Source of the DNA: Clostridia bacterium
GTDB taxonomy: Bacteria; Bacillota; Clostridia; Christensenellales; CAG-138
NCBI GenBank assembly: GCA_017407205.1
Contig: JAFQXA010000024.1
Location: 1-64,000 of the forward strand
Direction: 5' to 3'
Length of the DNA stretch: 64,000 nucleotides
Part shown: positions 1 through 64,000 of the stretch, piece by piece
Position numbering within the stretch: the first letter of the stretch is position 1
How the letters are laid out: the number at the start of each line of letters is the position of its first letter
Program-made: the position numbers and the translations under genes
The notes under the pieces: generated by a model
What the model was told of the DNA's origin: nothing
Seen by the model: the letters and a program-made list of their open reading frames with translations, nothing else
The model's database searches: none

Positions 1-2680
1 AAAAGGCACAAGCCAAGTACAGCGTGTAAACAGAAGCAGTATCACTCCTAAACAGGGCGATGTCATAATTTATTTGTGGACAAGTGACAAAAATGCAGGA
101 TATACATATTCTCACACAGGTTTTGTTAAAAGTTATTCAAATGGAACAGTTTACACCATTGAGGGAAATACCACTTCGGGTAGTTCAAGCGGTGTAGTCG
201 CAAACAAGACACGTTCCTATGATTCGCAGGTAGTAGGTATCTATCGCCCTGCTTATAAAACAGTTTCCACACCTACCCCCAGTTATCCCAAGACACTTGC
301 AGACGGTGTATATTACATCGCAAGTGCATTGGATACAAAAAAAGTTATTGATGTAAACAATGGTTCTTTAGATGATAAAGCCAACATTCATCTTTGGGAC
401 CTTAACACAACAGCTGCACAAAGATTCCGTATCAAATGGGAAAACGGCTACTATACCATAACTAACATCAACTCAAATAAAGTTCTCGATATAGATGGTG
501 GTGCTACCACAAGTGGTACAAATGTGCAGCAGTACTTTGCCAACAATACCGATGCACAGAAATGGAGCATTGTCAACTTAGGAAACGGCTATTACTCTAT
601 AATAGCAAAATGCGGACTTTATTTAGACGTTAAAGGGAGTGAAACAGCAAACGGCACTAACATTCAAGTATATACCGGCAACAACACAAAAGCACAGATG
701 TTTAAGTTTATACCCGAATCAGAATGTACTCCCATGCCTTGCAGTATCTCTTTTTCGCCTGCTGAATTGACTTTGTATGAAGGCGAGACGAAAACAGTAA
801 CCGTGAATTTCAAGGGTAATGGCATTTATAAATTAGACGGTAGTGTCGGCAGCTCCCAAGTTATGCAATCAGCTAAATTTTTAAGTGTAGATTACAGCAC
901 AGGAGTTGCCAAGATTGAGTTAACCGCAAAGAAAGCCGGCACTACAACAGCAACTATACGCCTTTTGGACGGTAATCTTAACACATTGTATCAAAAATCT
1001 CTCACTATAACCGTTAAGAGCAAAGCTACGCCTACACCAAAAATAACAACCGCGCCTACAACTAAGCCTACTCCCACCCCTACGGCTAAACCTACACCTA
1101 CGCCTACACCAAAACCGTTGAGTCTTGCATTTTCAACAAATGCAGTCACCATGAATTCTGGAGAAATAAAAAATGTAACTGTTGGATTTACAGGCGAAAA
1201 GGTAAACAACTTGTCTGTAAGCGTTGAAAACCCCAATGTTTGTGATGCTTCAATAAAATTGCTGAACATTACAAACGGCAGCAGCACAATTGCTTTAACC
1301 TCAAAATCTGCAGGCACAACGCGCATTGCCGTAAGTCTTTTGGATTCATTCAATAATGTACTTCTTGAAAAAACTTTCACCGTTACAGTTAAAGCAATAA
1401 ACGTAAGTTTAAGCTTAAATCCTTCTTCTTTAAATATCGTAACCGGAGAAAGTAAGCTCGTTACCATAAACTATACGGGCAGCGGAATTTTCAAGCTCAG
1501 TTGTTATGCTAAAAACAACAGCGTTTGTTCTGCAACATGGGTCAGTGCAATGGACGGCAAAAAATCAACATTCTCAATAACAGGTCTGCAGCCCGGAAAA
1601 ACAGCCATTGTTGTTTCTGCACTTGATGCAAACAAGGAAGTTATATATCAAACGACCTTAAATGTTGCTGTATCAAATCCGTCCACACCTACTCCCAAGC
1701 CCACAGCAACACCGACCGTCAAGCCCACGGTCAAACCCACAGTTAAACCTACAGCTAAGCCTACAGCGACACCGACTATTAAACCTACGGCTAAACCCAC
1801 TCCGACCGTCAAGCCCACAGTTAAACCGCCCGTTGTAGGCACCGCACCTTTAAAGATAAGTGTCAGCAATCCCTATCCCGTAGTTGGTGAAACAATAACC
1901 GTTACTGTTTCATTTAATGGTTCAATACCCACAATTAACGTATTGGAGATCAAGTTGCCTATTGACTTAACAGCTTTTGACATCGTTGAACATTCTGCAA
2001 ACAGCTTGCTTGAATCTTTGAGCGGTACTACTTCAACCGTTACATTCCGCCCCAGCGATGCTCCTAATGAGGTGTTTTTCAACTGGGTAAACGTAAACTA
2101 TCCTATTCCGTCTTATTCAGAAGATATCTTTAGCTTTAAACTACAAGTTAAAGAATCCGGCAAATTAAATCTCGACCTTAACACAAGCTTTGCTACGGAC
2201 GGGAGTGACAGGTTCATTGAATTAACCGCATCACCCGTTGGAATCACCTGTCAGGAAAACGCTATCACTTTAAAGGAAAGCAGCGGCTTTAAAATTGACA
2301 GAGAACAAGGCTATTTGCTCGTTTCGGGGCACAACACATTTGACTTATCTTCACTCCTTGATAACTTAAGCTGCAGCAATACAGTTGTAACTGATTTGAA
2401 CGGTCAAGAAATCGCTTCTGCATCCGATTGTGTTGGGACAGGATTTAAGGTAATGACAACGGACGGCAACGGCAATGTTTGTGACGAGCTCACCGTAATC
2501 GTATTGGGTGATACAAACGGAGACGGCAGAGTTAATTCGCGAGATATAGCTACTGTTCAAAGAACGGTTGCTATGGGAGCCTCAATATCTGAGATTGCAT
2601 TTGTTGCAGCAGATACAAATTCTGACGGCAAAATCAACTCGAGAGATGTTGCCGGTATCCAGCGTATTGTAGTACGCTAA
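1..2680 (+). CDS. Secreted modular protein (5' partial): CHAP/NlpC-like end, ricin lectin, Ig-like x3, cohesin-like, dockerin
   Basis: The frame is open from base 2, so the true start lies upstream. The first readable residues (PKQGDVIIYLW, then HTGFV) look like the C-terminal half of a CHAP or NlpC/P60 cell-wall hydrolase, with the active-site His. Counting from the in-frame TTG at 74, a ricin-type beta-trefoil covers about residues 73-212, three Ig-like (Big-type) domains about 217-315, 348-440 and 441-535, with Pro/Thr/Lys linkers at about 316-345 and 536-585. A cohesin-like beta-sandwich covers about 589-735, then a dockerin-proximal domain, then a dockerin with two calcium-loop repeats (GDTNGDGRVNSRD, ADTNSDGKINSRD) to the end. 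Inference: an extracellular adaptor or wall-remodelling protein. The cohesin call rests on fold-like features only. The dockerin and ricin calls are firm. Confidence 0.85.
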   Translation, partial: KGTSQVQRVNRSSITPKQGDVIIYLWTSDKNAGYTYSHTGFVKSYSNGTVYTIEGNTTSGSSSGVVANKTRSYDSQVVGIYRPAYKTVSTPTPSYPKTLADGVYYIASALDTKKVIDVNNGSLDDKANIHLWDLNTTAAQRFRIKWENGYYTITNINSNKVLDIDGGATTSGTNVQQYFANNTDAQKWSIVNLGNGYYSIIAKCGLYLDVKGSETANGTNIQVYTGNNTKAQMFKFIPESECTPMPCSISFSPAELTLYEGETKTVTVNFKGNGIYKLDGSVGSSQVMQSAKFLSVDYSTGVAKIELTAKKAGTTTATIRLLDGNLNTLYQKSLTITVKSKATPTPKITTAPTTKPTPTPTAKPTPTPTPKPLSLAFSTNAVTMNSGEIKNVTVGFTGEKVNNLSVSVENPNVCDASIKLLNITNGSSTIALTSKSAGTTRIAVSLLDSFNNVLLEKTFTVTVKAINVSLSLNPSSLNIVTGESKLVTINYTGSGIFKLSCYAKNNSVCSATWVSAMDGKKSTFSITGLQPGKTAIVVSALDANKEVIYQTTLNVAVSNPSTPTPKPTATPTVKPTVKPTVKPTAKPTATPTIKPTAKPTPTVKPTVKPPVVGTAPLKISVSNPYPVVGETITVTVSFNGSIPTINVLEIKLPIDLTAFDIVEHSANSLLESLSGTTSTVTFRPSDAPNEVFFNWVNVNYPIPSYSEDIFSFKLQVKESGKLNLDLNTSFATDGSDRFIELTASPVGITCQENAITLKESSGFKIDREQGYLLVSGHNTFDLSSLLDNLSCSNTVVTDLNGQEIASASDCVGTGFKVMTTDGNGNVCDELTVIVLGDTNGDGRVNSRDIATVQRTVAMGASISEIAFVAADTNSDGKINSRDVAGIQRIVVR

Positions 2681-2700
2681 CAGCCAATTTTCATCGCAAA

Positions 2701-2724
2701 AAAGCGGCATTTGCCGCTTTTTTG
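2701..2724 (+). terminator. Intrinsic terminator after the ricin/cohesin/dockerin gene
   Basis: A 6-bp GCGGCA/TGCCGC stem with a TT loop is flanked by A4 on the left and T6 on the right, 20 bases after the stop codon. Confidence 0.85.
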
Positions 2725-2831
2725 CTTTAATTCTTGAACTTTTTAATAACGATCAGATGATTTTGTTTACGGCAAGTATTACATAATGTACCATAAACAT
2801 GATTTTTTATGTTTTTTGCGAGGATTTTTGT

Positions 2832-4367
2832 GTGATTTCTTTTAATCCGAAGCTTGTCAAAAATTCAATAGCACTCTTGCTTGCACTTTTGTGCTTTTCT
2901 TTGCCGTGCCTGCGTGTTGAGGCAAGCGCTGAATGCGTCCCTTTTTCAAACGGTACCGACAGCGTTACGGTGTCAGGCGTTGAGTATTTTATTGATGCAG
3001 ATAATGAGGATAATCTTTGCACAAATGAGGATGTTTTGCTTGAGGAGCACATAATTTCACTTGCAAAGAGCCATACAATAATTTATATGCTCGTTTATGA
3101 AAACGGAGCAAGCTCACTTTCCAGTTTTGATACGCGTGATAAGACTTTTAAAACGCTTGTTCTGTTTGAAAGTTTGGTTACAAGCTTTGCGGTATTGAAT
3201 CAGAATATCTATTTTGTGCTTAACGGTGATATTGCATTTTATAACATAGTTACGGCAAGAACCGAGATCTTGAAGGCTTCATGCGATGCTGAACTCCTTT
3301 ATTTTTCAAGCCCTTTAACTCTTAAGTATTACAGCAAGTCAAGAGGTCTTTCGGCAATTCGTCTTGACGGTATAGTTATGGACAGTGACAAAAAAGAAAA
3401 TGACGATGTATATGTTCCGAGGCTCACAGCGCCTGAAAAAGACGACCCCTATTATACAACGCTTAACCCTTTGCATCGCGGTGGCTACGGCATGGTGCCA
3501 AACGGCGGCAACTGCACTTGCTATGCTTACGGAAGAAGCTATGAGAATTTGGGCTATGACCCAAAGCTTTGTACGCGCGCGGCCGGCAAGTGGTACGCTT
3601 ATAACAAGGAAGAAGGCACTTATGCTTACGGCTCAGAGCCCGCCCTCGGTGCTGTTGCAGTCTGGACAAAGTCCGGCGGTGACGGACACGTTGCAGTCGT
3701 TGAGATAATTGACGGTGATACCGTAATCACCTCAGAATCGGGCTGGCAGACGTTTTATTTCAAGACGGTAACACGGTATGCCTCGGACTCAAACTTCAGC
3801 GCAAGCTCGTCCTATTCATTTGTAGGCTTCATCTATGTAATGGGGCATCCCAAGTCGGGCGACGGCACAACTGATATTAAGTTCGACTCACTCTCACTCC
3901 CCAATAATTTAAGGTGCGGTTCACCCTTCACGCTCCGAGGAAGCATTGTGAGCGTAAACTCACCGCTTACAAGCGTTTCTGCCCACATCACGGATAGCGA
4001 AGGCAACATCGTGCTTTCAAAAGAGGTTGAGCCCAATACATATTTTTATATGCTTCGCTCAAGCGAGATTGATTCTGCAATGACATTTGGAACACTCATG
4101 CCCGATGACTATATTTTGCATTACTCGGCAGAAGCGGAGGACGGCACGCTTGGCGCGTTCATGCATCCTTTCACAGTTGAAGAAGCCATGGAGCTTATTG
4201 GCGACATAAATGCCGACGGCACAATAAACTCACGCGACCTTGCACGCCTGCAAAGAGCAGTTTCAAGTGATATCTCAGAAGAAAAAATTTCTGCATTTGA
4301 TGTTGACAAAAACGGCAAGCTCGATTCACGAGACATTGCCGCCCTGCAAAGACTTATTTTTGCATAA
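2832..4367 (+). CDS. Secreted CHAP-domain amidase-like protein with C-terminal dockerin
   Basis: The start is uncertain. An ATG at 2799 gives 522 residues but has no ribosome binding site and an odd aromatic N-terminus. The in-frame GTG at 2832 has GCGAGG eight bases upstream and yields a normal signal peptide (Lys-rich start, hydrophobic core, then VEASA), so I chose it. A weak TTTACG-N17-TACCAT promoter at 2766-2794 would start the RNA beyond 2799, which agrees. The central region has the CHAP signature: NCTCYAYGR with the catalytic Cys and GHVAVV with the His. A possible sensor-like segment lies before it and a beta-rich domain after it. The C-terminus is a dockerin with two loops (GDINADGTINSRD, DVDKNGKLDSRD). 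Expected role: peptidoglycan amidase or endopeptidase displayed through dockerin-cohesin contact. Confidence 0.85.
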   Translation: MISFNPKLVKNSIALLLALLCFSLPCLRVEASAECVPFSNGTDSVTVSGVEYFIDADNEDNLCTNEDVLLEEHIISLAKSHTIIYMLVYENGASSLSSFDTRDKTFKTLVLFESLVTSFAVLNQNIYFVLNGDIAFYNIVTARTEILKASCDAELLYFSSPLTLKYYSKSRGLSAIRLDGIVMDSDKKENDDVYVPRLTAPEKDDPYYTTLNPLHRGGYGMVPNGGNCTCYAYGRSYENLGYDPKLCTRAAGKWYAYNKEEGTYAYGSEPALGAVAVWTKSGGDGHVAVVEIIDGDTVITSESGWQTFYFKTVTRYASDSNFSASSSYSFVGFIYVMGHPKSGDGTTDIKFDSLSLPNNLRCGSPFTLRGSIVSVNSPLTSVSAHITDSEGNIVLSKEVEPNTYFYMLRSSEIDSAMTFGTLMPDDYILHYSAEAEDGTLGAFMHPFTVEEAMELIGDINADGTINSRDLARLQRAVSSDISEEKISAFDVDKNGKLDSRDIAALQRLIFA

Positions 4368-4395
4368 TAAAGATTATTATATTTTAAAGAAGCAG

Positions 4396-4426
4396 AAAAA
4401 ACCAACGTTTTTTAGTTGGTTTTTTT
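4396..4426. terminator. Bidirectional intrinsic terminator
   Basis: An 11-bp stem, AAAAAACCAAC pairing with GTTGGTTTTTT, with an 8-base loop lies between the convergent CHAP-dockerin and rpsT genes. It has T runs on both strands. Confidence 0.85.
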
Positions 4427-4455
4427 ATTATCTATTCAATTACAGCAAATAAAGA

Positions 4456-4725
4456 TTACTTAGCTGCAGCGTACTTAACTGTCAACTGAGCCTTTTTGCG
4501 TGATGCAGCGTTCTTATGGATAACGCCCTTTGAAGCAGCCTTGTCTACCATGCTTACAGCGTTTGTGTAAGCTGAATCCAAAGCGGACTTATCATCACTT
4601 GCTACTACCTGATCGAAGGACTTAACAGCCGTCTTCATGCGGGAAGTAATCATACGGTTACGAAGGTTCTTTTTTGCTGTTACGCTTACGCGCTTTAATG
4701 CTGACTTATGGTTTGCCACAATCAT
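4456..4725 (-). CDS. rpsT: 30S ribosomal protein S20
   Basis: An 89-residue basic protein with the S20 pattern: MIVANHKSALKRV at the start, a Lys/Arg-rich helix (KKNLRNRMITSRMKTA), and a C-terminal helix with GVIHKNAASRKKAQL. It binds 16S rRNA in the small subunit. The open frame extends 20 codons further upstream, but the ATG at 4725 has AGGAG directly before it and gives the normal family length. It is transcribed away from gpr. The rpsT-gpr-spoIIP neighbourhood is a well-known arrangement in spore formers. Confidence 0.97.
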   Translation of the reverse strand: MIVANHKSALKRVSVTAKKNLRNRMITSRMKTAVKSFDQVVASDDKSALDSAYTNAVSMVDKAASKGVIHKNAASRKKAQLTVKYAAAK

Positions 4726-4756
4726 TATCTCCTGTCTTTTTTCTCGAACATTCGAA

Positions 4757-4785
4757 ATTATACCACGCAATTCCATACTTTGCAA
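4757..4785 (-). promoter_or_regulatory. Sigma-A-type promoter of rpsT
   Basis: On the minus strand TTGCAA, a 17-base spacer and TATAAT lie about 30 bases upstream of the rpsT start. Confidence 0.75.
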
Positions 4786-4854
4786 GTGATATTATCAATA
4801 ATAATCACCTTTTTTGCAAAGAATATTTACAAATAACAAAAAAGGAGAGAAAAT

Positions 4855-5772
4855 ATGGCAATTTATACCGATTTGGCTCTTGAATCGAGGGAATTAAACC
4901 CCGATCTTGAGGGTGTTACAGAGGAAAACATAAGTCTCGACCGCATCAGTATTTCACGCATTGCAATCACTACAAGGGAGGCCGCACAGAAGCTTGAAAA
5001 GTGTATTGGCAACTACATAACGCTCGATGCACCTGACCTTTCCGCCCGTCCGCTTGATTTATTTGAAGAAATGACAAACACCTTAACAAGCGAGCTTTCA
5101 AATTTCACTGACAAATTAAATGACGATGCAACAATTTTAGTCGTAGGCTTGGGGAACCGTTACATAACTCCCGATTCTTTGGGTCCAAAAGTTGCAGAGC
5201 AGGTATATGTAACAAGGCAGATAACAGCCTATCTTCCCGACGCCATGGATCATCCATTGCGTGCTGTATGCGCCCTTACTCCCGGCGTTATGGGTGTAAC
5301 AGGTGTTGAGACGCTTGAGATAGTAAAAGGCGTTGTAAAGAGCATACGTCCCGATTTGGTCATTGCAGTTGATGCACTCGCTTCAAGGCGGACGGACAGG
5401 ATTTGCACAACGCTCCAGATAACCGATACGGGCATAAGCCCCGGCTCAGGCATAGGCAACACCCGTGCAGGGATAACACGGGATGTACTGGGTGTTCCTG
5501 TCATTGCAATAGGTGTTCCGCTTGTTGTGTTTGCATCAACAATTGCCAAGGATACAATAAGCATGATTGCAGACGAGACAGGGCTTCACCGTGACGAAGA
5601 AAAGCTTTTAAAGCTTGCCGACAAAGTCATAAACGAAAACATCGGGCCCATGATAGTAACACCCAAGGACATCGACAGTGTTGTCTCGGATATGGCGAAA
5701 ATAATAGCGGATTCCATGAACCGAGCATTTTTCAGAAATCATTATGATGAAGTTCGTTCATTGATTGCTTAG
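4855..5772 (+). CDS. gpr: Spore germination protease GPR
   Basis: A 305-residue endopeptidase that degrades small acid-soluble spore proteins at germination. It is made in the forespore as a zymogen. Family signatures are clear: the N-terminal TDLALESRE stretch, GLGNRYITPDSLGP and VIAVDALASR, which hold the two aspartates known to be catalytic in the Bacillus enzyme, and the Gly-rich GISPGSGIGN segment. The length is slightly below the Bacillus enzyme (about 370), as is common in Clostridia. The ATG is preceded by AAAGGAGAG at good spacing. It lies between divergent rpsT and downstream spoIIP. I could not find a convincing sigma-G promoter by eye. Confidence 0.96.
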   Translation: MAIYTDLALESRELNPDLEGVTEENISLDRISISRIAITTREAAQKLEKCIGNYITLDAPDLSARPLDLFEEMTNTLTSELSNFTDKLNDDATILVVGLGNRYITPDSLGPKVAEQVYVTRQITAYLPDAMDHPLRAVCALTPGVMGVTGVETLEIVKGVVKSIRPDLVIAVDALASRRTDRICTTLQITDTGISPGSGIGNTRAGITRDVLGVPVIAIGVPLVVFASTIAKDTISMIADETGLHRDEEKLLKLADKVINENIGPMIVTPKDIDSVVSDMAKIIADSMNRAFFRNHYDEVRSLIA

Positions 5773-5783
5773 AATATTCCTCC

Positions 5784-5819
5784 CCCCTCTTGCATAAGTT
5801 TTTTGCAAAAGGGGTTTTT
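5784..5819 (+). terminator. Terminator hairpin between gpr and spoIIP; its 3' arm holds the spoIIP ribosome binding site
   Basis: CCCCTCTTGCA pairs with TGCAAAAGGGG (one C-A mismatch, 9-base loop), followed by five T residues. The AAAAGGGG arm is the only Shine-Dalgarno-like sequence before the spoIIP ATG at 5824. Confidence 0.7.
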
Positions 5820-5823
5820 ATAT

Positions 5824-6792
5824 ATGCAAAAGAAATGTACACACAAAAAAATAAGCTTTAAAAGTCTTTTGGCCTTAACATATGCATCAACGGCTTTCAT
5901 CTGCGTTTTAACGCTTCTTATTCAGGCATCTTTAAATAAACACGATATTTTCTTTGAACTCTTATCATTAAAGGTTCCGTTCATTTACGGTGTTGAAGAT
6001 CTTGAAAAAATCGAGGAGATTGAGGAAAACGGTTCTTCACCATCAAGCGACAAGCTTTTAATGGAGCTTGTAGGCAAGACTGAAATCAAGAGTCTTTCAA
6101 ACAAAAACGCATTGAAACCCACAATTCTAATATACCACACCCACGCTACAGAAGCTTACACGCCCACAAAGGGCTACGAATACGAAGCTACAACAGCATG
6201 GCGCACAAATGACGAGAGCAGAAGCGTTCTGGCAGTCGGCGAAGAGCTTTATAAAATTCTGACCGAAAAATATGGTTTTTGTGTTATTCACGACAAAACA
6301 AATCACGAACCACCCAAGCTTTCGTCTGCTTACTCACGCTCCGTTTTGACGATGGAGGATTACAAGAAAAAATATCCGTCGATAGAGGTGTTTATCGATG
6401 TGCACCGTGATGCTTACGGCAAGGACGAGGGCGGTATGGACGATATTGCAAAAGTTGACGGCAAGGAATGTGCACGACTTATGTTTGTTGTAGGCACAGG
6501 CAAGGGTGCAACGGGAAGCGGTTTCGGCGAAATGCCCGACTTTGAATCAAACTACGCCTTGGCTGAAAACATAACGAACAGATTAAACGATATAAATCCG
6601 AATCTCACCCGCAAAATTCGCGTAAAAACAGGAAGATACAATCAGCACGTAAGCGATAAGTGTCTTTTGGTCGAAGTTGGGCACAACGCAAACTCGCTTC
6701 ATCAGGCATTAAACTCAGTAGAATATCTTGCAAGTGCAATAAATGATGCTCTCACTCTCCCAACAGTAAAGGAGCTTGACTTTTCTGCCTGA
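5824..6792 (+). CDS. spoIIP: Stage II sporulation protein P (SpoIIP)
   Basis: A membrane-anchored peptidoglycan amidase/endopeptidase. In the family it works with SpoIID and SpoIIM to thin septal wall during engulfment, on the mother-cell side. A Lys-rich start is followed by one transmembrane segment (about residues 13-36), then the periplasmic catalytic domain. Metal-ligand motifs include HTHATEAY, a Glu-containing stretch and DVHRDA, and the C-terminal VEVGHNANS motif is typical. The frame can be extended to a TTG at 5803, but that falls inside the hairpin. The ATG at 5824 has AGGGG nine bases before it. The length of 322 residues is normal for the family. Confidence 0.96.
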   Translation: MQKKCTHKKISFKSLLALTYASTAFICVLTLLIQASLNKHDIFFELLSLKVPFIYGVEDLEKIEEIEENGSSPSSDKLLMELVGKTEIKSLSNKNALKPTILIYHTHATEAYTPTKGYEYEATTAWRTNDESRSVLAVGEELYKILTEKYGFCVIHDKTNHEPPKLSSAYSRSVLTMEDYKKKYPSIEVFIDVHRDAYGKDEGGMDDIAKVDGKECARLMFVVGTGKGATGSGFGEMPDFESNYALAENITNRLNDINPNLTRKIRVKTGRYNQHVSDKCLLVEVGHNANSLHQALNSVEYLASAINDALTLPTVKELDFSA

Positions 6793-6795
6793 AGC

Positions 6796-6824
6796 TTGAC
6801 ATAAACCCACTTTAGTAATATATT
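6796..6824 (+). promoter_or_regulatory. Strong sigma-A-type promoter of the MATE gene
   Basis: TTGACA, a 17-base spacer and TATATT lie just after the spoIIP stop, about 40 bases upstream of the MATE start codon. Confidence 0.75.
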
Positions 6825-6862
6825 CCTATATTGTACTTATTGTATAATATCAGGAATATAAA

Positions 6863-8194
6863 ATGCGAATTCAATTATCCGACCATTTTTCATACTCAAG
6901 GCTTTTACGCTTCACATTGCCGTCAATCATCATGATGGTTTTTACATCAATCTACGGTGTTGTTGACGGAATATTTGTCTCAAATTACACAGGAACAACC
7001 TCCTTTGCGGCAGTAAACATCATATGGCCTTTTCTTCAGGGCTTGAGTGCTGTCGGCTTCATGATAGGAACGGGCGGAAGTGCACTCGTTGCAAAGCTTT
7101 TGGGCGAGGGTGACAACAAAAAGGCAAACGAAACTTTTTCCATGCTCGTATACGCTTCATGCATATTAAGTCTTGCTTTGTCCGCACTTTCATTTATATT
7201 CATGGACAAAATCGCAATGCTTTTAGGTGCCGAGGGCAATATGATAGGAGATTGCGTTTTATACGGCCGTATTTTGGTCTGTGCGTTGCCTTTCTTTATG
7301 TTCCAAGCAGTTTTCCAAAGCTTCCTCATAACCGCTGAAAAGCCGAAATTAGGGCTTGTAATAACCGTTGTTGCAGGCGTTACCAACATTATAGGCGATG
7401 CTTTGTTTGTCGGCGTGTTCAAGTGGGGACTTTCAGGTGCTGCACTTGCAACGGCACTCAGCCAGTTCATAGGCGGAGCAATACCGCTTTACTATTTTGT
7501 TTCTTCAAAAAATGATTCGCTTCTGCATCTCGGCAAGGCTCGCTTTGACGCAAGGTCATTTTTAAAAGCAAGCTCAAACGGCGTATCCGAAATGACGACA
7601 AACCTTTCCATGTCGATAGTTTCAATACTTTACAACTTGAAACTCATGGCGATAGCAGGCGAAAACGGGGTTGCGGCATACGGTGTTATCATGTACTTAA
7701 ACTTTGTATTCGTTTCAATATTCCTCGGGTATTCGCTTGGCTTTGCACCCATAGTAAGCTTTAATTTCGGTGCTCAAAATCATGATGAATTAAAAAGCAT
7801 TTTCAAAAAAAGTACGGTTATATTTATAGTGTCGGGGTTTTCCATGCTCCTTATCGGCATACTCGCCTCCTCGCCCCTGTCCGCCTCATTTGTCGGCTAT
7901 GACCGTGTGCTTTTTGAAATGACTAAGCGCGGAATGATAATTTACTGTATCTCTTTCATCTTTTCCGGAATCAACATTTTTGCCTCGTCATTCTTCACGG
8001 CACTCAACAACGGCTTGATTTCCGCTGTAATCTCGCTTTCAAGAACATTTTTCTTCCAGATAATCGCAATAAGCGTTCTGCCCGTTTTCTGGGGACTTGA
8101 CGGCATCTGGTTTTCCGTCGTTGTTGCAGAAGGCATCTCCCTTTTGATATCCGTTTTCTTCCTCGTTAAAATGAGAAAGCGATATAATTACTGA
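6863..8194 (+). CDS. MATE-family multidrug/toxin efflux transporter
   Basis: A 443-residue integral membrane protein with about 12 hydrophobic segments in two homologous halves. MATE features: an N-terminal LPSIIMMVFTSIYGVVDGIFVSN helix region, GTGGSALVAKLLGEGD after helix 2, and the matching GYSLGFAPIVSFNFGA loop in the second half. The family couples Na+ or H+ influx to export of cationic compounds. The substrate cannot be told from sequence. It has its own promoter and is followed by a hairpin shared with the convergent regulator gene, so it is probably monocistronic. Confidence 0.93.
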   Translation: MRIQLSDHFSYSRLLRFTLPSIIMMVFTSIYGVVDGIFVSNYTGTTSFAAVNIIWPFLQGLSAVGFMIGTGGSALVAKLLGEGDNKKANETFSMLVYASCILSLALSALSFIFMDKIAMLLGAEGNMIGDCVLYGRILVCALPFFMFQAVFQSFLITAEKPKLGLVITVVAGVTNIIGDALFVGVFKWGLSGAALATALSQFIGGAIPLYYFVSSKNDSLLHLGKARFDARSFLKASSNGVSEMTTNLSMSIVSILYNLKLMAIAGENGVAAYGVIMYLNFVFVSIFLGYSLGFAPIVSFNFGAQNHDELKSIFKKSTVIFIVSGFSMLLIGILASSPLSASFVGYDRVLFEMTKRGMIIYCISFIFSGINIFASSFFTALNNGLISAVISLSRTFFFQIIAISVLPVFWGLDGIWFSVVVAEGISLLISVFFLVKMRKRYNY

Positions 8195-8205
8195 ATGTAT
8201 TACCA

Positions 8206-8229
8206 AAGCCGACCTTGCAAGGTCGGCTT
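8206..8229. terminator. Hairpin between convergent MATE and LuxR-type genes
   Basis: AAGCCGACCT and AGGTCGGCTT form a perfect 10-bp stem with a TGCA loop. A CGCTTTT stretch follows on the plus strand, so the T run is interrupted. Confidence 0.65.
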
Positions 8230-8234
8230 CGCTT

Positions 8235-9635
8235 TTACTGTTTATTAAGTTTTGCAATAAGCTCATATCGGCTGTGAACATCTGTTTTTCTGTATATATT
8301 CTTTGTATGGTCCTTTACCGTATATTCCGAAATGAACAAAAGCTTTGCTATGTCTGCATTGCTGTAACCTTCGCATATAAGGAGTGATATTTCCCTTTCC
8401 CTTTTTGTGAGAAGCGAAAGCACATCTTCCTTTTCAGGCAGTGTTATAACTTCCTCGCCCTCATCCTTAACTTCTGTCTCGGATTGAAGATTTTCAAGCT
8501 TGCGTGACATTGCATAAATAAGATATGGCTCTGCTGCCACGAATATAAAAGCAAGCACCGCAACTATCACAAGATACGAAAGGTTCATAAGCACAATGGA
8601 ATCGCGAAACGCCTCAACTATTACAGATTGAACTATAACCGCCAGCATGGCAAGTCCTATGAGGCAGGGCGCTATATATTTTGACGGATAGGATTCTGTA
8701 AGCAATACACCGAAAAGCGGAACGAGTGAACAGGCAGCCATACCTGCCCCCATGAGCACACATGCTACAATGCCAATCGATGGGACATACTCCGAAATCA
8801 ATAAGAGTATATACCCCAAAAGTGTGATACCGATCACAAACGGCATGATCGTAACAGGATGCTTGTTTGTAAGCCTGTATACTGTATATACAACAATTGC
8901 GCATACAGCACAGCCAATGTAAAAAGCAGAAACTCCGCTTTTGAACTGTGACGCTGCACTCGGTCCTATTACACCAAGAAGCGAAGCGAGGAACGATAAA
9001 AGGTACACACCTGCAAAAAACTTTTTGGGCAATATCATGCCGTCACTTTTCTTGACAAAGCGCGGTGCTGTCGAGCCGGGCATTTTGAAGAAAAACACCG
9101 CAACGAGCACAAGCATAACAAGCATAAATATACGGAACAGCGAAAACTCTATTTTTACTATGTCATTTTGTAAAAGTGCAATGGCAAAATATGCAAACGC
9201 ATACGCTGCAAAAAGGTATTTCGTGGCACTTTTTTCGGAAAAATAGTAGACAACGGTTGCCGTTTCAAAGCCTATCATGAAACAGCAGCAGAAACAGTTC
9301 ACATAAATCAACATTTCGAGTATGTCGGCAGATAACGGTAGGAACAAACCGACAGTGGTCAAAGCTGCGACTACTACGGAAACCCTTGAAAGTTTGATTA
9401 CAAGTGACGGTAAAAATACCATTGTCGCTATTGACAGGATATATGCAACTACTATCAAAGCTGTAATATTATCGGGCGATATGGGAAGCGGAGTTCTCCC
9501 ATCTATATTAAGTGCAGGGCCTACAAAATACACAAAACCCATCTGCCATATGCAGAACATCACAAAGCACAAGAGTTTCCACATTGGTAAATCTTTTTTT
9601 ATTTTTTGATTTTCAATCAAAGCCTGATTGTGCAC
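8235..9635 (-). CDS. LuxR-type transcriptional regulator with a large N-terminal membrane domain
   Basis: 466 residues. About 12 hydrophobic segments, MFS-like in spacing, fill residues 15-385. A short acidic linker leads to a C-terminal LuxR/GerE helix-turn-helix (about 400-466) with the usual LTKREREISLL, GYSNADIAKLLFISEYTVKDH and NIYRKTDVHSRYEL motifs. Such one-component membrane regulators are common in anaerobic Firmicutes and Actinobacteria; their ligands are mostly unknown. The start is GTG with AAGGAG nine to ten bases upstream. It is divergent from the lipoprotein gene at 9824, and an inverted repeat sits between both promoters, suggesting it controls itself and that operon. Confidence 0.88.
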   Translation of the reverse strand: MHNQALIENQKIKKDLPMWKLLCFVMFCIWQMGFVYFVGPALNIDGRTPLPISPDNITALIVVAYILSIATMVFLPSLVIKLSRVSVVVAALTTVGLFLPLSADILEMLIYVNCFCCCFMIGFETATVVYYFSEKSATKYLFAAYAFAYFAIALLQNDIVKIEFSLFRIFMLVMLVLVAVFFFKMPGSTAPRFVKKSDGMILPKKFFAGVYLLSFLASLLGVIGPSAASQFKSGVSAFYIGCAVCAIVVYTVYRLTNKHPVTIMPFVIGITLLGYILLLISEYVPSIGIVACVLMGAGMAACSLVPLFGVLLTESYPSKYIAPCLIGLAMLAVIVQSVIVEAFRDSIVLMNLSYLVIVAVLAFIFVAAEPYLIYAMSRKLENLQSETEVKDEGEEVITLPEKEDVLSLLTKREREISLLICEGYSNADIAKLLFISEYTVKDHTKNIYRKTDVHSRYELIAKLNKQ

Positions 9636-9676
9636 TAAACTTCACTCCTTTTTGCAAAAGCCCTCTGTTTTCCTTA

Positions 9677-9705
9677 ATTTTAATGCTCATCCCCCCAAAA
9701 ATCAA
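9677..9705 (-). promoter_or_regulatory. Promoter of the LuxR-type regulator gene
   Basis: On the minus strand TTGATT, a 17-base spacer containing a G6 run, and TAAAAT. The -35 box touches the left arm of the inverted repeat. Confidence 0.55.
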
Positions 9706-9744
9706 TATATATCCCCCAATACCCCCCCTTTGTGGGATATATAT
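9705..9744. promoter_or_regulatory. Inverted repeat, candidate operator for the divergent regulator/lipoprotein pair
   Basis: An 11-bp perfect inverted repeat, ATATATATCCC at 9705-9715 and GGGATATATAT at 9734-9744, is separated by an 18-base C-rich spacer. The left arm abuts the -35 box of the regulator gene. The right arm occupies the -35 position of the lipoprotein promoter. Binding by the LuxR-type protein is inferred. Confidence 0.5.
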
Positions 9745-9767
9745 AACAATGCTTTTTTATGTATAAT
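9739..9767 (+). promoter_or_regulatory. Likely activator-dependent promoter of the lipoprotein operon
   Basis: A perfect TATAAT at 9762-9767 has no recognisable -35 box at the expected place (9739-9744 reads TATATA, part of the inverted repeat), which suggests that it needs an activator. Confidence 0.45.
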
Positions 9768-9823
9768 CTATACGTAATTTTATAATTCGGGCACAGCTCG
9801 TTTAATGTTCAGGAGGAAACACA

Positions 9824-10243
9824 ATGAAAAAATTTTTGGCAGTTATTTTGGTACTCACAATGGCACTTTCGCTTATCGGCTGCGGTGGCGGCACAGCTTC
9901 TAAGAAGCAAGCAATCGTTGGTACATGGAAGGCTGTTGATACGGAAAACGAAACCGAGTATGGTCTCGGAATTGAATTCACAAAAGACGGCAAGCTCCGC
10001 TACGGGCTCACGGAAGATGTTTTAAACAACATCATTGAAAGCAACGGTTCTGAGGGTGATGTAGACGATGCTATGCAAGGGCTTGATATGCTCATGTCCA
10101 TAGAGTACAAAATCAAGAGCGATACGGAAATGGAAATAACAGCAAGTGCAATGTTCGGGCTTGCAAAGGAAACCACCACTGTAGAATATTCACTCAACGG
10201 TGATACACTCGTATTTGACGGTGCAACATTCACTCGTGTATAA
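9824..10243 (+). CDS. Small lipoprotein, lipocalin-like fold predicted
   Basis: 139 residues. A classic lipoprotein signal peptide ends in the lipobox LIGC with Cys20, followed by a Gly/Ser-rich tether. The mature part begins with VGTWKAVD and continues as alternating beta strands with GIEFTKDGKLRY and YSLNGDTLVFDG, the pattern of small extracellular lipocalin-like or DUF5640-type proteins. The function is unknown. The ribosome binding site is AGGAGG. It is divergent from the membrane-bound LuxR regulator and 38 bases before the next gene, so it is likely part of the regulator's target operon. Confidence 0.85.
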   Translation: MKKFLAVILVLTMALSLIGCGGGTASKKQAIVGTWKAVDTENETEYGLGIEFTKDGKLRYGLTEDVLNNIIESNGSEGDVDDAMQGLDMLMSIEYKIKSDTEMEITASAMFGLAKETTTVEYSLNGDTLVFDGATFTRV

Positions 10244-10281
10244 TAGTATAGAATAAGAACACTTTAAAGGAGAGATTTAAC

Positions 10282-10674
10282 ATGGAAAACAAATTTGAAC
10301 AGCTTAACAACACACCCGACACAACTGCTGAGTTTTCAAGCGAAGATATTCAGCAGAACAAGGTAATGGCAATACTTGCTTACTTTGGTCTTTTGGTACT
10401 CGTTCCCATATTCGGTGCAAAAGACAGTAAGTTTGCACGCTATCACGCAAATCAAGGCTTGGTTCTTTTCCTTGCAGCAATAGCTTATTCAATAGCAACA
10501 AGCATATTAACTTCAATCCTTATTGCAATATCATGGCGACTTGCTTTTTTGTCAACAATATTCAGCCTTGTTTCCATTGCCTTCTTGGTTCTTATGGTAC
10601 TTGGCATTATCAACGCAGCAAACGGCAAAGCAAAAGAATTGCCCATAATCGGCAAATTCAAGCTTTTGAAATAA
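10282..10674 (+). CDS. Small membrane protein, DUF4870/Tic20-like
   Basis: 130 residues. A hydrophilic N-terminus (about 25 residues) is followed by four hydrophobic segments. FARYHANQGLVLF and GIINAANGKAKELPIIGKFKLL match the DUF4870/Tic20-like family of small membrane proteins of unknown role. AAAGGAGAG lies upstream of the ATG. It follows the lipoprotein gene closely and ends just before a strong terminator, so the two genes probably form one transcript. Confidence 0.85.
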   Translation: MENKFEQLNNTPDTTAEFSSEDIQQNKVMAILAYFGLLVLVPIFGAKDSKFARYHANQGLVLFLAAIAYSIATSILTSILIAISWRLAFLSTIFSLVSIAFLVLMVLGIINAANGKAKELPIIGKFKLLK

Positions 10675-10688
10675 AGCTTAACACATTC

Positions 10689-10723
10689 AAAAACGGCAAG
10701 GATTTTGCATCCTTGCCGTTTTT
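10689..10723. terminator. Strong bidirectional terminator
   Basis: A 15-bp perfect stem (AAAAACGGCAAGGAT and its complement) with a TTTGC loop is followed by T residues on both strands. It serves the DUF4870-like gene and the convergent pckA. Confidence 0.9.
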
Positions 10724-10751
10724 TTAGTTGTTTTAATTGTTGGTATACTGA

Positions 10752-12356
10752 TTAAAGTTCGGGACCTGCTTTTACCAATGCCTTACCTGCATCATTGCCT
10801 GTGTACTTTACAAAGTTCTTTACGAAACGGCTTGCAAGGTCTTTTGCCTTTTCATCCCATGTTGCTGCATCTGCATAAGTATCACGAGGATCAAGAATTG
10901 CAGGATCAACGCCGGGAAGTGCAGTAGGAACAGAAAGGTTGAAATACGGAATCGTCTTAGTTTCAGCCTTCAAGATAGAACCATCGAGGATAGCATCGAT
11001 AATACCGCGTGTATCCTTAATGGAGATACGCTTGCCTGTGCCGTTCCAGCCTGTGTTTACGAGGTAAGCCTTAGCGCCGCTCTTTTCCATCTTCTTAACG
11101 AGTTCTTCAGCATACTTTGTGGGGTGAAGCTCCAAGAAAGCCTGACCGAAGCAAGCTGAGAATGTCGGCGTAGGCTCAGTAATTCCACGTTCTGTACCTG
11201 CAAGCTTGGATGTGAAGCCGGAGAGGAAGTAGTACTGTGCCTGCTCTGCGGTAAGAATTGAAACGGGAGGAAGAACGCCGAAAGCATCTGCGGACAAGAA
11301 GATAACGTTCTTTGCATCCGGTGCTGCTGAAACAGGGCGAACAATCTTCTCAATATGATTAATGGGATAAGAAACACGTGTGTTCTCTGTTACTGAAGCA
11401 TCAGCGAAATCACAAACACCGTTTTCGTCAACAGTTACGTTTTCAAGAAGAGCGTTTTTGCGAATAGCGGCATAGATATCGGGTTCAGATTCTTTGTCAA
11501 GGTTGATAACCTTAGCATAGCAACCACCCTCAAAGTTAAATACGCCTTTATCATCCCAACCATGTTCATCGTCACCGATGAGCAAGCGCTTGGGGTCAGT
11601 TGAAAGTGTAGTTTTGCCTGTGCCGGAAAGACCGAAGAACAATGCTGTGTTTTCCCCATTCATGTCCGTGTTTGCGGAGCAGTGCATGGAAGCCATACCT
11701 GCAAGGGGCAAATAGTAGTTCATCATAGAGAACATACCCTTCTTCATTTCACCGCCGTACCAGGTGTTCAAGATAACCTGCTCACGTGATGTGATGTTGA
11801 AAACAGAAGCTGTTTCGCTGTTAAGGCCGAGTTCCTTAAAGTTTTCTACCTTTGCCTTTGAAGCATTGTAGCAAACGAAATCAGGCTTAAATGTTTCAAG
11901 CTCTTCAGCTGTGGGGTTGATGAACATATTCTTTACAAAGTGTGCCTGCCATGCAACTTCCATGATGAAGCGGATGGACATTCTTGAGTCAACGTTAGCA
12001 CCGCAGAATACGTCAACAACATACAATTTCTTGTCGGAAAGCTGTTTTACAGCGATATCCTTCAATGCGTTCCATGTTTCTTCACTGCAGGGATGGTTAT
12101 CGTTTTTGAACTCATCCGATGTCCACCAAACCGTGTTCTTTGAATTTTCGTCCATAACGATGAACTTGTCTTTAGGTGAACGGCCTGTGTAGATACCTGT
12201 CATTACGTTAACAGCGCCAAGCTCTGTTAACTGACCTTTTTCAAAGCCTTCAAGTGAAGGATCTGTTTCTGCAACAAAAAGTTCTTCGTAAGAAGGATTG
12301 TAAACGATTTCTTTTGTGCCGGTAATACCATACTTAGTTAAATCAACGTTCTTCAT
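10752..12356 (-). CDS. pckA: Phosphoenolpyruvate carboxykinase (ATP)
   Basis: A 534-residue enzyme interconverting oxaloacetate + ATP and PEP + CO2 + ADP. Signature motifs: GRSPKDKF near residue 59, the kinase-1a P-loop [11 protein letters not shown] near 238-248, and the DDEHGW metal-binding segment shortly after. The length is normal for the ATP type. AGGAG lies upstream of the start. It lies 29 bases downstream of an AspT/SucE-type carboxylate transporter and is probably co-transcribed with it. In anaerobes that ferment to succinate, the enzyme often runs in the carboxylating direction; the pairing here fits that but does not prove it. Confidence 0.97.
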
Positions 12357-12385
12357 AAATAGCTCCTTTTTTATTTAATTAAAAC

Positions 12386-13648
12386 TTAAAACAAAATAAT
12401 CAAGAATTGGGATATCAAAACGACAGCAATAAGTGCAATGGGATATGTAGCCGCATAAGCTGCTGCAACATCCTCAGTACCGGAAACTCCAATCAGTGTG
12501 CCCAAAGCCGGAGTACTGGTCATGCCTCCGGTAAGCGAGCCTAAACTGTTAAGCAAACTTAATTTTAAAACGTATTTTGCGAACAAGAAGCCCACTATCA
12601 TAGGCACAATCGTCATCACGATACCGTAAACAAAATACATCGGATCAAAGTTTGCAACAAATTCTGCACCGCCGGGAATACCTGCACCAACAAGGAATAA
12701 CACCAAGCCCAATTCTCTAAACAGTTTCAAGGTGCTCTGTGCAGGCATAATACCGATTTTGCCAATTCTGCCAAAATGACCTAAAATAAGACTCATCAAC
12801 AAACAGCCGCCCGTTGTCGTGAGCGAGAAGCAAGTTCCCGAAAGACCGGCAGCGGTAAGAGGTATCTTAATCTGACCAATTAACGTTCCCAAGATTGCTG
12901 CCAAAGAGAAGCCTGCTACGCCCATATGGTCGATTTCAAACAGTTTGAGAACGGATTTTTTATCTTCCTTCTCGGATTTGATAACCAACTTTGCACGCTC
13001 CTCATCCATGTTGGCTTTTGCCAATTTAGGAACAATCTGCACAAACAAAACCACACCGATAACACCGAAAATATAAGCGATACCATGACCTACGGAAACA
13101 AGGCCTGTAAACTCTTCCGCTACGGTTGCCTTTGCTGCTGAAAAAGCAGGCGTGGATGTGAGTGAACCCGAAAGCAAACCAACAATCATTGCTACAAAGC
13201 CGTCTTGCTCGGTAATGGTAGCGCCGTAGCCGAAAATTTCACCGGCATAAATGCAAGCTGCCGCGGAAAGGCCACCCGCCAAAATTATCACAAGACCTAA
13301 CAATACATATGACTTGAAATTCTTCTTGAAATTGCCGAAAAACTTCGGTCCTGCAATGTAACCGACCGAGGTTACAAAAAGAACAAGACCAAGACTCTCG
13401 ATAATTGTAAAACCTGATGAGAAGTCATACGGTTTGGCTGAAGCATCAAACAGCAATTGCCCCTGTGCATCTACACCAAAGAATAAAGCACCGGCAACGA
13501 GAGCAATGATAAACACACCAGCGTCACCGAGAGAAACGCCCTTAATGGTAATTCTGCCAAGAGCATAACCTAAGAGAAGAACAGCGAACACAACAAACAA
13601 AAGTGTGTATGTGTTACTGATGGAAATTACTCCGTTGAAAAATTGCAA
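12386..13648 (-). CDS. AspT/YidE/YbjL-family carboxylate antiporter or exporter
   Basis: About 420 residues, highly hydrophobic, with the internally duplicated AspT architecture: two five- to six-helix halves, each with a GS/GG-x-TSTPA motif (GSLTSTPAFSAA and GGMTSTPALGTLI), separated by a cytoplasmic loop rich in charged residues (about 215-245). The family includes aspartate:alanine exchangers and the succinate exporter SucE1 of Corynebacterium. The open frame extends to 13726 but has no ribosome binding site there. A TTG at 13648 follows AAGGAGG by eight bases and starts cleanly before the first helix. It is first in an operon with pckA. Confidence 0.88.
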   Translation of the reverse strand: MQFFNGVISISNTYTLLFVVFAVLLLGYALGRITIKGVSLGDAGVFIIALVAGALFFGVDAQGQLLFDASAKPYDFSSGFTIIESLGLVLFVTSVGYIAGPKFFGNFKKNFKSYVLLGLVIILAGGLSAAACIYAGEIFGYGATITEQDGFVAMIVGLLSGSLTSTPAFSAAKATVAEEFTGLVSVGHGIAYIFGVIGVVLFVQIVPKLAKANMDEERAKLVIKSEKEDKKSVLKLFEIDHMGVAGFSLAAILGTLIGQIKIPLTAAGLSGTCFSLTTTGGCLLMSLILGHFGRIGKIGIMPAQSTLKLFRELGLVLFLVGAGIPGGAEFVANFDPMYFVYGIVMTIVPMIVGFLFAKYVLKLSLLNSLGSLTGGMTSTPALGTLIGVSGTEDVAAAYAATYPIALIAVVLISQFLIILF

Positions 13649-13752
13649 GTTGTATTCCTCCTTGAAAAATCTTTTGCTTGGTAGCAAACACGAAAACATT
13701 TGGAACAACACTGCCATAACAGGCAATTGCCCCCAATATCCTACGTTTTAGT

Positions 13753-13781
13753 ATTGTAATATAATTTGTCAATAAAATCAA
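13753..13781 (-). promoter_or_regulatory. Promoter of the transporter-pckA operon
   Basis: On the minus strand TTGATT, a 17-base spacer and TACAAT, giving an untranslated leader of about 100 bases in which I see no recognised riboswitch. Confidence 0.65.
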
Positions 13782-13874
13782 TAGCTTCGGCATTGGTTTT
13801 AGAAGCCCTTGCAATCAAACTTTATATGTCAAAACAAGCTGTTCTAAGTTTCTGTAATAACTGCACGTACATAC

Positions 13875-13911
13875 AAAAAATGTCGGGAAGAAGTTCTTTC
13901 CGACATTTTTT
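13875..13911 (-). terminator. Terminator of the purine operon (after guaB)
   Basis: An AAAAAATGTCGG...CCGACATTTTTT stem of about 17 bp with one G-T pair lies 13 bases beyond the guaB stop. It has a T6 run in the direction of guaB transcription. Confidence 0.85.
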
Positions 13912-13923
13912 ATTCCTGTAATA

Positions 13924-15435
13924 TTATCCGCGTGACTGTACTGCTGTTTTATCCTTGAGCAATACATCGTGAGCGCCGCCCTCTACGATACTTACGGATG
14001 AAACGAGAGTGAGCTTTGCCTTATCTCTCAATTCTTCAATCGTAAGTGCACCGCAGTTGCACATTGTTGAGCGAACCTTACTGAGTGTTACGCCGAGGTT
14101 ATCATGCAATGAGCCTGCATAGGGAACGTATGAGTCAACGCCTTCTTCAAATGAAAGCTTCTGTGCACCGCCCATGTCGTATCTCTGCCAGTTGCGTGCT
14201 CTTGCGCTACCCTCGCCCCAATACTCTTTCATGTAGCTGCCGCCAACCAAAACCTTGTTTGTCGGGCTTTCATCAAATCGAGCAAAGTATCTGCCGAGCA
14301 TACAGAAGTCACTGCCCATTGCCAAAGCGAGCGTGATATGGTAATCGTGAACAATACCGCCGTCTGCACAGATGGGAACATAGTAACCTGTTTCCTCGAA
14401 GTATTCGTCACGAGCCTTTGCAACTTCGATAACAGCAGTTGCCTGACCTCTGCCTATACCCTTTGTTTCACGGGTTATGCAGATTGAGCCGCCGCCGATA
14501 CCGACCTTGATAAAGTCAGCGCCTGCTTCTGCCAAAAAGCGGAAACCGTCACGGTCTACAACATTGCCTGCGCCAATCTTTACGCTGTCGCCATATGTCT
14601 TTCTTACAAAGTCGATTGTACGCTTCTGCCACTCTGTATAGCCCTCTGATGAGTCTATGCAAACAACGTCAACACCTGCTTCAACAAGTGCGGGAATTCT
14701 TTCCTCATAGTCACGTGTATTGATACCTGCACCGACTACAAAACGCTTGCTTGAATCAAGCAGCTCAAGGGGATTTTCCTTGTGTGAATCGTAGTCCTTT
14801 CTGAATACGAAGGATACGAGCCTGCCTTCATCATCGAGTATGGGAAGCGAATTGAGCTTGTGGTCCCAGATGATATTGTTGGCTTCTTTCAAGGAAGTGC
14901 CTTCACGTGCAAATATAATCTTTTCAAGCGGAGTCATGAACTCACTTACTTTTGTATTCTTCTCCATACGGCTTATGCGGTAATCCCTGCTTGTTATAAT
15001 ACCAAGGAGCTTGCCGTTTGATGTGCCGTCCTCTGTTACTGCAACGGTGGAGTGCCCCGTCTTTTCCTTTAAGAAAATAATGTCAGAAAGCGTTGCATCG
15101 GGTGAAACATTTGAATCGCTCGGTACAAAGCCTGCTTTATAGGACTTTACTCTCCTTACCATATCTGCCTGGTCCTGAATGCTCTGTGAGCCGTAGATAA
15201 AGGATATACCACCCTCTTTTGCAAGCGCAACAGCCATCTTATCGTCGGAAACGGACTGCATTATAGCACTTACCAAGGGAACATTGAGAGAAATTTTTGA
15301 TTCTTCACCCTTTTTGAACTTAACGAGCGGAGTCTTTAAAGAGACGTTGCTCGGTATACATTCTGCTGATGAATAACCGGGAACAAGCAAATATTCGCTA
15401 AAGGTATGGGAAGCTTCTTCATAAAAATAAGCCAT
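13924..15435 (-). CDS. guaB: IMP dehydrogenase, Tritrichomonas-like subtype
   Basis: A 503-residue enzyme oxidising IMP to XMP with NAD+, the committed step to GMP. It has a TIM barrel interrupted by two CBS domains (about residues 105-225). The catalytic loop reads [11 protein letters not shown] with the nucleophile at Cys319, and the mobile flap has RARNWQRYD with Arg418-Tyr419. Common bacterial enzymes have GxGPGSICTTR. From memory, this variant, the 503-residue length and these residue numbers match the enzyme of the protist Tritrichomonas foetus, thought to be of bacterial origin. GGAGGG lies upstream. It is last in the purine operon, before a terminator. Confidence 0.96.
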
Positions 15436-15457
15436 TTTATTTCCCTCCGTTTTATAA

Positions 15458-16135
15458 TTATGAAAGCATCATCTTTGTGAGCGTTACGGGCTCTACATAC
15501 TCTCCATCCTTATATACACGCATATTGCCTGATGCAATTTCGTCAATGAGGATAACTTTTCCATTATTTACGCCAAACTCAAACTTAATGTCATAAAGGT
15601 CGAGGTCTTTTTCCTTGAGCTTATCTGCAACAACCTTTGTAATCTTCTGTGTGAGTTCCTTCGTTGCCTGATACTGTGCGCTGTCCATTACTCCCAATGC
15701 TTCAAGTGCATCAGCAGTTACCAAGGGATCACCGCGGTTATCGTCTTTGAAAGTCATTTCAACATATGCAGGAAGGTCTGCACCTTCTTCTATATAATCG
15801 CCGTAGCGACGGAAGAAGCTGCCAACTGCCTTGTAACGGCAGATAACCTCAAGGCCCTTACCGAAAGGCTTTGCCGGAAGAACTTCCATTGTTGCATCTT
15901 CAACATTTGCACTTACATAGTGAGTTGCGATGCCCTGCTTTTTAAGCTCGGCAAAGAAAAGGATTGACATACGCAAGTTTTCTCTGCCGATACCCTCAAT
16001 CTGCAAGCCTACTGTGTTTGCACCGGGATCGAAAACACCGTCTGCTCCTGTGCAGTCATCCTTGAACTTGAGAAGGTAATTACCGTTATCAAGTGCGAAT
16101 ACGTCCTTAGTTTTTCCTTTGTATACTTCTTTCAT
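15458..16135 (-). CDS. purC: SAICAR synthetase
   Basis: A 225-residue enzyme joining aspartate to CAIR with ATP. Motifs: YKGKTKDVF at the N-terminus, [16 protein letters not shown], and the C-terminal [19 protein letters not shown] segment. A strong GGAGG lies upstream. It follows purL by 27 bases and precedes guaB by 22. PurB, the next enzyme, is not encoded in this window. Confidence 0.97.
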
Positions 16136-16162
16136 TTTAACTTCCTCCTTGAAAAATTTATA

Positions 16163-19100
16163 TCACTTGAAATACTTTACGGCAGACTCGAACATATTGA
16201 TGAAGTAGTTGCCTTCTACATTCTTGTAAAGGTTTTCGCCTACACGCTCAGCATGTCCCATCTTACCGAAGACTCTGCCGTCAGGTGAAGTAATACCTTC
16301 AACCGCAGCTATTGAACCGTTGGGATTATATGCAATGTCATATGTGGGATTACCGTTCAAGTCACAGTACTGTGTAGCAACCTGACCGTTTTCAAAAAGC
16401 TTCTTCAAAAGCTCTTCGTCGCATATGAATCTGCCCTCACCATGTGAAATGGGCACATTGTAAACCTCGCCCGGCTTTGTATTATAAAGCCAAGGTGATT
16501 TGTTTGAAACAACACGTGTTCTTACAATGCGTGACTGGTGTCTGCCGATTACATTGTAAGTAAGAGTCGGGCATGAAACATCCGTTTCTCTTATTTCGCC
16601 GTACGGTACAAGACCTAATTTAATAAGTGCCTGGAAGCCGTTACATACACCGCACATCAAACCATCACGCTTCTTCAGGAGTTCATGCGTAGCTTCTGTT
16701 ATTGCAGGATTTCTGAAGAATGCAGTTATGAACTTACCGCTTCCGTCAGGCTCGTCACCGCCTGAGAAACCGCCGGGAACAAATATCATCTGCGAACGCT
16801 TTATAAGGTCTGCAAACGCTTCGACGGACTGTGCAACATCTTCCGCACCAAGGTTCTTGATTACAAGAATTTCCGCCTCACCGCCTGCACGTTCGATTGC
16901 TTTCTTACTGTCATACTCACAGTTTGTGCCGGGGAATACAGGGATTGCAACCTTGGGCTTACCTGTGATTATGTTTGCTGCCTTCTTAAACTCTGTATTC
17001 TCATAGAGCTTTGTTTCGATTGCCTTGTCATCCATCTTGATGTTGCACGAGAATACGCTTTCAAGCTTATCTTCATAAAGTGAGCAGATTTCTTCAAGGT
17101 TTACTTTTTCATTCTTATATGTAAGTGTTCTTTCTTCTGTTACATAGCCAAGCTTAACACCGCCCGTACATTTTGCACAAAGACCTTCTTTAAGTTCAAG
17201 CACGAATGAGCCGTAATTGTAACCGAAAATATCGTCCTCGCTGATTTCGCTCTTGAAGTCAAATCCAAAGCCGTTGCCCATGCACATCTTCATGACAGCT
17301 TCTGCAACACCGCCATATGTTACCGTATATGCACTCACTACGCTGCCGCTTTCGATAAGCTCATGAACCTTTTCATAAACTTCATTGAGGCTTTCTGTTT
17401 CGGGTATACCGTTTTTGCCGTATTCGGGCTTTAAGAGAACGACTTTTCCGCCTGCTCTCTTGAACTCGGGCGAGATTATCTTATTCGTATCACCCATCGT
17501 AATTGCAAATGATACGAGTGTGGGCGGAACATCGAGCTTTTCAAAAGAACCGCTCATTGAGTCCTTACCGCCTATTGCAGCTTTTTTAAGTGCAAGCTGG
17601 GCAGAAAGTGCGCCGAGTAGTGCCGAGAAGGGCTTGCCCCAACGTGTGGGTTCCTGCAAAGGCTTTTCAAAATATTCCTGGAATGTCAAATAGCAATCAT
17701 CAAGGGGAGCACCGGATGCCACGAGCTTTGATACAGATTCGATAACTGCAAGGTATGCAGATGTATACGGATCACGCTCTGCAATATAGGGATTGTAGCC
17801 CCATGACATAACCGAGCAGGAAGTTGTGTCGCCCTCCAATACGGGCAGCTTTGCTGCCATAACCTGTGTGGGAGTAAGCTGGTACTTACCGCCAAAGGGC
17901 ATCAATACAGAGCCTGCACCGATTGTTGAGTCAAAACGCTCTGACAAACCGCGTTTTGAACATACATTGAGGTCATCTGCCAAAGCTTCAAACTTTTCTT
18001 TGAAAGTAGCACCTTTGACTTCTTTCTTGATTTCCTCTGCCTTGCCTGCTTTTACGCTTATGTGCTTTTCAGCACCGTTTGAGTTTAAGAACTCTCTTGA
18101 TATATCAACTATACGCTTGCCGTTCCAATCCATGACAAGACGAGGTTCTTCCGTTACCTGTGCAACGACCGTTGCTTCAAGGTTTTCACTCTTTGCAAGT
18201 TCAAAGAAGCGTTCTACATCTTCTTTTGCAACTACAACAGCCATTCTTTCCTGGGATTCACTAATTGCAAGCTCCGTTCCGTCAAGACCGTCATACTTCT
18301 TGGGAACTGCATTGAGGTTTATCTTCAAACCGTCAGCAAGCTCACCTATCGCAACCGAAACGCCACCTGCACCAAAGTCGTTACAACGCTTGATAAGGCG
18401 TGCAGCTTCCTTGTTGCGGAACAAGCGCTGGAGCTTTCTTTCCTCGGGTGCATTACCCTTTTGAACTTCTGCGCCGCAGCTTGTAAGCGAGCTTACATCG
18501 TGGGATTTACTTGAGCCTGTTGCACCACCGCAACCGTCACGGCCTGTTCTGCCGCCCAAGAGTATTACTATATCGCCATCAATGGGGCGTTCTCTGCGTA
18601 CATTCTCCTGGGGAGCTGCGCCGACTACCGCACCTATCTCCATACGCTTTGCGGCATAGCCTTCGTGGTAAAGCTCATCTACCATACCTGTCGCAAGACC
18701 AATCTGGTTGCCGTATGAGCTGTAGCCCTGTGCCGCTGCCGTTACTATCTTGCGCTGGGGAAGCTTGCCCGGGATTGTTTCGCTTGCCTTTTTAAGCGGA
18801 TTTGCAGCACCTGTTACACGCATTGCCTGATATACATATGCTCTTCCCGACAAGGGATCGCGGATTGCACCGCCAATGCAGGTAGCCGCACCGCCAAAGG
18901 GCTCTATTTCCGTGGGATGGTTATGCGTTTCGTTCTTGAAAAGCAAGAGCCAATCCTCTGTGTTTCCGTTTACGTTTGCCTTGATTTTTACTGTGCAGGC
19001 ATTGATTTCTTCGGACTCATCAACATTTTTAAGGTCGCCCGTGTGTTTTAAATATCTGCCTGCTATAGTGCCTATATCCATAAGGTTTATTGGCTTTGTT

Positions 19101-19873
19101 CTGTTAAGCTCTCCCCTTATTTCGATATAGCGTTCATATGCTTTCTGGACTTCCTCATTTTCAAACTCTACGCTGTCAATCGTTGTGAGGAATGTTGTGT
19201 GACGGCAATGGTCACTCCAATATGTATCGATCATGCGTATTTCCGTAATTGTCGGATCACGCTGTTCTTTTTCAAAGTATGCACGACAGAACTTAACATC
19301 AGCCGCATCCATTGCAAGACCGTACTTTTTGATAAAAGCAGGTATTTCTTCATCGGTCATTGTGATAAAGCCCGTAACTGTTTCAACAGTTTCGGGAATA
19401 ACCGTTTCCATCTTCAAGGTTTCGGGTTTTTCAGCGGATGCTTCACGGCATTCAACGGCATTGATAAGATGCTTCTTTATTGCAGCTATTTCTCCGTCTT
19501 TCAATGCGCCAAATAGCATATAAACCTTTGCCGTTCTGACTGTGGGACGCTCCTTACATGAAATGAGCTGTATGCACTGTGCCGCGCTGTCTGCTCGCTG
19601 GTCAAACTGCCCGGGAAGCGCCTCAACCGCAAAAACGCAAGTTGCATCCGTTTCGGGCAACTCAAAATATACATCGTCAAGCTGGGGCTCTGAAAAAACG
19701 CTCTTGCAAGCATTTTCAAAGAGTGCTTCCTCTATGTTTTCAACATCATAACGGTTGAACAGACGAACGCCTGTAAGGCCGTCTATCATAAGCTGGGAAA
19801 CTATATCGTTCTTTACCGATTCAGCTTCATTGGCAAGGCCTTTTTTCTTTTCAACAAATACTCTGTAAACCAT
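16163..19873 (-). CDS. purL: Phosphoribosylformylglycinamidine synthase, single-chain
   Basis: A 1236-residue large-form FGAM synthase combining in one chain what other Firmicutes split into PurS, PurL and PurQ. The N-terminal ~150 residues resemble a degenerate PurS-like part. The two AIRS-like halves fill the middle, with TYWSDHCRHTTF and FKNETHNHPTEIEPFGGAATCIGG marking the first. The C-terminal glutamine amidotransferase (from about 970) has GTNCEYDS, GGFSGGDEPDGSGKF, the nucleophile in CGVCNGFQALIKLG and the His in PISHGEGRF. It starts one base after the purD stop, so coupling is likely. Confidence 0.97.
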   Translation of the reverse strand: MVYRVFVEKKKGLANEAESVKNDIVSQLMIDGLTGVRLFNRYDVENIEEALFENACKSVFSEPQLDDVYFELPETDATCVFAVEALPGQFDQRADSAAQCIQLISCKERPTVRTAKVYMLFGALKDGEIAAIKKHLINAVECREASAEKPETLKMETVIPETVETVTGFITMTDEEIPAFIKKYGLAMDAADVKFCRAYFEKEQRDPTITEIRMIDTYWSDHCRHTTFLTTIDSVEFENEEVQKAYERYIEIRGELNRTKPINLMDIGTIAGRYLKHTGDLKNVDESEEINACTVKIKANVNGNTEDWLLLFKNETHNHPTEIEPFGGAATCIGGAIRDPLSGRAYVYQAMRVTGAANPLKKASETIPGKLPQRKIVTAAAQGYSSYGNQIGLATGMVDELYHEGYAAKRMEIGAVVGAAPQENVRRERPIDGDIVILLGGRTGRDGCGGATGSSKSHDVSSLTSCGAEVQKGNAPEERKLQRLFRNKEAARLIKRCNDFGAGGVSVAIGELADGLKINLNAVPKKYDGLDGTELAISESQERMAVVVAKEDVERFFELAKSENLEATVVAQVTEEPRLVMDWNGKRIVDISREFLNSNGAEKHISVKAGKAEEIKKEVKGATFKEKFEALADDLNVCSKRGLSERFDSTIGAGSVLMPFGGKYQLTPTQVMAAKLPVLEGDTTSCSVMSWGYNPYIAERDPYTSAYLAVIESVSKLVASGAPLDDCYLTFQEYFEKPLQEPTRWGKPFSALLGALSAQLALKKAAIGGKDSMSGSFEKLDVPPTLVSFAITMGDTNKIISPEFKRAGGKVVLLKPEYGKNGIPETESLNEVYEKVHELIESGSVVSAYTVTYGGVAEAVMKMCMGNGFGFDFKSEISEDDIFGYNYGSFVLELKEGLCAKCTGGVKLGYVTEERTLTYKNEKVNLEEICSLYEDKLESVFSCNIKMDDKAIETKLYENTEFKKAANIITGKPKVAIPVFPGTNCEYDSKKAIERAGGEAEILVIKNLGAEDVAQSVEAFADLIKRSQMIFVPGGFSGGDEPDGSGKFITAFFRNPAITEATHELLKKRDGLMCGVCNGFQALIKLGLVPYGEIRETDVSCPTLTYNVIGRHQSRIVRTRVVSNKSPWLYNTKPGEVYNVPISHGEGRFICDEELLKKLFENGQVATQYCDLNGNPTYDIAYNPNGSIAAVEGITSPDGRVFGKMGHAERVGENLYKNVEGNYFINMFESAVKYFK

Positions 19874-19874
19874 T

Positions 19875-21146
19875 TTAACTCCTCTTTGCTTCCAATGCTT
19901 TTGCTCCTATATCGCTTCTTGAAAAAGCACCGTCGAAGCTTATTTTCTTTACCTCGTCATAAGCACCCTTTATTGCCTGTTCAAGGCTTTCTGCCTTAAC
20001 GCAAACGCCCAGAACTCTGCCTCCGCTTGTAACAAGTGTGTCGCCCTCTTTCTTTGTACCTGCATGATAAACCTCGGCACAAATTCCGTCCTCAAATCTT
20101 ATCTTGCAGCCCTTTTTATAGCTTTCTGGATAGCCGCCCGATGCTATAATTACACAACAGCAAGAACCGTCTTCAAACTCTATGTTCATATCAGCGAGGC
20201 GTTCTTCATTGACTGCCATCATGATATCAAGAAGGTCCGTCTTAAGCATCGGGAGAACGACCTGTGTTTCGGGGTCACCAAAACGGCAGTTATACTCGAT
20301 AACAACAGGACCTTTCTTCGTAAGCATGAGACCGAAGTACAAACAGCCCTTAAAGCGTCTCCCCTCCTTGTTCATTGCCTCGATTGTGGGGAGGAAAATC
20401 TTTTCCATGCATTCCTTTGCAACTTCATCCGTATAGTAGGGATTGGGAGCAATTGTGCCCATGCCTCCCGTATTTAAGCCTTTATCGCCGTCAAGCGCAC
20501 GCTTATGGTCCATTGATGAAAGCATGGGGACTACCGTATTACCGTCAGTAAATGAAAGAACCGAAACCTCCGGACCTTCGAGGAACTCCTCTATAACTAT
20601 ACTGTTACCGCTTGCGCCGAACATACCGTCTTCCATGATGGACTTAACGGCGGATACCGCTTCTTCCTTATCCTTGGCTATTATAACGCCCTTGCCGAGA
20701 GCAAGACCGTCCGCCTTGATAACTGTCGGGTACTTTTCATTCTTCTCGATATAGGAAAGTGCCTGTTGTGCATCGCTGAACACTTCATAATCCGCGGTGG
20801 GAATACCGTATTTTTTCATGAGGTCCTTTGCAAAGACCTTGCTTCCCTCGATTTGAGCAGCGACCTTTGTGGGACCAAAGCAAGGAATACCCACGCTGTT
20901 CAGTTCATCAACTGCACCCATTACCAAGGGATCATCGGGAGCTACTATTGCAAAGTCGATTTTCTCATTCTTTGCAAACTCGACTATTTTGTCTATCTCT
21001 TTTGCTCCGATGTTCACGCACTCAGCGTCCGATGCTATACCGCCGTTTCCGGGGAGTGCATATATTTTCTCAACTGTGGGGTTCTTCTTTACGCTTTTTA
21101 TTATCGCGTGCTCTCTTCCGCCACCGCCGACAACCATTACTTTCAT
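19875..21146 (-). CDS. purD: Phosphoribosylamine-glycine ligase (GAR synthetase)
   Basis: A 423-residue ATP-grasp ligase of purine step 2. The N-terminal MKVMVVGGGGREHAI and PGNGG motifs bind phosphoribosylamine. The ATP-grasp core has the KADGLALGKGVIIAKD loop and EYNCRFGDPETQV near the active site. AAGGAGCG lies upstream. It is spaced 26 bases from purH and one base from purL. Confidence 0.97.
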   Translation of the reverse strand: MKVMVVGGGGREHAIIKSVKKNPTVEKIYALPGNGGIASDAECVNIGAKEIDKIVEFAKNEKIDFAIVAPDDPLVMGAVDELNSVGIPCFGPTKVAAQIEGSKVFAKDLMKKYGIPTADYEVFSDAQQALSYIEKNEKYPTVIKADGLALGKGVIIAKDKEEAVSAVKSIMEDGMFGASGNSIVIEEFLEGPEVSVLSFTDGNTVVPMLSSMDHKRALDGDKGLNTGGMGTIAPNPYYTDEVAKECMEKIFLPTIEAMNKEGRRFKGCLYFGLMLTKKGPVVIEYNCRFGDPETQVVLPMLKTDLLDIMMAVNEERLADMNIEFEDGSCCCVIIASGGYPESYKKGCKIRFEDGICAEVYHAGTKKEGDTLVTSGGRVLGVCVKAESLEQAIKGAYDEVKKISFDGAFSRSDIGAKALEAKRS

Positions 21147-21172
21147 GAAGTTCGCTCCTTATTTTGTAAAAA

Positions 21173-22354
21173 TCAGTGATGGAAAAGCCTTGCACCTGTG
21201 AATGCCATTGCGATGCCGTACTTATTGCAGCATTCGATTACGAGGTCATCGCGTACCGAGCCGCCGGGCTGTGCAATGTATGAAACACCGCTTCTTCTTG
21301 CTCTTTCAATATTATCCGAGAACGGGAAGAATGCATCGCTGCCGATTACAACGCCTGTAATCTTGTCAAGGTATGCTTTCTTTTCTTCATTTGTCAAGGG
21401 TTCGGGGCGTGTTGTAAAGTAGTTCTGCCATACATTGTCACCCAAAACGTCCTCGCTCTGGTCCGAGATATAAACGTCGATAACATTATCTCTGTCAGGC
21501 CTTCCCAATGTGTCAACGAAAGGAAGATTTAAAACCTTTTCATGGCGACGCAAGTGCCATATATCGGATTTTTGTCCTGCAAGGCGGGTACAATGTATGC
21601 GTGACTGCTGACCTGCGCCAACGCCCGTTGTCTGTCCGTCTGCTGCATAGCAAACCGAGTTGGACTGTGTATATTTCAATGTGATAAGCGCAATAAGCAA
21701 ATCTCTCTTTGCACTTTCGGGGATTTCTTTATTTTCCGTAACAATGTTCTTGAGCATTTCTGCATCGATTTTAACTTCGTTTCTGCCCTGCTCAAATGTT
21801 ATGCCGTAAACCTGCTTGCGTTCAATAGGTTCGGGAACATAATTGGGGTCTATCTCTATAACATTGTATGTACCCTTACGCTTTGACTTCAAGATTTCAA
21901 GTGCTTCATCCGTATAGCCGGGAGCTATAATACCGTCTGAAACCTCACGCTTGATTATCATAGCTGTTGTCTTATCGCAAACATCCGACAAAGCAATAAA
22001 GTCACCGAATGATGACATTCTGTCAGTACCTCTTGCTCTTGCATAAGCACAAGCCAGGGGAGATTCATCAAGGCCTTCTATATCGTCAACTGCACAGGCC
22101 TTTTTAAGCTCTGCTGACATTTTTTCGCCAACTGCTGCACCTGCAGGGCTTACGTGCTTGAAAGATGTAGCTGCACACATGCCTGTTGCTTCTTTCAATT
22201 CTTTAACGAGCTGATAGCTGTTGAATGCATCAAGCAGGTTAATGTAACCGGGGCGACCGTTTAAAACCTTTATGGGCAACTCGCCGTTTTCAATATAAAT
22301 GCGTGACGGCTTCTGATTGGGATTACAACCGTATTTGAGTTCTATTTCTTTCAT
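21173..22354 (-). CDS. purH: AICAR transformylase (stand-alone formyltransferase domain of PurH)
   Basis: 393 residues corresponding only to the formyltransferase half of the usual bifunctional ATIC/PurH (about 510 residues); the N-terminal MGS-like IMP cyclohydrolase domain is missing. Family motifs: KYGCNPNQKPSR at the start, the SFKHVSPAGAAVG catalytic segment with Lys-His, and AQPGGSVRDDLVIECCNKYG plus FTGARLFHH at the end. It transfers a formyl group from 10-formyl-THF to AICAR. The adjacent upstream gene encodes a PurO-type cyclohydrolase that supplies the missing activity. It also recycles AICAR from histidine synthesis, encoded next door. Confidence 0.95.
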   Translation of the reverse strand: MKEIELKYGCNPNQKPSRIYIENGELPIKVLNGRPGYINLLDAFNSYQLVKELKEATGMCAATSFKHVSPAGAAVGEKMSAELKKACAVDDIEGLDESPLACAYARARGTDRMSSFGDFIALSDVCDKTTAMIIKREVSDGIIAPGYTDEALEILKSKRKGTYNVIEIDPNYVPEPIERKQVYGITFEQGRNEVKIDAEMLKNIVTENKEIPESAKRDLLIALITLKYTQSNSVCYAADGQTTGVGAGQQSRIHCTRLAGQKSDIWHLRRHEKVLNLPFVDTLGRPDRDNVIDVYISDQSEDVLGDNVWQNYFTTRPEPLTNEEKKAYLDKITGVVIGSDAFFPFSDNIERARRSGVSYIAQPGGSVRDDLVIECCNKYGIAMAFTGARLFHH

Positions 22355-22372
22355 TTTACTGTCACCTTTCGA

Positions 22373-23053
22373 TTACTTGTTCTTGTTGATTATAATTGTT
22401 TCTTTTTCAAGAGTTTCGTTGTCTGTATAGCGAACGAGGAGTGAAACCTTATTATCCTCATTGAGAGAATTCCAGATTTCTTCTGCAAAGCATTTTGCAC
22501 AATCGGGAATTTCAACACAAACGGGCTCGCCCTCAAATGTGGGAATGGGATTTCCGTCACACTTATATGTGTGAATGAAATTGCCCTTGCCGAATACGGG
22601 CTCATAATCAAATATTTCACGCAGGCATGTGCCCTGTGAATACTTGAGTATTGAGAGCTTATAGCCTTCCTTTGAAACGATACCGCTTATACGGGGTGTA
22701 AAATTGGGCTCATCGGGCTCATACATTCTCGTACGCAATGCGCCCTCAAATGTGCCGCCTGCCTTCATGCCTTCGTATACTGTATCCGTCTGGTCACCGT
22801 TTGTGATGATTGTCTTTTCATCAAGCACACGCAAGGGTGAATAAATAACTAAGCTTGGGTCGCTCAATTTGCTTTCGTCATAGGCCTTTATCATAACATC
22901 GTCACCGTTGTTTAAAAAAACACGGTTGCGGCTGTTTACGCTTCTGCCCATTATAAAGTAAGCAACAGCACTCTTTTTTCCGTCCTTTGTATAGCCGATA
23001 ACTATTCCGCGGCCAGGATATGTATTTTTGCTCAAAAGTTCGCTGATTTTCAT
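22373..23053 (-). CDS. purO: IMP cyclohydrolase, archaeal PurO-like
   Basis: 226 residues from the ATG at 23053; the open frame extends 34 codons upstream but into purN. The start MKISELLSKNTYPGRGIVIGY, followed by AVAYFIMGRSVNSRNR and ITNGDQTDTVYEGM, matches the PF07826-type IMP cyclohydrolase first known from archaea. It closes FAICAR to IMP, the last step of purine synthesis. It lies between purN (one base gap) and the transformylase-only purH, which makes the assignment strong. The gene symbol is used by analogy with the archaeal protein. Confidence 0.9.
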   Translation of the reverse strand: MKISELLSKNTYPGRGIVIGYTKDGKKSAVAYFIMGRSVNSRNRVFLNNGDDVMIKAYDESKLSDPSLVIYSPLRVLDEKTIITNGDQTDTVYEGMKAGGTFEGALRTRMYEPDEPNFTPRISGIVSKEGYKLSILKYSQGTCLREIFDYEPVFGKGNFIHTYKCDGNPIPTFEGEPVCVEIPDCAKCFAEEIWNSLNEDNKVSLLVRYTDNETLEKETIIINKNK

Positions 23054-23054
23054 T

Positions 23055-23636
23055 TTATTTACTCCATTTCTGACAGACAAGCTCTGTCGCTTCAGGCAAT
23101 ATTTTCCATTCTGCCTGTTCCATGACACGCCTCTGTAAAATTTCAGGCGTATCACCCTCTTCTATTTCAACGGCTTTCTGCATTATTATGCTTCCGCCAT
23201 CGGGTATCTCGTTTACGAAATGCACGGTAGCACCTGTTACCTTTACTCCGTACTCAAGTGCCATTTCATGCACTTTCAAGCCATATGCGCCCTTTCCGCA
23301 AAATGACGGTATAAGCGACGGATGTACATTGATTATCCTGTTTGCATATCGTGAAGTGAAGCTGCCCGACAGTATTTTCATAAATCCTGCAAGGACTATT
23401 ATATCAACGCCGTGCTTTTCAAGCTTTTCTGTCAAAGCTTTTTCAAAGCTTTCGCCCTTTTCCTCGATAACCTCTGTATCTATGCCTGCATTCTTTGCAC
23501 GCACGAGCGCATACGCATCGGACTTATTGGATATAACAACCTTTATCCTGCCACTTTTTATAGTCTTTCCCTGTGCATCGATAAGTGCTTGCAGATTTGT
23601 ACCGCCACCTGATACAAGCACCGCAATATTCAGCAT
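23055..23636 (-). CDS. purN: GAR transformylase (10-formyl-THF dependent)
   Basis: 193 residues with the family pattern: [15 protein letters not shown] at the N-terminus binding phosphate, [17 protein letters not shown] with the catalytic Asn and His, and [20 protein letters not shown] with the catalytic Asp. It formylates GAR. The start overlaps the end of purM by 7 bases, indicating translational coupling. The stop is immediately before the PurO-type gene. Confidence 0.97.
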
Positions 23637-24664
23637 ATTACAACGCCCTCGTTACCTTCTTTGATAGTACCCATGATGTATGCATCAACACCGTTTGCAC
23701 GCAAAACTTCGACTGCCTTGTCAGCTTCTTCTTCTGCTACTACTACGCTCATGCCAACGCCCATATTGAATGTGTTGAACATATCTCTTTCGGGAATTTC
23801 GCCAACCTTCTGAATAAGGTCGAATATCGGAAGTATTTTAAGGCTCTTTTTATCAACATGAACTTCAAAGCCATCGGGAATACTGCGCGGAATATTCTCA
23901 TAGAAGCCGCCGCCCGTGATGTGTGAAACAGCCTTTACCTTGACTTCATCGATAAGTGCCAAGAGCGGCTTTACATATATGCGTGTGGGAGTCAAAAGTG
24001 CTTCGCCCAAAGTCATTGAGAGCTCGCTCTCGTAGCGATCAAGACTCTTGTTTTCTATATCGAAAACCTTACGTACGAGTGAGAAGCCGTTTGAATGAAC
24101 ACCGCTTGAGGGCATTGCTATAACAATGTCACCCTTCTTTACTGTCTTATTGTCAATTATCTTTTTCTTATCAACCATACCGACTGCAAAGCCTGCAAGG
24201 TCATACTCGTCAACGGGATAGAAGCCCGGCATTTCAGCCGTTTCACCGCCTATCAAAGCAGCTCCTGACTGAACACAGCCTTCTGCAACGCCCGAAACTA
24301 TCTGTGCTATCTTTTCGGGGTAGTTCTTACCGCAAGCGATATAGTCGAGGAAGAACAAGGGCTTTGCACCGCAGCAGATAACATCGTTTACGCACATTGC
24401 AACGCAGTCAATACCGACTGTATCATGCTTGTCCATCAAGAAAGCAAGCTTGAGCTTTGTGCCAACACCGTCCGTACCGCTTACCAGAACGGGTTCTTCC
24501 ATACCGCTGATATCGGGTTTAAAAAGGCCGCCAAAGCCTCCGACATCGGAGCAAACACCGCTTGTAAGCGTCTTTGCGATATGTCCCTTCATGAGTTTAA
24601 CTGATTCGTAACCGGCTGTTATATCAACGCCTGCTTTTGTGTAACTTTCGGAAAAGCTTTTCAT
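23630..24664 (-). CDS. purM: Phosphoribosylformylglycinamidine cyclo-ligase (AIR synthetase)
   Basis: 344 residues, normal length. AIRS motifs: [14 protein letters not shown] at the start, [49 protein letters not shown] and [14 protein letters not shown]. It makes AIR from FGAM with ATP. The ATG overlaps the purF stop by one base. Confidence 0.97.
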
Positions 24665-26106
24665 TATTTTTTCTCTCCCTCACTAATCTTTTTTGCGTAT
24701 TTGTGTTCTTTTTCCTTTACAGGCGGTTCACAGATATATTCACCCGTGAAGCAACCTGAGCAGAAGTTAAGCTTGCAATCCTTTGCAATCTTCAAAACAT
24801 TCTCAACTGTTATGAAACCAACCGAGTCTGCCCCCAATTCCTTTGCAAGCTCCTTAGGATCTTCAAACCTGTTTGCAATAAGCTCACTCTGCTTGGGAAC
24901 ATCAGTTCCGAAGTAGCAGGGGTGCTTAAACGGCGGTGCGGTTACTCTTACATGAACCTCGGTTGCACCTGCGTTCCTGAGCAATCTTACAATTCTTGCG
25001 CAGGTTGTACCGCGAACTATTGAGTCATCAATCATTACAACACGCTTGCCTGCAACGGTTGAAGCTATCGGGTTAAGCTTAATTCTTACCTTGTTTTCTC
25101 TGTCAGCCTGCGTGGGCTGTATAAATGTTCTGCCGATATATTTGTTTTTCAAAAATCCCAAGCCGTAGGGAATACCGCTTTCGCGCGCATAGCCTATTGC
25201 GGCATCAATGCCCGAATCGGGAACACCGATTACAACGTCTGCATCTATCTTTTCCTGTTGCGCTAAAAATGCACCTGCACGAGCTCTTGCTTCATGAACA
25301 CAGCTTCCGTCAACTACGGAGTCGGGTCTTGCAAAATATACAAACTCGAAAACGCAAAGCGACTGCGGTTTTGTATTGCAGTGCGTTGTTATACTGCGAA
25401 GTCCTTCCTTGTCGATTATTACGACTTCGCCCGGCTCAACATCCCTTACGAATGTAGCACCGATACTGTCAAGTGCACAGGTTTCTGATGCAAGCACGAA
25501 GCTGTTTTTAATCTTGCCTATGCAAAGGGGGTGGAAACCGTAGGGGTCACGCATACCGATAAGCTTTTTGGGTGACATGATAAGCGTTGAATATGCACCC
25601 TTGAGCTTGTTCATCGCTTCACAAACTGCGGTTTGTATCGAGCCTGTCCTCAAACGCTCTGCAACAACAACACTTGCTATTATTTCAGCATCACCCGTTG
25701 AACGGAAGATAACACCCTTGAGCTCAAGTTCCTCACGCAATTCTGCGTAGTTTGTAAGCATACCGTTATTGCAAAGTGCCATGTTGCCCTTTATGTGTGT
25801 AACTATGAGGGGCTGTGCATTGCGTCTGGGGCTTTCATCTTTATTCATGCCGTAGCGTACATGGCCTATTGCCATATTGCCGCCGCCAAGGTTTTTAATT
25901 ACATCCTTCGTAAAAACATCGTTTACAAGCCCTGCATCGTTAAAGCCTTTTATAACACCGTCATCACAGACTGCAATACCGCAGCTTTCCTGCCCTCTGT
26001 GCTGGAGAGCAAAAAGTGCATAGTAAGCACTTGAAACAACGTCTATATCATCATTGCTGTATATTCCGAATACGCCGCATTCTTCATGCAACTTGTTTGA
26101 AGTCAT
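24664..26106 (-). CDS. purF: Amidophosphoribosyltransferase (glutamine PRPP amidotransferase)
   Basis: A 480-residue enzyme, the first step of purine synthesis. A nine-residue propeptide precedes Cys10 ([12 protein letters not shown]), which becomes the N-terminal nucleophile after processing. The PRPP-binding loop is [13 protein letters not shown]. It is the iron-sulfur type: cysteines in SLCVFEF, HPCYFG and FCSGC match the four cluster ligands of the Bacillus subtilis enzyme, so oxygen sensitivity is expected. It overlaps purE and purM by one base on each side. Confidence 0.97.
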
Positions 26107-26597
26107 CAGTTTTTTCCTCCGTTTAATGCAGCATCCTTCTTCATTACTGCCTCTGCCATCTTTACACGATGCTCTTTGAGCTTTTCTGCCAAAGCCTCAT
26201 CCTCAATAGCGAGCATCTGTACCGCCAAAATAGCGGCATTTTCAGCACCATTTATTGCAACTGTTGCAACGGGAATTCCGGAAGGCATCTGAACTGTTGC
26301 AAGCAAAGCATCAAGACCGTCAAGCGTTGATGACTTAATGGGAATTCCGATAACGGGAATTGTTGTATGCCCTGCGATAACGCCTGCAAGGTGTGCAGCC
26401 TTGCCTGCAGCTGCTATGATAACACCAAACCCACGCGCCTTTGCGTTTTCTGCAAAATCAGCCACGCAAGCAGGAGTTCTGTGTGCGGACATTATACGAA
26501 CTTCGGACTCAATGCCGAATGATTCAAGTGATTTTATTGCCGCTTCTACAACGGGCATATCACTGTCGCTGCCCATTATGATGCCGACTTTTTTCAT
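26106..26597 (-). CDS. purE: N5-CAIR mutase (PurE, class I)
   Basis: 163 residues from the ATG at 26597, preceded by GGAGG at nine bases; the open frame runs 6 codons further to a TTG without a site. Motifs: GIIMGSDSDMPV, MSAHRTP and AAGKAAHLAGVIAGHT. It shifts the carboxyl group to form CAIR. A class I PurE normally needs PurK; none is seen in this window. It is first in the purine operon. Confidence 0.96.
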   Translation of the reverse strand: MKKVGIIMGSDSDMPVVEAAIKSLESFGIESEVRIMSAHRTPACVADFAENAKARGFGVIIAAAGKAAHLAGVIAGHTTIPVIGIPIKSSTLDGLDALLATVQMPSGIPVATVAINGAENAAILAVQMLAIEDEALAEKLKEHRVKMAEAVMKKDAALNGGKN

Positions 26598-26735
26598 GTT
26601 CCAATTCCTCCGCAAAAAAATTTAAGCCCCACTTTCAAGCACCACATAAGCACCGCTTCAAAGCAGGGTATTTTTAATAACTATTTACTTTCCACAAACA
26701 GCATCTCAAGAACTGTTTTCCTCCATAGAAAAGTC
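26598..26735 (-). other. Long untranslated leader of the purine operon
   Basis: From the predicted start point near 26735 to purE there are about 138 bases with no gene longer than a dozen codons. The leader contains a GGAGG (26720-26724) followed ten bases later by TTG and an 11-codon reading frame, several repeats of the form GGTGCTT, and a T7 run just before the purE binding site. It does not match the purine, PRPP or ZTP riboswitch consensus by eye. Its function is unknown. Confidence 0.4.
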
Positions 26736-26741
26736 TTGATA

Positions 26742-26770
26742 ATATTATCATAAAACCGCCCATTATTCAA
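26742..26770 (-). promoter_or_regulatory. Promoter of the purine operon, with a 14-bp palindrome over the -10 box
   Basis: On the minus strand TTGAAT, a 17-base spacer and TAATAT. The -10 region lies inside the perfect palindrome TGATAATATTATCA (26737-26750), which could be a repressor site or chance in AT-rich DNA. Confidence 0.6.
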
Positions 26771-26840
26771 CCGAATATGCCAAAAAAGCACCATTGTTTT
26801 TTCTAATGTGCGATAGAGGAAAAACTTATATCACAACGCA

Positions 26841-27653
26841 CTATATTGAAGTGGGCACAAAACCTTCTTTTGTCAATATGAATCTTTCTTTAAAACCGAT
26901 TGACGCTAAAAGCTCACTCGTTTCACCAAAGGCACAGTCAAGCGTGTTTACATTGTGTGAATCACTCGTTATTGTAATTCTTGCCTTCTTCTCAAAAAGG
27001 TGCTTCAAAAGCGGTAGCGAAGGGTAAGGCAAACTTCTGTATCCCCTGCCTATCGCACCCGTGTTTACTTCAAAAATACCGCCAAGTTCTCTCACTGCTT
27101 CTATAGCTTCAAGTGAAGTTTTTATGTATTTATCAGAATTTTCATCAAAAAACTCGCCTGCACCGTTAAGCTTTGTAATGAGGTCAAAGTGTCCGTAAAT
27201 ATCGGGCTTTAAGGCGACGGCCATTTTGATATAGTCCTCAAAATAAGCCTTGTATGCTTTTTCACAGCCTCCGCCACAGCCTACATCTATGAGTTCCTGA
27301 AGCTGCTTCTTGCTTCCGTCAACTATAAAGTAGCCGTTTTCTGTTCTGACGCCATGGATTGAACCAATGAAGTAATCGAGCATGCTCGTATCACGCTTTT
27401 CATAAGCATCTATTTCAAGCCCCAAAAATACATCAATCTCGCCTGCATACTTCTCTTTTAATCTGCTTATCTCGTCATAGTATTCCTGGCTGTTTTGGGG
27501 CAGACAGCAGTCGAGATCGAGTTCATTGTATGCGTGTTCTGAAAAACCGAGCACAGAAAAGCCCAGCCGCTTTGCAGCGGCTGTTATTTCTTCGGGAGTA
27601 TTCTTTCCGTCAACAAATGTTGTATGTGTATGCAGATTGCACTTTACACTCAT
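26841..27653 (-). CDS. hisJ: Histidinol-phosphatase, PHP type
   Basis: 270 residues of the polymerase-and-histidinol-phosphatase metal-dependent fold. Metal ligands are visible in HTHTTFVDG near the N-terminus, GFSEHAYNE, GLEIDAYE, GSIHGVR, GHFDLI and the final TSDSHN. It removes phosphate from histidinol phosphate. It overlaps hisIE by four bases (ATGA type) and is the last gene of the histidine operon, which supports this role over other PHP functions. Also called HisK in some genomes. Confidence 0.92.
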   Translation of the reverse strand: MSVKCNLHTHTTFVDGKNTPEEITAAAKRLGFSVLGFSEHAYNELDLDCCLPQNSQEYYDEISRLKEKYAGEIDVFLGLEIDAYEKRDTSMLDYFIGSIHGVRTENGYFIVDGSKKQLQELIDVGCGGGCEKAYKAYFEDYIKMAVALKPDIYGHFDLITKLNGAGEFFDENSDKYIKTSLEAIEAVRELGGIFEVNTGAIGRGYRSLPYPSLPLLKHLFEKKARITITSDSHNVNTLDCAFGETSELLASIGFKERFILTKEGFVPTSI

Positions 27654-28306
27654 TGCAAGGTCTCCTGTTTTACTTTTGTATCAATTACGTGACGGCTGTC
27701 AAGCTCAAAGTTGATATCGCGAAGCGTAACGCCCATTTCCACCATGAGAACGAGGATATGATATGTGAGATCTGCAATCTCAAATATTACTTCACGCTTG
27801 CTGTCCTTCATTGCACCAATGATAACCTCGGTACATTCTTCGCCGACCTTTTTAAGTATCTTTTCCTTACCCTTTGCAAAGAGGTAGGATGTGTAGGAAC
27901 CCTCGGGAAGCTCCATCTTGCGTTCTACGAGCAAGTCATAAAGATCCTGAAGCTCAAAATCACCGTGTATCTTTTTCTTTACTTCTTCACCGACAAGAAG
28001 ATTATGGAAGCAGCTTTCCGCACCTGTATGGCAAGCAGGACCGTCCTTGATTACTTCAACGACCAAAGCATCATAATCGCAGTCAGCCGTAATTCTTACA
28101 ACGTGCTGAACATTACCGCTGGTTTCGCCCTTACGCCAAAGCTCCTGTCTTGAACGTGAGAAAAAGCATGTTCTGCCCTCCTTGATTGTTATATTGAGAC
28201 TTTCCCTGTTCATGTAAGCAACGGTCAAAACCTCTCTTGTATAAAAGTCCTGAACAACCGCAGGTATAAGGCCTTTTTCGTCAAACTTCAATTTTTCAAT
28301 GCTCAT
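27650..28306 (-). CDS. hisIE: Bifunctional phosphoribosyl-AMP cyclohydrolase / phosphoribosyl-ATP pyrophosphatase
   Basis: A 218-residue fusion. The HisI half (1-~110) has TVAYMNRESLN, TCFFSRSRQELWRKGETSGN and DCDYDALVVEV with its zinc cysteines (GPACHTGAESCF). The HisE half (~115-200) has SYTSYLFAKGKEKILKKVGEE and EVIFEIADLTYHILVLM. It carries out steps 2 and 3 of histidine synthesis. It follows hisF by two bases. Confidence 0.96.
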   Translation of the reverse strand: MSIEKLKFDEKGLIPAVVQDFYTREVLTVAYMNRESLNITIKEGRTCFFSRSRQELWRKGETSGNVQHVVRITADCDYDALVVEVIKDGPACHTGAESCFHNLLVGEEVKKKIHGDFELQDLYDLLVERKMELPEGSYTSYLFAKGKEKILKKVGEECTEVIIGAMKDSKREVIFEIADLTYHILVLMVEMGVTLRDINFELDSRHVIDTKVKQETLQ

Positions 28307-28308
28307 TT

Positions 28309-29070
28309 TTAAATCCTCCTCATCGGAATAGAATTATTGTTAAGATACTCTTTAAGCTCCATTATGTCAACCTGCTTAAAGTGGAATATCGATGCGGCAA
28401 GCCCTGCATCAACCTTGGGAAGCGTATTGAAAAGCGTCAAAAAATGCTCCATATTCCCTGCACCGCCGCTTGCGATAACGGGAACATTTACACGGTCACA
28501 AATTGCTTCAAGCATTTCAAGGTCAAATCCGCCCTTTACGCCGTCGGTATCGATGCTGTTTACAACAAGCTCGCCTGCACCGTTTTTCACTCCGTCCTCT
28601 GCCCATTTTAAAGCATCGATGCCCGTGTTCTCTCTGCCACCCTTTGCAAATACGGTAAACTTGCCGTCAACACGCTTTACGTCCATTGAAAGAACTACGC
28701 ATTGGTCACCGTAACGCTTTGCCGCTTCACCAATGAGCGACGGGTTTTTTATAGCACCCGAATTTACACTTACCTTATCCGCACCGCATTTTAATATACG
28801 GTCAAAATCATCAACTGTGTTCACGCTTCCGCCAACGGTAAGCGGAATAAAAATCTCGCTTGCAACCTTGGTAAGAACATCGGTAAACAAAGCTCTCCCC
28901 TCAAAGCTTGCCGTTATATCATAAAAAACAAGCTCATCGGCACCGCTTTGGTTGTAGTACTTTGCAAGCTCTGTCGGGTCTTCAACATCCCTTATGCCTT
29001 CAAAATTTTTGCCTTTTACGACTCTGCCGTCCCTTATATCAAGACACGGTATTATTCGTTTGGTTATCAT
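28309..29070 (-). CDS. hisF: Imidazole glycerol phosphate synthase, cyclase subunit
   Basis: A 253-residue TIM barrel starting MITKRIIPCLDIRDGRVVKG, with the catalytic Asp of that motif and the second in VLSMDVKR. It also has LVNSIDTDGVKGG and VIASGGAGNMEHF phosphate-binding loops. It partners with HisH and releases IGP plus AICAR, the latter re-entering purine synthesis through PurH. Three bases from hisA. Confidence 0.97.
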   Translation of the reverse strand: MITKRIIPCLDIRDGRVVKGKNFEGIRDVEDPTELAKYYNQSGADELVFYDITASFEGRALFTDVLTKVASEIFIPLTVGGSVNTVDDFDRILKCGADKVSVNSGAIKNPSLIGEAAKRYGDQCVVLSMDVKRVDGKFTVFAKGGRENTGIDALKWAEDGVKNGAGELVVNSIDTDGVKGGFDLEMLEAICDRVNVPVIASGGAGNMEHFLTLFNTLPKVDAGLAASIFHFKQVDIMELKEYLNNNSIPMRRI

Positions 29071-29073
29071 TTT

Positions 29074-29796
29074 TTATTTCTCCGTCCTTGCCAATTTTAC
29101 AGCCCTTTGAAGGTCTATTGCACCCTCGTATATCGCCTTGCCGATTATAGCGGCATATATTCCCATATCACGAAGTGCCACAACATCTTCCTCAAAACAA
29201 ATTCCGCCCGATGCAACAATTGAAAGCCCTTCAATGCCGTTGAGCACTTTATAAATTTCCCTATTCGTGCCCTCCATTGCACCGTCTTTTGCTATGTCGG
29301 TATAAATTACTGTTTTTACGCCCTTATCCCTCAATTCCTTGCAGAAAGAAACCGAGTCAAGCTCCGTACGTTCAATCCAGCCCGACAATGCAACCTTGCC
29401 GTCATGTGCATCAACACCTACGGCAATTTTATCACCGTATTTTGAAATTGCTTCATCCAAAAGCTCGGGATTTTTAACGGCAGCCGTACCGAGTATAACG
29501 CGGTCAACACCCAAATCAAGATAAGCTTCTATCCTGTCCATCGTGCGTATACCGCCGCCGACCTCTATGAAAAGCCCGTCTATCCTGCAAAGCTTTTCAA
29601 TACAGGGCATATTTACAATCTCACCGCTTTTTGCACCGTCAAGGTCCACAACATGGAGATTATTTGCACCGCTTTGTAAAAATCGCTTTGCAACTGACAC
29701 GGGGTCACTGTCATATACTTTTTTATTACCGTAGTCACCCTTGGTCAGGCGAACAGCCTGTCCTGATATCAAGTCTATCGCAGGGAAAATTTCCAT
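29074..29796 (-). CDS. hisA: ProFAR isomerase
   Basis: 240 residues from the ATG at 29796 (MEIFPAIDLISGQAVRL); upstream codons of the same frame lie inside hisH. Barrel motifs: EVGGGIRTMDRIEAYLDLG, DAHDGKVALSGW, TDIAKDGAMEGTN and IVASGGI. It catalyses the fourth step of histidine synthesis. The binding site GGAGGG lies in the end of hisH. Confidence 0.96.
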   Translation of the reverse strand: MEIFPAIDLISGQAVRLTKGDYGNKKVYDSDPVSVAKRFLQSGANNLHVVDLDGAKSGEIVNMPCIEKLCRIDGLFIEVGGGIRTMDRIEAYLDLGVDRVILGTAAVKNPELLDEAISKYGDKIAVGVDAHDGKVALSGWIERTELDSVSFCKELRDKGVKTVIYTDIAKDGAMEGTNREIYKVLNGIEGLSIVASGGICFEEDVVALRDMGIYAAIIGKAIYEGAIDLQRAVKLARTEK

Positions 29797-29797
29797 A

Positions 29798-30421
29798 TCA
29801 GTTTTTGCCCTCCGCAGTTTCAACAAATGCTTTCAAAATATTAAGCCCTACCTCGCCGCTCTTTTCGGGGTGGAACTGTGTTCCGCAAACATTTCCGTTT
29901 CGTACAATGCCCGGAACATCAACGCCGTAGTTTGAGTATGCAACTATACTTTCATCGCAGTTCTTTGCATAAAACGAGTGAACATAATAAACGTGTGAGC
30001 CCTCTTTTATGTACTTCACAAGGGAGTCTTCATTTTGTCTGAATGTAAGTGAGTTCCAGCCTATTTGAGGCACCTTCAGGTTCTCAACATCAAGGTTTAA
30101 GTCACAGACCTCGCCCTTTATAAGCCCAAGCCCTCTATGCTCGCCGTACTCATAGCTTTTATCAAAGAGCATCTGCATACCGAGGCATATTCCCATGAGG
30201 GGCTTGCCGTTTTTTGCCTGCTCACAAAGGAATGTATCAAGTCCGTTTTCCGAAAGCTTCTTTGCCGCATCTTCAAAAGCACCAACACCGGGCAGAATTA
30301 TTCCGTCTGCCTTTTCCAAAACGCTTTTGTCAGCAGTAACAACGCTTTCGACATTCAAAAATTCAAGTGAGGCGCAAAGCGAAAAAAGATTGCCTACGCC
30401 GTAATCAACAACAGCTATCAT
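29798..30421 (-). CDS. hisH: Imidazole glycerol phosphate synthase, glutaminase subunit
   Basis: A 207-residue class I amidotransferase. VDYGVGNLFSL opens the protein, LPGVGAFEDA precedes the oxyanion region, the nucleophile is in MGICLGMQMLF, and the His-Glu pair in GTQFHPEKSGEVG. It supplies ammonia to HisF. It overlaps hisB by four bases. Confidence 0.97.
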   Translation of the reverse strand: MIAVVDYGVGNLFSLCASLEFLNVESVVTADKSVLEKADGIILPGVGAFEDAAKKLSENGLDTFLCEQAKNGKPLMGICLGMQMLFDKSYEYGEHRGLGLIKGEVCDLNLDVENLKVPQIGWNSLTFRQNEDSLVKYIKEGSHVYYVHSFYAKNCDESIVAYSNYGVDVPGIVRNGNVCGTQFHPEKSGEVGLNILKAFVETAEGKN

Positions 30422-31005
30422 AAAACACCTTTTGATGAAGGAATTTCGTTTTCCCTCTCCTTATCTATTGTTACAGCTTCTTTAAGCGCACGAGCCAAGC
30501 CCTTGAACACAGCCTCAATTATGTGGTGTGTATTCTCGCCCCTGTTCTGACGAACATGGAGTGTAAGCCCCATCGTGCGGCACAGTGCTGCCAAAAATTC
30601 AGCGGTAAGTTCTGAATCAAACTCGCCGACCTTTTCTGTGGGGAAACGGAAATCATGTGCAAAATAGCTTCTTCCGCTTATATCAAGAGCAATGTCAATC
30701 CATGCTTCGTCCATCGGAAGTGAACGCGAAGCATAACGCTTGATGCCGCGTTTATCGCCTAAAGCGTCAAATATTGCGCTGCCCAAAACTATGCCGATAT
30801 CCTCAGCGGAATGGTGGAAATCAACATCCGTGTCACCCTTGCATTTTACGGCCAAATCAAACTGTCCGTGAACCGCAAAAAGCTCAAGCATATGGTTGAA
30901 AAAGCCACAGCCTGTATCGACATCATGAGTACCCGTACCGTCAAGGTTTATAACGAGCTGTATATCGGTTTCCTTTGTTTTTCTTTCGGCCTTTGCAAAT
31001 CTCAT
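30418..31005 (-). CDS. hisB: Imidazoleglycerol-phosphate dehydratase
   Basis: 195 residues, monofunctional (no HAD phosphatase part). Manganese-binding motifs are GFFNHMLELFAVHGQFDL and DFHHSAEDIGIVLG, with the mirrored GENTHHIIEAVFKGLARAL near the end. It dehydrates IGP to imidazole acetol phosphate. One base from hisC. Confidence 0.97.
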   Translation of the reverse strand: MRFAKAERKTKETDIQLVINLDGTGTHDVDTGCGFFNHMLELFAVHGQFDLAVKCKGDTDVDFHHSAEDIGIVLGSAIFDALGDKRGIKRYASRSLPMDEAWIDIALDISGRSYFAHDFRFPTEKVGEFDSELTAEFLAALCRTMGLTLHVRQNRGENTHHIIEAVFKGLARALKEAVTIDKERENEIPSSKGVL

Positions 31006-31006
31006 A

Positions 31007-32065
31007 TTATGCCTCCTCGTTTAAAACTTCTTTGCATTTCTCAATAAGTATTTCCATCTGCTCATGTGTGCCTATCGTTATCCTTACAAAGTCAGACACC
31101 CTTTTACCTGAGAAATATCTTACAAGCACACCTTTTTCTTTAAGTCGTGTATATATTTTTTCTCCGCTTATACCCTCTTTTTTTGCAAAAACGAAGTTTG
31201 CACTTGAGGGCAAAACGCTAAAGCCCATATTTTCAAGTTCTTTTGCAGTCCATGCACGAGCTGAAATTATCTTTTTGACACACGCATTAAAATAATCAAC
31301 ATCTTCTGTTGCATGGTAGCCTGCAACAAGTGCAAGACGGTTTACATTATATGGATTGAACGAGAATATCATTCTGTTTAAATCCGCAATTATCTCTTTT
31401 GAAGCTATCGCATAGCCAAGCCTTGCACCTGCAAGTGAACGCGACTTTGAATATGTTCCGATAACGAGAATATTGTCATACTTCTTCGTCAAAGGCACCG
31501 CACTTTCAGCCCCGAAATCAACATATGCCTCGTCTATTACAACAAGATTTTCAGCATTGTTTTTTACAATCTTTTCTATCTCGTCACGACTTAATGCCAT
31601 ACCCGTCGGAGCGTTGGGGTTTGCTATCAATACGGTTCTTCCTGCATTGTAATAGTCCTCCGCCTTTATCGAAAAATCCTCATGCAGGGGAACTTTTACG
31701 GCATCTGTACCAAACACCTTGGCATAAACAGGATAAAAGCCGTATGAGATATCGGGAAAAGCAATTCCGTTTTCTGAAAGTGCCATGAACACGAAAGCCA
31801 AAAGCTCATCAGAGCCGTTGCTCAAGGTTACATTTTCGGGGTTTACTGAGTGAAGCCTTGCTATCGACTCACACAAAGCCTTGCCCGTGGGGTCGGGATA
31901 CAAATTCTGCATGCTTGCCTCACGGCTCACCGCCTCGATTACCTTCGGGGAAGGCGGAAACGGACTTTCGTTTGTATTAAGTTTTATATACTTCATATCC
32001 CTCGGCTGTTCGCCCGGTGTGTAGGGCTCAAGACAGGAATATTTTTTATTTAAAAATCTGCTCAT
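31007..32065 (-). CDS. hisC: Histidinol-phosphate aminotransferase
   Basis: A 352-residue fold-type I PLP enzyme. Motifs: KLNTNESPFPPSP, SNGSDELL, NPNAPTGMAL, VIDEAYVDFG and the PLP lysine in GTYSKSRSLAGARLGYA. It uses glutamate to aminate imidazole acetol phosphate. As no dedicated aromatic aminotransferase is encoded in the aro cluster of this window, it could also serve tyrosine and phenylalanine, as some HisC enzymes do. That is inference. Confidence 0.96.
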   Translation of the reverse strand: MSRFLNKKYSCLEPYTPGEQPRDMKYIKLNTNESPFPPSPKVIEAVSREASMQNLYPDPTGKALCESIARLHSVNPENVTLSNGSDELLAFVFMALSENGIAFPDISYGFYPVYAKVFGTDAVKVPLHEDFSIKAEDYYNAGRTVLIANPNAPTGMALSRDEIEKIVKNNAENLVVIDEAYVDFGAESAVPLTKKYDNILVIGTYSKSRSLAGARLGYAIASKEIIADLNRMIFSFNPYNVNRLALVAGYHATEDVDYFNACVKKIISARAWTAKELENMGFSVLPSSANFVFAKKEGISGEKIYTRLKEKGVLVRYFSGKRVSDFVRITIGTHEQMEILIEKCKEVLNEEA

Positions 32066-33351
32066 TCTTTTGCCTCTTTGGCTACTCGTACATATACGCT
32101 GTTTTTATGTGCCGTCAAGCCCTCGTGGTCTGCAAATCTCATTACGTCATCAGCCTCGCTTTGAAGTGCTTCTTTTGTGTAATAAAGGTATGATGAACGC
32201 TTTATAAAATCATCAACCGACAATGGCGATGAGAAATGTGCTGTGCCGTTTGTGGGCAATACGTGATTTACACCTGCAAAATAATCGCCGAGTGCTTCGG
32301 GTGTATTTCTGCCCATGAATACACTGCCTGCATTCTTAACAAGCGGTAAAATTTCAAACGGATCATCAACACAAAGTTCAAGATGCTCGGGCGCAAGCTC
32401 GTTTGAAACCTCAACCGCCTGCTTCAAGTCACTTGCTACGAGTATCATTCCGTTATTGTCAATTGACTCACGGCAAATAGAAGCCCTTTCAAGCAAGGGT
32501 ATCTGCCTTTCAAGCTCTGCCTGTACTTTGTATGCTAAATCTTGACTATCGGTTATCAAAACAGCACTCGCCATTTTGTCATGCTCTGCCTGCGAAAGCA
32601 GGTCTGCTGCCGCATAAACGGGCGAAGTATTCTCATCTGCAATGACCAGGATTTCACTCGGACCTGCAAACATATCAATACCTACAAGCCCCAAAGCCTG
32701 ACGCTTTGCGGTTGCTACAAATATATTTCCGGGGCCTACAATCTTGTAAACCTTGGGTATCGACTCTGTACCGTATGAAAGTGCTGCAACAGCCTGTGCA
32801 CCGCCAACCTTGTATATCTCGGTAACGCCTGCAATGTGCGCAGCTGCCAAAATATTCTTTGCAACACTTCCGTCCTTTTGCGGAGGCGTGACCATAACAA
32901 TACGTTTGACACCTGCTATAAGTGCAGGAATTGCATTCATTAAAACACTTGAGGGATATGCCGCCGTACCACCGGGAACATATATTCCCGCACTCTCAAC
33001 GGGCAGGAAACGCTGTCCTAGAACTGTTCCGTTTGCTTGCTTTACTTCATAAGACTCCCTTATCTGCGTTTTATGGAAGCTTGCAATGTTCTCCTTTGCT
33101 TTCCTGAGTGTTTCAAGGAAAGAAGGCTCAACGCTTTTAACCGCTTCTTCTATCTCTTTTTCACTTACACGCAAGGATGAAAGCTCAACGCCGTCAAAAC
33201 GCTTGGTATATTCAAGCAAAGCCTCGTCCCCACGCTCTTTAACGTCTGCCATTATTCCCTTAACGGTTTCCTCAACATCGCTGCGCCAAACTATTGCGCG
33301 CTTTAATATGGACTCTATATCCGTTTTTTCCAAGTCAAAAATTCTAATCAT
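32062..33351 (-). CDS. hisD: Histidinol dehydrogenase
   Basis: 429 residues, a zinc-dependent NAD+ enzyme carrying out the last two oxidations to histidine. Motifs: VPGGTAAYPSSVLMNAIPA, GGAQAVAALSYGTES, VGPGNIFVATAKR, AGPSEILVIADE, DLLSQAEHD with zinc ligands, and SFVE-like ELAPEHLEL. It overlaps hisC and hisG by four bases each. Confidence 0.97.
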   Translation of the reverse strand: MIRIFDLEKTDIESILKRAIVWRSDVEETVKGIMADVKERGDEALLEYTKRFDGVELSSLRVSEKEIEEAVKSVEPSFLETLRKAKENIASFHKTQIRESYEVKQANGTVLGQRFLPVESAGIYVPGGTAAYPSSVLMNAIPALIAGVKRIVMVTPPQKDGSVAKNILAAAHIAGVTEIYKVGGAQAVAALSYGTESIPKVYKIVGPGNIFVATAKRQALGLVGIDMFAGPSEILVIADENTSPVYAAADLLSQAEHDKMASAVLITDSQDLAYKVQAELERQIPLLERASICRESIDNNGMILVASDLKQAVEVSNELAPEHLELCVDDPFEILPLVKNAGSVFMGRNTPEALGDYFAGVNHVLPTNGTAHFSSPLSVDDFIKRSSYLYYTKEALQSEADDVMRFADHEGLTAHKNSVYVRVAKEAKE

Positions 33352-33965
33352 ATTTCTTTGCCTATCTTTTCTGCAAGCTCGCGAATTTCAGCTTCCTTGA
33401 AGCGGTAGCTTGATTTATTCGCAATGAGTCTTGCGCTTATATCTTCAATCTCTTTAATAACCGACATATCGTTTTCACGCAATGTACTGCCTGTTTCGAC
33501 TATATCGACTATAACATCCGACAAATCGAGTATCGGAGCAAGCTCGATTGAACCGTGAAGCTCAATTATCTCGATTTCTCTGTCAACAGATGCAAAATAA
33601 CGCTTTGCCGTATTTACATACTTTGTAGCAACACGCAGCACGCTGTCAGGATCATCCTGATAACCGTTACGGGCAGCTATTGCCATGCGACACTTGCCAA
33701 ACTTCAGATCCATAAGCTCATAAAGGTCATAATCCTTTTCGCGGAGTATGTCCTTGCCTACAACACCAATGTCAGCAGCACCACGCTCAACATATGTTGC
33801 AACATCGGTCGGCTTTACAAGGAAATAGCGAACCGATGACTGCTTGTTTTCAAAAACGAGCTTGCGGTTATCTTCCAAAAGTTCAGGACAGCTGTAACCA
33901 AGCTTGTCCAAAAGCTTATATACTTTATCTCCCAATCTGCCCTTGGGCAACGCAATGTTAAGCAT
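33348..33965 (-). CDS. hisG: ATP phosphoribosyltransferase, short catalytic subunit
   Basis: A 205-residue short form (HisG-S) lacking the C-terminal regulatory domain. Motifs: NIALPKGRLGDKVYKLL, DVATYVERGAADIGVVGKDIL and the PRPP loop VDIVETGSTLREN. It needs HisZ, whose gene immediately precedes it with a one-base overlap, both for activity and for histidine feedback. Confidence 0.97.
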   Translation of the reverse strand: MLNIALPKGRLGDKVYKLLDKLGYSCPELLEDNRKLVFENKQSSVRYFLVKPTDVATYVERGAADIGVVGKDILREKDYDLYELMDLKFGKCRMAIAARNGYQDDPDSVLRVATKYVNTAKRYFASVDREIEIIELHGSIELAPILDLSDVIVDIVETGSTLRENDMSVIKEIEDISARLIANKSSYRFKEAEIRELAEKIGKEI

Positions 33966-35065
33966 TATCTTCTACCCCCGTTTGAACTTACAAGGTCAAT
34001 AGTATTACCCTCATTTGCATCATCGGGCAAAACGGTAACGACCTTTGCAATACCTCCACCGCTTGTAACGGCTTCGGCTGCTGAAAATACGCGTGAAACA
34101 TCGACTGTTTCATCGTAATATACATACGTCGGTCTTGCCGAAGCAATCTGCGAACGCATATATCTTTCGAGTGCATCAAAGCAGATAGCAAAGCCTATAC
34201 CTCCGATACCTGCTTTTCCCATGCGAACCAAAAGATTGTCATATCTTCCGCCCGTAATTACGGGTGTGGGAATTGTACTGATATAGCCGTTGAAAAGTAT
34301 TCCGTTATAGTAATCAGTATCTGATACAAGTGAAGTCTGAAGCCTTATATACGGACTCTTTATTGCATTTGTAACGGTTTCTATTTCTTTTATTGCAGTT
34401 TCCATTGTTATGTTGCCCTCTGCAATTTCATAAAGTGCTTTTATACCGTTTGCAACATCGCCGGGCAGTGAAATGAATTTGACTATTCTTTGTGCATCAA
34501 AGCCTGCTTTTTCTGCGTATTTTTCAAGGTCGTGGGTATTCTTCTCTGCGATATATTCCTTGACCTTAAAAATATCGTCAGCCTTCACACCAACACTTTG
34601 TAAAAGCCCCTCAACGAGCCCCTGATGCGATACATCAAGCGCGTGTTCTTCAGCATCCATCTGCTGGAGGCTCTTAAGCGCAAGAGCTACAACCTCAACA
34701 ATCGTGTAATCGGTTATATTGCCAAGACATTCAAGCCCCATCTGGTTAAGCTCTGCAAATCCGCCCGCTTCCTTTGAAACACGGAAAACGCTCTCTATGT
34801 AGTAAAGCTTTGTAAGCTCCTCAGACAAATTAGCCGTCTTTGCAATACTCAAAGTAATATCGGGCTTTAACGCCATGAGTCTGCCGTCAACATCACTGAA
34901 TGTGATTATGTTTTTGCTCGGCAGAAAATTCATGTTCTGTGCATAGAAAGAATACTCCTCCATGCGATTCATCGAGAATTTTCTATAGGAATACTGCTCA
35001 AACAATTTACGCAAGGAAAGCGACAGTCTTTCGCTTTTCTTCAAAGTTGACAGTTCTATTTTCAT
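33965..35065 (-). CDS. hisZ: ATP phosphoribosyltransferase regulatory subunit (histidyl-tRNA synthetase-like)
   Basis: 366 residues from the ATG at 35065 (MKIELSTLKKSERLSL), preceded by AGGGAGG; the frame continues 14 codons upstream without a site. It resembles the catalytic core of histidyl-tRNA synthetase (LKPDITLSIAKTA, YYNGILFNGY, GGRYDNLL, GIGFAICFDALE) but lacks the anticodon-binding domain. It forms an octamer with HisG-S. First gene of the histidine operon. Confidence 0.95.
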   Translation of the reverse strand: MKIELSTLKKSERLSLSLRKLFEQYSYRKFSMNRMEEYSFYAQNMNFLPSKNIITFSDVDGRLMALKPDITLSIAKTANLSEELTKLYYIESVFRVSKEAGGFAELNQMGLECLGNITDYTIVEVVALALKSLQQMDAEEHALDVSHQGLVEGLLQSVGVKADDIFKVKEYIAEKNTHDLEKYAEKAGFDAQRIVKFISLPGDVANGIKALYEIAEGNITMETAIKEIETVTNAIKSPYIRLQTSLVSDTDYYNGILFNGYISTIPTPVITGGRYDNLLVRMGKAGIGGIGFAICFDALERYMRSQIASARPTYVYYDETVDVSRVFSAAEAVTSGGGIAKVVTVLPDDANEGNTIDLVSSNGGRR

Positions 35066-35078
35066 GTTTTGCCTCCCT

Positions 35079-35120
35079 AAAAAAAGAGTAACCGCAATAA
35101 CACACATACATATGTGCGGT
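35079..35120 (-). promoter_or_regulatory. Leader hairpin with T7 run before hisZ, attenuator candidate
   Basis: On the minus strand ACCGCA and TGCGGT can pair (6 bp, 18-base loop), or alternatively CGCACATA and TATGTGTG can pair internally. T7 follows five bases after the outer stem and runs straight into the hisZ ribosome binding site. No His codons precede it and no T-box motif is seen. Confidence 0.4.
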
Positions 35121-35125
35121 ATTTT

Positions 35126-35155
35126 ATTTTACATCATTTTACCTATGCTTGTAAA
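35126..35155 (-). promoter_or_regulatory. Promoter of the histidine operon
   Basis: On the minus strand TTTACA, an 18-base spacer and TAAAAT. Confidence 0.55.
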
Positions 35156-35169
35156 TAGACAAGGACAAC

Positions 35170-35199
35170 AAAAAAGGATGCAGAAAAACCGCATCCTTT
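35170..35199 (-). terminator. Terminator of the EF-G-like gene
   Basis: An AAAGGATGC...GCATCCTTT stem with an 8- to 9-base loop and a T6 run on the minus strand, 18 bases beyond the stop codon. Confidence 0.85.
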
Positions 35200-35216
35200 G
35201 AATAAGCTTATAAGAA

Positions 35217-37289
35217 TTATTCTTCTTCGTCCTCGTCCTTCTGTGCCTGCTCGATAATCTTCTGAGCTACATTGCCGGGAACGTCTTCATATCTTACGAA
35301 TTCTGAAGTGAAAGCGCCTCGAGCCTGTGTCATTGAACGCAAGTCTGTTGCGTACTTGAACATTTCAGACATCGGAACTTCTGCTACAACTTCAGTGCCC
35401 TCATCGCAGGGATTCATGCCGAGAACACGGCCTCTGCGACGGTTAAGGTCACCGATAACGTCACCCATGTATTCGCTGGGAACAACTATTTTATAGCAAT
35501 AAACGGGCTCGATAAGTGTGGGGTTAGCCTTTGCACAAGCTGCCTTGTAAGACAGTCTTGCAGCGGACTTAAATGCAACTTCCTTGGAGTCAACGGGGTG
35601 ATACTTACCGTCAAACAAAGTTGCCTTAACGCCGATCATGGGATAGCCAGCCAAAACGCCCTTGCGCATAGCTTCTATTGTACCCTTTTCAACAGCGGGA
35701 ACATATTCCTTGGGAACAACACCGCCAACGATTGCGTTAACGAATTCGAAGTCTTCACCGTTTGTGAGGGGTTCAAATCTCATGTTAACAACACCGAACT
35801 GACCGCTGCCGCCGGACTGCTTCTTATGCTTACCTTCAGCTTCTGCTGTTGAACGGATTGTTTCACGGTAGGGAACTCTGGGTTCTGTAAGCATTGCTTC
35901 AACGCCCGACTTATTCTTGAGCTTGGAGCAAACAACATCAAGATGAACTTCGCCAAGACCGCAAAGCAATACGTCGCCTGTTTCAACGTTCTTCTCGATT
36001 GTGATTGTGGGATCTTCTTCCAAAATCTTGTTAATGCCGCCGAAGACCTTATCTTCTTCGCCCTGCTTCTTAGCCTTAACTGCCAAGCTGATGCTGGGCT
36101 TGGGGAAGTTGATGGGAGCGCACTTTACGGGAGCTGATGCATCACAAAGTGTGTCGCCTGTTACTGTTATCTGAAGCTTGGAAAGAGCACCTATATCGCC
36201 TGCGTTGAGCTTGTCGATATTTGTATTCTTCTTACCTACAAAGTAGTAAGGCGTACTGCTCTTTTCACTCTTTTCCTGGTTTGCATTGTAGGGAGTAACG
36301 CTTGCACTCAATGTACCTGAGAGAACCTTAACGATTGAGAACTTACCGAACTGGTCTGCAACTGTCTTGATAACCTGTGCTACAAACTTGCCATCCTTTT
36401 CAAGCTTAATCTTTTCGCCTGTCTTTGCATCTTCAACTTCAACTGCCGGCATATCTGCTGCTGTGGGGAGATATTTTACGATGTTGTCAAGCAATGTTGA
36501 AACGCCGATATTGGGCATTGCAGCTGTGCAGCATACGGGAGTTACGCCACCTTCAAGAACGCCCTTTGAAAGACCTGCGAGCAATTCATCCTTTGAAAGT
36601 TCGCCTTCTTCAAAGAACTTCTCCATGAGTTCTTCATCACTCTCTGCTGCAGCTTCCATGAGCTGTTCATAATATTCCTGTGCCTTGCCTTCAAGGTCTG
36701 CAGGGATTGCTGTATCCTTTTCGCCCTTGCCATCAAAGAGCTTTGCAGTCATGTTAACAACATCAACATAACCTACGAACTGACCCTTGTCCATAATCGG
36801 GAGCTGGAAGGGAACTGCTGAGGGACCGAACTTTGCATTTATGTCTTCCATAACCTTTGCAAAGTTAGCATTTTCTCTGTCCATCTGGTTTACAACCATC
36901 ATACGAGCCTTACCGCTCTTCTTGCACATATCCATTGCTTTTTCAGCGCCTACAACAACACCGGATACTGCACTTACTACGATGAGTGCTGAATCAGCCA
37001 ATGCCATTGCTGCTGCTACTTCGCCATAGAAATCAAAGAAGCCCGGTGCATCGATGATATTGATTTTTGAATTCTTCCATTCAATAGCTGCAAGTGCTGC
37101 ATTGATTGAAATGGTACGCTTTACTTCTTCGGGATCATAGTCCATTGTTGTATTGCCGTTTTCAACCTTACCGATACGCTCGATTGCGCCTGCGTTGAAA
37201 AGCATTGCTTCGGTCAAAGTGGTCTTACCGTCGCCGCCATGGCCGAAAATTCCTACATTGCGTATGTTTGCTGCTGTGTATTCTTTCAT
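35217..37289 (-). CDS. EF-G-like translational GTPase (FusA paralogue)
   Basis: 690 residues from the ATG at 37289 with GGGGAG upstream; 21 further in-frame codons lack a site. The EF-G domain order is kept: GTPase (1-~280), domain II, III, IV (GQFGVVNMRFEPL, IVGGVVPKEYVPAVEKG) and V. The GTPase motifs diverge from true EF-G: the P-loop is GHGGDGKTT, switch II is DAPGFFDF so the catalytic His of DTPGHVDF is Phe, and the base-binding motif is NQMD. This marks the EF-G-like or EFG-II subgroup of unclear role, not the elongation factor itself. Own promoter and terminator. Confidence 0.93.
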   Translation of the reverse strand: MKEYTAANIRNVGIFGHGGDGKTTLTEAMLFNAGAIERIGKVENGNTTMDYDPEEVKRTISINAALAAIEWKNSKINIIDAPGFFDFYGEVAAAMALADSALIVVSAVSGVVVGAEKAMDMCKKSGKARMMVVNQMDRENANFAKVMEDINAKFGPSAVPFQLPIMDKGQFVGYVDVVNMTAKLFDGKGEKDTAIPADLEGKAQEYYEQLMEAAAESDEELMEKFFEEGELSKDELLAGLSKGVLEGGVTPVCCTAAMPNIGVSTLLDNIVKYLPTAADMPAVEVEDAKTGEKIKLEKDGKFVAQVIKTVADQFGKFSIVKVLSGTLSASVTPYNANQEKSEKSSTPYYFVGKKNTNIDKLNAGDIGALSKLQITVTGDTLCDASAPVKCAPINFPKPSISLAVKAKKQGEEDKVFGGINKILEEDPTITIEKNVETGDVLLCGLGEVHLDVVCSKLKNKSGVEAMLTEPRVPYRETIRSTAEAEGKHKKQSGGSGQFGVVNMRFEPLTNGEDFEFVNAIVGGVVPKEYVPAVEKGTIEAMRKGVLAGYPMIGVKATLFDGKYHPVDSKEVAFKSAARLSYKAACAKANPTLIEPVYCYKIVVPSEYMGDVIGDLNRRRGRVLGMNPCDEGTEVVAEVPMSEMFKYATDLRSMTQARGAFTSEFVRYEDVPGNVAQKIIEQAQKDEDEEE

Positions 37290-37387
37290 TAGCTTACTCC
37301 CCTTATGGAATTTTATGAAATTTGTGCACTTTTGTGCTTTTGGTAATTGCACATAATTATATATTCTGAAATTACATGCCTGTTAAC

Positions 37388-37416
37388 ATTGTATCAGTGC
37401 TTTTAAAACTTGTAAA
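37388..37416 (-). promoter_or_regulatory. Promoter of the EF-G-like gene
   Basis: On the minus strand TTTACA, a 17-base spacer and TACAAT, giving a leader of about 95 bases. Confidence 0.65.
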
Positions 37417-37471
37417 CAGTTTTATTGATAAATAATTCATTTATTTGCATATTTGGAGACTATATATTAAA

Positions 37472-39811
37472 TCAACCGCATTTACTGAATCCGCAATTTC
37501 TGCAAATCATGCATCCGCTTTCGTGTTCAACTGCACTTCCGCATTCAGGGCAGGCATCGCCCTTTACCGTTTCGCTCACTTCCGCATTTTCCATGTCAGG
37601 AACTTCTGCGTGAGGAATTCGTACTTCTTCCTCATTTTCGCTTTTTTCGATGGGCAAAATCTGCTGTGTTTTTGCTTTTTGAGCATCTTCCATTTCCTTT
37701 ATCTTGACAACCTTCTCAAGCACCTTGCCTATTGCATCGGGGCAGGACAAAACTTTGATGTTTCCGTTAACCGCACGCTGACGCAGTGTTGAATGACAGC
37801 GTATGCCCTTAAGCTGTTCAATTATGGAATTTACATCCATGCCCGAACGAAGTGCCGTTGATATAAGCCTGCTTGTTGCTTCACTCTGGCTGGGGCAACC
37901 GCCTGCACGGCCAAGGTTTGCAAATACTTCGCAAATGCCGTGGTCATCATAGTTGACAGTTACGTAAAGATTTCCGCAGCCGATTACTACCTTTTCGGTT
38001 ATGCCACGTGTTACTTCGGGACGGGGCCTCGGTGCAACTGCTGTTATTACCTTTGACACTACGGCTGTTTCGCTTTCAATTGCCGTATCCTTCTTCTTTT
38101 CGCCAACATACAAGACCTGTGAATCACGGCTTCCGTCACGGTAAATGGTAACACCCTTACAGCCCAAACGGTATGCGAGCATGAATACTTCGCGTACATC
38201 TTCCCTTGTTGCATCGTTTTTGAAGTTTACGGTCTTTGATACCGCATTGTCCGTGAAACGCTGGAACGCAGACTGCATTCTGATATGGTACTTGGGTGAA
38301 ATATCGTGTGCCGTTACAAACACTTTCTTTATATGGTCGGGAACTTCATCAAGGTGTGCAAGCGTACCCTCTTTTGCAATCCTTCTCATAAGGTCTTCCG
38401 AATAGAATCCCTCACGCTTTGCAACCTCTTCAAAGTACGGATCAACCTCGACAAGCTCATCATTATCCATAACATTGCGTACAAATGAAAGTGCAAATAA
38501 AGGCTCAACACCGCTTGAGGCGCTGCAAATTATCGAAATAGTACCCGTGGGGGCAATCGTCGTGCAAGTTGCATTTCTGTGCGGAGGAAGCTCATCCTGC
38601 ACCATTGTGCTGTCATGATAAAGCGGGAATGCTCCCCTTATCTTTGCAAGCTCAATTGTTGCCTCGTGTGCACGCTTGTTGATAAACGACATTATCTCGC
38701 TTGCCTTCTCGATGCCCTCTTCTGAATTGTAAGGAATATTAAGACGATAAAGCATATCTGCAAAGCCCATAACGCCAAGACCTATCTTTCGCGTTGCACG
38801 TGTTGTTGCATCAATTTCAGGCAAGGGATATTTATTGACTTCGATAACATTATCGAGGAAGTGAACAGACTTCTTTATAACATCGGTTAGAAGCTCATAG
38901 TCTATCGAGAACTCATTGCCCTCACGTTTGAGCATTCTTGCAAGGTTTATCGAACCAAGGTTACAGCTCTCGTAAGGAAGCAAGGGCTGCTCTCCGCAGG
39001 GGTTTGTAGACTCTATCTCGCCAAGGCAGGGGACAACATTATCTCTGTTCATTCTGTCAAGGAATACTATGCCGGGCTCGCCGTTTTTCCACGCCTGGTC
39101 AACAATGAGGTCAAACACTTCTTTTGCGGATATGGAATCAACCACCATGCCGTTTCGAGGATCTACAAGGTCATAGTTTCCGCCTGTGCAGACGGCTTCC
39201 ATAAACTTTTCCGTCAAGCCAACACTTATATTGAAGTTTGTAATTTCGGAATTGTCCGTCTTGCACTTTATAAACTCAACTATATCCGGATGGTCAACGC
39301 GAAGTATGCCCATGTTTGCACCGCGCCTTGTACCGCCCTGCTTAACGGCTTCCGTTGCAGAGTTAAATACCTTCATGAAACTTATGGGACCGGAAGCTAT
39401 ACCGCCCGTTGAGCGAACCTGGGAGCCTGCAGGACGCAAGCGTGAGAACGAGAAGCCTGTACCTCCACCGCTCTGGTGAATGAGTGCTGCATTTTTGACG
39501 GCATCAAATATATCCATCATAGAGTCTGCAACAGGCAATACGAAGCAAGCAGACAACTGACCAAGGGGCTTGCCTGCATTCATGAGTGTGGGTGAATTGG
39601 GCATGAAATACAAATTCGTCATGAGGTCATAAAACTCATCCGATGTCTTTTTCAAATCAGCCATCGGGTCAAAACGCCTATCACCCTGTGCAACAGCATC
39701 GGCAACACGCCTGAAAAGCCCTTCGGGAGTTTCGGTTAAATTGCCCTCGCTGTCACGGCTCAAATATCTTCTTTCAAGTACTTTTACTGCATTTTTGCTA
39801 AGTTGTGTCAT
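37472..39811 (-). CDS. nrdJ: Adenosylcobalamin-dependent ribonucleotide reductase, class II
   Basis: 779 residues from the ATG at 39811, with GGAG nine bases upstream. Active-site cysteines are visible in SACFVLPV (first redox Cys), NPCGEQPLLPYESCNLGSINL (thiyl-radical Cys and second redox Cys) and the C-terminal region. It also has QSGGGTGFSFSRLRP, ATCTTIAPTGTISII and GCKGVTIYRDGSR. The last 30 residues hold two CxxC pairs (CPECG, CRNCG), probably a zinc ribbon carrying the final reductant thiols. It reduces ribonucleotides using coenzyme B12 and so works with or without oxygen. Confidence 0.96.
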   Translation of the reverse strand: MTQLSKNAVKVLERRYLSRDSEGNLTETPEGLFRRVADAVAQGDRRFDPMADLKKTSDEFYDLMTNLYFMPNSPTLMNAGKPLGQLSACFVLPVADSMMDIFDAVKNAALIHQSGGGTGFSFSRLRPAGSQVRSTGGIASGPISFMKVFNSATEAVKQGGTRRGANMGILRVDHPDIVEFIKCKTDNSEITNFNISVGLTEKFMEAVCTGGNYDLVDPRNGMVVDSISAKEVFDLIVDQAWKNGEPGIVFLDRMNRDNVVPCLGEIESTNPCGEQPLLPYESCNLGSINLARMLKREGNEFSIDYELLTDVIKKSVHFLDNVIEVNKYPLPEIDATTRATRKIGLGVMGFADMLYRLNIPYNSEEGIEKASEIMSFINKRAHEATIELAKIRGAFPLYHDSTMVQDELPPHRNATCTTIAPTGTISIICSASSGVEPLFALSFVRNVMDNDELVEVDPYFEEVAKREGFYSEDLMRRIAKEGTLAHLDEVPDHIKKVFVTAHDISPKYHIRMQSAFQRFTDNAVSKTVNFKNDATREDVREVFMLAYRLGCKGVTIYRDGSRDSQVLYVGEKKKDTAIESETAVVSKVITAVAPRPRPEVTRGITEKVVIGCGNLYVTVNYDDHGICEVFANLGRAGGCPSQSEATSRLISTALRSGMDVNSIIEQLKGIRCHSTLRQRAVNGNIKVLSCPDAIGKVLEKVVKIKEMEDAQKAKTQQILPIEKSENEEEVRIPHAEVPDMENAEVSETVKGDACPECGSAVEHESGCMICRNCGFSKCG

Positions 39812-39863
39812 TTCTCGTTTCTCCACTATATATATTGTTTTAGATTTATTTCCAATACATCAT

Positions 39864-39892
39864 ATTGTATCATCGCTTTATATATAATTCAA
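39864..39892 (-). promoter_or_regulatory. Promoter of nrdJ
   Basis: On the minus strand TTGAAT, a 17-base spacer and TACAAT. Confidence 0.7.
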
Positions 39893-39935
39893 TATGTTTT
39901 GCGTTTTTATATGACTGTTTACAATTTGGGCATAA

Positions 39936-39970
39936 ATAAATGCGGCATGGCTTACGCATGCCGCATTTAT
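39936..39970. terminator. Strong hairpin after the cysteine-rich gene
   Basis: A perfect 14-bp stem (ATAAATGCGGCATG and its complement) with a 7-base loop, 13 bases beyond the stop of the gene at 39983. It lies between that gene and the nrdJ promoter. T residues on the minus strand are interrupted. Confidence 0.75.
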
Positions 39971-39982
39971 AAATTCTTTTAT

Positions 39983-40249
39983 TCAGTCCTTTTTCTTTGC
40001 AAGCTCGCTTACACATTCAAATTTTGAAAGCACGGTGTTGTATCCGCATTTCGAATGAGGAACAAGGCAATTCGAGCAATCCTTGATACCCTCTTTGGTG
40101 TAAGTAAAGTTACCTCCGCACTTATCTCCAAGTGCATACAAAGGACAGAAGCAGAAAAGGCAATTAAAGTCTTCGGTATTTTCCACATCGTGGCAGGGAA
40201 AGTATTCACACTCCCTGTTCTGGAAAAAGCTTGAACAATTCTTTTTCAT
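39983..40249 (-). CDS. Small cysteine-rich protein (PF04071-like)
   Basis: 88 residues with 12 cysteines, no signal peptide and a charged C-terminus. The pattern SFFQNRECEYFPCH, FNCLFCFCPLY, CGGNFTY and IKDCSNCLVPHSKCGY matches the cysteine-rich small domain family, probably metal or cluster binding; members are often found near cobalamin genes. AAGGTG precedes the ATG. It starts 24 bases after the large dockerin gene, so read-through from that operon is possible. Its upstream proximity to the B12-dependent nrdJ may be meaningful or accidental. Confidence 0.85.
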   Translation of the reverse strand: MKKNCSSFFQNRECEYFPCHDVENTEDFNCLFCFCPLYALGDKCGGNFTYTKEGIKDCSNCLVPHSKCGYNTVLSKFECVSELAKKKD

Positions 40250-40272
40250 AAAATCACCTTTTCGTTTTTAAG

Positions 40273-43200
40273 TTATGCCAAAACCTTTCTCTGCAAAGCA
40301 CTTATGTCCTTGGAGTTTATCTTGCCGTCTGCATTAAGGTCAGCAGGAACGAGTGCTGCTCCCTCAAGCAAGCTTGTGCCAAGCACGTGTCTCTGCAGGA
40401 GTGCAATATCCTTGGAGTTTGTCTTGCCGTCAAGGTTTATATCACCAAGCACTACTCCGGGAGGAGGTGTCTGCTCAGGTGTAGGTGTCGGTTCAGGTGT
40501 CTTGGGCGGCGGTGTGGGTGTTGCGCCTTCCGAGGTCATAACCGAAACTTCATCGGGCAATACATCGTACGTATTGTAGAAGTTTAATGCACGGACTGCC
40601 ACACGCATGAAATATTCAAAGCCGAAGTTGCCTGTATACTTAAGACCGCTGTCACCGGGATATGAAATATAGCTTGCAGGTCTGTAATTGTTGTTATCAA
40701 TATATGTAAGCTGTTTTTCAGCAGCATAGAGATAACCGTCCTTTGATATTGTCTGGCTTGAAAGAGTATGACTGTTTGCACCGCCTGCAGCCGTACAGTT
40801 GATATACGATACAAGAGTCTTTCTGTCAGCCCTGAGGCTTGCATTATGAAGTGCTACCGAGAAAATTCTTGACAGCGAGGGTTTTGATACATTATAGTCA
40901 CCAATCTTTATTGTATTGGGAACATAACCGCCCGTAGTTTTGATTTCATCGATAAGCTGTGTTGCCGTATCCAAAACTTCCTGCATTGTGAAGTTTGCAA
41001 TAGCTCCGGGCACTGTCGGCAATGGAGTCGGCGGAGGGGGTAATTCTACCATACCTTCTTCAAAAATCTGATATGCTCTTGTTTCATTGCCGTTTGAGCT
41101 GTATACATTTACGAAGCAAGGACCTATTGCCTTGTTCATTTCACCCTCTACACTCAGGATAATGCCAATCTTTGAACCTGCTGTCATCAGGTTGCCTTTT
41201 TCAAGTGTTATTGTCTTACCGTCTTCAGAAATTACCGCTTCAGCACCTCTGATATTGTCATAGCTGATGATTTCCTTTGCTTTCATGCCGTCATTCATTT
41301 CAATAACGGTCTTTCCAATAACACTGTTGCTGAAAGCATTATCAAAAGTTAACTTCACGAGATTCTGTGTGGGTGAGTATGTTGCCTTTGAGTATATATA
41401 AAGGCCCTGTCTGAAGAGTGCAAAGCCCAGAACGCCGTCACTTGAAGCAACTTTTCTAAGCTGTTCGACTTCTTCCATCATTACCTTTGATGTAACAGAA
41501 GCTGTACCGTCAGCAGGAGTGAATGCCTGCATACCCATTACAACCTTGTTGCCCATCTGTGCAGCGTTTTCAGCCATCGCCGCCATCCACTGTGTGCTTG
41601 CTGTGAATGTGTAAGAATACGCCATTGGGCAAACATAGTCGTAAAGCTCTGCTGTGTCATGATAGTCCTGACCGAATACCATTCTGCCGTATGTGTTTGA
41701 TGCTGTCTGGTTATCATTTCGACCTGTTATATAATGATGTCCTTCATATGCACCTTCGGGCATCAATGCCGCACTGATTATCACATCGGGATCAGCTGCA
41801 CGGATTGCATCGACAAGTCCGCGTGCAAACTTCTTGATATTGTCACAACGCATCTGCATAAAGCGTGTTGCATCTATGCCTTCACCATAGCCGCACTCGC
41901 CCGATGCTGCCATTCTGAATATTCTTGAAGCCTGTGCGCCTGAATTATAATATGTTCCGTCAACATAGCTCTTGAGTGTTGCAACATTGATGCCGTACTC
42001 ATCTTCCATCTGTATAATGTTTGCTTCGCTCCAACCGTATGCAATGTGGTTGTATCTTATGTAGTCAAAATGAATTCCGTCAACATCGTAATTCGTAACC
42101 AATTCAGCAAGAAGTCTCTGAGTGTAATCTGCAAAGTTCGGCAAAGTGGGATCCATTGTTGCCCAATCGTTACCTGTTTCACGGCTTGTATATCCACGCT
42201 TATAGTGGTAAAGCGTTTCTTCAATATGGTTTGCTGCATACGCCTCATCATTCAACACTGAAATCCAAGCATGAACACGTATTCCGTATTTATGACCTGC
42301 AGTTATCATTTCCTGCAAAACATCACGGCTTGTATTCTCTCTGCCAAGAGGGACAACGCCTCTATTATAGCATACCTTACCTCCGTTACCTTTTACGAGG
42401 AGGTAAATATCCGTAACACCGTATTCCTTACAACGCTCTGCAACAATATTTGCACCGTTTGTACCCTTCGATGTGATTTCACTTGCCCATACCCATTCGC
42501 CGACAACGTCAAACTTCTTCTGTTCAACGCTCTTTTCAACTTCAACGATATTATTGAAGCCCGCTGTGTAAAGAACTGATCTGCCGAGCAAGAATTCAAG
42601 GTTTGTTGTCTGTGATGCCTGCAAAAGCATACCTGTTATAACGACTCTGCCTGCACCGAATGTGGAAACTGCAAGCGCAGGAGTGTTTGTCATGTTCGTA
42701 TATGCATTCTGATTAACATTAACAGAAGCGCCGAGACCGTTTCTCAAGTTGCTGTAATACTTCATCAAAACAGTCGGAACACCTGCTCTTGTATCCTTAA
42801 GCATGGATGTTGATGTAATCTCCTTAAGAATCGGAGGAGCATCTGTGAAAGCAAGATACTTTCTTACTGTCTGCATACCCTTCGTTATTGCATGGGATTT
42901 GTTGTTTACCTGAGCTACAATTTCACCGCCGCCGTGATTCCATACGGGGTAGTCAACTCTGAATCTTGTAAGATTCATGAATGTGTTTGTATCACCCGCT
43001 GTGGTAAAGGTATGTGTTGCAGCGTAAGCACCACCGCCGATACCGATATAGCCACCGCCTGCTGCGATGTAGTCCTGAATTTTGACAACCGCTTCACTGC
43101 CGAGCGCGTTCATTACGGTTTTACCCATCTGTATAGAAGCAGAACAAGCATCCGCAATAATAAGCGTATCGTACTCTGAAAGTGCACCTGCCAAGATATC

Positions 43201-43440
43201 GTCTACAGTTATAACCTTAGCTTCAATACTTTCAATGACAGTTTCATCCGCTGTTATGTCATATTCATTAAGCCATTTGGCAATATCATTTACTACCTGC
43301 TCACCTGTACCGTCAACACTGAAAACAGCTGCTTTTACCTTGCCGCCCTCGGCTTGTGACAAAGCAGGCATTATGCCAAGCAAGCTTGCTATAAATGCCA
43401 CGGTAAGTATTATTGCGATTACTCTTTTGGTTCTCTTCAT
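40273..43440 (-). CDS. Secreted BPL_N-like + GHL10-type hydrolase-like + PMBR-like module + dockerin protein
   Basis: 1055 residues. A signal peptide (1-31) is followed by a ThuA/biotin-ligase-N-like flavodoxin-type domain (~33-300; IIADACSAS, GGGYIGIGGGAYAAT), then a glycoside-hydrolase-like 10 TIM barrel (~305-690; VGEWVWASEI, VHAWISVLN, NYDVDGIHFDYIRYN, ISAALMPEG). A beta domain (~690-805) and a Pro-rich hinge lead to a pseudomurein-binding-repeat-like module (~810-965). A Thr/Pro linker is followed by a dockerin (~998-1055; GDINLDGKTNSKD, DLNADGKINSKD). Substrate unknown. It is about 50 bases downstream of its paralogue at 43491 and is probably the third gene of one operon. Confidence 0.87.
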   Translation of the reverse strand: MKRTKRVIAIILTVAFIASLLGIMPALSQAEGGKVKAAVFSVDGTGEQVVNDIAKWLNEYDITADETVIESIEAKVITVDDILAGALSEYDTLIIADACSASIQMGKTVMNALGSEAVVKIQDYIAAGGGYIGIGGGAYAATHTFTTAGDTNTFMNLTRFRVDYPVWNHGGGEIVAQVNNKSHAITKGMQTVRKYLAFTDAPPILKEITSTSMLKDTRAGVPTVLMKYYSNLRNGLGASVNVNQNAYTNMTNTPALAVSTFGAGRVVITGMLLQASQTTNLEFLLGRSVLYTAGFNNIVEVEKSVEQKKFDVVGEWVWASEITSKGTNGANIVAERCKEYGVTDIYLLVKGNGGKVCYNRGVVPLGRENTSRDVLQEMITAGHKYGIRVHAWISVLNDEAYAANHIEETLYHYKRGYTSRETGNDWATMDPTLPNFADYTQRLLAELVTNYDVDGIHFDYIRYNHIAYGWSEANIIQMEDEYGINVATLKSYVDGTYYNSGAQASRIFRMAASGECGYGEGIDATRFMQMRCDNIKKFARGLVDAIRAADPDVIISAALMPEGAYEGHHYITGRNDNQTASNTYGRMVFGQDYHDTAELYDYVCPMAYSYTFTASTQWMAAMAENAAQMGNKVVMGMQAFTPADGTASVTSKVMMEEVEQLRKVASSDGVLGFALFRQGLYIYSKATYSPTQNLVKLTFDNAFSNSVIGKTVIEMNDGMKAKEIISYDNIRGAEAVISEDGKTITLEKGNLMTAGSKIGIILSVEGEMNKAIGPCFVNVYSSNGNETRAYQIFEEGMVELPPPPTPLPTVPGAIANFTMQEVLDTATQLIDEIKTTGGYVPNTIKIGDYNVSKPSLSRIFSVALHNASLRADRKTLVSYINCTAAGGANSHTLSSQTISKDGYLYAAEKQLTYIDNNNYRPASYISYPGDSGLKYTGNFGFEYFMRVAVRALNFYNTYDVLPDEVSVMTSEGATPTPPPKTPEPTPTPEQTPPPGVVLGDINLDGKTNSKDIALLQRHVLGTSLLEGAALVPADLNADGKINSKDISALQRKVLA

Positions 43441-43490
43441 TTTGATTTAAATCCTTCCTTGTTTGTAACCCCTTTATTATACATTTTCCG

Positions 43491-46400
43491 CTAACTTCTG
43501 CATAGCTGTTTTTTATCAAAAAACCAATTTATTTTTTCTCCGCAACTTAAAACGCTTGCAGTTTCTGCGTCTTCGTAACCGATTATGAGTTTTTGCAAAG
43601 AGGCAATATCACGGGAATTCACCTTGCCATCCCTCTTTGTATCGGCAGCTTTTTGTTTAAGCTCATCAAGCGATTCAATATCTACAAGATGTTTCTGGAT
43701 TGCGGCTACATCACGGGAGTTTACTTTACCGTCACAGTTTATATCACCCGTAACCGCAATTTTGTATTCATGTTCGTGTCCGCTTCCGTCAATTACACTA
43801 AGTACAAAGCCCGTAACAATTCTGTCGCCAAGTGCTGCTTCCTCATTGCCTTCATCCATCACGAGTGCATCCGTGTCTTCTGACAGGAACGCATAAAAAT
43901 CCTCTACCGTTGTATTCACATTGATACCGATTACATAGCCGTCATCTGTAAGAGAGCAAGTTGAGTCTTGCTTGAAAACAGGCTTATCTTCGGGAGTTTG
44001 TGTCGGCTCCGTCGTCGGTGTTGCCGTAGGAATCAAAGTGGGCGATACAGTAGGACTCGGTATAGGAGTTACAGTTGCCGTGGGTGTCGCAACAGGAGTA
44101 GGACTCGGTGTCGGCACTGTCTCCTGTGTGGGCTCCGGTGTAGGTGTCGGCGGTATTGTCGGCAAGGGCTTTTGTGTGGGAGGCGGTGTTGGTGTTGTCC
44201 CCTCCGTTTCCCCGGTTGCCACTTCAGCCGGTAATATACCGTACTTATTATAGAAAGTCAATGCTCTCACAAATACACGCATCGAATTGTCATAAGTAAA
44301 CTGTCCTTCATATGAAAGATTGCTCTCACCCGGTAAAGTTACATAACTTGCCGCACGGTTGGAATTCTCGTTCATATATTTTATCTGTCTGTTCGCTATG
44401 TAAAGGTAACCCGGCCTTGTAATCGTCGAGCCTGTAAATGTATGATTGTTGCTTCCCGTAGGCTCTGAACACTTTATATACGATATCAGTGAAGTGTTCG
44501 GTGCACCTATATTTATGTTATAAAGTGCGACGCAAGCCATTCTGTAAAGCGATATTGCCGGAACAGTATAATTGCCTATTTTTACGTTGCTCAAAAGCTC
44601 TCCGCCGTTTGCTTTTGCATAATCATTGACTTTGACAGCTGCATCAACGACCTGCTGCATCGTAAAGTTTGCCAAAGAACCCGCTATTGTCGGAAGCGGT
44701 GTTGGGGCAGGCGGCAAAGTAACAGTTCCCTCTTCGTAAATCTGATATGCTCTTGTTTCGTTTGCCGAGCTATATACATTTACAAAGCACGGGCCATAGC
44801 TTTCGTTAAGTGCTCCGTCAACCGTCAGGAATATCGAAAGTGTTCCGTTTTTGGGAACCAAAGCAGAACCCGTTACCGTAACCTTTTTACCGTCATCCGA
44901 AACAGTACCTTCTCCTTGAACGCCCTTATAGCCTGCAATAGTTGTTGCAATCATGCCATCCTGCATTTCAATAACAACATTTTCAAGCGCAAGCGTTGAA
45001 AAGGCATTATTGATTTTTACTTCAAGAAGTTTCTGCTCTTTTGAGTATGTACTTTTTGCGTAGGCATAAAGACCTTGTCTGAAAAGTGCTAAACCTAAAA
45101 CGCCATCACTTGAAGCAACTTTTCTGAGCTGTTCAATTTCAGCCATCATCGTCTTTGATGTAACATAAGCCGTATCGGCATCTGGAGAAAATGCCTGCAT
45201 ACCCATTACAACCTTGTTACCCATCTTGGCAGCGTTTTCAGCCATTGCCGCCATCCACTGCGGACTTGCCGTATACGTGTAGGAATACGCCATGGGGCAA
45301 ACATAGTCATAAAGTTTTGCTGCATCTTTGAAGTCCTGACCGAATACCATTTTTCCGTATGTATTTGAAGCTGTCTGGTTATCATTTCTGCCTGAAATAT
45401 ACTGATGCCCCTCGTATGCACCTTCAGGCATCAAGGCAGCACTTATTATAATATTTGGTTTAACAGCACGGATTGCATCAACAAGCCCCTGCGCAAACTT
45501 TCTGATATTGTCACAACGCATCTGCATGAAGCGTGTTGCATCTATACCTTCACCATAGCCGCACTCGCCCGATGCTGCCATCCTGAATATCTTTGCAGCC
45601 TGAGCACCCGCGTTGTAATACGTATCATCAACATAACTCTTGAGCGTTGCAACATTGATCCCGTACTCATCTTCCATCTGTTTGATGTTTGCTGTGCTCC
45701 ATCCGTATGCAATGTGATTGTATCTTATATAGTCAAAATGAACACCGTCAATGTCATAGTTTTGTACCATTTCAGCAAGAAGTCTTTGCGTATAGTTTGC
45801 AAAGTTCGGCAAAGTGGGGTCCATTGTTGCCCAGTCATATTCCATTTCACGGCTATTATATCCACGCTTGTAGTGATAAAGCGTTTCTTGGATATGATCT
45901 GCTGCATACGTCTCATCGTTCAACGCTGAAATCCACGCATGAACACGTATTCCGTATTTATGGCCTGCGGTTACCATTTCCTGCAAAACGTCACGGCTTG
46001 TGTTGGTTCTCGCCAAAGGAACAACGCCCTTATTAAAAGCAACCTTTCCTCCGCCGCCTTTTACAAGAAGATAAATATCCGTAACACCGAATTCCTTGCA
46101 ACGCTGGGCAACAGCATTTGCGCCGTTTGATGTAACTTCGCTTGCCCATACCCATTCACCGACAACATCAAACTTCTTCTGTTCAACGCTTCTTTTTACT
46201 TCAGTAATGTTGTTGAAGCCTGCTGCGTAAAGAGCAGACCTTGAAAGCAAGAATTCAAGATTTGTAGTCTGCGATGCCTGCAAGAGCAAACCAGATATGA
46301 CAACTCTGCCAGAAGCAAAGTTTGATACGGAAAGTGCAGCGGTATTTGTCATGTTTGTATACGCGTTCTGATTAACATTAACGGCTGCACCAAGTCCGTT

Positions 46401-47090
46401 TCTCAAATTGCTGTAATACTTGAGCAATATTGTGGGAGACTGTGCTCTTGAATCCTTGATATCCGTCGTTTTTGTTACTTGCGTGAACACGGGCGGTGCA
46501 TCCGTGAAAGCAAGATATTTCACTACAGACTTCATGCCCTTTGTTATTGTATGGCTTGTGTTGCTTGCCGTGAAAACAACTTCACCGCCACCGTGATTCC
46601 ACACAGGATAATCCACCTTGAACCTTACAAGATTCATAAACGTATGTGTGTCACCGTTTTTTGTAAAGCTTTGTGTTGCGGCATACGCACCGCCGCCAAT
46701 ACCGAGGTAGCCACCGCCTGCAGCTACATAATCCTTGATTTTTGCAGCTGCAGTTGTACCCAAAGCGTTCATTACTGTCTTACCCATATTGATTGAAGCA
46801 GAGCAAGCATCGGCAACAATGAGTGTATCATAAGCTGACAGTTTGCCCTGTGCAATCTCATCAGCAGTTATTCTGTCAACAGTAACGCTGTCGATAATCT
46901 CGCCGTCTGCCGTTACCGTATTTTCATCAAACCACTTTAAAATGTCATTTTTAACTTGCTCATGCGTTCCGTCAACACTGAATACCGCAAGCGCAAAACT
47001 CCTGCCTTCTGCAAATGAGAAAGCAGGAATTGTGCCAACTAAGCTGAATAATAAAGTTATTACAAGTATTGTAGAAAGTGTTTTTTTCAT
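43491..47090 (-). CDS. Paralogue: BPL_N-like + GHL10-type hydrolase-like + PMBR-like + dockerin-proximal domain + dockerin
   Basis: 1199 residues. It has the same order as its downstream neighbour and high identity through the first ~970 residues, so it is a tandem duplicate. Signal peptide 1-29; flavodoxin-like domain ~30-300; GHL10-like barrel ~310-685 (DIDGVHFDYIRYN); PMBR-like module ~810-965. A long Pro/Thr linker (~975-1050) and an added ~75-residue domain (DGYVIGINVNTTVEDFYAFL) precede the dockerin (GDINCDGKVNSRD, DTKRDGKVNSRD). About 25 residues beyond the dockerin include two cysteines. It starts one base after the leucine-rich gene stops. Confidence 0.87.
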   Translation of the reverse strand: MKKTLSTILVITLLFSLVGTIPAFSFAEGRSFALAVFSVDGTHEQVKNDILKWFDENTVTADGEIIDSVTVDRITADEIAQGKLSAYDTLIVADACSASINMGKTVMNALGTTAAAKIKDYVAAGGGYLGIGGGAYAATQSFTKNGDTHTFMNLVRFKVDYPVWNHGGGEVVFTASNTSHTITKGMKSVVKYLAFTDAPPVFTQVTKTTDIKDSRAQSPTILLKYYSNLRNGLGAAVNVNQNAYTNMTNTAALSVSNFASGRVVISGLLLQASQTTNLEFLLSRSALYAAGFNNITEVKRSVEQKKFDVVGEWVWASEVTSNGANAVAQRCKEFGVTDIYLLVKGGGGKVAFNKGVVPLARTNTSRDVLQEMVTAGHKYGIRVHAWISALNDETYAADHIQETLYHYKRGYNSREMEYDWATMDPTLPNFANYTQRLLAEMVQNYDIDGVHFDYIRYNHIAYGWSTANIKQMEDEYGINVATLKSYVDDTYYNAGAQAAKIFRMAASGECGYGEGIDATRFMQMRCDNIRKFAQGLVDAIRAVKPNIIISAALMPEGAYEGHQYISGRNDNQTASNTYGKMVFGQDFKDAAKLYDYVCPMAYSYTYTASPQWMAAMAENAAKMGNKVVMGMQAFSPDADTAYVTSKTMMAEIEQLRKVASSDGVLGLALFRQGLYAYAKSTYSKEQKLLEVKINNAFSTLALENVVIEMQDGMIATTIAGYKGVQGEGTVSDDGKKVTVTGSALVPKNGTLSIFLTVDGALNESYGPCFVNVYSSANETRAYQIYEEGTVTLPPAPTPLPTIAGSLANFTMQQVVDAAVKVNDYAKANGGELLSNVKIGNYTVPAISLYRMACVALYNINIGAPNTSLISYIKCSEPTGSNNHTFTGSTITRPGYLYIANRQIKYMNENSNRAASYVTLPGESNLSYEGQFTYDNSMRVFVRALTFYNKYGILPAEVATGETEGTTPTPPPTQKPLPTIPPTPTPEPTQETVPTPSPTPVATPTATVTPIPSPTVSPTLIPTATPTTEPTQTPEDKPVFKQDSTCSLTDDGYVIGINVNTTVEDFYAFLSEDTDALVMDEGNEEAALGDRIVTGFVLSVIDGSGHEHEYKIAVTGDINCDGKVNSRDVAAIQKHLVDIESLDELKQKAADTKRDGKVNSRDIASLQKLIIGYEDAETASVLSCGEKINWFFDKKQLCRS

Positions 47091-47091
47091 T

Positions 47092-49146
47092 TTACGCTTC
47101 CGTTGATTCCTTCTGTTTAATGTTCAAATCTTTTCCAAGAACAATCTTCTGCAAATATGCAAGATCTCTCGAATTTATCTTGCCGTCTTCTGTCACATCT
47201 GCAAGGGCACGGTTTTCACCTTCAAGCTCCTGCATGCCGATAATATGCTTCTGCATGAGTGCAATATCCTTTGAATTTATTTTGTTGTCACCGTTAAGGT
47301 CACCGTCTTTTCCTCCTGTCGGAGGCGGAACCGGCTCGCCTGTGGGCATAGGTGCCGTTGTAGGTGCAGTTGTGGGGTTAAATGTCGGCTCCATAGTAGG
47401 CTCGATTGTCGGCTCTACAGTAGGCTCTATAATAGGCTCTATCGTAGGCTCCACAGTAGGTTCTGCGGTCGGCTCGATTGTAGGCTCTGCAGTAGGCTCA
47501 ATTGTAGGTTCTTCTATCGGATCGTCCGTAGGCTCATCATCACCGGGAGCATCTGCACATTCAAGCTTGTAGCCCCTGAATGTTGTTTCGTCATTGGGCG
47601 CGAAGCTGTCTTTGTGATCATAGCGATAAAAGATGGTCAACCCTTTATTCATGCCCTCAAGTGCATTCGGTGCAAATTCCTGGGGCAAATCGCCCTCGAA
47701 CTCGATCTCAAAAATGTTTTCCGAGTTTGCAAAAGCATACTCACCGATTGTCTTTATTTCAATCGGGAGAAGCACTCTTATAAGGTTTTCACCCTGTGCA
47801 TAGAAAGCGTAATCCCTTATTTTTGTAGTTGTTTGCACTATTTCGCAATCCATAGTCTCTCTTGCAGGGGGGCAAACTATGAGTTCTGTATTATCGCCGT
47901 TATATAAAACGCCGTCATAGGAATTGAAGAATGCGTTACCGGGGATAACCGTTACAGAAGCAAGTGATGAACAGCCCTTGAATACGCCTGTGCCGATAGT
48001 TTCAATACTGTCTGAAACCTCAACGGTTGTGAGACTTATGCAGTCTTCGAGCATAAAGTCATTCATAGCGGTCATCCAAACGCCAAGCTGTATGTTTTCA
48101 AGGCTTGAACAGCCCGAAAATGCGTATGCACCAACTATGTCAACGGATTCGGGAATTGTCATTGTTCTTAAAAGACTGCACTTATAAAACGCATGGCTGC
48201 CTATGTTTGCAAGTGCACCGTAACCGTCCTCACCTGTTTCAAATGCGAAGTCCTCAACTCCTGTACAGCCTGCAAAAGCATAGTCGCGAATTTTCTGAAC
48301 ATCAGCTGAGACAGCAACAGTTGCAAGGGAAGCATTTGACGGACATGCAACCATTTCCGTCATGTCCTTGGTATAAACAATCTGATTGTCGGTTGTGAAG
48401 TTTGCGTTGCCCTCACTTACATAAATGTTTTCAAGTGAGCCGCAGCAGGCAAACGCACCTGCACCGATCTCCGAAACAGAATTTGAAACAGTGATTGCCG
48501 TCAAAGTCGTGTTGCCGTAGAAAGCCTTATCACATATTTTTGTAACGGAAGCAGGCACTTCAAAAGTTGTTACAACAGTTACATCGCCCACACTGCCCAC
48601 ATCCTCCTCAAGCGTAGAGGCTTCTTTAGCGTTTATTGAAGCAACACCTGTAAATGTCTTTACATAGCCTGCAGGATATGTATGGAGCGTTGCACCGTCG
48701 TCTTCATAAAGGACATTGTCTATTATGGAATAATTCATGTTGGAAGCAGAAAACGACATATCATTGAAGCTTGTACAGTTTGCAAAAGCACCCTCACCTA
48801 TTTTTTCAATGCTCGATGAAAGTGTAACCGATGCCAATGAACCGCAATCCATAAAAGCTTCTTTGCCAATCTGTTTTATGCCTTCGCCGATTGTGATTGA
48901 TTCAATATCATTGCAAGCATAAAAAGCACGCTCTGCTATTGCAGTAACGCTTTTTCCGCCAAGTGTGTCCGGGATCGTAACTTTTCCCCTTGCATTCTGT
49001 GCGCACTTTACAATGGTTACGCTGCCGTCACCGTTATCACTGTAGGTATAGTTCCCCTCAACCTCGGCACTCGAAAAAGCCGGGATTACAGCGAGTGAAA
49101 CCGCCATTACCAAAACAGTAATCCATGCAATAATCCTTTTCGTCAT
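47092..49146 (-). CDS. Secreted BspA-type leucine-rich repeat protein with dockerin
   Basis: 684 residues from the ATG at 49146 with GGAGG eight bases upstream; an ATG five codons earlier lacks a site. Signal peptide 1-26 (MTKRIIAWITVLVMAVSL...FSSAE). About a dozen 22-23-residue leucine-rich repeats of the BspA/Treponema type fill ~30-500 (IGKEAFMDCGSLASVTLSSS is one). A Glu-Pro-Thr repeat linker (~530-600, period four to eight residues) leads to a dockerin (GDLNGDNKINSKD, DVTEDGKINSRD). Such proteins usually bind host or polymer surfaces. First gene of the three-gene dockerin operon. Confidence 0.9.
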   Translation of the reverse strand: MTKRIIAWITVLVMAVSLAVIPAFSSAEVEGNYTYSDNGDGSVTIVKCAQNARGKVTIPDTLGGKSVTAIAERAFYACNDIESITIGEGIKQIGKEAFMDCGSLASVTLSSSIEKIGEGAFANCTSFNDMSFSASNMNYSIIDNVLYEDDGATLHTYPAGYVKTFTGVASINAKEASTLEEDVGSVGDVTVVTTFEVPASVTKICDKAFYGNTTLTAITVSNSVSEIGAGAFACCGSLENIYVSEGNANFTTDNQIVYTKDMTEMVACPSNASLATVAVSADVQKIRDYAFAGCTGVEDFAFETGEDGYGALANIGSHAFYKCSLLRTMTIPESVDIVGAYAFSGCSSLENIQLGVWMTAMNDFMLEDCISLTTVEVSDSIETIGTGVFKGCSSLASVTVIPGNAFFNSYDGVLYNGDNTELIVCPPARETMDCEIVQTTTKIRDYAFYAQGENLIRVLLPIEIKTIGEYAFANSENIFEIEFEGDLPQEFAPNALEGMNKGLTIFYRYDHKDSFAPNDETTFRGYKLECADAPGDDEPTDDPIEEPTIEPTAEPTIEPTAEPTVEPTIEPIIEPTVEPTIEPTMEPTFNPTTAPTTAPMPTGEPVPPPTGGKDGDLNGDNKINSKDIALMQKHIIGMQELEGENRALADVTEDGKINSRDLAYLQKIVLGKDLNIKQKESTEA

Positions 49147-49182
49147 TTTGTGCACCTCCATATATTTTATTTACCTAATCTT

Positions 49183-49212
49183 ATTGTAATTTAGTTATAA
49201 ATACCCTGTCAA
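49183..49212 (-). promoter_or_regulatory. Promoter of the dockerin operon
   Basis: On the minus strand TTGACA, an 18-base spacer and TACAAT, about 30 bases upstream of the leucine-rich gene start. Confidence 0.7.
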
Positions 49213-49304
49213 CGAATAAACTAAAATCTCGCCTTTCTTTTTTGTGACAATTTTATGGCAGAGTACCTTTTTTTAACAGTACCTCACTTTTTTGAAATAT
49301 TTGG

Positions 49305-49333
49305 TTGACAACAAAAAAGCGTGGTGGTACAAT
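49305..49333 (+). promoter_or_regulatory. Promoter of the aromatic amino acid operon
   Basis: TTGACA, a 17-base spacer and TACAAT. The start point is predicted near 49340, about 22 bases before the leader peptide ATG and 225 before the DAHP synthase gene. Confidence 0.8.
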
Positions 49334-49361
49334 TCTCGTAATCCATGAAGGAGAAAGTTTG

Positions 49362-49463
49362 ATGAATTCAAAAATCTTCGCAGCTGAATATCGTTTCTTT
49401 AGCTTTACTTACTATTACTTTAGTAAGTCTGCTTTGCGTTTGGCTGAAAATAAGGGTTTTTGA
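49362..49463 (+). CDS. Phe/Tyr-rich leader peptide of the aro operon
   Basis: A 33-codon reading frame, ATG at 49362 and TGA at 49461, with AAGGAG exactly eight bases before the start. Residues 10-20 are YRFFSFTYYYF, eight aromatic codons in eleven. In total six Phe and four Tyr codons are present and no Trp. It sits between the promoter and an intrinsic terminator ahead of the Phe/Tyr biosynthetic operon, as expected of an attenuation leader peptide. It is too short for usual gene finders. Confidence 0.85.
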   Translation: MNSKIFAAEYRFFSFTYYYFSKSALRLAENKGF

Positions 49464-49518
49464 GTTTTAGATGATGATTAAAGGCTTTTACCCCACAGCT
49501 AAGCGCTGTGGGGTTTTT
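49436..49518 (+). promoter_or_regulatory. Attenuator: terminator and competing antiterminator of the aro operon
   Basis: The terminator stem ACCCCACAGC (49490-49499) pairs with GCTGTGGGGT (49505-49514), loop TAAGC, then five T residues. The alternative is GCGTTTGGCTG (49436-49446, inside the leader ORF), which pairs over 11 continuous bp, two of them G-U, with CAGCTAAGCGC (49496-49506), destroying the terminator. GGGT (49454-49457) can also pair with ACCC (49490-49493) inside that structure. The last codon of the Phe/Tyr cluster ends at 49421, 15 bases before the antiterminator strand, so a ribosome stalled there would leave it free. One reaching the stop codon would cover it. Confidence 0.8.
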
Positions 49519-49565
49519 AATTTTGATTATTATATTAAGTTTTAATTATTCAGGAGGAAATAAAA

Positions 49566-50573
49566 ATGATCGTAATTTTAAAGCAGAACCCCGATGCTAA
49601 CCAGCTCAACCGCCTCATTTCATGGCTTCGCGAAAAAGGCATTGATGTTCACGAGACAATCGGTGCATCACAGACTATACTCGGTCTTATAGGTGACACA
49701 CATCATCTTGACATGGACCTTATAACAGCACTCGACATAGTTGATGACGTTCGCCGTGTACAAGAGCCCTACAAGAACGCAAACCGCAAGTTCCATCCTC
49801 GAGACACGGTCATAAAGGTTGGCGACACGCAAATAGGCGGAGGCAATTTAACTCTCATAGCAGGCCCCTGCTCCGTAGAAAGCGAAGAACAGATTTGTGC
49901 AATAGCCGAGAGTGTAAAGAAAAGCGGTGCGACCATGCTTCGCGGCGGTGCTTTCAAGCCCCGTACTTCCCCCTACTCATTCCAGGGTCTTCGCGGTGAG
50001 GGCTTACGCTTGCTCTCAATGGCAAAAAAGCTCACAGGGCTTCCGATAGTAACCGAGATTATGGACATTTCCCAGCTTCCGCTTTTTGACGATGTTGACG
50101 TAATCCAGGTCGGAGCAAGAAATATGCAGAACTTCGAGCTTTTGAAGGCGCTCGGTCAGACGCATAAGCCGATACTTTTAAAACGCGGTTCTTCCTGCAC
50201 ATATGAAGAGCTTTTGATGAGCGCAGAATACATAATGGCAGGCGGAAACGAACAGGTCATACTTTGCGAGCGCGGTATCCGCACATTTGAAAACTACACA
50301 AGAAACACGCTTGACGTTGCAGCAGTTCCCGTACTCAAACAGCTTTCACACCTTCCCGTGATAATAGACCCCAGCCATGCAACAGGCAAGTCAGCACTCG
50401 TTGATTCACTCTCATGTGCAGCCGTTGCAGCAGGTGCTGACGGACTTATAATCGAAGTTCATAACGACCCTGCTCACGCTATGTGTGACGGACCTCAGTC
50501 AATCCGTCCCGAGGCTTTTGATGCACTTGCCAAACGCCTCCGCATAATATCCGATGCAGTTTCTGCAAAATAA
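49566..50573 (+). CDS. aroF: DAHP synthase (3-deoxy-7-phosphoheptulonate synthase), type I beta
   Basis: 335 residues. The N-terminal ~70 residues form the ferredoxin-like/ACT-type regulatory domain seen in the Thermotoga enzyme. The barrel has [50 protein letters not shown] and [10 protein letters not shown] with the PEP and metal sites. It condenses PEP with erythrose 4-phosphate, the entry to the shikimate pathway. AGGAGG precedes the ATG. It is first in the operon after the attenuator and is probably also feedback regulated through the N-terminal domain. Confidence 0.96.
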
Positions 50574-50591
50574 GCGAAAGGAAACCCTATC

Positions 50592-51425
50592 ATGAAAATC
50601 GGTATAATCGGCTTGGGCCTTATAGGCGGCTCAATGGCAAAAAGCATAAAAGCGCATACAGAAAACGCAGTTCTCGGTTTTGACACCAATTCCGAAACGC
50701 TGACAAAAGCACATCTCATTCATGCAATCGACGATGTTCTCACGGTGAAAAACTTGTCAGAATGTGATATAGTAATGATAGCGATAGCACCAAAAGCAAC
50801 TCTTAATTGGGTTGCTGAGAACGCACCGCATCTTGAAGGAACAGTCCTTATCGACCTGTGCGGTATAAAACGCTACCTCCATGACGACATATCACACTTG
50901 GCGCAAGAAAACGGATTTACATATATAGGCGGACATCCCATGGCAGGCAAGGAGGTAAGCGGATTTGAAAACGCTTCCGATCAGCTCTTTAGCGGAGCGT
51001 CAATGATACTCACTCCCGACAGTGCCTCCAAAATAGATGACCTTGAATATTTAAAGCACTTTTTCCTTGAAACAGGCTTTGAAAAAGTTACATTTGCAAG
51101 CTGTGAAGAACACGACAGGATAATATCATACACCTCCCAGCTTGCACACATAACCTCAAGTGCTTATATAAAATCCCCCACAGCGCAGATACACAGCGGT
51201 TTTTCGGCAGGAAGCTATAAGGATATGACGAGAGTTGCAAAGCTTGATGAAGAGCTCTGGACGGATCTTATGCTCGGCAATGCCGACTTTTTGGCAGGAG
51301 AACTGACACTTTTAATAGAAAATCTGAACAAATACCTTGAAGCACTCAAGGCAGGCGACGCACAAGCCTTAAAGGAACTTCTAAAGGAAGGCCGTTTGAA
51401 GAAACTCACAGCCGGAGGAGATTGA
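50592..51425 (+). CDS. tyrA: Prephenate dehydrogenase
   Basis: 277 residues. The Rossmann start GIIGLGLIGGSMAKSIK binds NAD(P). GGHPMAGKEVSGFENA and ISYTSQLAHITSSAY are the catalytic-region motifs. It oxidatively decarboxylates prephenate to 4-hydroxyphenylpyruvate, the tyrosine branch. It has no chorismate mutase or ACT domain attached. It lies 18 bases after DAHP synthase. Confidence 0.95.
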   Translation: MKIGIIGLGLIGGSMAKSIKAHTENAVLGFDTNSETLTKAHLIHAIDDVLTVKNLSECDIVMIAIAPKATLNWVAENAPHLEGTVLIDLCGIKRYLHDDISHLAQENGFTYIGGHPMAGKEVSGFENASDQLFSGASMILTPDSASKIDDLEYLKHFFLETGFEKVTFASCEEHDRIISYTSQLAHITSSAYIKSPTAQIHSGFSAGSYKDMTRVAKLDEELWTDLMLGNADFLAGELTLLIENLNKYLEALKAGDAQALKELLKEGRLKKLTAGGD

Positions 51426-51426
51426 T

Positions 51427-52494
51427 ATGATAAAAAAGCGTGTAAGTATAAATGTAGGCGCAGGTTACGATGTTCACATAGGTCCCGCATTGCTTGATAC
51501 TTGCGGTGAAACTCTAAGGCAAGTTTTGGGAGAGTGCCGTCTTGCGATAATAACCGACTCAAACGTAGAAAGGCTCTATCTCGACAAAGTGAAAAAGAGT
51601 CTTTCATCAAGCGGTTTTGAATCTGTTTCTTTAACATTTCCGGCAGGTGAATCAAGCAAAAACATTTCCACGCTTTCCGCTATTTTGGAATTCTTAGCTG
51701 AAAACAACTTCACACGCAAGGATGCGGTAGTGGCACTTGGCGGAGGTGTCGTCGGTGATATTTGCGGATTTGCATCATCCGTATTCCTTCGCGGTATACG
51801 CTATGTGCAGATTCCGACAACCTTGCTTTCGGCAGTTGACTCATCAGTCGGTGGAAAAACCGCTATCGACCTTGAAGCAGGTAAAAACCTTGCAGGTGCT
51901 TTCAAGCAGCCCGAGGTTGTAATTTGCGATACCGATACACTTTCAACACTCAATGAAACCGAGCTTTCAAACGGTGTAGCAGAATCCGTAAAATACGGCA
52001 TACTTTTCGACAAAGAGCTTTTTGATGAGTTTGCTAAAAGCGATTTAAAATCGCTCCTTGATGATAAGGAAAAGCTTGTTAACATGATAGCACGGTGCGT
52101 TTCCCACAAGGGCAGAATCGTAGAAAAAGATGAGTTTGACAACGGTGAAAGGCGACTTTTAAACCTCGGGCACACAATAGGTCACGCTGTTGAAAAATGC
52201 AGTTCTTTCTCTGTTCCCCACGGTCACGCAGTTGCAATAGGAACAAGCATGATTGCACGCGCAGGCGAAGAAAAGGGGCTCACAGAATGCGGCACATTTG
52301 ATGCTGTGAAAACCGTTCTTGAAAAGTACGCTCTTCCCACATCGTGTGAGTTTTCTTCCTGCGAGCTTTTGTCTTCAAGCCTCAACGACAAAAAGCGAAA
52401 AGGCAATAAAATCGGGCTTGTTATAATTGAAAGTATAGGAAAATGCTACATAAAAGAAGAACCCATCGAAGCTTTGGAAAGTTATATTAAGTAA
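51427..52494 (+). CDS. aroB: 3-Dehydroquinate synthase
   Basis: 355 residues. Motifs: FPAGESSKNISTL, GGGVVGDICGFASSVFLRGI, PTTLLSAVDSSVGGKTAID and the zinc site LNLGHTIGHAVE plus PHGHAVAIG. It converts DAHP to 3-dehydroquinate. GGAGGAG precedes the ATG. One base after tyrA. Confidence 0.97.
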   Translation: MIKKRVSINVGAGYDVHIGPALLDTCGETLRQVLGECRLAIITDSNVERLYLDKVKKSLSSSGFESVSLTFPAGESSKNISTLSAILEFLAENNFTRKDAVVALGGGVVGDICGFASSVFLRGIRYVQIPTTLLSAVDSSVGGKTAIDLEAGKNLAGAFKQPEVVICDTDTLSTLNETELSNGVAESVKYGILFDKELFDEFAKSDLKSLLDDKEKLVNMIARCVSHKGRIVEKDEFDNGERRLLNLGHTIGHAVEKCSSFSVPHGHAVAIGTSMIARAGEEKGLTECGTFDAVKTVLEKYALPTSCEFSSCELLSSSLNDKKRKGNKIGLVIIESIGKCYIKEEPIEALESYIK

Positions 52495-52498
52495 TACC

Positions 52499-53758
52499 AT
52501 GAATATTGAGATTATCCCATCACATACAAAAGGCATTTTACCGGCAATAAGCTCAAAATCGGACGTGCATCGCATAATGATATGCGCGTCCCTTTGTGAT
52601 GCTCCGACAGTAATAAAAAACGTATCACTTTGTGACGACATACTTGCAACGTTAAATTGCATTGAAGCACTCGGCGCACGCGTTGATATAGACAAAGATG
52701 CTCGCACTTTGACTGTGTTCCCAAGCAAAAACAAAATTGAGCACGCAACACTTGATTGCAGGGAAAGCGGATCAACCTTGCGTTTCATGCTTCCCGTAGC
52801 GGCGGCACGCGCAAAAAGCGTTCATTTTACAGGCTGTGGCCGTCTCCCAAGCCGTCCTATCGGAAGCCTTGTTGACACAATGCAGGAAAACGGCATCTCC
52901 TTTTCAGCAAAAAGCTTGCCGCTTGACATTAAAGGTACGCTTTCATGCGGAATATATACACTCCCCGGTAATATCAGCTCACAGTATGTAACGGGGCTCT
53001 TGATTGCACTTTCTGTAACCGAGGGAGAGAGCAAGATTTTTCTTACCTCCCCCCTTGAATCTGCATCATATGTTGACATGACACTTTCAACGCTCAAAAT
53101 TTTCGGAGCAAAAACAGATATAATCGAAAACGGATACATAATACACGGCACAAAAGCGCTCACCTCGCCAAAAAACATAGTTGCAGACGGTGACTGGTCA
53201 AACTCTGCATTCTTCCTGGCGTGCGGTGCAATAAATGGCAATGTAACCTTGTCAGGTCTTGACATAAACTCAAACCAGGGCGATAAAAAAATAATTGAAG
53301 CATTGCAAAAATTCAATGCTTGTATCAAAATAGAAGAAAACGAAATAACCGTTTCAAAAAGCAAATTAAAAGCCACCCAAATAAACCTTGAGGACACGCC
53401 GGATATGCTTCCCATTCTTGCAGTTCTTGCCTCATACTCAGAGGGCGAAAGCAAGTTCGCGGGCGCAAAAAGGCTCCGTCTTAAAGAGAGCGACCGTCTT
53501 GTGTCCGTCACAAACATGATAAACTCTCTCGGCGGAAAAGCCACCATACACGATGACGGAATAAGTGTTACAGGCACCCCCTTAAAAGGCGGAACCGTAA
53601 ATTCTGAAAACGACCATCGCATAGTAATGGCTGCTTCCGTTGCAGGTATAAGCACGCAAGGCAATGTTACCATATCAGGTGCTGAAGCGGTAAATAAATC
53701 GTACCCGACATTCTTTGAAGATTTTAAAGCTTTAGGAGGAAAATTCCATGTCATCTGA
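52499..53758 (+). CDS. aroA: EPSP synthase (3-phosphoshikimate 1-carboxyvinyltransferase)
   Basis: 419 residues. Signature regions: SKSDVHRIMICASL (shikimate site), DCRESGSTLRFMLPVAA, LPSRPIGSLVD, SSQYVTGLLIAL and LRLKESDRL. It adds enolpyruvate from PEP to shikimate 3-phosphate. The ribosome binding site is weak and the gene probably relies on coupling to aroB, four bases upstream. It overlaps aroC by 11 bases. Confidence 0.97.
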   Translation: MNIEIIPSHTKGILPAISSKSDVHRIMICASLCDAPTVIKNVSLCDDILATLNCIEALGARVDIDKDARTLTVFPSKNKIEHATLDCRESGSTLRFMLPVAAARAKSVHFTGCGRLPSRPIGSLVDTMQENGISFSAKSLPLDIKGTLSCGIYTLPGNISSQYVTGLLIALSVTEGESKIFLTSPLESASYVDMTLSTLKIFGAKTDIIENGYIIHGTKALTSPKNIVADGDWSNSAFFLACGAINGNVTLSGLDINSNQGDKKIIEALQKFNACIKIEENEITVSKSKLKATQINLEDTPDMLPILAVLASYSEGESKFAGAKRLRLKESDRLVSVTNMINSLGGKATIHDDGISVTGTPLKGGTVNSENDHRIVMAASVAGISTQGNVTISGAEAVNKSYPTFFEDFKALGGKFHVI

Positions 53759-54824
53759 ATACGGAAAAAACATAAAGATATCAATATTCGGCGAATCACA
53801 CGGCAAGGCAATCGGTGTTAGTATCGACGGTATCCCTGCAGGCGAAGAAATTGACATGGACACGCTTTTATCTTTCATGGCAAGGCGTGCTCCCGGCAGA
53901 AGCAAGCTTGCAACAAAAAGATGTGAAAGTGATACCCCCGTATTCCTTTCAGGGCTGACAAACGGAATAACAAACGGTTTCCCTATCTGTGCAATCATAG
54001 AAAACAGCAATGCACATTCTTCTGACTATGCAGGCTTTGAAATTACACCTCGCCCCTCCCACGCAGACTATGTCGCTTCTCTGCGTTATAACGGCTTTGC
54101 CGATATGCGTGGAAGCGGTCATTTTTCGGGCAGGCTCACAGCTTCCCTTTGCATAGCGGGCGGTATAGCAAAACAGATACTTGCAAAACAAAATATATTT
54201 GTCGGTGCACATATTTCATCAATATGCAATGTAAAAGATTCTTCATTCCCCCTTTATCCCACAAGCGAGCTTTTCAACGAAATTGCAAGCAAGGAGATTG
54301 CCGTAATAGATGACGAAAAGGGCGAAAAAATGAGAGCAGTCATTGAGCAGGCGGCAAGCGAGTGCGACTCGGTTGGCGGAACTGTTGAGTGTGCCGTTGT
54401 AGGTTTCCCCGCGAGTATCGGCTCTCCCATGTTTGACGGAATTGAAAACCGACTTGCCTTGGCACTCTTTGGAATTCCCGCTGTAAAAGGTCTTGAATTT
54501 GGCAGCGGATTTTCTGCAAGTGAAACAAAAGGCTCACAAAACAACGATGCATTTGAAGTTCAAAACGGCAAAGTCGTAACGAAAACAAACAATAACGGCG
54601 GAATAATCGGCGGAATAAGCAACGGTATGCCGATAACGCTTCGTGTGGCATTCAAGCCAACGCCTTCAATAGCCAAGAAGCAAGAAACAGTAAATCTTGA
54701 AACACTTGAAAACACAACCATCTCGATAGGCGGAAGGCACGACCCCTGCATAGTTCTTCGTGCAGTAGCGGTTGTTGAAGCAGTTGTTGCTTCAGTTATG
54801 CTTGACTTACTCCAGGAAAGGTAA
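53748..54824 (+). CDS. aroC: Chorismate synthase
   Basis: 358 residues. FMN and substrate motifs: GESHGKAIGVSIDGIPAG, RAPGRSKLATKR, RGSGHFSGRLTASLC, and the C-terminal GRHDPCIVLRAVAVVEAV. It converts EPSP to chorismate. The GGAGG used for its start lies inside the end of aroA. Confidence 0.97.
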   Translation: MSSEYGKNIKISIFGESHGKAIGVSIDGIPAGEEIDMDTLLSFMARRAPGRSKLATKRCESDTPVFLSGLTNGITNGFPICAIIENSNAHSSDYAGFEITPRPSHADYVASLRYNGFADMRGSGHFSGRLTASLCIAGGIAKQILAKQNIFVGAHISSICNVKDSSFPLYPTSELFNEIASKEIAVIDDEKGEKMRAVIEQAASECDSVGGTVECAVVGFPASIGSPMFDGIENRLALALFGIPAVKGLEFGSGFSASETKGSQNNDAFEVQNGKVVTKTNNNGGIIGGISNGMPITLRVAFKPTPSIAKKQETVNLETLENTTISIGGRHDPCIVLRAVAVVEAVVASVMLDLLQER

Positions 54825-54830
54825 AATAAT

Positions 54831-55973
54831 ATGGATCTTCTTGATATCAGAAACAGAATAGACGCAATAGATGACAAGCTTCTCCCCCTCTTCCTTGAGC
54901 GTATGTCGCTCTCAAAAGAGGTTGCCGAGTATAAAAAAGCAAACAACCTCCCCATTTTGAACCGCACACGCGAACGCGAGATTTTAAAAAGCGTTGCCGA
55001 AAAAAGCGGTGATTTGGAGCAGTTTGCACACCGTCTTTACACAACGATATTTGAACTAAGCCGTGCCTATCAGGACACATTGTGCACACAAGGCGCTTCT
55101 CTTTCCGAGGAAATTTCAAAAGCGCTTGAAAATACATACTCTGCTTTTCCAAAAACAGGTGTTGTAGCCTGCTTCGGCACAGAGGGTGCAAATGCTCAGC
55201 TTGCAGCGGATAAAATGTTCCCACGCGGAGAGCTTGTTTTCTTCAAAACCTTTGAGGGCGTTTTCGATGCCGTTGAAAACGGGCTTTGCGAATTCGGTAT
55301 AATTCCGTTTGAAAACAGCTCAAACGGCTCGGTAAGAGAAACATATGAGCTCCTTTTAAAAAAGAATGTTCATATTGTACGCTCAGAACGCCTTTGCATA
55401 AGACATGAGCTTTTGGCAAAAAAGGGCGCGCGCATTGAGGATATAAAAGAAATCTACTCCCATCCCCAGGCAATCGGACAATGCAGTAGGTTTTTAAAAG
55501 AGCTTGGCAGTAAGGTAAAAATAACTCCCTGCGAAAACACAGCTCAGGCGGCGCAGTATGCTGCAAGCTCAAAAGATAACAGCATTGCTGCAATAGCTTC
55601 ACACGCAAATGCAGAGATTTATAATCTTGCCTCAATTGCAACATCAATACAGGATAGCGATAACAACTACACACGCTTTATATGCATTACGAAAACACCG
55701 AGGCTCTACCCCGGTGCAAACCGCATAAGCCTTATACTCGCCTGTCAGCACAAGCCGGGTGCACTTTATGAAGTGCTTGCAAAATTTGCAGCACTCGAGA
55801 TCAATCTTTTAAAGATTGAAAGCTATCCCATTTTAGGACATGACTTTGAATTTATGTTCTTTTTCGAACTTAGTGCCGACATTACGGACGAAAAGACGGT
55901 AAGTATGCTCGAAAGCCTGAACGGAAGCTGTGAAACTTTCAAGTTCCTCGGCAACTATGAGGAGGTTTTATAA
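54831..55973 (+). CDS. pheA: Chorismate mutase / prephenate dehydratase (P-protein)
   Basis: 380 residues in three domains: AroQ-type chorismate mutase (1-~85; RNRIDAIDDKLLPLFLERM), prephenate dehydratase (~110-285; FGTEGANAQLAADKMF, PFENSSNGSVRETYELL, NNYTRFICI), and a C-terminal ACT domain (~293-370; KPGALYEVLAKFAALEINLLKIESYP) that in the family binds Phe for feedback. Mutase fusion to the dehydratase, not to TyrA, places chorismate mutase on the Phe enzyme. Confidence 0.96.
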   Translation: MDLLDIRNRIDAIDDKLLPLFLERMSLSKEVAEYKKANNLPILNRTREREILKSVAEKSGDLEQFAHRLYTTIFELSRAYQDTLCTQGASLSEEISKALENTYSAFPKTGVVACFGTEGANAQLAADKMFPRGELVFFKTFEGVFDAVENGLCEFGIIPFENSSNGSVRETYELLLKKNVHIVRSERLCIRHELLAKKGARIEDIKEIYSHPQAIGQCSRFLKELGSKVKITPCENTAQAAQYAASSKDNSIAAIASHANAEIYNLASIATSIQDSDNNYTRFICITKTPRLYPGANRISLILACQHKPGALYEVLAKFAALEINLLKIESYPILGHDFEFMFFFELSADITDEKTVSMLESLNGSCETFKFLGNYEEVL

Positions 55974-57215
55974 ATGAAACCCCTTTTCGGACTTATCGGC
56001 AAAAAGCTTGCTCACAGTTATTCTGTGCCCATTCACCACGAAATGGGCAACTTTGCATATCGCCTTTTCGAGCTTCCGCCCGATGAGCTTGAGTCCTTCT
56101 TAAGACAGGAAAACCTCGGTGGCGTTAACATAACGATCCCTTACAAAACAGAGGTAATGAAGTTTTGCGACACCATCTCAAAAGAAGCTCAGGAGATAGG
56201 CTCCATAAACACGATAGTAAACAAAGACGGTAAGCTTACAGGCTACAATACCGACAAGTACGGCTTTGAGTATATGCTCAGGCATAAAGCCATAAGCCTT
56301 GAAAACAAAAAAGTTCTTGTGCTTGGAAGCGGCGGTGCATCAAAAACGGCTGTTTTCTGTTCAAAGCTTGCAGGTGCAAAAGAAATTGTGATAATCTCAC
56401 GAAGCGGTGAGAATAATTACTCAAACATTCAAAAACACAGAGATGCCGATGTAATAGTAAATACCACCCCCGTGGGAATGTTCCCCGATAATTATTCCTC
56501 CCCCGTCTCTCTCGACAGTTTTGAAAGGCTTGAAGCGGTTGTTGACCTTGTGTATAACCCGTTAAAGACTGCCTTGATAATCGAAGCAGAAAAACGCAAT
56601 ATAAAAACAACCGGTGGGCTTACAATGCTTACCGCACAGGCAAAAATGGCAGAAGAGCTTTTCTTCGATACTTTTCTCGACGATGGGTTGATAACGAGAA
56701 TAACCGATAATCTTTATAAAAAGGCCTCAAATATTGTCCTTATCGGTATGCCTGGAAGCGGTAAAAGCACCGTTGGCAAAATACTTTCTTTGATTTCCGA
56801 AAAAGAGGCTTTTGATACCGATGAGCTTATAACCCAAAAAGCAGGCAGAACGCCCAAGGAAATAATCACATCGGACGGTGAAAGCGTATTTCGCAAGATA
56901 GAAAGCGAAGTAATTCGTGAGGTTTCAAAGGAAAGCGGAAAAATAATAATCACGGGCGGTGGTGCTGTCACAAGAAAAGACAATTATATTCCGCTTCACC
57001 AGAACGGACGGATATATGAAATAAAGCGTGATATAAACACTTTACCAACAGATGATAGACCTCTTTCCAAGGATTTTGATACCCTTTTAAAAATGCAGAA
57101 AGAAAGACAACCCATGTATGAGTTTTTCCGAGATGCATTTGTTTTGAACGATTCAAGCCCCCAAGAAGTTGCAAATAAGATTTGGAGTGATTTTAATGAA
57201 AATACTTGTTATTAA
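55974..57215 (+). CDS. aroE-aroK: Fused shikimate dehydrogenase - shikimate kinase
   Basis: 413 residues. The N-terminal part (1-~250) is AroE: GLIGKKLAHSYSVPIH, GGVNITIPYK, GYNTDKYGF, the nucleotide loop LGSGGASKTA, and GGLTMLTAQA. The C-terminal part (~255-413) is a shikimate kinase with the P-loop GMPGSGKSTVG, FDTDELI, FRKIESE, TGGGAV and DDRPLS lid. It carries out two consecutive steps, dehydroshikimate to shikimate 3-phosphate. It starts directly after pheA. Confidence 0.95.
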   Translation: MKPLFGLIGKKLAHSYSVPIHHEMGNFAYRLFELPPDELESFLRQENLGGVNITIPYKTEVMKFCDTISKEAQEIGSINTIVNKDGKLTGYNTDKYGFEYMLRHKAISLENKKVLVLGSGGASKTAVFCSKLAGAKEIVIISRSGENNYSNIQKHRDADVIVNTTPVGMFPDNYSSPVSLDSFERLEAVVDLVYNPLKTALIIEAEKRNIKTTGGLTMLTAQAKMAEELFFDTFLDDGLITRITDNLYKKASNIVLIGMPGSGKSTVGKILSLISEKEAFDTDELITQKAGRTPKEIITSDGESVFRKIESEVIREVSKESGKIIITGGGAVTRKDNYIPLHQNGRIYEIKRDINTLPTDDRPLSKDFDTLLKMQKERQPMYEFFRDAFVLNDSSPQEVANKIWSDFNENTCY

Positions 57216-57621
57216 CGGTCCCAACCTCAATATGCTCGGCATTCGCGAGCCCCATATTTACGGCTCACAAACATATCAGTATCTTGTTTCATTTATCGAA
57301 GAAAACGCAAAAACTCTCGGCTGTGAAGTTGAGTTTTTCCAATCAAACCACGAGGGTGCATTGGTGGACAGCATACAGGATGCTTATGGGAAGTTTGACG
57401 GCATAGTGATCAACCCGGGTGCATACACCCACACGAGCATAGCACTTCTTGATGCCGTGAAATCCGTAGGCATAAAAACGGTTGAGGTTCATATTTCAGA
57501 CCCCGACACTCGCGAGGATTTCAGAAAAATATCCTACATTCGCTCAGCGTGCATAGATACCGTAAAAGGCATGGGCTTTGCAGGATACATAGAAGCAATC
57601 AAAATTTTAATGAACGCATAA
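57196..57621 (+). CDS. aroQ: 3-Dehydroquinate dehydratase, type II
   Basis: 141 residues from the ATG at 57196 (MKILVINGPNLNMLG), preceded by GGAG; it overlaps the fused gene by 20 bases. Dodecameric type II motifs: the catalytic Tyr in REPHIYGSQTY, EFFQSNHEGALVD, INPGAYTHTSIALLDA, and VEVHISD. The last gene of the operon, followed by a terminator. Confidence 0.97.
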   Translation: MKILVINGPNLNMLGIREPHIYGSQTYQYLVSFIEENAKTLGCEVEFFQSNHEGALVDSIQDAYGKFDGIVINPGAYTHTSIALLDAVKSVGIKTVEVHISDPDTREDFRKISYIRSACIDTVKGMGFAGYIEAIKILMNA

Positions 57622-57651
57622 AATAAAAAGTGGCAATGCCACTTTTTATTT
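57621..57651. terminator. Bidirectional terminator of the aro operon
   Basis: A perfect 14-bp stem, AAATAAAAAGTGGC pairing with its complement, AAT loop, T residues on both strands. It abuts the stop codon of the convergent dockerin gene. Confidence 0.9.
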
Positions 57652-59097
57652 TTAGAATATTACTTTTTTCTGTAATGTCGCCATATCCCTGGAATTTATC
57701 TTATTGTCACCGTTAATATCTGCACGCAGTATCGTATCACGGCTCCATGCAAACATACTCAAAATATACTTCTGAAGCGTTGCAACATCACGCGAATTTA
57801 CCTTTTTATCTGCATCAATGTCACCGACTTCAAGCTTTAAAGCCTCTTGTGGGAGTACCATTTCTACTACCTTGAGTTCGGGGTAAGGATATTCCTCGTT
57901 ACCCTCCATCGTCCATGTTTCTTCAAAATCCCAATTTTCAAAGCTTTCCTGCTTCTTCATTGCCTCATCGTCAAGCATTTTGATATCGTATTCCGCTTGT
58001 AATTCTGAATTCAACTTCAAGTATTCATCCGTATAATAACAATAAATCGGCATGATAAGACTACCATATGATTCTCCGTCAAAATATCCTCTTGAAGCAG
58101 CAGTCGGATTAAAAGAAAACTTTGAATTCTCATTCAAAACATTTACTTTGCCGACACTATAAAATTTTTCCGTAGGTATTGGGTTGTGTGTTGCACCAAG
58201 ATAGCCTGCTATGCCACCTGTATATATCGCTCCACCATCTTTTGAGTCAACCGTAATTTCGCTTGCGTTAAACGAAGAACTCACATTAGGACCAACTGAA
58301 GTATATGCATGACCTATAAATCCGCCTGCGTCAATTATGCTCCTTTCACCCATCGTTGACTGTGCATATATTTTCCCCGAATTATACACTAAACCAAAGT
58401 GTGAGAAAGATATATCTCCGCCGCCTAAGAATCCTCCGACAGATATGTTTCCACACTCTGCTATTGTTATATTTGATGCATTATATGAACGGGAAAAACT
58501 GATATCCATCCATGCAGTGCCAACCATGCCACCAACATGAACATCTTGACAGTCTTTAATATTTATTTCGCAATCATTTGAAATTCCGCAGCTGCTTATG
58601 CTCGAAAAACGATTATCCCTTGCTACTAAAAAACCTGCAAATACACTTTTCACACCCACAGCATTTATTTCGCTGTTTTTAATAGTCAGATTGCTTATTT
58701 TGACATGGTCTGTATTTTTGAAAAGTCCAATCCGAGCTTCTTCTTCGTTTGATGCACGCATCTGCAAATTGCATATTGAAAAACCGTCTCCGTCAAGTGT
58801 GCAGGAGAAAGTGTTTTCCGCATCATCACAAATGGGCAAAAAGCCCTTGCCGTCATTGTAAAAATCACCGTCTGGCGCATAGTCCTCATCCAAGAATTCT
58901 ATGTCATTTGTGAGCTTAAAGTAAAGGTCGGGATAATTTCTGACATTATCAAGGTGATATTTTGTTGATATGAGATAGGGATTTTCTCGGCTTCCGTCAC
59001 CACCTGCAAAATCTGCATTTTGAGCAAGGCACGGAAGTGCAAAAGACAACACGAAAACAATCGACAGTACCAAAGCCAAATATTTTTTAATACCCAT
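57652..59097 (-). CDS. Secreted GLUG-like beta-helix protein with dockerin
   Basis: 481 residues. A signal peptide (1-25, ending CLAQ) is followed by FAGGDGSRENPYLIST, a typical opening of GLUG/beta-helix surface proteins. Repeats resembling VGGMVGTAWMDISFSRSYN and AGGFIGHAYTS run to about residue 340. A helical segment leads to the C-terminal dockerin (~420-481; GDIDADKKVNSRD, DINGDNKINSRD). Function unknown; probably adhesive. It has its own promoter and GAGGAGG site. Confidence 0.87.
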   Translation of the reverse strand: MGIKKYLALVLSIVFVLSFALPCLAQNADFAGGDGSRENPYLISTKYHLDNVRNYPDLYFKLTNDIEFLDEDYAPDGDFYNDGKGFLPICDDAENTFSCTLDGDGFSICNLQMRASNEEEARIGLFKNTDHVKISNLTIKNSEINAVGVKSVFAGFLVARDNRFSSISSCGISNDCEINIKDCQDVHVGGMVGTAWMDISFSRSYNASNITIAECGNISVGGFLGGGDISFSHFGLVYNSGKIYAQSTMGERSIIDAGGFIGHAYTSVGPNVSSSFNASEITVDSKDGGAIYTGGIAGYLGATHNPIPTEKFYSVGKVNVLNENSKFSFNPTAASRGYFDGESYGSLIMPIYCYYTDEYLKLNSELQAEYDIKMLDDEAMKKQESFENWDFEETWTMEGNEEYPYPELKVVEMVLPQEALKLEVGDIDADKKVNSRDVATLQKYILSMFAWSRDTILRADINGDNKINSRDMATLQKKVIF

Positions 59098-59126
59098 TTT
59101 TCTGCCTCCTCAATCTTTATATCTCA

Positions 59127-59154
59127 ATTATAGCATTCACATTTTGTTTCGCAA
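59127..59154 (-). promoter_or_regulatory. Promoter of the GLUG-like dockerin gene
   Basis: On the minus strand TTGCGA, a 16-base spacer and TATAAT, about 25 bases before the GAGGAGG binding site. Confidence 0.6.
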
Positions 59155-59192
59155 GCGAATTTAAAATTTGTACTTTTTTTGCCACAATTGCC

Positions 59193-59225
59193 AAAAAAAT
59201 ACACCCCGAAAAATCTTCGGGGTGT
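59193..59225 (-). terminator. Terminator of the GH3-DUF624 operon
   Basis: A 10-bp stem ACACCCCGAA/TTCGGGGTGT with a 5-base loop, followed on the minus strand by a T7 run. Confidence 0.88.
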
Positions 59226-59233
59226 GATTGTTT

Positions 59234-60007
59234 TTATTCGTTTTCAGTTTCTGCTTCTTTATCTTCCTCTTCACCATCAGCTTCGGGGATTATATTGTGT
59301 TTAATGAGTGCCGTATTTACGAGCATTGCCTCAAAGAGCCATGTAAGTGCATAGAGCACAAGCACAATAAGCGGTACCGAGAACGGGATAAACAAGAAGC
59401 ATACAATACTCGGAAGAAGCGAGCCTACAACTATAAGAAGCGACTTTTTCCATTCAAGCATTGTGAGCAAAATTGCGTTTTTAACACATTTGCCTACTGG
59501 AATATCGGTTATCGCCCACATGGGGAAAAGGTATGCAAATATGACAAATACTATCGCGGTAAGGCCAAGTGCAGTACCGAAGCCGATTATATTGCCCGTC
59601 ACGCCTACCATGCACCAATAAGCTACAGGGAGTATCAAAATGCAAATGGTTGCAAACAAGCGTTTAAAAAATTCTGCAAAAACTTCTTTCTTGAACTCGT
59701 AAAGCACAAAGCAGTTTCCTTGTCTTGCAATAACCATCATTGCTCTTGTGCAGGCTGTACGGAATGCCGGCATGAACAGCAAAAGCAGAAAGAACAAAAG
59801 TGAATACATGCCAAGTGATTGACGAAGTGCAAATGCCGCATATATGGGAATAAACGTTATTGCATACAGTAAATTGATGCCCACCATCTTTGTAAAGTGA
59901 TTTTTCAAAAGATGCCAATATCTTTTGGGGCCTTTCTTTGGAACGGGCTCATTAACACCCGGTCCCGGCTTACTGTAATTTTTCAAGTACGCATCAAATA
60001 CACCCAT
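59234..60007 (-). CDS. DUF624 (YesL-like) membrane protein
   Basis: 257 residues. A soluble N-terminus (~45) is followed by five or six transmembrane segments, with conserved AFRTACTRAMMVIARQ and FPMWAITDIPVGKCVKNA, and an acidic C-terminal tail. The DUF624 family is often encoded with carbohydrate uptake or hydrolase genes; its activity is unknown. It follows the GH3 gene by 34 bases and shares its transcript. Confidence 0.85.
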   Translation of the reverse strand: MGVFDAYLKNYSKPGPGVNEPVPKKGPKRYWHLLKNHFTKMVGINLLYAITFIPIYAAFALRQSLGMYSLLFFLLLLFMPAFRTACTRAMMVIARQGNCFVLYEFKKEVFAEFFKRLFATICILILPVAYWCMVGVTGNIIGFGTALGLTAIVFVIFAYLFPMWAITDIPVGKCVKNAILLTMLEWKKSLLIVVGSLLPSIVCFLFIPFSVPLIVLVLYALTWLFEAMLVNTALIKHNIIPEADGEEEDKEAETENE

Positions 60008-60041
60008 TAAAACGCTTCCTTATCCAATGTCAAATTTCTAA

Positions 60042-61607
60042 TCAGCTGAGCTTTACGGGGCACTTGCCGGGGAATACTCTTGAAGTCATAGCATCAAGAA
60101 CCGACTTTACTCCAAGGTATGTGTATTCATATGCACATACAACAGCATCTGCCTTCTTGATAAGCGGGAAGTCATAGGGAGCACCCATCAAAACAACTAT
60201 CAGGGGCTTATCAAGAGCTTCGAGCTTGCGGAGAATTTCAACCTGATTTTCTCTGAATCTTGCATTGTAAAGAGCAAGAATTGCTACATCATAATCATCA
60301 GCTTCGATTTCCTTGATTGTTTCTTCATCAACTGCATTAAGAGGAATTGTTACGCCCTTGCAGTTTTCATACTGCTTCTGTGCATCTCTTGCAATTGAAA
60401 TTCTTTCCTTGTCAATATCTTCTGCACCAACCAAAGCGATTGATTCAGGAGCGAAGAACTTAATTCTGCCTGCATCGAGTACATCAATACCCTTTTCAGA
60501 CTCGGACATCAATGTGATGCTCTGCTGTGAAATAGTTCTGTGATAGTTAATCATTTCTTCATCGGAAACGAGGCTCTTTGCATACTCGCTGTCGATATTC
60601 TGCTCGCCTACCAAGCCGTACTTTTCCTTAACACGCATAATTCTGTTATATGAGAGGTTTATACGCTCTTCAGTAAGTCTGCCGCTTTCGATTGCAGCAT
60701 AGATACCTTCAACAGCTTCCTTTACACCTTCATATGTGTGTGAGAATGTCAAAATGTCACAACCTGCTTCGATTGCGCGTACAGCGCCCTCTGCAAAGCC
60801 GTATGTAACCTTAATAGCGTTCATTTCCATGCAGTCCGTCAGAACGACACCCTGGAAGCCCTGTTCGCCACGGAGGATCTCTGTCATTATCTTATATGAA
60901 AGTGTTGCGGGCTCTGTATCAACGTCTGTGTAAATAACATGAGCTGTCATCAAAGCATCAGCACCTGAATTGAAAGCTTCTTTGAAAGGCACCCACTCTG
61001 TTTCCTCAAGAACACTTCTGGGAGTGTTGTTTACAGGGTTTGCAAGATGTGAGTCGGAAATTGTATTGCCGTGTCCGGGGTAATGCTTAATTGCAGCAAT
61101 TGTGCCACCGTCCATCATACCGTTCATCATTGAAACGCCAAGCTTTGTAACTCTTTCTACATCATCAGAGAATGCACGTGCACCAATGATGGGGTTCTTC
61201 GGCTCAACATTGACATCAAGTACGGGGGCATCATTAAGCGTCAAGCCCATTGCACGCAACATTCTGCCCATGTTATTGCCAAGCATATATGCATCTTCAA
61301 TTCCGCTTGCAGCTGTTGCCATTGTGCCGGGGATGAGTGTTGCACCGTCATATATTCTCGAAACAGCGCCGCCTTCCTGATCAAGGCCGATGAAAGGAGG
61401 TATGCCGTCTGTATTCTTCATTACAAGCTCAGTAACATCTTTACAAAGCTCACATGCCTGAACAGAATCTTTGAAATTCCTTCCGAAAAGCACAAAATTA
61501 CCTACATAAAAATCCTTAACCAAACGTCTCGCCTGATCATCAATATAGGGGGACGGGAAACCGGCATTGATCATTTGTCCGATTTTTCTTTTGAGTTCGT
61601 TCGTCAT
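60042..61607 (-). CDS. Glycoside hydrolase family 3, beta-N-acetylhexosaminidase-like (NagZ type)
   Basis: 521 residues without a signal peptide, so probably cytoplasmic. The barrel has FIGLDQEGGAVSR, the NagZ signature KHYPGHGNTISDSH with the Asp-His pair, and the nucleophile Asp in VLTDCMEMNA. A C-terminal alpha/beta sandwich (~360-521) gives the longer, Bacillus NagZ-like form. Likely role: removing GlcNAc from muropeptides or other beta-linked HexNAc glycans during recycling. The exact sugar is inferred. Confidence 0.9.
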   Translation of the reverse strand: MTNELKRKIGQMINAGFPSPYIDDQARRLVKDFYVGNFVLFGRNFKDSVQACELCKDVTELVMKNTDGIPPFIGLDQEGGAVSRIYDGATLIPGTMATAASGIEDAYMLGNNMGRMLRAMGLTLNDAPVLDVNVEPKNPIIGARAFSDDVERVTKLGVSMMNGMMDGGTIAAIKHYPGHGNTISDSHLANPVNNTPRSVLEETEWVPFKEAFNSGADALMTAHVIYTDVDTEPATLSYKIMTEILRGEQGFQGVVLTDCMEMNAIKVTYGFAEGAVRAIEAGCDILTFSHTYEGVKEAVEGIYAAIESGRLTEERINLSYNRIMRVKEKYGLVGEQNIDSEYAKSLVSDEEMINYHRTISQQSITLMSESEKGIDVLDAGRIKFFAPESIALVGAEDIDKERISIARDAQKQYENCKGVTIPLNAVDEETIKEIEADDYDVAILALYNARFRENQVEILRKLEALDKPLIVVLMGAPYDFPLIKKADAVVCAYEYTYLGVKSVLDAMTSRVFPGKCPVKLS

Positions 61608-61672
61608 TGTTTGTACCTCGAAAAAGTTTTAGTACTATATTACGGCATAAACCGCCTTATAGCCTGTATATT

Positions 61673-61701
61673 ATTATACTACAAGATTTTCCTGTTTTGA
61701 A
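61673..61701 (-). promoter_or_regulatory. Promoter of the GH3-DUF624 operon
   Basis: On the minus strand TTCAAA, a 17-base spacer and a perfect TATAAT; leader about 60 bases, then GAGGTAC before the ATG. Confidence 0.55.
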
Positions 61702-61883
61702 TACGCTTTGAAAAATAAAGCTGCTTTTATCATAACATTTTTTATAGGGAACTGCGTTTGAAACTCATATTTGCTTATCATGGCGCATATTTTAAATTAC
61801 AGAGCAAAAAAGTCCTCAAGTTATTGTTACCACTCACCCGTTTTGCTTACGGAAAAGCTTAAAGGAATTTATGAAAAAACAAA
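61702..61883 (+). other. Intergenic stretch without a recognised gene
   Basis: AT-rich. A reading frame from 61771 of 73 codons runs through the following terminator hairpin, has no ribosome binding site and resembles nothing known. A short CCGT...ACGG hairpin is present. I see no supported gene. Confidence 0.3.
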
Positions 61884-61920
61884 CCGAGAGGACAGTATTT
61901 CTACTGTCCTCTCGGCCTTT
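61884..61920. terminator. Strong terminator after the third GHL10-like paralogue
   Basis: A perfect 14-bp stem, CCGAGAGGACAGTA with its complement, TTTC loop, T-rich on both sides. On the minus strand it ends the gene at 61967. Confidence 0.88.
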
Positions 61921-61966
61921 TTACCCATGCAGTGCATAGTGCACTTTGCAAACTTAAATTATAAAA

Positions 61967-64000
61967 TTAGTTCTTTCTCTTTTCCCTTGTAGCTGTTACA
62001 AATACTGCAACTGCTGCCATCATTATCGTCAAGCCGATAACGATACCGGACATGCTTACGCTTGCGCCTGTCTTCGGGGGTTCTGAGGGGTTAACTTCGG
62101 GTGTGGGTTCTACTATAGGAGGTTCAACCGTGGGTTCTTCTGTCGGAACCGGTGTGGGTTCTTCTGTCGGAACGGGTGTGGGAACTTCTGTCGGAACCGG
62201 TGTTGCAGGAGCTGTGGGAGCTACTGTTTCCTGAGGAACAGGAGTTGCTACTACGCCACTGTCGTCTGCTGATACTACTTCGGGGAGAGTACCGTTTGCC
62301 TTGTAGTAAGCAAGAACTCTTGCGAATACTACAACTGCATTGTGGTATGTGAACTGGCCTTCGTAGTCAGGTGCTGCATCACTCGGGAATGCACAGATCT
62401 TAGCAGGAGTATTGTTGTTATTGTTCATATAGGTAATCTGACGATTTGCTATATTTACATAAGCTGCTCTGATCATTTCTTCTGAATCGAATGTGTCGTT
62501 TGAAACACCGTCAGGCTCGTTGCACTGTACCAACTTAACTGTGCTTGTTGTGTCACCCTTGTCAAGGTTTACGATAGCTTCAGCTGCGAGTCTCATGTAG
62601 GAAGCCATGTTTGCTGTTGTGTCAGCTACTGTAATAGTTTCGGGGAGCTCGCCTGTTGCTTCGTAAGCTGCATATACGCCGTCAAGAGCGTCGATTGCCT
62701 TATCAAGAGCTACTTCCTTACCTTCGATCGGAGGTGTTGTGGGTGTTACACCTTCCTTGATGAATTCAGCTGAGATTTCCTCAGGCAATGTGCCTGTTGC
62801 CTTGTACTCGCTGATAACTCTTGCCAAGAATACCAAGGATCTTGTGTAGGAAACCTGACCTGTGTAGTTAGTGTTTGATACACCGGGGAATGATACGTAG
62901 TTAGCGGGAACCATGCTGTTGGAGTCAATGTATGACAACTGTCTTGCTGCAGCATAGAGGTAACCCTGCTTGTTGATTGTATCGCCTTCGAAGGAGTCAG
63001 CTGATGTCGGGTTGTTGCACGGGAAGCATTCCTTGTTGGGGATTGCGCTTGTTGTGTCGCCAGCATCGATGTTAGCGAGCAACTGACACATCATTCTGAA
63101 GTATGTTGAATGCGGGAAAATACCTTCTGTACCGTCTGCTGCTACGATTGTGAGCTGTTCGGGCATTACGCCTTCCTTCTCATATGTCTCGTAAGCTTCT
63201 GCTACTGAATCTACTACTGACTGGAACGGGAACTCCGGAATGAAGGGAGTGGGTTCGGGAGTGGGTGTAGGTTCGGGAGTGGGTGTAGCTGCGGGAAGCA
63301 CTGTCAAGTCAGAGGGAAGTGTAACTGTACCGAGTTCTTCGATATTTACACAACGTGTTTCTGAAGCCAGCGGAGTTTCAACTGAGGGAACCATGTCCGT
63401 ACGAACGAGACCAATACCTGTTGTTCTGTTGTATGTTCCTTCATAGCTAAGGTATAAAGTTGCCTTGCCGTTGTTGTCCATGAGAACTTCGGGACCCTGG
63501 ATTGCTACGAATGTACCGTCGTTATCAATGCGGAAGTTTGTGTCGGGCCTGAAGCCTGTTGCACCCTTAACGCTGGTAATCTTGATATCCTGAGCTACTT
63601 CAATGAAGATTTCCTGAACGTCAACGTTTGTATGTGAGTCATGAATCTCAACAGCGATGAGCTTGTTAGCTTCGTCAACTGTGCTGTTAGCGAATGTATA
63701 CAAACCGGATCTGAAGTATGCAACACCGATTACCTTGTCATTTGTTTCGCTGAGCTTTCTGAGACCTTCGATTTCAGCATTGATCTGGAATGAAGTTGTA
63801 GCCATTACACCTGCGATCAAGTCTGCTCTGTCAACTGAGTTGTAGAGCTCAAGACCTGCAACGATCTTGTTACCGCATCTTGTTGCATTCTCAACGAGTG
63901 CGAGCAAGCACTGTGCGCTCCAGTTGAATGTTCTGCTATAAAGCATCGGGCAGAGGTAATCATAGAATTCTGCTGCATCATTGTAGTCCTGACCGTAGTG
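61967..64000 (-). CDS. Third GHL10-like paralogue (N-terminus beyond window): two PMBR-like modules, PT linker, wall-anchor-like tail
   Basis: Open to the window end; the 678 residues seen begin HYGQDYNDAAEFYDYLCPMLYS, collinear with FGQDYHDTAELYDYVCPMAYS of the paralogue at 40273. The end of the GHL10-like barrel and beta domain is followed by two ~150-residue PMBR-like modules (about 258-410 and 425-580 of the visible part) with GVMPEQLTI, TGTLPEEIS, GELPETITV and NGTLPEVVS cores. A Pro/Thr/Glu linker leads to PPKTGA, a hydrophobic helix and KRKN, which resembles a sortase signal with L replaced by P. There is no dockerin. Bias toward GCT codons suggests good expression. Confidence 0.85.
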   Translation of the reverse strand, partial: HYGQDYNDAAEFYDYLCPMLYSRTFNWSAQCLLALVENATRCGNKIVAGLELYNSVDRADLIAGVMATTSFQINAEIEGLRKLSETNDKVIGVAYFRSGLYTFANSTVDEANKLIAVEIHDSHTNVDVQEIFIEVAQDIKITSVKGATGFRPDTNFRIDNDGTFVAIQGPEVLMDNNGKATLYLSYEGTYNRTTGIGLVRTDMVPSVETPLASETRCVNIEELGTVTLPSDLTVLPAATPTPEPTPTPEPTPFIPEFPFQSVVDSVAEAYETYEKEGVMPEQLTIVAADGTEGIFPHSTYFRMMCQLLANIDAGDTTSAIPNKECFPCNNPTSADSFEGDTINKQGYLYAAARQLSYIDSNSMVPANYVSFPGVSNTNYTGQVSYTRSLVFLARVISEYKATGTLPEEISAEFIKEGVTPTTPPIEGKEVALDKAIDALDGVYAAYEATGELPETITVADTTANMASYMRLAAEAIVNLDKGDTTSTVKLVQCNEPDGVSNDTFDSEEMIRAAYVNIANRQITYMNNNNNTPAKICAFPSDAAPDYEGQFTYHNAVVVFARVLAYYKANGTLPEVVSADDSGVVATPVPQETVAPTAPATPVPTEVPTPVPTEEPTPVPTEEPTVEPPIVEPTPEVNPSEPPKTGASVSMSGIVIGLTIMMAAVAVFVTATREKRKN

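Follow-up and report, generated by a model that had tools for sequence, protein, structure and literature searches.

The window, meaning the whole 64,000-nucleotide stretch of DNA that was analysed, carries on its plus strand an operon that begins with aroF, encoding DAHP synthase (49566-50573, TIGR01361). It continues with tyrA (prephenate dehydrogenase, 50592-51425), aroB (3-dehydroquinate synthase, 51427-52494, TIGR01357), aroA (EPSP synthase, 52499-53758, TIGR01356), aroC (chorismate synthase, 53748-54824, TIGR00033) and pheA (chorismate mutase/prephenate dehydratase with CM_2, PDT and ACT domains, 54831-55973). The last gene is an aroE-aroK fusion (55974-57215), whose product has a shikimate dehydrogenase at its N-terminus and a shikimate kinase at its C-terminus. 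Overall, the operon comprises the shikimate pathway and the Tyr and Phe branches, without the Trp branch. On the minus strand, two genes (43491-47090 and 47092-49161) encode large and probably secreted proteins, both with type I dockerin domains at the C-terminus. BspA-type leucine-rich repeats occur in one and glycosyl-hydrolase-like domains (GHL10) in the other; the pair suggests a cellulosome-like assembly in the source MAG.

Ahead of aroF, a putative promoter (49305-49333, plus strand) reads TTGACA-17-TACAAT with a TG before the -10 box and agrees with the consensus at 11 of 12 bases; TG..TA..AT boxes of this kind also occur upstream of several homologous leaders. An approximate ribosome-binding site, GGAGAA (49350-49355), lies a few bases 5′ of the ATG at 49362, which opens a leader peptide ORF of 33 codons (49362-49463, MNSKIFAAEYRFFSFTYYYFSKSALRLAENKGF). 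Codons 10-20 (49389-49421, YRFFSFTYYYF) are the sensor codons, eight of which specify Phe or Tyr and none Trp, a composition that matches an operon with the Tyr and Phe branches and no Trp branch. The last clustered aromatic codon, F20, occupies 49419-49421 and the leader stop, TGA, 49461-49463. Between this ORF and aroF lies an intrinsic terminator, ACCCCACAGC-TAAGC-GCTGTGGGGT followed by the T run TTTTAATTTT (49490-49514), the only one that the terminator search found, with 0.1 expected.

Homologous leaders before aroF

Relatives of aroF were taken from species genomes and from the window's own family, and the upstream DNA was readable at 95 loci. A short ORF near aroF in which 6 or more of 14 residues are aromatic was present at ~70 of these. 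When at least 7 aromatic residues were demanded, 62 of 94 loci had such an ORF; the reverse strand gave 4 of 94 and shuffles 1% (control range 4-7 of 94 for the reverse strand and 1-3.5% for shuffles). The aromatic positions of the sensor are kept in the relatives, with F and Y exchanged for each other. An automatic search placed a terminator between the leader ORF and aroF at 60 of 69 loci, and several others were recognized by eye. Most of the homologous leaders precede an operon in which aroF is followed by tyrA, aroB, aroA, aroC and pheA in this order. Among the carriers are Oscillibacter valericigenes Sjm18-20 (L005) and numerous MAGs of Oscillospiraceae and other Clostridia; loci L090 and L091 have leaders and L096 and L097 have none. 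One entry of the automatic leader list (L079) has a GTG start and is probably no true leader, and a weak leader match in the same genome as the window (L121) was discarded, as no aro gene there follows an aromatic run of this kind. A search for a phage copy of the leader found none. Aromatic leader-like ORFs also precede aroF on MAG contigs labelled Lentisphaerae, Victivallales and Thermoguttaceae (L025, L030 and L077), which may be due to horizontal operon transfer, a binning error or independent origin.

Because no Rfam family reached its gathering score in the window, including the T-box (RF00230), Phe_leader and Trp_leader, there appears to be no T-box before the operon. Six T-boxes occur elsewhere in this genome and T-boxes were present in all 41 genomes searched, which would suit control of the operon by a T-box that binds uncharged tRNA directly. 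None lies on the aro contig among the matches listed, however, and the leader region measures only ~175 nt and contains a translatable ORF, so that we regard T-box control as extremely improbable.

Covarying pairings in the leader RNA

The 11 bases at 49436-49446 (strand 2, GCGTTTGGCTG, 5′-GCGUUUGGCUG-3′) can pair with either of two partners. With 49496-49506 (strand 3, CAGCTAAGCGC, CAGCUAAGCGC) they form the candidate antiterminator, for which the first-pass annotation had given 11 pairs with two G-U, and the sequence agrees: the pairs are consecutive and the G-U pairs are 49439-49503 and 49442-49500. That strand 3 includes the terminator left arm, loop and start of the right arm also holds, as its 11 bases comprise 4 from the inner end of the left arm, all 5 of the loop and 2 from the start of the right arm. 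Because dinucleotide shuffles of 49422-49489 pair equally well with the terminator tip in 24 of 5000 cases (~0.5%), the evidence from this single sequence is moderate; the comparative evidence for the 2:3 pairing, drawn from homologous leaders, is strong.

In a swap test, pairing energies were computed for the stretch that follows the aromatic cluster, with the terminator tip of its own locus and with the tips of other loci. Over 59 loci the mean was -17.0 kcal/mol for own tips and -12.05 for swapped tips (sd 0.37), relatedness being not fully corrected in this comparison, and confining the swaps to GC bins gave a z of about -10. The aromatic cluster and the sequence upstream of the start were flat when used as decoys, and the stretch between strand 2 and the terminator paired worse with its own tip than with swapped ones. 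The 40 nt before aroF (z -10) are not a valid decoy, because short-spacer leaders have the terminator right arm there. A tentative second antiterminator helix, GGGT at 49453-49456 with ACCC at 49490-49493, appeared in the folds and in some close relatives and is unsupported across the set (swap test z = -2.0, 59 loci).

Pair counts were made on fixed-length strand extracts from 28 aligned leaders, in which 85% of the cells pair. The first-pass annotation had proposed a covariation analysis of 49436-49446 with 49496-49506 and had named a lack of compensatory changes as the refuting outcome; 7 of the 11 pairs are changed on both sides, compared to a shuffle mean of 3.8, and only 1 of 500 shuffles scored as high. 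The covariation score was 0.341, compared to 0.169 (sd 0.021) in shuffles that keep shared ancestry, and at most 0.10 when the register was slid by 1-3 bases. Examples of the varied pairs are GCGTTT/AAACGC (L082), GAGTTT/AAACTC (L016), TTTGGCTG/CAGCCAAA (L007) and GGTATGCA/TGTATACT (L014). Because the swap test and the pair-count covariation agree, the 2:3 antiterminator is, on this comparative basis, a real, selected pairing. Descent alone is an unlikely cause of the covariation, given the slid-register controls and the variety of pair solutions.

The alternative partner of strand 2 is strand 1 (CAGCTGAATATCGT, 49381-49394, plus strand, codons 7-11), which resembles the terminator tip CAGCTAAGCGC and emerged from growing-transcript folding and the swap test. 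Without a ribosome, the 1:2 hairpin folds in transcripts ending at 49450-49495. Its swap test gave -18.3 for own and -14.0 for swapped partners (sd 0.43, z -9.8, decoy -0.8; relatedness not fully corrected). In close relatives the pairing is mostly conserved, less covarying and imperfect in several, and distant relatives offer replacements such as GCATAC/GTATGC (L014) and AGCGAA/TTCGCT (L089). The two-stem scheme with which the locus had been described thus stands for the competition between 2:3 and the terminator, and the mutual exclusion of these two is borne out by covariation and growing-transcript folding, but the scheme overlooked the covarying partner 49381-49394 of 49436-49446. Because strands 1 and 2 pair, the conserved peptide ends (AAEY..., GLAEN...) are best explained as constraints of RNA pairing, which accounts for an otherwise odd conservation.

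Ribosome position and RNA folding

For the ribosome, an E. coli-like footprint was assumed and the leading edge was set at the start of the A-site codon + 12. When the RNA beyond the ribosome was folded for transcripts ending at 49506-49510, the antiterminator probability was ~1.0 for hungry codons 10-22 and ~0 from hungry codon 24 on. In the full-length RNA at equilibrium the terminator beats the antiterminator, also when a ribosome is stalled. Because the terminator is more stable once its right arm is complete, control by the attenuator would be kinetic, and kinetic control is a feature of other attenuators as well. Without a ribosome, the antiterminator was favoured at equilibrium in transcripts ending at 49506-49508, though the strong 1:2 hairpin forms earlier.

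The distance from the cluster's final aromatic codon to the start of strand 2 has a median of 17 nt (quartiles 12.5-18.5, 59 loci), and at 49 of 59 loci a ribosome stalled on the sensor codons leaves strand 2 free. The earlier proposal that a stalled ribosome frees strand 2 therefore gains from both the folding and the conserved spacing. As to its figure of 15 bases on either side of strand 2, 49436 is the 15th base after F20, and 14 bases separate 49446 from the stop.

Translational coupling or reinitiation is another way in which leader ORFs can act. The ORF might serve aroF mainly by this route, and the hairpin would then be a constitutive partial terminator; aroF begins 102 nt past the leader stop. 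We consider this very unlikely, since neither the covariation of 2:3 and 1:2 nor a near-constant distance from the codons to strand 2 would be required.

The position of the stop is far less regular. Over the 59 loci, the 3′ end of strand 2 is found anywhere between 42 nt upstream and 28 nt downstream of the stop. In the window, a ribosome at the stop covers ~49444-49473, if an E. coli-sized footprint is assumed, and hence ~3 of the 11 bases of strand 2, namely the ones in competition with the terminator arm. The overlap of such a ribosome with strand 2 is at least 4 bases at 34 of 59 loci and at most 3 at 25. The view that a finishing ribosome masks strand 2 by virtue of the stop distance consequently holds in part here, but does not carry over to the set, in which the spacing varies. 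At seven loci (L021, L039, L041, L069, L071, L073 and L075) the stop comes early and strand 2 lies beyond it, with pairing to the terminator tip kept. Since the stop thus varies in nature, the part played by the finishing ribosome can be tested by comparing leaders.

A further alternative is that a small molecule or a protein, in a riboswitch like the trpB motif or an attenuator of TRAP type, uses the terminator and antiterminator, the ORF being incidental. The trpB motif (RF04312) matches 49420-49525 over its full length below threshold, and those who described the motif were unable to rule out a classic attenuator for it (PMC11109978). As an identity for this leader we rejected the motif, as the match has 26.5 bits against a gathering score of 59, and no Rfam family, RF04312 included, reached its gathering score for the leaders at 15 related loci. 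Dozens of leaders that have otherwise diverged moreover keep the aromatic codon run, with F/Y exchanges, at a near-constant distance from strand 2, and the alignment contains no conserved aptamer-like core beyond the pairing strands and codons. Taken together, these points make a riboswitch or protein-binding attenuator very unlikely.

Proposed attenuation and its relation to known systems

The computed features, namely the ORF, the terminator, the covarying 2:3 and 1:2 pairings, the conserved spacing from the cluster to strand 2 and the operon itself, lead us to predict that the aro-tyr-phe operon is very probably governed by a ribosome-mediated (Yanofsky-type) transcription attenuator, which presumably senses both Phe and Tyr; ribosome stalling, ribosome-polymerase coupling and termination efficiency are the parts of this model that we infer. 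RNA polymerase would start at about 49340 and a ribosome would load on the leader ORF. A shortage of charged tRNA-Phe or tRNA-Tyr would stall it in codons 10-20, with its leading edge at or before ~49431 and strand 1 covered by it or close to it, leaving strand 2 free to pair with strand 3 as the latter is made. The 2:3 pairing would then delay the terminator hairpin, and the operon would be transcribed. If both charged tRNAs are plentiful, the ribosome would be traversing strand 2 as the polymerase makes strand 3 and the right arm, and the terminator would form. Behind the ribosome, or when none has loaded, strand 1 would take strand 2, again favouring the terminator. The likelier routes to the terminator are the passage of a ribosome through strand 2 and the re-pairing of 1:2 in its wake.

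In Oscillospirales and other Clostridia, the leaders may even constitute an undescribed, clade-wide family of Phe/Tyr attenuators, an idea that we put forward tentatively and hold to be somewhat short of probable. An early stretch of such leaders would copy the terminator tip and a single strand would pick between the two look-alikes; the stop would have no fixed role, and the switch would consist of the passage of the ribosome past codons 22-24 together with re-pairing behind it.

The layout of E. coli attenuators served for comparison. The leaders of E. coli trpL, pheL/pheA and his are alike in having a peptide rich in the product amino acid, mutually exclusive 1:2, 2:3 and 3:4 pairings and a terminator before the first gene. 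The leader in the window differs in that strand 1 precedes the sensor codons, strand 2 usually lies inside the ORF, the position of the stop is not fixed in leaders of this type and neither Trp_leader nor Phe_leader of Rfam matches. It also mixes Phe and Tyr codons before a joint shikimate-Tyr-Phe operon, in Clostridia.

Aromatic amino acid genes of Firmicutes are usually thought to be under T-box, TRAP or repressor control, and T-boxes are in general a commoner solution in this phylum than ribosome-mediated attenuation. In the Bacillus cereus group, T-box control has been described for Tyr synthesis (PMC2494555). Ribosome-mediated attenuation has been reported in Firmicutes for the hisZ/hisS* leader peptides in Bacilli (PMC2965389) and for the leucine-rich ilv attenuator of Staphylococcus aureus (PMC5794164), which resemble the present case in mechanism and concern other amino acids and genes. 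In Acholeplasma, aroF is preceded by the uORFC-13-1 motif, in which a uORF with Phe codons stands ahead of an intrinsic terminator and which has also been proposed to act by attenuation; its 24 representatives come only from Acholeplasma and unassigned environmental sequences (PMC8632094). That motif has at least one Phe codon, whereas no Phe/Tyr cluster is described for it, so that by its description it is set apart from the leader in the window (PMC8632094).

For control of Oscillospirales aro operons by Phe/Tyr leader peptides, no paper came up in searches of an open-access library, which makes novelty provisional: the mechanism is classical, and the combination of taxon and genes is apparently new. 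That many uncultured gut Clostridia should place a Phe/Tyr attenuator supported by covariation before entire shikimate operons would widen the known range of the mechanism and would provide ~70 loci with an annotation of their regulation. In the trpB motif RF04312, an antiterminator occupies the right shoulder of a hairpin and a terminator follows; the motif likewise lies near amino acid genes of Firmicutes (PMC11109978). Its associated genes are mostly ABC transporters and it is regarded as a riboswitch candidate (PMC11109978), in contrast to the aro operon of the window. In view of the match at 49420-49525, it is worth asking whether some members of the trpB motif are leader-peptide attenuators.
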